From: Kiritimatiellia bacterium
Lineage (GTDB): Bacteria > Verrucomicrobiota > Kiritimatiellia > CAIQIC01 > Lenti-01
Direction of reading: 5' to 3'
DNA length: 12,507 nucleotides
Assembly: GCA_018432565.1 (NCBI GenBank)
Contig: JAHDSS010000152.1
Location: 1 to 12,507 of the forward strand
A model generated the notes under the pieces. The model was not told the DNA's origin and ran no database searches. It saw only the letters and a program-made list of their open reading frames with translations. The position numbers and the translations under genes are program-made. Position 1 is the first letter of the stretch. The number at the start of each line of letters is the position of its first letter. Positions 1 to 12,507 of the stretch are shown in pieces.

Positions 1-31
1 CCCCCGCCCCTTCGGGTAGGGTTCGCCCATC

Positions 32-973
32 ATGAACACCACCCCCCATGTCCTCGTCACCGGCGGCGCCGGCTATCTCGGTTCCATCCTCGTCCCCTCC
101 CTTCTCGCCCGCGGCTGCGCCGTCACCGTCGTGGACAGCTTTCTCTACGGCCAGACCTCCCTCCTCGACTGCTGCGCCGACGAGAAGCTTTCCATCGTGC
201 GCGGCGACGTCCGCGACGAACGCCTCATGCTCCCCCTGCTGAAACAGGCCGACGTCATCATGCCGCTGGCCTGCCTCGTCGGGGCCCCCCTCTGCGCCCG
301 GAAGCCCCTCGAGGCCCGCTCCATCAATCTCGACGCCATCCTCATGCTGCTCTCGAACGCCTCGAAAGAGCAGCGGTTCATCTCCCCCACGAGCAACAGC
401 GGCTACGGCGTCGGGCAGGACGGCGTCTTCTGCACCGAAGAAACCCCCATGAACCCCGTCTCCCTTTACGGAACCCTCAAGGTCGAACTGGAGAAAGCCC
501 TCCTCGACGCCGGGGCCGTCTCGCTGCGCCTCGCCACCGTCTGCGGCATCAGCCCGCGCATGCGCCTCGACCTGCTCGTCAACGACTTCACCTACCGCGC
601 CGTCACCGACCGCTTCATCGTCCTCTTCGAAGCCCACTTCAAGCGCAACTACATCCACGTCCGCGACGTCGCCCGCGCCTTCCATCATGCCCTCGACCAC
701 TTCGACGCCATGCAGGGCCAGCCCTACAACGTCGGCCTCTCCGACGCCAACCTCTCCAAGATGGAACTCTGCCTCGAAATCCAGAAGCAGGTCCCCGAGT
801 TCACCATCATGGAAGCCCCCATCGGCAAGGACCCCGACCAGCGCAACTACATCGTCAGCAACGACAAGATCGAAGCCACCGGCTACCGCCCCCAGGTCTC
901 CCTCCCCCGCGCCATCACCGAACTCATCAAGGGCTACCAGGTCATCCGCCGCAACCAGTACGCCAATGTGTAA
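32..973 (+). CDS. NAD-dependent epimerase/dehydratase (extended SDR family)
   Basis: This 313-residue protein is probably a cytoplasmic nucleotide-sugar epimerase or dehydratase. The Rossmann dinucleotide loop TGGAGYLG lies at residues 10-17, an acidic residue follows beta-2 (VVDSF, about 33-37), and GDV at 58-60 contacts the adenine in this family. The catalytic Y-x3-K pair is Y146/K150, with T120/S123 in SPTSNSGYG as the likely Ser/Thr partner. RNYIHVRD near residue 208 and PYNVG near residue 240 are typical of sugar-nucleotide extended SDRs. The length is normal and the protein is complete. The ATG at 32 follows a GTAGGG stretch and a small GGG-TTCG-CCC hairpin; no strong Shine-Dalgarno is seen. 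The exact substrate cannot be read from sequence. The TAA stop overlaps the inverted repeat that begins the next unit. A polysaccharide cluster may lie to the left, outside the window. Confidence 0.9.
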   Translation: MNTTPHVLVTGGAGYLGSILVPSLLARGCAVTVVDSFLYGQTSLLDCCADEKLSIVRGDVRDERLMLPLLKQADVIMPLACLVGAPLCARKPLEARSINLDAILMLLSNASKEQRFISPTSNSGYGVGQDGVFCTEETPMNPVSLYGTLKVELEKALLDAGAVSLRLATVCGISPRMRLDLLVNDFTYRAVTDRFIVLFEAHFKRNYIHVRDVARAFHHALDHFDAMQGQPYNVGLSDANLSKMELCLEIQKQVPEFTIMEAPIGKDPDQRNYIVSNDKIEATGYRPQVSLPRAITELIKGYQVIRRNQYANV

Positions 974-1009
974 CAGCCGTCTCTCACAGAGACACAGCGG
1001 CACGGAGAT
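972..1009 (+). repeat. Left inverted repeat of GxxExxY unit
   Basis: Partner of 1444-1481 in opposite orientation, with 5 mismatches over 38 bp. It contains CTCACAGAGACACAGCGGCA. It occupies the whole gap between the epimerase stop and the stop of the convergent GxxExxY gene. Confidence 0.75.
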
Positions 1010-1401
1010 TATTGAAGAGAATCTTCCGGGGCATTAATCACCCGTGTGACCCCCTCCTTTAGCGTGGCCGCTCCGAAATTGATCAGCAGTCCGACCGGTT
1101 TCCCGGCCAGCTTCAGATAAGTCAGCAACTGTTTTTTGTGCACCGGAGCTGTTTGCTCGACAGATTTCAACTCCACAATCACCTGATCTTCCACCAGTAA
1201 ATCCATCCGAAACCCTTCGTCAAAGGACATCCCGTCATATACGAAACGCAGCGTCTTCTGACGCTCCACTTTCATCCCCCGCGACTCCAACTTCTTTGCC
1301 AACACAGCCTCGTAAACCGATTCCAGCAATCCCGGCCCCATGTCCCGATGGATTTGCAAGGCCGCGTCCACAATCGCCCCGGTAATGTCATTGATACTCA
1401 C
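1009..1401 (-). CDS. GxxExxY family protein (PDDEXK_3-like)
   Basis: This 130-residue protein belongs to the GxxExxY family, named after a motif seen here as G24-L-L-E27-S-V-Y30. Other visible hallmarks are H18 (IHRDMGPG), an acidic residue D67 in FRMDLLV, and E77-L-K79 in VIVELKSV. The last two fit the D...ExK signature of a PD-(D/E)xK nuclease-like fold. HKKQLLTYLKL at 88-98 and LLINFG at 105-110 are conserved in the family. The length is typical, so the gene looks intact. The start is GTG at 1401, which gives the canonical N-terminus MSINDITGAI; no in-frame ATG lies nearby upstream and the Shine-Dalgarno is weak. The biochemical role of the family is not established. The gene sits alone between inverted repeats and converges on the epimerase, so no operon partner is apparent. 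Confidence 0.92.
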   Translation of the reverse strand: MSINDITGAIVDAALQIHRDMGPGLLESVYEAVLAKKLESRGMKVERQKTLRFVYDGMSFDEGFRMDLLVEDQVIVELKSVEQTAPVHKKQLLTYLKLAGKPVGLLINFGAATLKEGVTRVINAPEDSLQ

Positions 1402-1443
1402 AGGCTGTTCTTAGCATTGTTTTGCTCTTCTTCCCAATCCATT

Positions 1444-1481
1444 TTCTCCGTGCCTCTGTGCCTCTGTGAGAACCGGCTGTT
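1444..1481 (-). repeat. Right inverted repeat of GxxExxY unit
   Basis: Reverse-complement partner of 972-1009, containing CTCCGTGCCTCTGTG then CCTCTGTGAG and CGGCTG. A second GGCTGTTCTT lies just outside and another lies inside near 1403, so small fragments of the sequence are reiterated here. Confidence 0.75.
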
Positions 1482-1565
1482 TTCTTCGGCTGTTCTTCTC
1501 CGCCTTTCTGGATTGAACGCCTTTTCATCCTCAAGTAGGGTTTCCCGTCATGGCTCGATCTCCGA

Positions 1566-1571
1566 TAGAAT
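1566..1571 (+). promoter_or_regulatory. Candidate -10 box (TAGAAT) for the GHL10 gene
   Basis: TAGAAT matches TATAAT at 5 of 6 positions and is followed by CC, exactly as in the candidate box upstream of nrdJ at 8043. No convincing -35 box is found 16-18 bp upstream. If used, transcription would begin near 1578, just before the palindrome at 1583-1601. Confidence 0.35.
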
Positions 1572-1582
1572 CCTGCGGTGCA

Positions 1583-1601
1583 TTTTCCATGCTATGGAAA
1601 A
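1583..1601. repeat. TTTTCCA...TGGAAAA palindrome, copy 1
   Basis: TTTTCCAT-GCT-ATGGAAAA is a perfect 8-bp inverted repeat around 3 bases. It belongs to the same family as the three palindromes at 11514-11607. It lies within the open frame upstream of the hydrolase, just after the TAGAAT box, where an operator or the start of a leader RNA would sit. Confidence 0.8.
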
Positions 1602-1650
1602 CTTTTTCGCGGTTTTTCCATCTGGCCCCGCCCCCCCACGCCCCTGCCCC

Positions 1651-1689
1651 AGACCCCCACGGGCTTGCCCCGTGGGTGAATCAGTTCCG
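1651..1689 (+). repeat. Covarying hairpin repeat, copy A
   Basis: A 39-bp element: AGACC, then stem CCCACGGG, loop CTTGC, stem CCCGTGGG, then TGAATCAGTTCCG. It matches 7963-8001 at 35 of 39 positions. The four differences are two compensating G-C/C-G swaps in the stem. This copy overlaps the proposed GTG start of the hydrolase. Confidence 0.85.
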
Positions 1690-4087
1690 CTTCATCTATC
1701 CCCTCCCCGCCGCGATCGCCTTCCTCCTCCTCCTTCCCGCCGCCGCGCCTGCGGCGCGCGTCGTGGAGGACTTTTCCCCCGCCACCGTCTCCGCGTGGAC
1801 GCCCTACCAAAAGGCCCCCCGCCCCGTCGCCGCCGCCACCGGCATCGCCTTCCCCCTGCCGTTTTCGAAAGCGGTCGACCGCGCCGCCTGGGACAAGCCC
1901 GTCGCGCTCGACCTCTCCGCCGCCACCGCCTTTGAAATCGATCTGGCCTGCCCCCGCCCCGAAGCCATCCGCCAGTTCGGCCTCTACTTCAAGAGCGACA
2001 GCGGCTGGTACGCCGCCGGCAAGCCCATGCCCGGCCCCGGCCTCCAGACCCTCGTCTTCGCCAAGGCCGATTTCTCCACCGAAGGCGCCCCCGCCGGCTG
2101 GAACCGCATCGACGCCATCCGCCTCTCGCCGTGGAAAGGCGAAGCCCTCGACGCCGCTCTCGTCCTGCACCGCATCGCCGCCGTCGAGGGCGGCTCGCTC
2201 GTTGTCGTCCGCGGCACCTCCTCGTGTCCCAACGACGGCGAACGCGCCGTCGCCGCCAAGACCGCCGAGCGCGTCAGCCGCCTGCTCATCGAGGCCGGCA
2301 TCGGCCACGCTCTCGTCACCGACGACGACCTGCCCAAGGGCGCCCTGAAGAACGCCACGGCCGCCCTCCTGCCCTACAACCCCCAGCCCACCCCCGCCCA
2401 GCTCAAGACGCTCAACGCCTTCCTCGCCCGCGGCGGCAAACTCGGCGTCTTCTACGGCGCCTCGCCCGCCCTCGCCTCCGCCATGGGGTTCAAGCTCGGC
2501 CCCTACACCAAAGCCGAACGCCCCGACCGCTGGCGCTCCATCGCCTTCGACGACCCCGTCGCCTGGCTCGTCCCCCCCCGCATCTGGCAGAAATCCCACA
2601 ACCTCTTCCCCGCCTATCCGGCCCGGTCCGGTTCCCGTGCCATCGCCTTCTGGGAAAACGCCCGCGGCGTCCGCCAGCCCGAACCCGCCCTCGTCGTCTC
2701 CCCCCAGGGCTTCTGGATGTCCCACATCCTGCTCAACGACGACGCCCAGTCGAAAAAAGAACTCCTCGTCGCCCTTTGCGCCCATCTCGATCCCTCCCTC
2801 TGGGCGCCCGCCGCCGCCCGCGCCGTCCGCGACGCCGGCCGCGTCAACGACTTCCAATCCCTGCTCCACGCCCTCTCCGAAATCGAGGCCCGGCTCTCCC
2901 ACGCCGCCGACCCCGACGCCACCCGCGCCCTGCTCGACGAAGTCCGTTCCCTCTCCGCCCAGATCCAGGCCGCCCTTGCCGCCGGCCAGCACCGCCACGC
3001 CCTCCTGCTTGCCCGCCGCCAGCGCCACCTCATCCTGCGCGCCGACGCCGCCGTCCAGCTGCCCCGCCCCGGCGAATTCGTCGGCGTCTGGGACCACGAC
3101 GGCACCGGCTACATCCCCGGCGACTGGACCTTCACCGCCAACCACCTCGCCGCCCACGGCGTCAATGCCCTCTTCCCCAATCTCGCCTGGGGCGGCTGCG
3201 CCCACTACCCCTCCAAAGTCCTGCCCGCCTCCGACACCCTCCGCCTCTACGGCGACCAGCTCGCCGCCGTCCTCGCCGCCGCCAAGCCCCGCAACATGCA
3301 GGTCCACGTCTGGTTCGTCCTCTGGCAGCTCACCGGCGCCCCCGACGACTTCGCCGCGCGCATGAAAAAAGAAGGCCGGCTCCAGATCGATGCCAGCGGC
3401 AACACCCGCCCCTGGCTCAGCCCCCATCACCCCGCCAACCGGCAGCTCGTCCTCGACGCCATCGCCGAAGTCGCCAGAAACTATCCCGCCATCGACGGCA
3501 TCCACCTCGACTACATCCGCCTGCCCGATTCCCAGAGCTGCTACGCCCCGACCACCCGCGCCCGATTCGAAGCCGCCACCCGCAGGAAATCCAAGGCCTG
3601 GCCCGCCGAGGTCCTCCCCGGCGGCAAACGAAACGCCGAATTCCGAAAATGGCGCACCGCCGACATCACCGCCCTCGTCGCCGACATCCGCGCCGCCCTG
3701 AGCGCGGCCAATCCCAACGTCAAGCTCTCCGCCGCCGTCTTCGGCGCCATCCAGCCCGACGGCGGCAACATCGCCCAGTTCTGGCCCGACTGGCTCCGCG
3801 CCGGCTCCGTCGATTTCCTCACCCCCATGAACTACACCGAATCCTCCGCCGAATTTTCCTCCCTCGTCCGCAAGCAGGTCGCCCAGCCCAGCGCCGCCGG
3901 CCGCATCCTCCCCGGCATCGGCGTCACCGCCGACGAATCCCGCCTCGATCCCGCCGACGTCGCCCGCCAGATCGTCCTCGCCCGCCAGGCCGGCTGCCCC
4001 GGATTCCTCCTCTTCGACCTCTCCGGCACCCTCCGCGACGAAACCCTCCCCGCCCTCCGCCAGGGCCTTACCCGCCCCGTCCCATAG
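1676..4087 (+). CDS. Secreted GHL10-type glycoside hydrolase-like protein
   Basis: This is a large exported protein of the GHL10 (DUF187) glycoside-hydrolase-like family, 803 residues from the GTG at 1676. From that start the N-terminus is a good signal peptide: R5, a hydrophobic run AAIAFLLLLPAAA at 12-24, and a cleavage region near APAA. Residues ~28-165 look like a beta-sandwich binding domain. Residues ~170-290 (VVVRGTSSCPNDGE... LNAFLARGGKLGVFYG) resemble a GATase-like/ThuA-like alpha/beta domain. A helical linker spans ~385-460. The TIM-barrel catalytic region starts at GVWDHDG (~470) and includes GIHLDYIRLP around D612 and LTPMNYTE at ~715. The substrate is unknown, probably a polysaccharide. 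The frame is open from ATG 1550 and has another ATG at 1589, but both would place two repeats and a very long leader before the signal peptide. The start is therefore uncertain. The gene is convergent with the TPR gene, 13 bp away. Confidence 0.87.
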   Translation: MNQFRFIYPLPAAIAFLLLLPAAAPAARVVEDFSPATVSAWTPYQKAPRPVAAATGIAFPLPFSKAVDRAAWDKPVALDLSAATAFEIDLACPRPEAIRQFGLYFKSDSGWYAAGKPMPGPGLQTLVFAKADFSTEGAPAGWNRIDAIRLSPWKGEALDAALVLHRIAAVEGGSLVVVRGTSSCPNDGERAVAAKTAERVSRLLIEAGIGHALVTDDDLPKGALKNATAALLPYNPQPTPAQLKTLNAFLARGGKLGVFYGASPALASAMGFKLGPYTKAERPDRWRSIAFDDPVAWLVPPRIWQKSHNLFPAYPARSGSRAIAFWENARGVRQPEPALVVSPQGFWMSHILLNDDAQSKKELLVALCAHLDPSLWAPAAARAVRDAGRVNDFQSLLHALSEIEARLSHAADPDATRALLDEVRSLSAQIQAALAAGQHRHALLLARRQRHLILRADAAVQLPRPGEFVGVWDHDGTGYIPGDWTFTANHLAAHGVNALFPNLAWGGCAHYPSKVLPASDTLRLYGDQLAAVLAAAKPRNMQVHVWFVLWQLTGAPDDFAARMKKEGRLQIDASGNTRPWLSPHHPANRQLVLDAIAEVARNYPAIDGIHLDYIRLPDSQSCYAPTTRARFEAATRRKSKAWPAEVLPGGKRNAEFRKWRTADITALVADIRAALSAANPNVKLSAAVFGAIQPDGGNIAQFWPDWLRAGSVDFLTPMNYTESSAEFSSLVRKQVAQPSAAGRILPGIGVTADESRLDPADVARQIVLARQAGCPGFLLFDLSGTLRDETLPALRQGLTRPVP

Positions 4088-4100
4088 TGGATGTAGCCTC

Positions 4101-5867
4101 TTACGGTTTGGTCCCCGCCGGCATGTCCACCAACCGGTCGAGTCCGATGGGCCGCCATTCCCCCCCAGTCCGGATATCCAACGCCACGTCCAGCGGTTCG
4201 ACATAGCGCTGGCCGTTGACCGGGAATACATGCATCACAACCGGCTGGAAGGCCCGGTCCGTATCCGGGTAGCCATCCAAATCTGCATCCCGCGTCAGCA
4301 CATCGCCGATTCCGCCGAAGTCGCCGTCACCCTGGGCATCCACCGCCAGCAGGACCAAGCTTTCGGCATCGTAGATTTCCACCCGGCTGGGCACGCTGCC
4401 GCGCATGCGATAGTTGAGCCCGCCGCCCGATCCCGCCACGCCAATCTCATGGTACAGCGCCACGCTGTAGAAGGCATTCTGTTGGGCGAAATGGTAGTGA
4501 ATGGTGGATTCTTCCCGGCTTGGACCGGCCGCAACGGCCACCTGCCATTCCGCTGTCGCTTCCGGCTCGTCTAGCCACGTCAACGTGACCCGGGCTCCTT
4601 CCGCCGGCGGTTGCACATGCACCAGCCGGATGGCCAGCACGTCATCCCCTGCGACCACGAGTTCCCGGGCCTCATCGCCATCCCCCTCCCCGCCTCGCAG
4701 TTCAACTTCAACCTGCGCCGCCTCGAGCCGGATCCAGGCGATTTCGCCCGCCCCCCTCACCCTCAGCCGGCCTTTGCGTTCGGCCATGGACGGGTTCATA
4801 AGCCAAAACATGGTTTTCGCGGGCTGGTCCGGAGGAACATGCGTCGCCGTGTACACCGGTGCGATCGCCGCAGGCCGAAGCATGCGCACCCCCTCGGCCT
4901 CGGTGCCGCCGTGATCTTCCGGCTTGAAGTCGCGAAACGCCCGCGTCTGGAACTCCGTCAATCCGGATTGCTCCACAAAAGCGCGGGTGGCCTCCAGTTC
5001 CTGCGCCACATCCTGATGCCGTCCTTGCCGGGCCAAGCTGCGCAAACGGCCCACCCGCACCTTCAGCCATCGGTTTTTGCTGTAGGCCTCGAGGTGCCCG
5101 GCCAGATCCAGGGCTTCCGCCCAGACCGTTTCCGACGCCGACACCTGGCCAACCTGCTCCAGGATGTCGGCCTTCAGCATCAGCATCTCCGGCCGCACAT
5201 GATCGAGGTTCATGCTCCGGTTCAGGCGCAAGCCTTCATTGACCATGCGCAAGGCATCCTCCAAGCGGCCCTCCTGCCGCAGAAAATCGGCATAGGCCTG
5301 ATAGAGCCGCCCTTCGTACGGCTTGGCCCCCTGGCGCCGGTACGAATCCAAGGCGGCCAAGAAGTCGTTCTCGGCCCCGTCCATCCCCGCCCACCCGCGC
5401 GCCTTGCCCCGCCAGTACAGCGCGTTCGCCGCCACCACGCGGAATTCCCGCGCCTGGGCTTCCCGGACCACCTGCTCGAACTGCGTTTCGGCTTCTTCCG
5501 TCCGGCCCAACTCATACAGGATCGATGCCGCCCGCCGCCGGACCTCCAGCGAGGCATCGCCGCGATTGGTCTCCGCCAGGCGGTCCGCCTTGTCCAACAG
5601 ACGCTGGACCAATGGGTCGCTGGGCCCCTCGACACGGCTCTCGCGCCGCAATTGGTTGGCCTCCGCAATCAGGTCGCCGCCGCTGCCGCCACGATGCGCC
5701 AACGCCTCGGCCTGCCACTTCTCTTCCTCCTCATCCCGCCCCACCAGTCCCAGCATCACCGCATAGTTGTTGGCTGCGCGGGACATGTAGCCGGCATGGT
5801 CCGCATGGCCCGCCAGATGGATCTCGGCCACCGCCAGGCACTGTTCGTACATTCTGCCCCAAGACAA
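4101..5867 (-). CDS. TPR protein with C-terminal beta-domain, probably 5'-truncated
   Basis: About 588 residues remain. Residues ~15-310 are helical tetratricopeptide-type repeats, for example NNYAVMLGLVGRDEEEE, ILYELGRTEEAETQFEQVV, YADFLRQEGRLEDALRMV and ADILEQVGQVSASETVW. Residues ~330-588 are beta-rich and carry an acidic, calcium-binding-like motif DADLDGYPDTD at ~527-537, as in EF-hand or thrombospondin-3-like loops. No signal peptide or membrane helix is visible. The frame begins abruptly: the only starts are TTG at 5867 and ATG at 5852, neither with a Shine-Dalgarno, and the RAYT end starts at 5869. The open frame continues into that end without a stop. I infer that the original 5' part was lost or displaced when the RAYT unit arrived. 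No matching fragment appears on the far side. The function is not recognised; a scaffold or secreted role is possible. Confidence 0.7.
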   Translation of the reverse strand: MSWGRMYEQCLAVAEIHLAGHADHAGYMSRAANNYAVMLGLVGRDEEEEKWQAEALAHRGGSGGDLIAEANQLRRESRVEGPSDPLVQRLLDKADRLAETNRGDASLEVRRRAASILYELGRTEEAETQFEQVVREAQAREFRVVAANALYWRGKARGWAGMDGAENDFLAALDSYRRQGAKPYEGRLYQAYADFLRQEGRLEDALRMVNEGLRLNRSMNLDHVRPEMLMLKADILEQVGQVSASETVWAEALDLAGHLEAYSKNRWLKVRVGRLRSLARQGRHQDVAQELEATRAFVEQSGLTEFQTRAFRDFKPEDHGGTEAEGVRMLRPAAIAPVYTATHVPPDQPAKTMFWLMNPSMAERKGRLRVRGAGEIAWIRLEAAQVEVELRGGEGDGDEARELVVAGDDVLAIRLVHVQPPAEGARVTLTWLDEPEATAEWQVAVAAGPSREESTIHYHFAQQNAFYSVALYHEIGVAGSGGGLNYRMRGSVPSRVEIYDAESLVLLAVDAQGDGDFGGIGDVLTRDADLDGYPDTDRAFQPVVMHVFPVNGQRYVEPLDVALDIRTGGEWRPIGLDRLVDMPAGTKP

Positions 5868-5868
5868 G

Positions 5869-5894
5869 GGGGTCAGGCCTTGACGTTTGACAAC
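5869..5894 (+). repeat. RAYT left inverted end
   Basis: Begins GGGGTCAGGCCTTGACG and ends TTTGACAAC; inverted partner of 6917-6942 with 2 mismatches. The last five codons and the stop of the transposase (SNVKA-stop) lie within it. Just outside, CCCC-AAGACAA-GGGG can form a further small hairpin at 5857-5872. Confidence 0.85.
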
Positions 5895-6895
5895 CCCTGT
5901 CTGATCCTTTGACAGGTCTTCCAGAATCCAAGGTTCTCGCCCTGGAGGGAGCGGAGGATTCGCAGTCGGCGGGACACCACTGCGCCGTCCTTGTGACCAA
6001 GTCGGCGTCCGATATCCCTACCCATCATACCGCTTTCTGTTGTCCACAGCCAAATGAGGGCGTCCCTCGCTTCGTAGTTGCCTTTCTGTTTCTGCCAGTC
6101 AATCGATGGATCGAGTCCATACGATTGCGCTGTAGCCTCACGTACTAGGTCAGGATGGATTCCCTGTTCGATGCGGCGCATGGCAACATCCGGACCGTGA
6201 CCAAAGTCGGCGGCGAGTTGCTGGTATTTGTCCTCCATGTCCTTGCAGAACGTTTCACTTCCCACCGCCTTGCTGGATCGCTTCAGCGCCTCTTCCAGAT
6301 CCAGATCAGTGCGGGATAGCCCTGCATGCACATACCGGCGATAGGCTGCAGGCAAGTTTTTCGTGCCCAATCGTTCGCCAAGTAAAGCATGCAAGGGCGA
6401 ATACGAGACCCACTCGTGGTGTTTTTCCCATCCGCCGTACGACCGGTGTGTACTCCACCGGTATTTTTCCAGGATGTCCAAACGCTCTGATAGGTTGATT
6501 TGTTTCGTGGCTTTGGTCTGAACGGGGTTCAAGTGGAGATAGCGCACCAATTTCAGCAGATACGCGTCGCCTTCTACCAAGAGCGCCTTGAATCGGCCGC
6601 CAAACAGTGCCCCACATCGGCGATGCCGCACATTGAAGTAAGCGGTGTAGGAGGTCCCAAACTGGTGCATGAAACGACTTAGATTTCCCTGCGGCGTCAT
6701 TAGCAGTAAGTGGTAATGATTGGGCATGAGAACGTAGGCATAGAGCTTGATGCCGTGCGTTTCAACGCTCTCCTGAAGTTTATTCAGGAACGTGATCCGA
6801 TCCGCATCGCTCGTGAAGATTTGGCACCGGTTCACTCCCCGTGACATCACGTGATAGATCGCGCCTTCAAACTGACATCTAAGCATCCTCGCCAT
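5873..6895 (-). CDS. REP-associated tyrosine transposase (Y1_Tnp family)
   Basis: A 340-residue Y1-type single-strand DNA transposase of the RAYT group. The N-terminal GAIYHVMSRGVNR (11-23) and IF are typical of the family. The HUH metal-binding motif is H60-Y61-H62 in MPNHYHLLL, and the conserved helix LLKLVRYLHLNPVQ (113-126) carries Y119, the most likely catalytic tyrosine. The C-terminal ~80 residues contain a helix-turn-helix-like GRDIGRRLGHKDGAVVSRRL resembling DnaA domain IV, as in long RAYT versions. Known RAYTs nick and join REP-type hairpins in single-stranded DNA. The gene looks intact. The start is ATG 6895, with ATG 6886 an alternative. A -35 TTGACA (6926-6931) lies in the right inverted end, with TAAAGT (6904-6909) as -10, which would give a nearly leaderless message. 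Confidence 0.93.
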   Translation of the reverse strand: MARMLRCQFEGAIYHVMSRGVNRCQIFTSDADRITFLNKLQESVETHGIKLYAYVLMPNHYHLLLMTPQGNLSRFMHQFGTSYTAYFNVRHRRCGALFGGRFKALLVEGDAYLLKLVRYLHLNPVQTKATKQINLSERLDILEKYRWSTHRSYGGWEKHHEWVSYSPLHALLGERLGTKNLPAAYRRYVHAGLSRTDLDLEEALKRSSKAVGSETFCKDMEDKYQQLAADFGHGPDVAMRRIEQGIHPDLVREATAQSYGLDPSIDWQKQKGNYEARDALIWLWTTESGMMGRDIGRRLGHKDGAVVSRRLRILRSLQGENLGFWKTCQRIRQGLSNVKA

Positions 6896-6903
6896 AAACT
6901 GCT

Positions 6904-6931
6904 ACTTTAGCCACGTGTTGACAAATGTCAA
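6904..6931 (-). promoter_or_regulatory. Candidate RAYT promoter, -35 inside the right end
   Basis: On the minus strand a perfect TTGACA (6926-6931) is followed after 16 bp by TAAAGT (6904-6909, 4 of 6 to TATAAT). Only 8 bases separate this box from the ATG at 6895. The -35 is one arm of the TTGACA-AA-TGTCAA foldback, so transposase bound at the end could repress its own gene. That control is inference. Confidence 0.45.
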
Positions 6932-6942
6932 GGCCTGACCCC
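6917..6942 (-). repeat. RAYT right inverted end
   Basis: Inverted partner of 5869-5894 (24 of 26 matches). It contains the palindrome TTGACA-AA-TGTCAA at 6918-6931, followed by AGGCCTGACCCC. Confidence 0.85.
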
Positions 6943-6943
6943 G

Positions 6944-6972
6944 TGGACATGGGCGGTTGGATGCGGGATAGT
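6944..6972 (+). promoter_or_regulatory. Candidate thyX promoter
   Basis: TGGACA (6944-6949, 5 of 6 to TTGACA), a 17-bp spacer, then GATAGT (6967-6972, 4 of 6). The expected start of transcription is within a few bases of the thyX ATG at 6981. This would give an almost leaderless mRNA and fits the absence of a Shine-Dalgarno. The -35 begins two bases beyond the RAYT end. Confidence 0.4.
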
Positions 6973-6980
6973 TGCCCCCC

Positions 6981-7865
6981 ATGAGCATTTCCGCCCAGAT
7001 CGTCGCCGACAGCGTTTCGCCGCAAGGCATCCGGCTGACCACGCTGTCGCTGAAATATCCCCGCTGGATCCATGCGGAATTCATGACCCACCGCCTGTTT
7101 TCGCGCAATGCCAGCAGCTCCCGCGCCGTGCCGTCGAAGCGTCTGCGTGCGCTGGAACGCGAATATCCCCTCTGGTGGGGCGCCAACATTCCCGGCATGC
7201 AGGCCGGCGGCAAGCTCTCCGACGAGCAGGGCACCCGGGCCAAGGCCATCTGGGACCGCATGGCCGACGTCTGCATCGAAGGCGTCGCCGAACTCGCCGA
7301 ACTGGGCCTCCACAAGCAGTGGGCCAACCGCCCCTTGGAGTGGTTCACGTCCATCTCCGTGCTCGTCTCCGCCACATCCTTCGACAATTTCTTCGGCGTG
7401 CGCTGGCACCCCGACGCCCAGCCCGAAATCCAGGAACTGGCCCGGCAGATGTTTTCGGCCCTGCACTCCAGCACCCCCCGGCCCCTCGATCCCGACCAGT
7501 GGCACCTGCCCTACGTCTCCGCCGACGAGGAACAATCCCTCGGCCTCGACACCGCCCGGCGCTGCTCGGCCGCGCGCTGCGCCCGCGTGTCCTACCTCAA
7601 CCACGACGGCACCGCCCCCAACGTCGCCAAGGACCTCGATACCTTCGCCAAGCTGGCGGGCGATCCCAACGGCCCGCCCCAGCCGCTGCACGCCTCGCCC
7701 ATGGAACACCAGGCCACCCCCGACCGCCTCCGCGACCCCGCCGACCCCTCGTCCTGGCAGAATCCCGCCCAGCACGGCAACTTCCACGGCTGGCGCCAGT
7801 TCCGCAAAATGCTCGCCCGCGAACAGATCAAAAGATTCACGCCGCCGGGCGGAACAACGGAATAA
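6981..7865 (+). CDS. thyX: FAD-dependent thymidylate synthase (ThyX family, long form)
   Basis: Flavin-dependent thymidylate synthase converting dUMP to dTMP with methylene-tetrahydrofolate and NADPH. The ThyX signature (RHRxxSxxxxSxR) appears as THRLFSRNASSSR at residues 36-48: H37, R38, S41, S45 and R48 are kept and the first Arg is Thr. HASPMEHQA at ~233-241 and NFHGWRQFRKM near the C-terminus are further ThyX-like blocks. At 294 residues it is longer than the common ~220-250-residue bacterial form and resembles the longer version found in phages and some environmental bacteria. ATG 6981 is preferred; TTG 6972 adds only three residues. The last codons run into the GGAAT repeat, so the C-terminal tail may be repeat-derived. 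The adjacent B12-dependent nrdJ supports a role in DNA-precursor supply. Confidence 0.88.
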   Translation: MSISAQIVADSVSPQGIRLTTLSLKYPRWIHAEFMTHRLFSRNASSSRAVPSKRLRALEREYPLWWGANIPGMQAGGKLSDEQGTRAKAIWDRMADVCIEGVAELAELGLHKQWANRPLEWFTSISVLVSATSFDNFFGVRWHPDAQPEIQELARQMFSALHSSTPRPLDPDQWHLPYVSADEEQSLGLDTARRCSAARCARVSYLNHDGTAPNVAKDLDTFAKLAGDPNGPPQPLHASPMEHQATPDRLRDPADPSSWQNPAQHGNFHGWRQFRKMLAREQIKRFTPPGGTTE

Positions 7866-7939
7866 TGGAATATTGGAAGGGTGGATGGGTGATCTATCGA
7901 GGTGGGGTCCCCAACATTCCATTTATTCCAACATTCCAG
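7859..7939. repeat. GGAAT-rich imperfect inverted repeat around TGGGGTCCCCA
   Basis: The left arm (7859-7878) is built on GGAATAATGG and AATATTGGAA. The right arm (7917-7939) is its imperfect inverted counterpart, with TTCCATTTATTCC then AACATTCC. Between them lies a perfect odd palindrome TGGGGTCCCCA at 7903-7913. It is AT-richer than the neighbouring genes, contains the thyX stop, and looks like a dispersed intergenic repeat rather than a gene part. It could fold and act at the end of the thyX message, but there is no T-run. Confidence 0.55.
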
Positions 7940-7962
7940 TTAAGCCCGTGGGCGGGGCTTGA

Positions 7963-8001
7963 AGACCCCCACGCCCTTGCGGCGTGGGTGAATCAGTTCC
8001 G
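7963..8001 (+). repeat. Covarying hairpin repeat, copy B
   Basis: A 39-bp element: AGACC, stem CCCACGCC, loop CTTGC, stem GGCGTGGG, then TGAATCAGTTCCG. It differs from 1651-1689 only at two stem base pairs, both swapped in a compensatory way. Here it is intergenic and is preceded by a second small hairpin, AAGCCC-(7 nt)-GGGCTT, at 7942-7960. It ends about 40 bp before the candidate nrdJ -10 box. Confidence 0.85.
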
Positions 8002-8042
8002 AAATAGTGAATCTTCCGCTTTCCTCCCCCCTCCTTTTGCCC

Positions 8043-8048
8043 TAGAAT
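8043..8048 (+). promoter_or_regulatory. Candidate -10 box (TAGAAT) of nrdJ
   Basis: TAGAAT followed by CC, the same as at 1566. It lies 37 bases before the nrdJ ATG, leaving room for the GGAGA Shine-Dalgarno at 8076-8080. No good -35 is seen. No cobalamin-riboswitch core or NrdR-box was recognised in 7866-8085. Confidence 0.4.
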
Positions 8049-8085
8049 CCGCCCGACTTTTGAACCCGTTTTCCCGGAGAGCCCC

Positions 8086-10071
8086 ATGCCCGACACCTAC
8101 AGCCCGTCGCTTCGCGCCCAGATCCTGACCCGCCGCACCTACAACCGCGCCCTGAATGACGAGGGCACGGCGTTTGAAACCTGGGCGCAGACCATTGACC
8201 GCGTCATTGAGCATCAGCGCTGGCTCTGGAAGCGCCAGATGCGCCGCGCGCTCAACAAGACCCAGGAGGCCGAACTCGAAGAACTCCGCGAACTCCTGCT
8301 CGCCCGCAAAGTCGGCGTGGCCGGCCGCACCCTCTGGCTCGGCGGCACCGAGATCGCGAAAAACCGCGAAGCCTGCCAGTTCAACTGCGCCCATCTCGAA
8401 ATCCAGACCGTGGACGACATGGTGGACGCCCTCTGGCTGCTGCTGCAGGGCTGCGGCGTCGGCGTCACCCCGAAATCCGGCGGCATCAGCGGCTTCACCC
8501 GCCCCATTCACGACATCCAGGTCATCCGCTCGACGCGCCAGGACAAGAACGGCCGCGAAGGCAATCTCGAAACGTGGGATCCGGAAACCAAGGTGTGGTC
8601 CATCAGCGTGGGCGACACCGCCGAGGCCTGGGCGAAATCCGTCGGCAAGCTGCTGTCCGGCAAGTATGCCGCGGACAAGCTCATCCTGGACTTCTCGGAA
8701 ATCCGTCCCGCGGGCACGCGACTGACCGGCTACGGCTGGATCGGCCAGGGCGATGAAACCATCTCCGTCGCCTACCGCGCCATCGCCGAAATCATGAACC
8801 GCCGCGCTGGCCAGCTCCTGCGCAAGATGGACATCCACGACATCTGCAACTGGCTGGGCACCATCCTCAGCACCCGCCGTTCCGCCGAAATCAGCCTGTT
8901 CGAGTTCGGCTCGCCCGAGTGGCAGGAGTTCGCCGTCTGCAAGAAGGACTACTGGAACAAAGGCCAGCCCCAGCGCGGCATGTCCAACAATTCCCTCGTC
9001 TTCTACGACAAGCCCACCCGCGACGAACTGCGCGGCATCTTCGACCTCATGCTCGAAGCCGGCGGCTCGGAGCCCGGCTTCATCAACGGCGGCGCCGCCC
9101 TCAACCGCGCGCCGTGGTTCTCCGGCGTGAATCCCTGCGCCGAAATCCTGCTGGGCAACCGGGCGTTCTGCAACCTGACCACGATCGACCTGGCCAAGTT
9201 CAAGGACGATCCCAGCGGCATGCACCGGGCCATCTATCTGATTGCCCGCGCCAACTACCGCCAGACCTGCGTGCATCTCAAGGACGGCATCCTCCAGCAC
9301 TCCTGGCACGAGAACAACGATTTCCTGCACCTCTGCGGCGTCTCGCTCACCGGCGTGGTGCGCCGTCCCGACCTCGGCCCCTACGAACTGCGCACCCTGC
9401 GCAACATGGCCATCATGGGCGCGTATTCGATGGCCGAGGAACTCGGTCTGCCCCTCCCCAAGAATGTCACCACCCTCAAGCCCGAAGGCACCATCTCCAA
9501 GTGCTACGACACCACCGAAGGCGCCCACAAGCCCCTCGCCCGCTACATCTTCAACAACGTCACCTTCGTCAAGCACGACCCCCTCGTCGCCGTCCTGCGC
9601 GATTGCAACTACAAGATGATGCCCCACCCCAACGGCACCGGCGACTGGGTCGTCACCCTCCCCGTCTGCTGGAATGACGTGGATTTTGAGAAAGTCGGCG
9701 ACCTTGAGGTGAATGTCGAAACCGCCATCGACCAGCTCAACCGCTACAAGCTTCTCATGGACAATTATGTCGAGCAGAACTGCTCCGTGACCGTCAGCTA
9801 CGATCCCTCCGAGGTGGACGCCATCATCGACTGGCTGCTGCACAACTGGGACCACTATGTCGGCGTGTCGTTCCTGCTGCGCGCCGATCCGCTCAAGACC
9901 GCCGAAGACCTCGGCTTCCCCTACCTGCCCCAGCAGCCGGTTTCCAAGGCCGTCTTCGACGCCTACGTCGCCCAGCTCAAGCCCATTGACCTCGACCAGG
10001 TGGCCGCCCAGTCTGAGGACGAGGTGGACATGGGCAGCGAATGCGCCGGCGGCGCCTGCCCCGTCCGCTAG
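8086..10071 (+). CDS. nrdJ: Adenosylcobalamin-dependent ribonucleoside-triphosphate reductase (class II)
   Basis: Monomeric B12-dependent ribonucleotide reductase of the Lactobacillus leichmannii RTPR type, reducing NTPs to dNTPs in the cytoplasm. Its 661 residues make it somewhat shorter than the ~740-residue reference. NPCAEILL carries the thiyl-radical cysteine C351 with N349 and E353. C362 (RAFCNLTT) sits 11 residues on, as C419 does after C408 in the reference. The other active-site disulfide cysteine is C97 or C101 in EACQFNCAHLE. The C-terminal ECAGGACPVR gives the C653-x4-C658 pair that re-reduces the active site. STRRSAEISLF is another family block. ATG 8086 has GGAGA 5 bases upstream. 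The gene follows thyX by 220 bp with its own candidate promoter. It is oxygen-tolerant and needs cobalamin, so it suits fluctuating or low oxygen. Confidence 0.95.
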   Translation: MPDTYSPSLRAQILTRRTYNRALNDEGTAFETWAQTIDRVIEHQRWLWKRQMRRALNKTQEAELEELRELLLARKVGVAGRTLWLGGTEIAKNREACQFNCAHLEIQTVDDMVDALWLLLQGCGVGVTPKSGGISGFTRPIHDIQVIRSTRQDKNGREGNLETWDPETKVWSISVGDTAEAWAKSVGKLLSGKYAADKLILDFSEIRPAGTRLTGYGWIGQGDETISVAYRAIAEIMNRRAGQLLRKMDIHDICNWLGTILSTRRSAEISLFEFGSPEWQEFAVCKKDYWNKGQPQRGMSNNSLVFYDKPTRDELRGIFDLMLEAGGSEPGFINGGAALNRAPWFSGVNPCAEILLGNRAFCNLTTIDLAKFKDDPSGMHRAIYLIARANYRQTCVHLKDGILQHSWHENNDFLHLCGVSLTGVVRRPDLGPYELRTLRNMAIMGAYSMAEELGLPLPKNVTTLKPEGTISKCYDTTEGAHKPLARYIFNNVTFVKHDPLVAVLRDCNYKMMPHPNGTGDWVVTLPVCWNDVDFEKVGDLEVNVETAIDQLNRYKLLMDNYVEQNCSVTVSYDPSEVDAIIDWLLHNWDHYVGVSFLLRADPLKTAEDLGFPYLPQQPVSKAVFDAYVAQLKPIDLDQVAAQSEDEVDMGSECAGGACPVR

Positions 10072-10095
10072 CCCCACCTCCGTCAGGGGCCGGCC

Positions 10096-10169
10096 CGGAC
10101 AGGAATGCCCCTCCCGCCTCCGCCTCCCCGCCCGCCGACCCGGCCGGCGGGTGGGTCCGTTCCTGTCCG
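10096..10169 (+). other. Compound inverted repeat downstream of nrdJ
   Basis: An outer 10-bp stem, CGGACAGGAA (10096-10105) with TTCCTGTCCG (10160-10169), encloses an inner 7-bp stem, CCCGCCG (10131-10137) with CGGCGGG (10145-10151). It starts 25 bp after the nrdJ stop and lies before the ilvC promoter. With no T-run it is not a classical intrinsic terminator. It may protect or end the nrdJ transcript. Confidence 0.5.
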
Positions 10170-10198
10170 CCGGAATCCCCGCCCGCCCGCCCAACCCG

Positions 10199-10242
10199 CC
10201 AAAACGCCCGCCAAAACGCCCGCCAAAACGCATTCAAAAACG
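10199..10242 (+). repeat. 12-bp tandem repeat with phased A-tracts
   Basis: Units of CCAAAACGCCCG start at 10199, 10211, 10223 and, degenerate, 10235 (CAAAAACG). Each carries a run of 4-5 A in otherwise very GC-rich DNA. The array ends one base before the candidate -35 of ilvC. A-tracts spaced about one helical turn apart bend DNA, and AT-rich DNA here could act as an UP-like element. Confidence 0.75.
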
Positions 10243-10243
10243 C

Positions 10244-10272
10244 TTGCGCCGGCGCTCGCCGCCTCCTATGCT
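10244..10272 (+). promoter_or_regulatory. Candidate ilvC promoter
   Basis: TTGCGC (10244-10249), exactly 17 bp, then TATGCT (10267-10272). The boxes match consensus at 3 and 4 of 6. Transcription would start near 10279, giving a leader of about 27 bases to the AAGGAGA Shine-Dalgarno and ATG. That is too short for a leader-peptide attenuator. Confidence 0.5.
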
Positions 10273-10305
10273 TCCCCTCTGTCAAACCAGACAAGGAGAA
10301 CGACT

Positions 10306-11397
10306 ATGCCCATGATTGATTTTGGCGGCGTGAAGGAACACATCGTCACCCGCAAGGAATTTCCCCTGAAGAAGGCCCAGAAGGTCCTCAAGAACGAAAC
10401 CGTCGCCGTCATCGGCTACGGCGTCCAGGGCCCCGCCCAGTCCCTCAACATGCGCGACAACGGCATCAACGTCATTGTCGGCCAGGATCCCCGCTTCAAA
10501 GGCGACTGGAACCGCGCCGTCAAGGACGGCTTCAAGCCCGGCAAGACCCTCTTCAACATCGAAGAAGCCTGCGAGAAGGGCACCATTCTGATGATGCTCG
10601 TCAGCGACGGCGCCCTGAAAGCCGTCTTCCCGCGCGTCAAGCCCTACCTCACCGCCGGGAAGGCCCTGTACTTCTCCCACGGCTTTGGCTGGGTCTACCG
10701 CAAGCTGACCGGCGTCAGCGCGCCCAAAGATGTGGATGTCATCCTCGTCGCCCCCAAAGGCTCCGGCACGTCCGTGCGCCGCAACTTCCTCGCCGGCGTC
10801 GGCATCAACTCCAGCTTCGGCGTCGCCCAGGATGCCACCGGCCGCGCCGCCGAGCGCACCCTCGCCGTCGGCATCGCCGTCGGCTCCGGCTACCTCTTCC
10901 CGACCACGCTGGAAAACGAAGTCACCTCCGACCTCGTCGGCGAACGCGGCGTGCTCATGGGCGCCCTGGCCGGCATCATGGAAGCCCAGTACGACGTCCT
11001 GCGCAAGAACGGACACTCCCCCTCCGAGGCCTTCAACGAGACCGTCGAGGAACTCACCCAGAGCCTGATCCGCCTCGTGGACGAAAACGGCATGGACTGG
11101 ATGTACTCCAACTGCTCCGCCACCGCCCAGCGCGGCGCGCTCGACTGGAAGCCCCGCTTCAAGAAGGCCGTCGCCCCCGTCTTCAAGGATCTCTACAAGG
11201 CCGTGAAGAGCCAGGCCGAGGCCCGGCGCGTCATCAAGGTCTGCGGCGCCGCCGACTACAAGAAGAAGCTCGACGCCGAACTCGCCGTCATGGGCCAGTC
11301 CGAAATGTGGCGCGCCGGCGCCGCCGTGCGCAAGCTGCGCCCCCACGAAAAGGCCAAGAGCAGCACCGTCGGCATCAAGGGCCGCGGCAAGAACTAG
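10306..11397 (+). CDS. ilvC: Ketol-acid reductoisomerase
   Basis: IlvC catalyses the Mg- and NADPH-dependent isomerisation and reduction of 2-acetolactate and 2-aceto-2-hydroxybutyrate in valine, isoleucine and leucine synthesis. At 363 residues it is between the short (~330) and long (~490) bacterial forms and resembles the ~350-residue Bacteroidetes/fungal-like type. GYGVQGPAQSLNMRDNG starts at residue 37 and binds NADPH. SHGFGW holds the catalytic-site His and PKGSGTSVRR follows. SDLVGERGVLMG supplies metal-binding D and E, and WMYSNCSATAQRGALDW lies in the C-terminal knotted domain. The start is ATG 10306, with AAGGAGA six bases upstream. The open frame continues upstream to 10105, but that part is the repeat and promoter region (PAKT repeats on translation). 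It is monocistronic, with its own promoter and a terminator 20 bp after the stop. Confidence 0.96.
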   Translation: MPMIDFGGVKEHIVTRKEFPLKKAQKVLKNETVAVIGYGVQGPAQSLNMRDNGINVIVGQDPRFKGDWNRAVKDGFKPGKTLFNIEEACEKGTILMMLVSDGALKAVFPRVKPYLTAGKALYFSHGFGWVYRKLTGVSAPKDVDVILVAPKGSGTSVRRNFLAGVGINSSFGVAQDATGRAAERTLAVGIAVGSGYLFPTTLENEVTSDLVGERGVLMGALAGIMEAQYDVLRKNGHSPSEAFNETVEELTQSLIRLVDENGMDWMYSNCSATAQRGALDWKPRFKKAVAPVFKDLYKAVKSQAEARRVIKVCGAADYKKKLDAELAVMGQSEMWRAGAAVRKLRPHEKAKSSTVGIKGRGKN

Positions 11398-11416
11398 CCG
11401 CACAGCCCCCCCCCCA

Positions 11417-11448
11417 CGCCCGCCGGCCTCCCGGCGGGCGTTTTTATT
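11417..11448 (+). terminator. Rho-independent terminator of ilvC
   Basis: A perfect 10-bp stem, CGCCCGCCGG with CCGGCGGGCG around the loop CCTC, is followed directly by TTTTTATT. It is preceded and followed by runs of 10 and 11 C (11406-11415 and 11459-11469). Confidence 0.93.
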
Positions 11449-11513
11449 CACCGGACCTCCCCCCCCCCCGAGGGGACTCGCGGCTCAACCGTCCCCCGGC
11501 CCAAGGTTCCGGA

Positions 11514-11607
11514 TTTTCCACGGCGTGGAAAACGGCGCGCGATTTTTTCCACAGCGTGGAAAAAAGCCTGTCCCGCTTCAGCGGGATTTTCCATGGCGTG
11601 GAAAATC
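11514..11607. repeat. Three TTTTCCA...TGGAAAA palindromes (copies 2-4)
   Basis: Copy 2 (11514-11532) is TTTTCCAC-GGC-GTGGAAAA. Copy 3 (11543-11565) is the longest, with a 10-bp stem around AGC and six T and six A at its ends. Copy 4 (11585-11607) has stem GATTTTCCA with TGGAAAATC around TGGCG, including a T-G wobble. The shared core, also seen at 1583-1601, is TTTTCCAYRSYRTGGAAAA. The inner pair varies as T-A, C-G, C-G and T-G, which preserves pairing. Spacing between centres is about 31 and 42 bp. Confidence 0.85.
11571..11590 (+). terminator. Weak terminator-like hairpin
   Basis: TCCCGC-TTCA-GCGGGA forms a 6-bp stem followed by TTTT. The T-run is the arm of palindrome copy 4, so this could be chance overlap. 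It would act as a back-up stop for ilvC read-through before the membrane-protein gene. Confidence 0.3.
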
Positions 11608-11670
11608 CGGAATAGCGGCTGTCCGCCGGCCGCCCCAATGCCCTGACCCAGGAAAACAGGAAAGACGCCC

Positions 11671-12507
11671 ATGAATCCTCCACTGCTGATTGTATCCGCC
11701 ATCGCCATCACCCTCGTCTGGTGGCTCATCACCGCCGGATTCCTGCTGCTCGGCTCGCGGATCGCCGGCATCCGCGACCGGTCCTTCGGCCGTTCCCTGG
11801 GCATCGCGGTGCTCAGCGGGATCGCCTCGTTTCTCCTGGGCGCCGGGCTGGGACACCTTCCCGTCATTGCTCCCGCCGGCGGCTTCATCGGATTCCTTTT
11901 CGGTATCCTGGTGGCCGCATTCTTTCTGAAGGCATGGGGCCTGACGACCTTCGGCCGGGCGCTGGGCGCGGCCGCCCTGGGCTATCTGCTGCCCCTGGTC
12001 ATCGTCGCCTTTCTGGGCATGGTCGTCGCCATTTGGGTCCCGTCGCTCAGCAAGGGACTCTCCAACGCCGCCATGGTGTCCGCCGTTTCCAACGGGGCCA
12101 ACATCTACAAATTCGCCGTATCCGTGCCCCTGGCGGAACCCGGACAGGAACCCCCGTGGAACGCCTTTCCCGCCAAGGGCCGCTACCGCACCTCCACGGA
12201 ATACTTCCGGGATCTGGTGGAATCCGGTCGGATGGCGGTCTCCTACGAATTCTTCTCCGCGCGCGGCCTTCCGGCCGCCCGCTCGTCCCGCCCGGAGGAC
12301 TTCACCGCCGACCACAACGCCTGGCGCGTGGTGCTCGGGCTGGAGGATGCGCCCGAGGGCACCCCCTTCCTGTTCACGCGCAATTTCAACCCGGAAACCC
12401 TGGAGACGGGCGATCACCCGATCGAGCTGGAAGACGTGCCGCCGTTCGGAAAGGACGGCATGGTGGTCGTGCTGAAAGGCGGAGCGGCCTATTACCTGAA
12501 GGGCGAG
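11671..12507 (+). CDS. Multi-pass membrane protein with pseudopilin-like C-terminal domain (partial)
   Basis: The frame is open from ATG 11671 to the right edge of the window (279 codons, no stop), with CAGGAAAG six bases before the ATG. Four hydrophobic segments are visible, at about residues 5-28, 43-60, 67-87 and 100-123. The rest is soluble and resembles the C-terminal globular part of pseudopilin-like proteins common in Lentisphaerota/Kiritimatiellota: GANIYKFAVSV (142-152), PWNAFP (162-167), RTSTEYFRDLVESG (173-186), HNAWRVV (215-221) and TPFLFTRNF (231-239). Those relatives normally start with a single prepilin leader helix, so the four-helix N-terminus is unusual. The family assignment rests on my recollection of such proteins and needs a profile search. 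A role in envelope or secretion is inference. Three TTTTCCA palindromes lie upstream; no clear promoter was found. Confidence 0.7.
   Translation, partial: MNPPLLIVSAIAITLVWWLITAGFLLLGSRIAGIRDRSFGRSLGIAVLSGIASFLLGAGLGHLPVIAPAGGFIGFLFGILVAAFFLKAWGLTTFGRALGAAALGYLLPLVIVAFLGMVVAIWVPSLSKGLSNAAMVSAVSNGANIYKFAVSVPLAEPGQEPPWNAFPAKGRYRTSTEYFRDLVESGRMAVSYEFFSARGLPAARSSRPEDFTADHNAWRVVLGLEDAPEGTPFLFTRNFNPETLETGDHPIELEDVPPFGKDGMVVVLKGGAAYYLKGE

What the first reader, a model, noticed from the sequence alone, without database searches (positions are those of the whole stretch)
1651..8001. Two-copy hairpin element with perfect compensatory stem changes
The 39-bp segments 1651-1689 and 7963-8001 are identical except at four positions. 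These four are exactly two stem base pairs flipped from G-C to C-G on both arms. The stem (8 bp) and loop CTTGC are kept, and the tail TGAATCAGTTCCG is invariant. In only two copies, covariation with no other change points to selection or template copying at the level of a folded DNA or RNA hairpin. Both copies lie upstream of gene starts (the GHL10 hydrolase and nrdJ) in the same orientation. It may be a REP-like element or an undescribed leader RNA motif.
Basis: partly seen in the sequence, partly recalled or inferred. Interest (0 to 1): 0.75.

Follow-up and report, generated by a model that had tools for sequence, protein, structure and literature searches.

The report
Hairpin repeats spread beside a transposase
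The two hairpins are members of a roughly 100-copy family of tiny, apparently mobile DNA repeats whose stem letters change freely while pairing and loop stay fixed, and the family occurs beside an unusual two-part transposase gene, so it looks like a mobile-repeat system and not a gene-leader RNA.

Summary
In detail: 1651-1689 and 7963-8001 differ only at two stem pairs, changed on both arms. They belong to a 37-nt repeat: 98 covariance-model matches in this genome; a 16-nt core gave 78 places against 0 for the reversed pattern. Among 50 distinct copies 98.8% of stem cells pair and 5 of 8 pairs show double changes. Copies are extragenic (3 of 87 inside predicted genes, 84% coding), in either orientation. 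The thyX-nrdJ gap lacks the hairpin in 8 of 8 relatives. So it is an inserted repeat, not a leader RNA.

It is REP-like. A 253-aa Y1-type transposase gene on contig C228 has copies on both sides. Of 30 homologue loci, 21 have CTTG-loop hairpins within 450 bp; control stretches 0 of 30. Stem sequences differ between lineages; loop and about 8-bp length persist. The transposase looks like two fused IS200-type domains, tyrosine in the first, HUH histidines in the second. The GTAG or CGTC foot of classical REPs is absent. Structure prediction could not be run. New variant of a known kind.

The parts
1651..1689 (+). Copy 1 of the repeat (R1): 37-nt unit 1651-1687 plus CG; overlaps the likely GTG start (1676-1678) of the GHL10 gene
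   Evidence: (CM 65.5 bits)
1656..1663 (+). 5' stem arm of copy 1 (CCCACGGG), pairs with 1669-1676
   Evidence: direct reading
1664..1668 (+). Loop CTTGC of copy 1
   Evidence: direct reading; loop CTTGC or CTTGT in 70 of 77 filtered copies
1669..1676 (+). 3' stem arm of copy 1 (CCCGTGGG)
   Evidence: direct reading
1677..1687 (+). Conserved tail TGAATCAGTTC; on the other strand this is the 5' foot GAACTGATTCA
7963..8001 (+). Copy 2 of the repeat, between thyX and nrdJ; absent at this place in 8 of 8 relatives
   Evidence: (64.3 bits)
7968..7975 (+). 5' stem arm of copy 2 (CCCACGCC), pairs with 7981-7988
   Evidence: direct reading
7976..7980 (+). Loop CTTGC of copy 2
   Evidence: direct reading
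7981..7988 (+). 3' stem arm of copy 2 (GGCGTGGG)
   Evidence: direct reading
7989..7999 (+). Conserved tail TGAATCAGTTC of copy 2

Best explanation
The two hairpins are copies of a non-autonomous REP-like mobile repeat: a 37-nt singlet consisting of AGACC, an 8-bp stem, a CTTGY loop, the other stem arm, and TGAATCAGKTC. Shown: it is dispersed, extragenic, sharply bounded, pairs through compensatory changes, and flanks a Y1-type transposase gene (RAYT-like) many of whose distant homologues are flanked by hairpins with the same loop and stem length but other stem letters. Inferred: the transposase recognises the folded single-stranded hairpin by its loop, its foot (CTGATTCA, on the strand complementary to the window's +) and its stem length, not by stem sequence. 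Mutations that keep the pairing are then tolerated and unpaired ones are lost, which gives the flipped pairs. Also inferred: the transposase is a fused pair of IS200-type domains with one composite active site, the tyrosine (Y111) from the N-domain and the HUH pair (H202, H204) from the C-domain. Transposition itself was not observed.
For: 78 pattern places against 0 control; 98 CM copies. Covariation on 50 distinct copies: 98.8% of cells paired against 83.8% shuffled, score 0.376 against 0.109 (0 of 500 shuffles), slid controls at 40-57% paired. Information content falls off abruptly outside the 37 nt at 49 sites. 3 of 87 copies inside predicted genes at 84% coding. The C228 gene of 253 aa has four copies upstream and the first 13 nt of another, cut by the contig end, 2 bases after its stop. 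CTTG-loop hairpins beside 21 of 30 homologue loci (the C228 gene itself included) against 0 of 30 control stretches; beside 5 of 5 further loci with CTCG loops admitted, where 1 of 5 controls was also positive. Element and homologue co-occur in 387 phylum genomes: 6 of 12 genomes with the exact core have the gene against 18 of 375 without the core (Fisher p 2e-5). Hairpin absent at thyX-nrdJ in 8 of 8 relatives. In published group 3 REPs, stem mismatches cut cleavage and loop bases are critical (PMC8266576, passages).
Against: 4 of the 12 genomes (own included) with 10 or more CM copies (G013, G014, G015, G021) showed no homologue at E<=1e-10; G014 and G015 are only 69% and 66% complete, G013 and G021 are 93-94%. 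6 of 12 genomes with the exact core have no homologue at that level, and 4 of 12 named assemblies with a pattern match have none even at E<=1e-3. 9 of 30 homologue loci had no CTTG-loop hairpin by the strict search. No precise excision or target duplication was seen: window and G013 differ by about 72 bp against about 14 bp. Copies are single or head-to-tail, unlike the inverted doublets of REPINs. The composite active site rests on sequence only; Y240 and Y247 near the C-terminus are also invariant and cannot be excluded as the nucleophile. No structure model was obtained.
Confidence: 0.82

Rival explanations
1. A cis-regulatory leader RNA of nrdJ, GHL10 and other genes: the hairpin acts in the 5' UTR of the mRNA.
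For: In the window both copies lie near gene starts in gene orientation. Among sites between same-strand genes, 14 are in gene orientation and 7 against.
Against: 10 of 49 sites are between convergent genes and 4 of 49 between divergent ones. 8 of 8 relatives lack the hairpin before nrdJ, and 7 of the 8 keep sequence similar to the window's next to the start. No Rfam family reaches its gathering score in the window. Such hairpins flank a transposase gene at 21 of 30 loci.
Confidence: 0.04
2. A REP-like repeat whose paired changes arise not from recognition by a protein but from template copying of one arm from the other (quasipalindrome correction) during replication.
For: 72 of 77 filtered copies have a perfect stem, and only 2 carry GC/CC at the inner pairs, the half-way state of a double change there. 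Adjacent units of the C442 array differ by one pair changed on both arms with little other change.
Against: The CTTG loop and the stem length persist across lineages with different stem sequences, which copying alone does not explain.
Confidence: 0.25
3. A transcription terminator or mRNA 3'-end stabilising hairpin kept by selection on the host, with no mobility.
For: 10 of 49 sites lie between convergent genes and only 4 between divergent ones.
Against: No T-run follows in the 49-site profile; tandem arrays of up to 7 units; 37 nt conserved beyond pairing needs; association with a transposase gene; patchy presence: same-genus genome G001 has 0 model matches and one core match with a mismatch.
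Confidence: 0.05

Closest known systems
Group 3 (class 2.5) REPs and TnpA_REP of Stenotrophomonas/Marinomonas (PMC8266576, passages; PMC6006769, sections)
   Same: Short perfect palindrome with a small critical loop; gene flanked by its own repeats; Y1/HUH transposase; stem mismatches harmful in published assays
   Different: GTAG foot there, CTGATTCA-type foot here; single core with HUH before Y there, Y before HUH over two domains here
Class 3 TnpA_Y1 of Planctomycetes, Acidobacteria and Proteobacteria (PMC6006769, sections 6, 12 and 27 read, plus passages)
   Same: Foot CnGA is reported there and the element here reads CTGA at the same end; high copy number; partly the same phyla; tyrosine motif with a following Q
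   Different: About 178 aa (as I read the table row) with NHVH and Y-V-x-x-E-Q there; here 253 aa, Y-[IL]-x-x-Q in an N-terminal domain ahead of D-H-x-H
GTAG- and CGTC-tagged REPs, including those of Opitutus terrae (PMC3733652, passages)
   Same: 6-9 bp stems, extragenic, tandem groups, more than one family per genome; also in Verrucomicrobia
   Different: Neither GTAG nor CGTC at either end here
REPINs (PMC3116915, passages)
   Same: Short repeats linked to RAYT genes, with compensatory changes in hairpins
   Different: REPINs are inverted doublets; here 36 of 49 sites are singlets and 26 of 28 neighbour pairs are direct
IS200/IS605 TnpA (NF033573, PF01797)
   Same: C-terminal domain matches PF01797 above its cut-off and NF033573 below its cut-off; 6 of the 7 PDB sequences matched at E<=1 are called transposases, best E 5.9e-5
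   Different: One polypeptide with two diverged domains instead of a homodimer; the repeat, not an insertion sequence, is what is dispersed

Membership tests
REP (repetitive extragenic palindrome), broad sense | Short palindrome in many copies, mostly extragenic | tested here: met
   98 CM copies; 3 of 87 inside predicted genes (home-made gene calls)
REP (repetitive extragenic palindrome), broad sense | Copies flank a Y1-type transposase gene (RAYT) | tested here: met
   C228 gene; 21 of 30 homologue loci by the CTTG-hairpin criterion
Canonical GTAG or CGTC REP superfamilies | Terminal GTAG (GTRG) or CGTC tetranucleotide | tested here: not met
   Ends are AGACC and CAGKTC; 49-site profile
REPIN | Inverted doublet as the dispersing unit | tested here: not met
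   36 of 49 sites single; 26 of 28 neighbour pairs direct
Class 3 TnpA_Y1 (Quentin 2018) | Repeat foot CnGA | tested here: met
   Reverse strand reads CTGATTCA before the stem; each base kept in 45-49 of 49 sites
Class 3 TnpA_Y1 (Quentin 2018) | Core profile with NHVH and Y-V-x-x-E-Q, about 178 aa | tested here: not met
   253 aa; Y111 precedes H202/H204; motif Y-[IL]-x-x-Q; the class 3 HMM itself was not available
IS200/IS605 transposase | HUH and catalytic Tyr in one about 130-aa domain | tested here: not met
   PF01797 matched only residues 155-222; N-half aligns with the HUH-to-Y stretch with both H lost (0 of 20) and Y kept (20 of 20)
IS200/IS605 transposase | Cleavage and joining of hairpin ssDNA | not testable with these tools
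   Needs biochemistry
Leader RNA / riboswitch | Conserved position upstream of orthologous genes | tested here: not met
   Hairpin absent before nrdJ in 8 of 8 relatives. For GHL10, 10 orthologues were viewed and a copy sits at the same place in one of them, G016
Leader RNA / riboswitch | Known family | tested here: not met
   0 Rfam matches at the gathering score in the window

The most novel reading that the evidence does not exclude
A separate branch of REP systems in Kiritimatiellae and other Verrucomicrobia/Lentisphaerae (deposited names) and, rarely, Planctomycetota. Its transposase is a single-chain, asymmetric fusion of two IS200-type domains with exactly one composite active site (Tyr from one domain, HUH from the other). 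Its repeats are read by loop (CTTG) and stem length, so stem sequence drifts freely through compensatory changes. A second family of about 295 aa (L210, L211, L212, L214) with the same split, and with CTTGC-loop 7-bp hairpins beside 3 of 4 genes, suggests a wider superfamily.
Probability: 0.55. Interest if true: 0.68.

Novelty: new variant of a known kind. Interest (0 to 1): 0.55.

Why it matters
REP spreading is poorly understood because recognition rules have been worked out for only a few systems. Here nature supplies many loop-fixed, stem-free variants tied to a recognisable transposase lineage, so the question of what a REP transposase reads becomes directly testable. A fused transposase with one active site would show a second evolutionary route from the homodimeric IS200 enzyme to a one-site enzyme.

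Tried and rejected
Leader RNA: rejected by gene context and by empty orthologous places. Transposase in the window (5873-6895, minus strand) as the mobiliser: rejected, because its own imperfect 45-nt end repeats (5858-5902 / 6909-6953) are another sequence and no hairpin copy adjoins it (nearest about 1.06 kb away). Of the 12 Y1 genes found, seven have GGGGTCAG-type ends, two have other end repeats (L054, L057), two have other repeats beside them (L058, L059), and one (C228) has this repeat. Plasmid or phage origin: no match for the 39-mer in either collection (distant mode, E<=0.01). CRISPR-like array: rejected, because most sites are single (36 of 49) and the tandem units seen do not alternate with unique spacers. 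Intrinsic terminator: no T-run. My first ORF choice for five of the 12 transposase genes was the wrong frame; corrected. The HMM contains those wrong frames and was used only to list candidates.

Rows dropped before counts: C87:6758 (3 mismatches, not a hairpin) was left out of the 87. In one search, 77 of 88 rows passed the hairpin filter and 11 did not: C87:6758; eight with another repeat inside the loop; and two degenerate ones, C159:1592 and C302:502. The 50 sequences are the distinct ones among the 77, so the 98.8% is measured on copies that already passed a filter of at least 6 of 8 pairs. The site-level context uses the first copy of each of 49 clusters of those 77.
Full report
OBSERVATION. 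Both 39-nt segments are present as described. The four differences are the two innermost pairs of an 8-bp stem with loop CTTGC, changed from G-C to C-G on both arms.

FAMILY IN THE GENOME. The window is contig C86 of a 2.51-Mb, 604-contig assembly estimated 82.9% complete. The core GTGGGTGAATCAGTTC with up to 2 mismatches has 78 places (47 forward, 31 reverse); the pattern read backwards has 0. In the stretches fetched around those places, 88 rows have at most 3 mismatches. 77 of these 88 pass the hairpin filter: 72 with 8 of 8 pairs and 5 with 7 of 8. A covariance model finds 98 copies at E<=0.01; 121 candidates per genome were scored, so this may be a lower bound. By the model, 18 of 56 genomes (own included) have a match: for example 118 in G012, 47 in G002 (same genus), 0 in G001 (same genus; one core match with a mismatch).

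COVARIATION. On the 50 distinct sequences, 98.8% of 400 cells are standard pairs against 83.8% after shuffling. 47 cells in 5 of 8 pairs are changed on both sides; the covariation score is 0.376 against 0.109 (0 of 500 shuffles reached it); sliding the partner by 1-3 columns gives 40-57% paired. The number of pairs with double changes is weaker alone (25 of 500 shuffles reach it). Related copies inflate such measures, and the copies had been filtered for at least 6 pairs. The loop is CTTGC or CTTGT in 70 of 77 copies.

UNIT AND ARRANGEMENT. In a profile of 49 sites, one copy per site, information rises abruptly at AGACC and ends at TC (37 nt). There is only a weak pyrimidine preference just outside, and no strong target motif like those I recall for IS200/IS605 elements. 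36 of 49 sites are single copies; 26 of 28 neighbouring pairs are head-to-tail, with spacings of 38-118 bp, most often 44 and 64. This differs from REPINs.

GENE CONTEXT. With a home-made codon-usage gene caller (84% of 184 kb called coding), 3 of 87 copies are inside genes. By site: 21 between same-strand genes, 10 convergent, 4 divergent, 7 partial overlaps, 4 at contig edges, 3 inside. Copy 1 overlaps the likely start of the GHL10 gene. GTG 1676-1678 lies in the element and is followed by a signal-peptide-like stretch; in relative G016 a copy sits at the same place in the same frame, while G002 has other repeats there (10 orthologues viewed). Copy 2 lies between thyX and nrdJ. In 8 relatives whose thyX-nrdJ gap was recovered (G002, G007, G008, G010, G011, G012, G013, G016), 0 have the hairpin. 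G013 shares the sequence on both sides but has about 14 bp where the window has about 72 bp, and G012 has a different 675-bp gap. The simplest reading is that the hairpin arrived at this place in the window's lineage, and that nrdJ does not need it.

THE TRANSPOSASE. Twelve Y1_Tnp matches are in the genome. Only one gene adjoins this repeat: contig C228, 253 aa, with four copies in both orientations upstream and, 2 bases after the stop codon, GGACCTGATTCAC, the beginning of a further copy at the contig end. Close homologues (70-78% identity) in G007, G012 (two) and G016, and a shortened one in G002, also have copies beside them. In 387 phylum genomes, 24 have a homologue at E<=1e-10 and 12 have the exact core CGTGGGTGAATCAG; 6 have both (Fisher p 2e-5). 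Among 12 named assemblies with a match to the longer pattern (all 12 were searched), 8 had any match to the protein at E<=1e-3 and 7 at E<=1e-40; the four without any match had one pattern match each. In the phylum of a Planctomycetaceae assembly (G415) only 3 of 294 genomes had a homologue at E<=1e-20, the centre included. Against the link: of 12 genomes (own included) with at least 10 model copies, 4 (G013, G014, G015, G021) showed no homologue at E<=1e-10.

THE RULE ACROSS LINEAGES. 30 loci were examined: the C228 gene, homologues of 26-78% identity, and fragments. 21 have a hairpin of at least 7 bp with a CTTG/CAAG-type loop within 450 bp on at least one side, 13 on both; stretches 1,000-1,450 bp away have 0 of 30. 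Some flanks were cut short by contig ends (L149 has only 18 nt downstream), and some controls are one-sided. Of 5 further loci, 5 have such hairpins (CTCG loops admitted) and 1 of 5 control stretches does too. Stems differ widely (CCCACGGG, CCTGCCGC, CCATCCAG, CCGCCGAC and others), mostly 8 bp. In a genome of the Planctomycetaceae phylum (L273) the frame GATTCA-stem-CAAG-stem-GGTC is kept around a different stem. I infer that loop, foot and stem length are read, and stem sequence is not.

TWO DOMAINS. In 20 aligned homologues, Y111 and Q115 (Y-x-x-x-Q) and H202 and H204 (D-H-x-H) are invariant. The N-terminal half aligns with the HUH-to-Tyr stretch of single-domain IS200 transposases (one-template E 4.5e-5, probability 69%) with both histidines lost and the tyrosine kept. 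The C-terminal half aligns with the part up to just before the tyrosine (E 5.8e-8, probability 95%). The halves align weakly with each other, with the HUH position opposite x-[VIL]-Q (E 0.0024, probability 12%). The simplest reading is a fused dimer with one composite active site; that IS200 transposases work as homodimers is stated in PMC2817692 (passage), and that the tyrosine acts in trans is recalled. Y240 and Y247 are also invariant, so this is not proven. A second family of about 295-aa two-domain proteins, in which the IS200 profile hits twice (four loci), shows the same split by eye; 3 of 4 of these genes have CTTGC-loop 7-bp hairpins beside them.

KNOWN WORK. Published group 3 REPs need an intact stem and specific loop bases (PMC8266576, passages). 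Class 3 TnpA_Y1 genes have repeats with a CnGA foot and occur in Planctomycetes (PMC6006769, sections 6, 12, 27); the element here reads CTGA but the protein order differs. Most REPs carry GTAG or CGTC (PMC3733652, passages). REPIN spacers show compensatory changes (PMC3116915, passage). Seven searches of the held library listed no paper that I recognised, from title and abstract start, as describing a fused or two-domain REP transposase or this repeat. Several of those listings were capped (for example 8 of 875), the library is open-access only, and the main RAYT classification paper (looked up by a recalled DOI) was not held. Novelty of the protein is therefore likely but not established.

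VERDICT. A real, dispersed, REP-like family with a distinct recognition logic and probably a new kind of transposase; neither a leader RNA nor a two-copy curiosity.

Noticed in passing
window 1676-1678; L261 (G016): The tail of the repeat seems to supply the GTG start and first residues of a GHL10 signal peptide; the same arrangement occurs in G016, while G002 has different repeats at that place.
   Followed up: partly
window 1580-1601, 11511-11605: Another palindromic repeat, TTTTCCAnnnnnTGGAAAA-like, in one plus three copies; the same kind crowds the region upstream of GHL10 in several relatives.
   Followed up: partly
G000 contigs C90, C268, C302, C390, C442, C511, C529: In 8 copies a second repeat (stem with AGCCTTGGCGAA or a near variant inside) lies in the loop, after CTTG; it also occurs outside (C90, C106) and is again preceded by CTTG there.
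   Followed up: partly
G000:C90:161-350 and G000:C529:3719-3802: Shared flanking sequence but 4 against 2 units: possible copy-number alleles of one tandem array, or an assembly effect.
   Followed up: no
window 5858-6953: Y1 transposase gene with its own imperfect 45-nt inverted end repeats (GTCAAGGCCTGACCCC type); six other Y1 genes of the genome have GGGGTCAG-type ends too.
   Followed up: partly
L058 (G000:C326), L059 (G000:C91): Two further Y1 genes flanked by other repeated hairpins (GGGACGACCTCGTCCC-type and GCCACCTCGGCGTGGTGGC-type): more REP-like families in the same genome.
   Followed up: no
window 972-1481: 44-nt inverted repeats (84% complementary) around a 130-aa PD-(D/E)XK protein gene (1009-1401, minus strand): perhaps a small mobile cassette.
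   Followed up: no
L210, L211, L212, L214: Second family of about 295-aa two-domain IS200-type proteins with the same split of Tyr and HUH; 3 of 4 have CTTGC-loop hairpins beside them.
   Followed up: partly
L240 (G012:C350): The thyX-nrdJ gap of G012 holds a 675-bp stretch with what look like two small genes; by eye and recall a possible toxin-antitoxin pair, untested.
   Followed up: no
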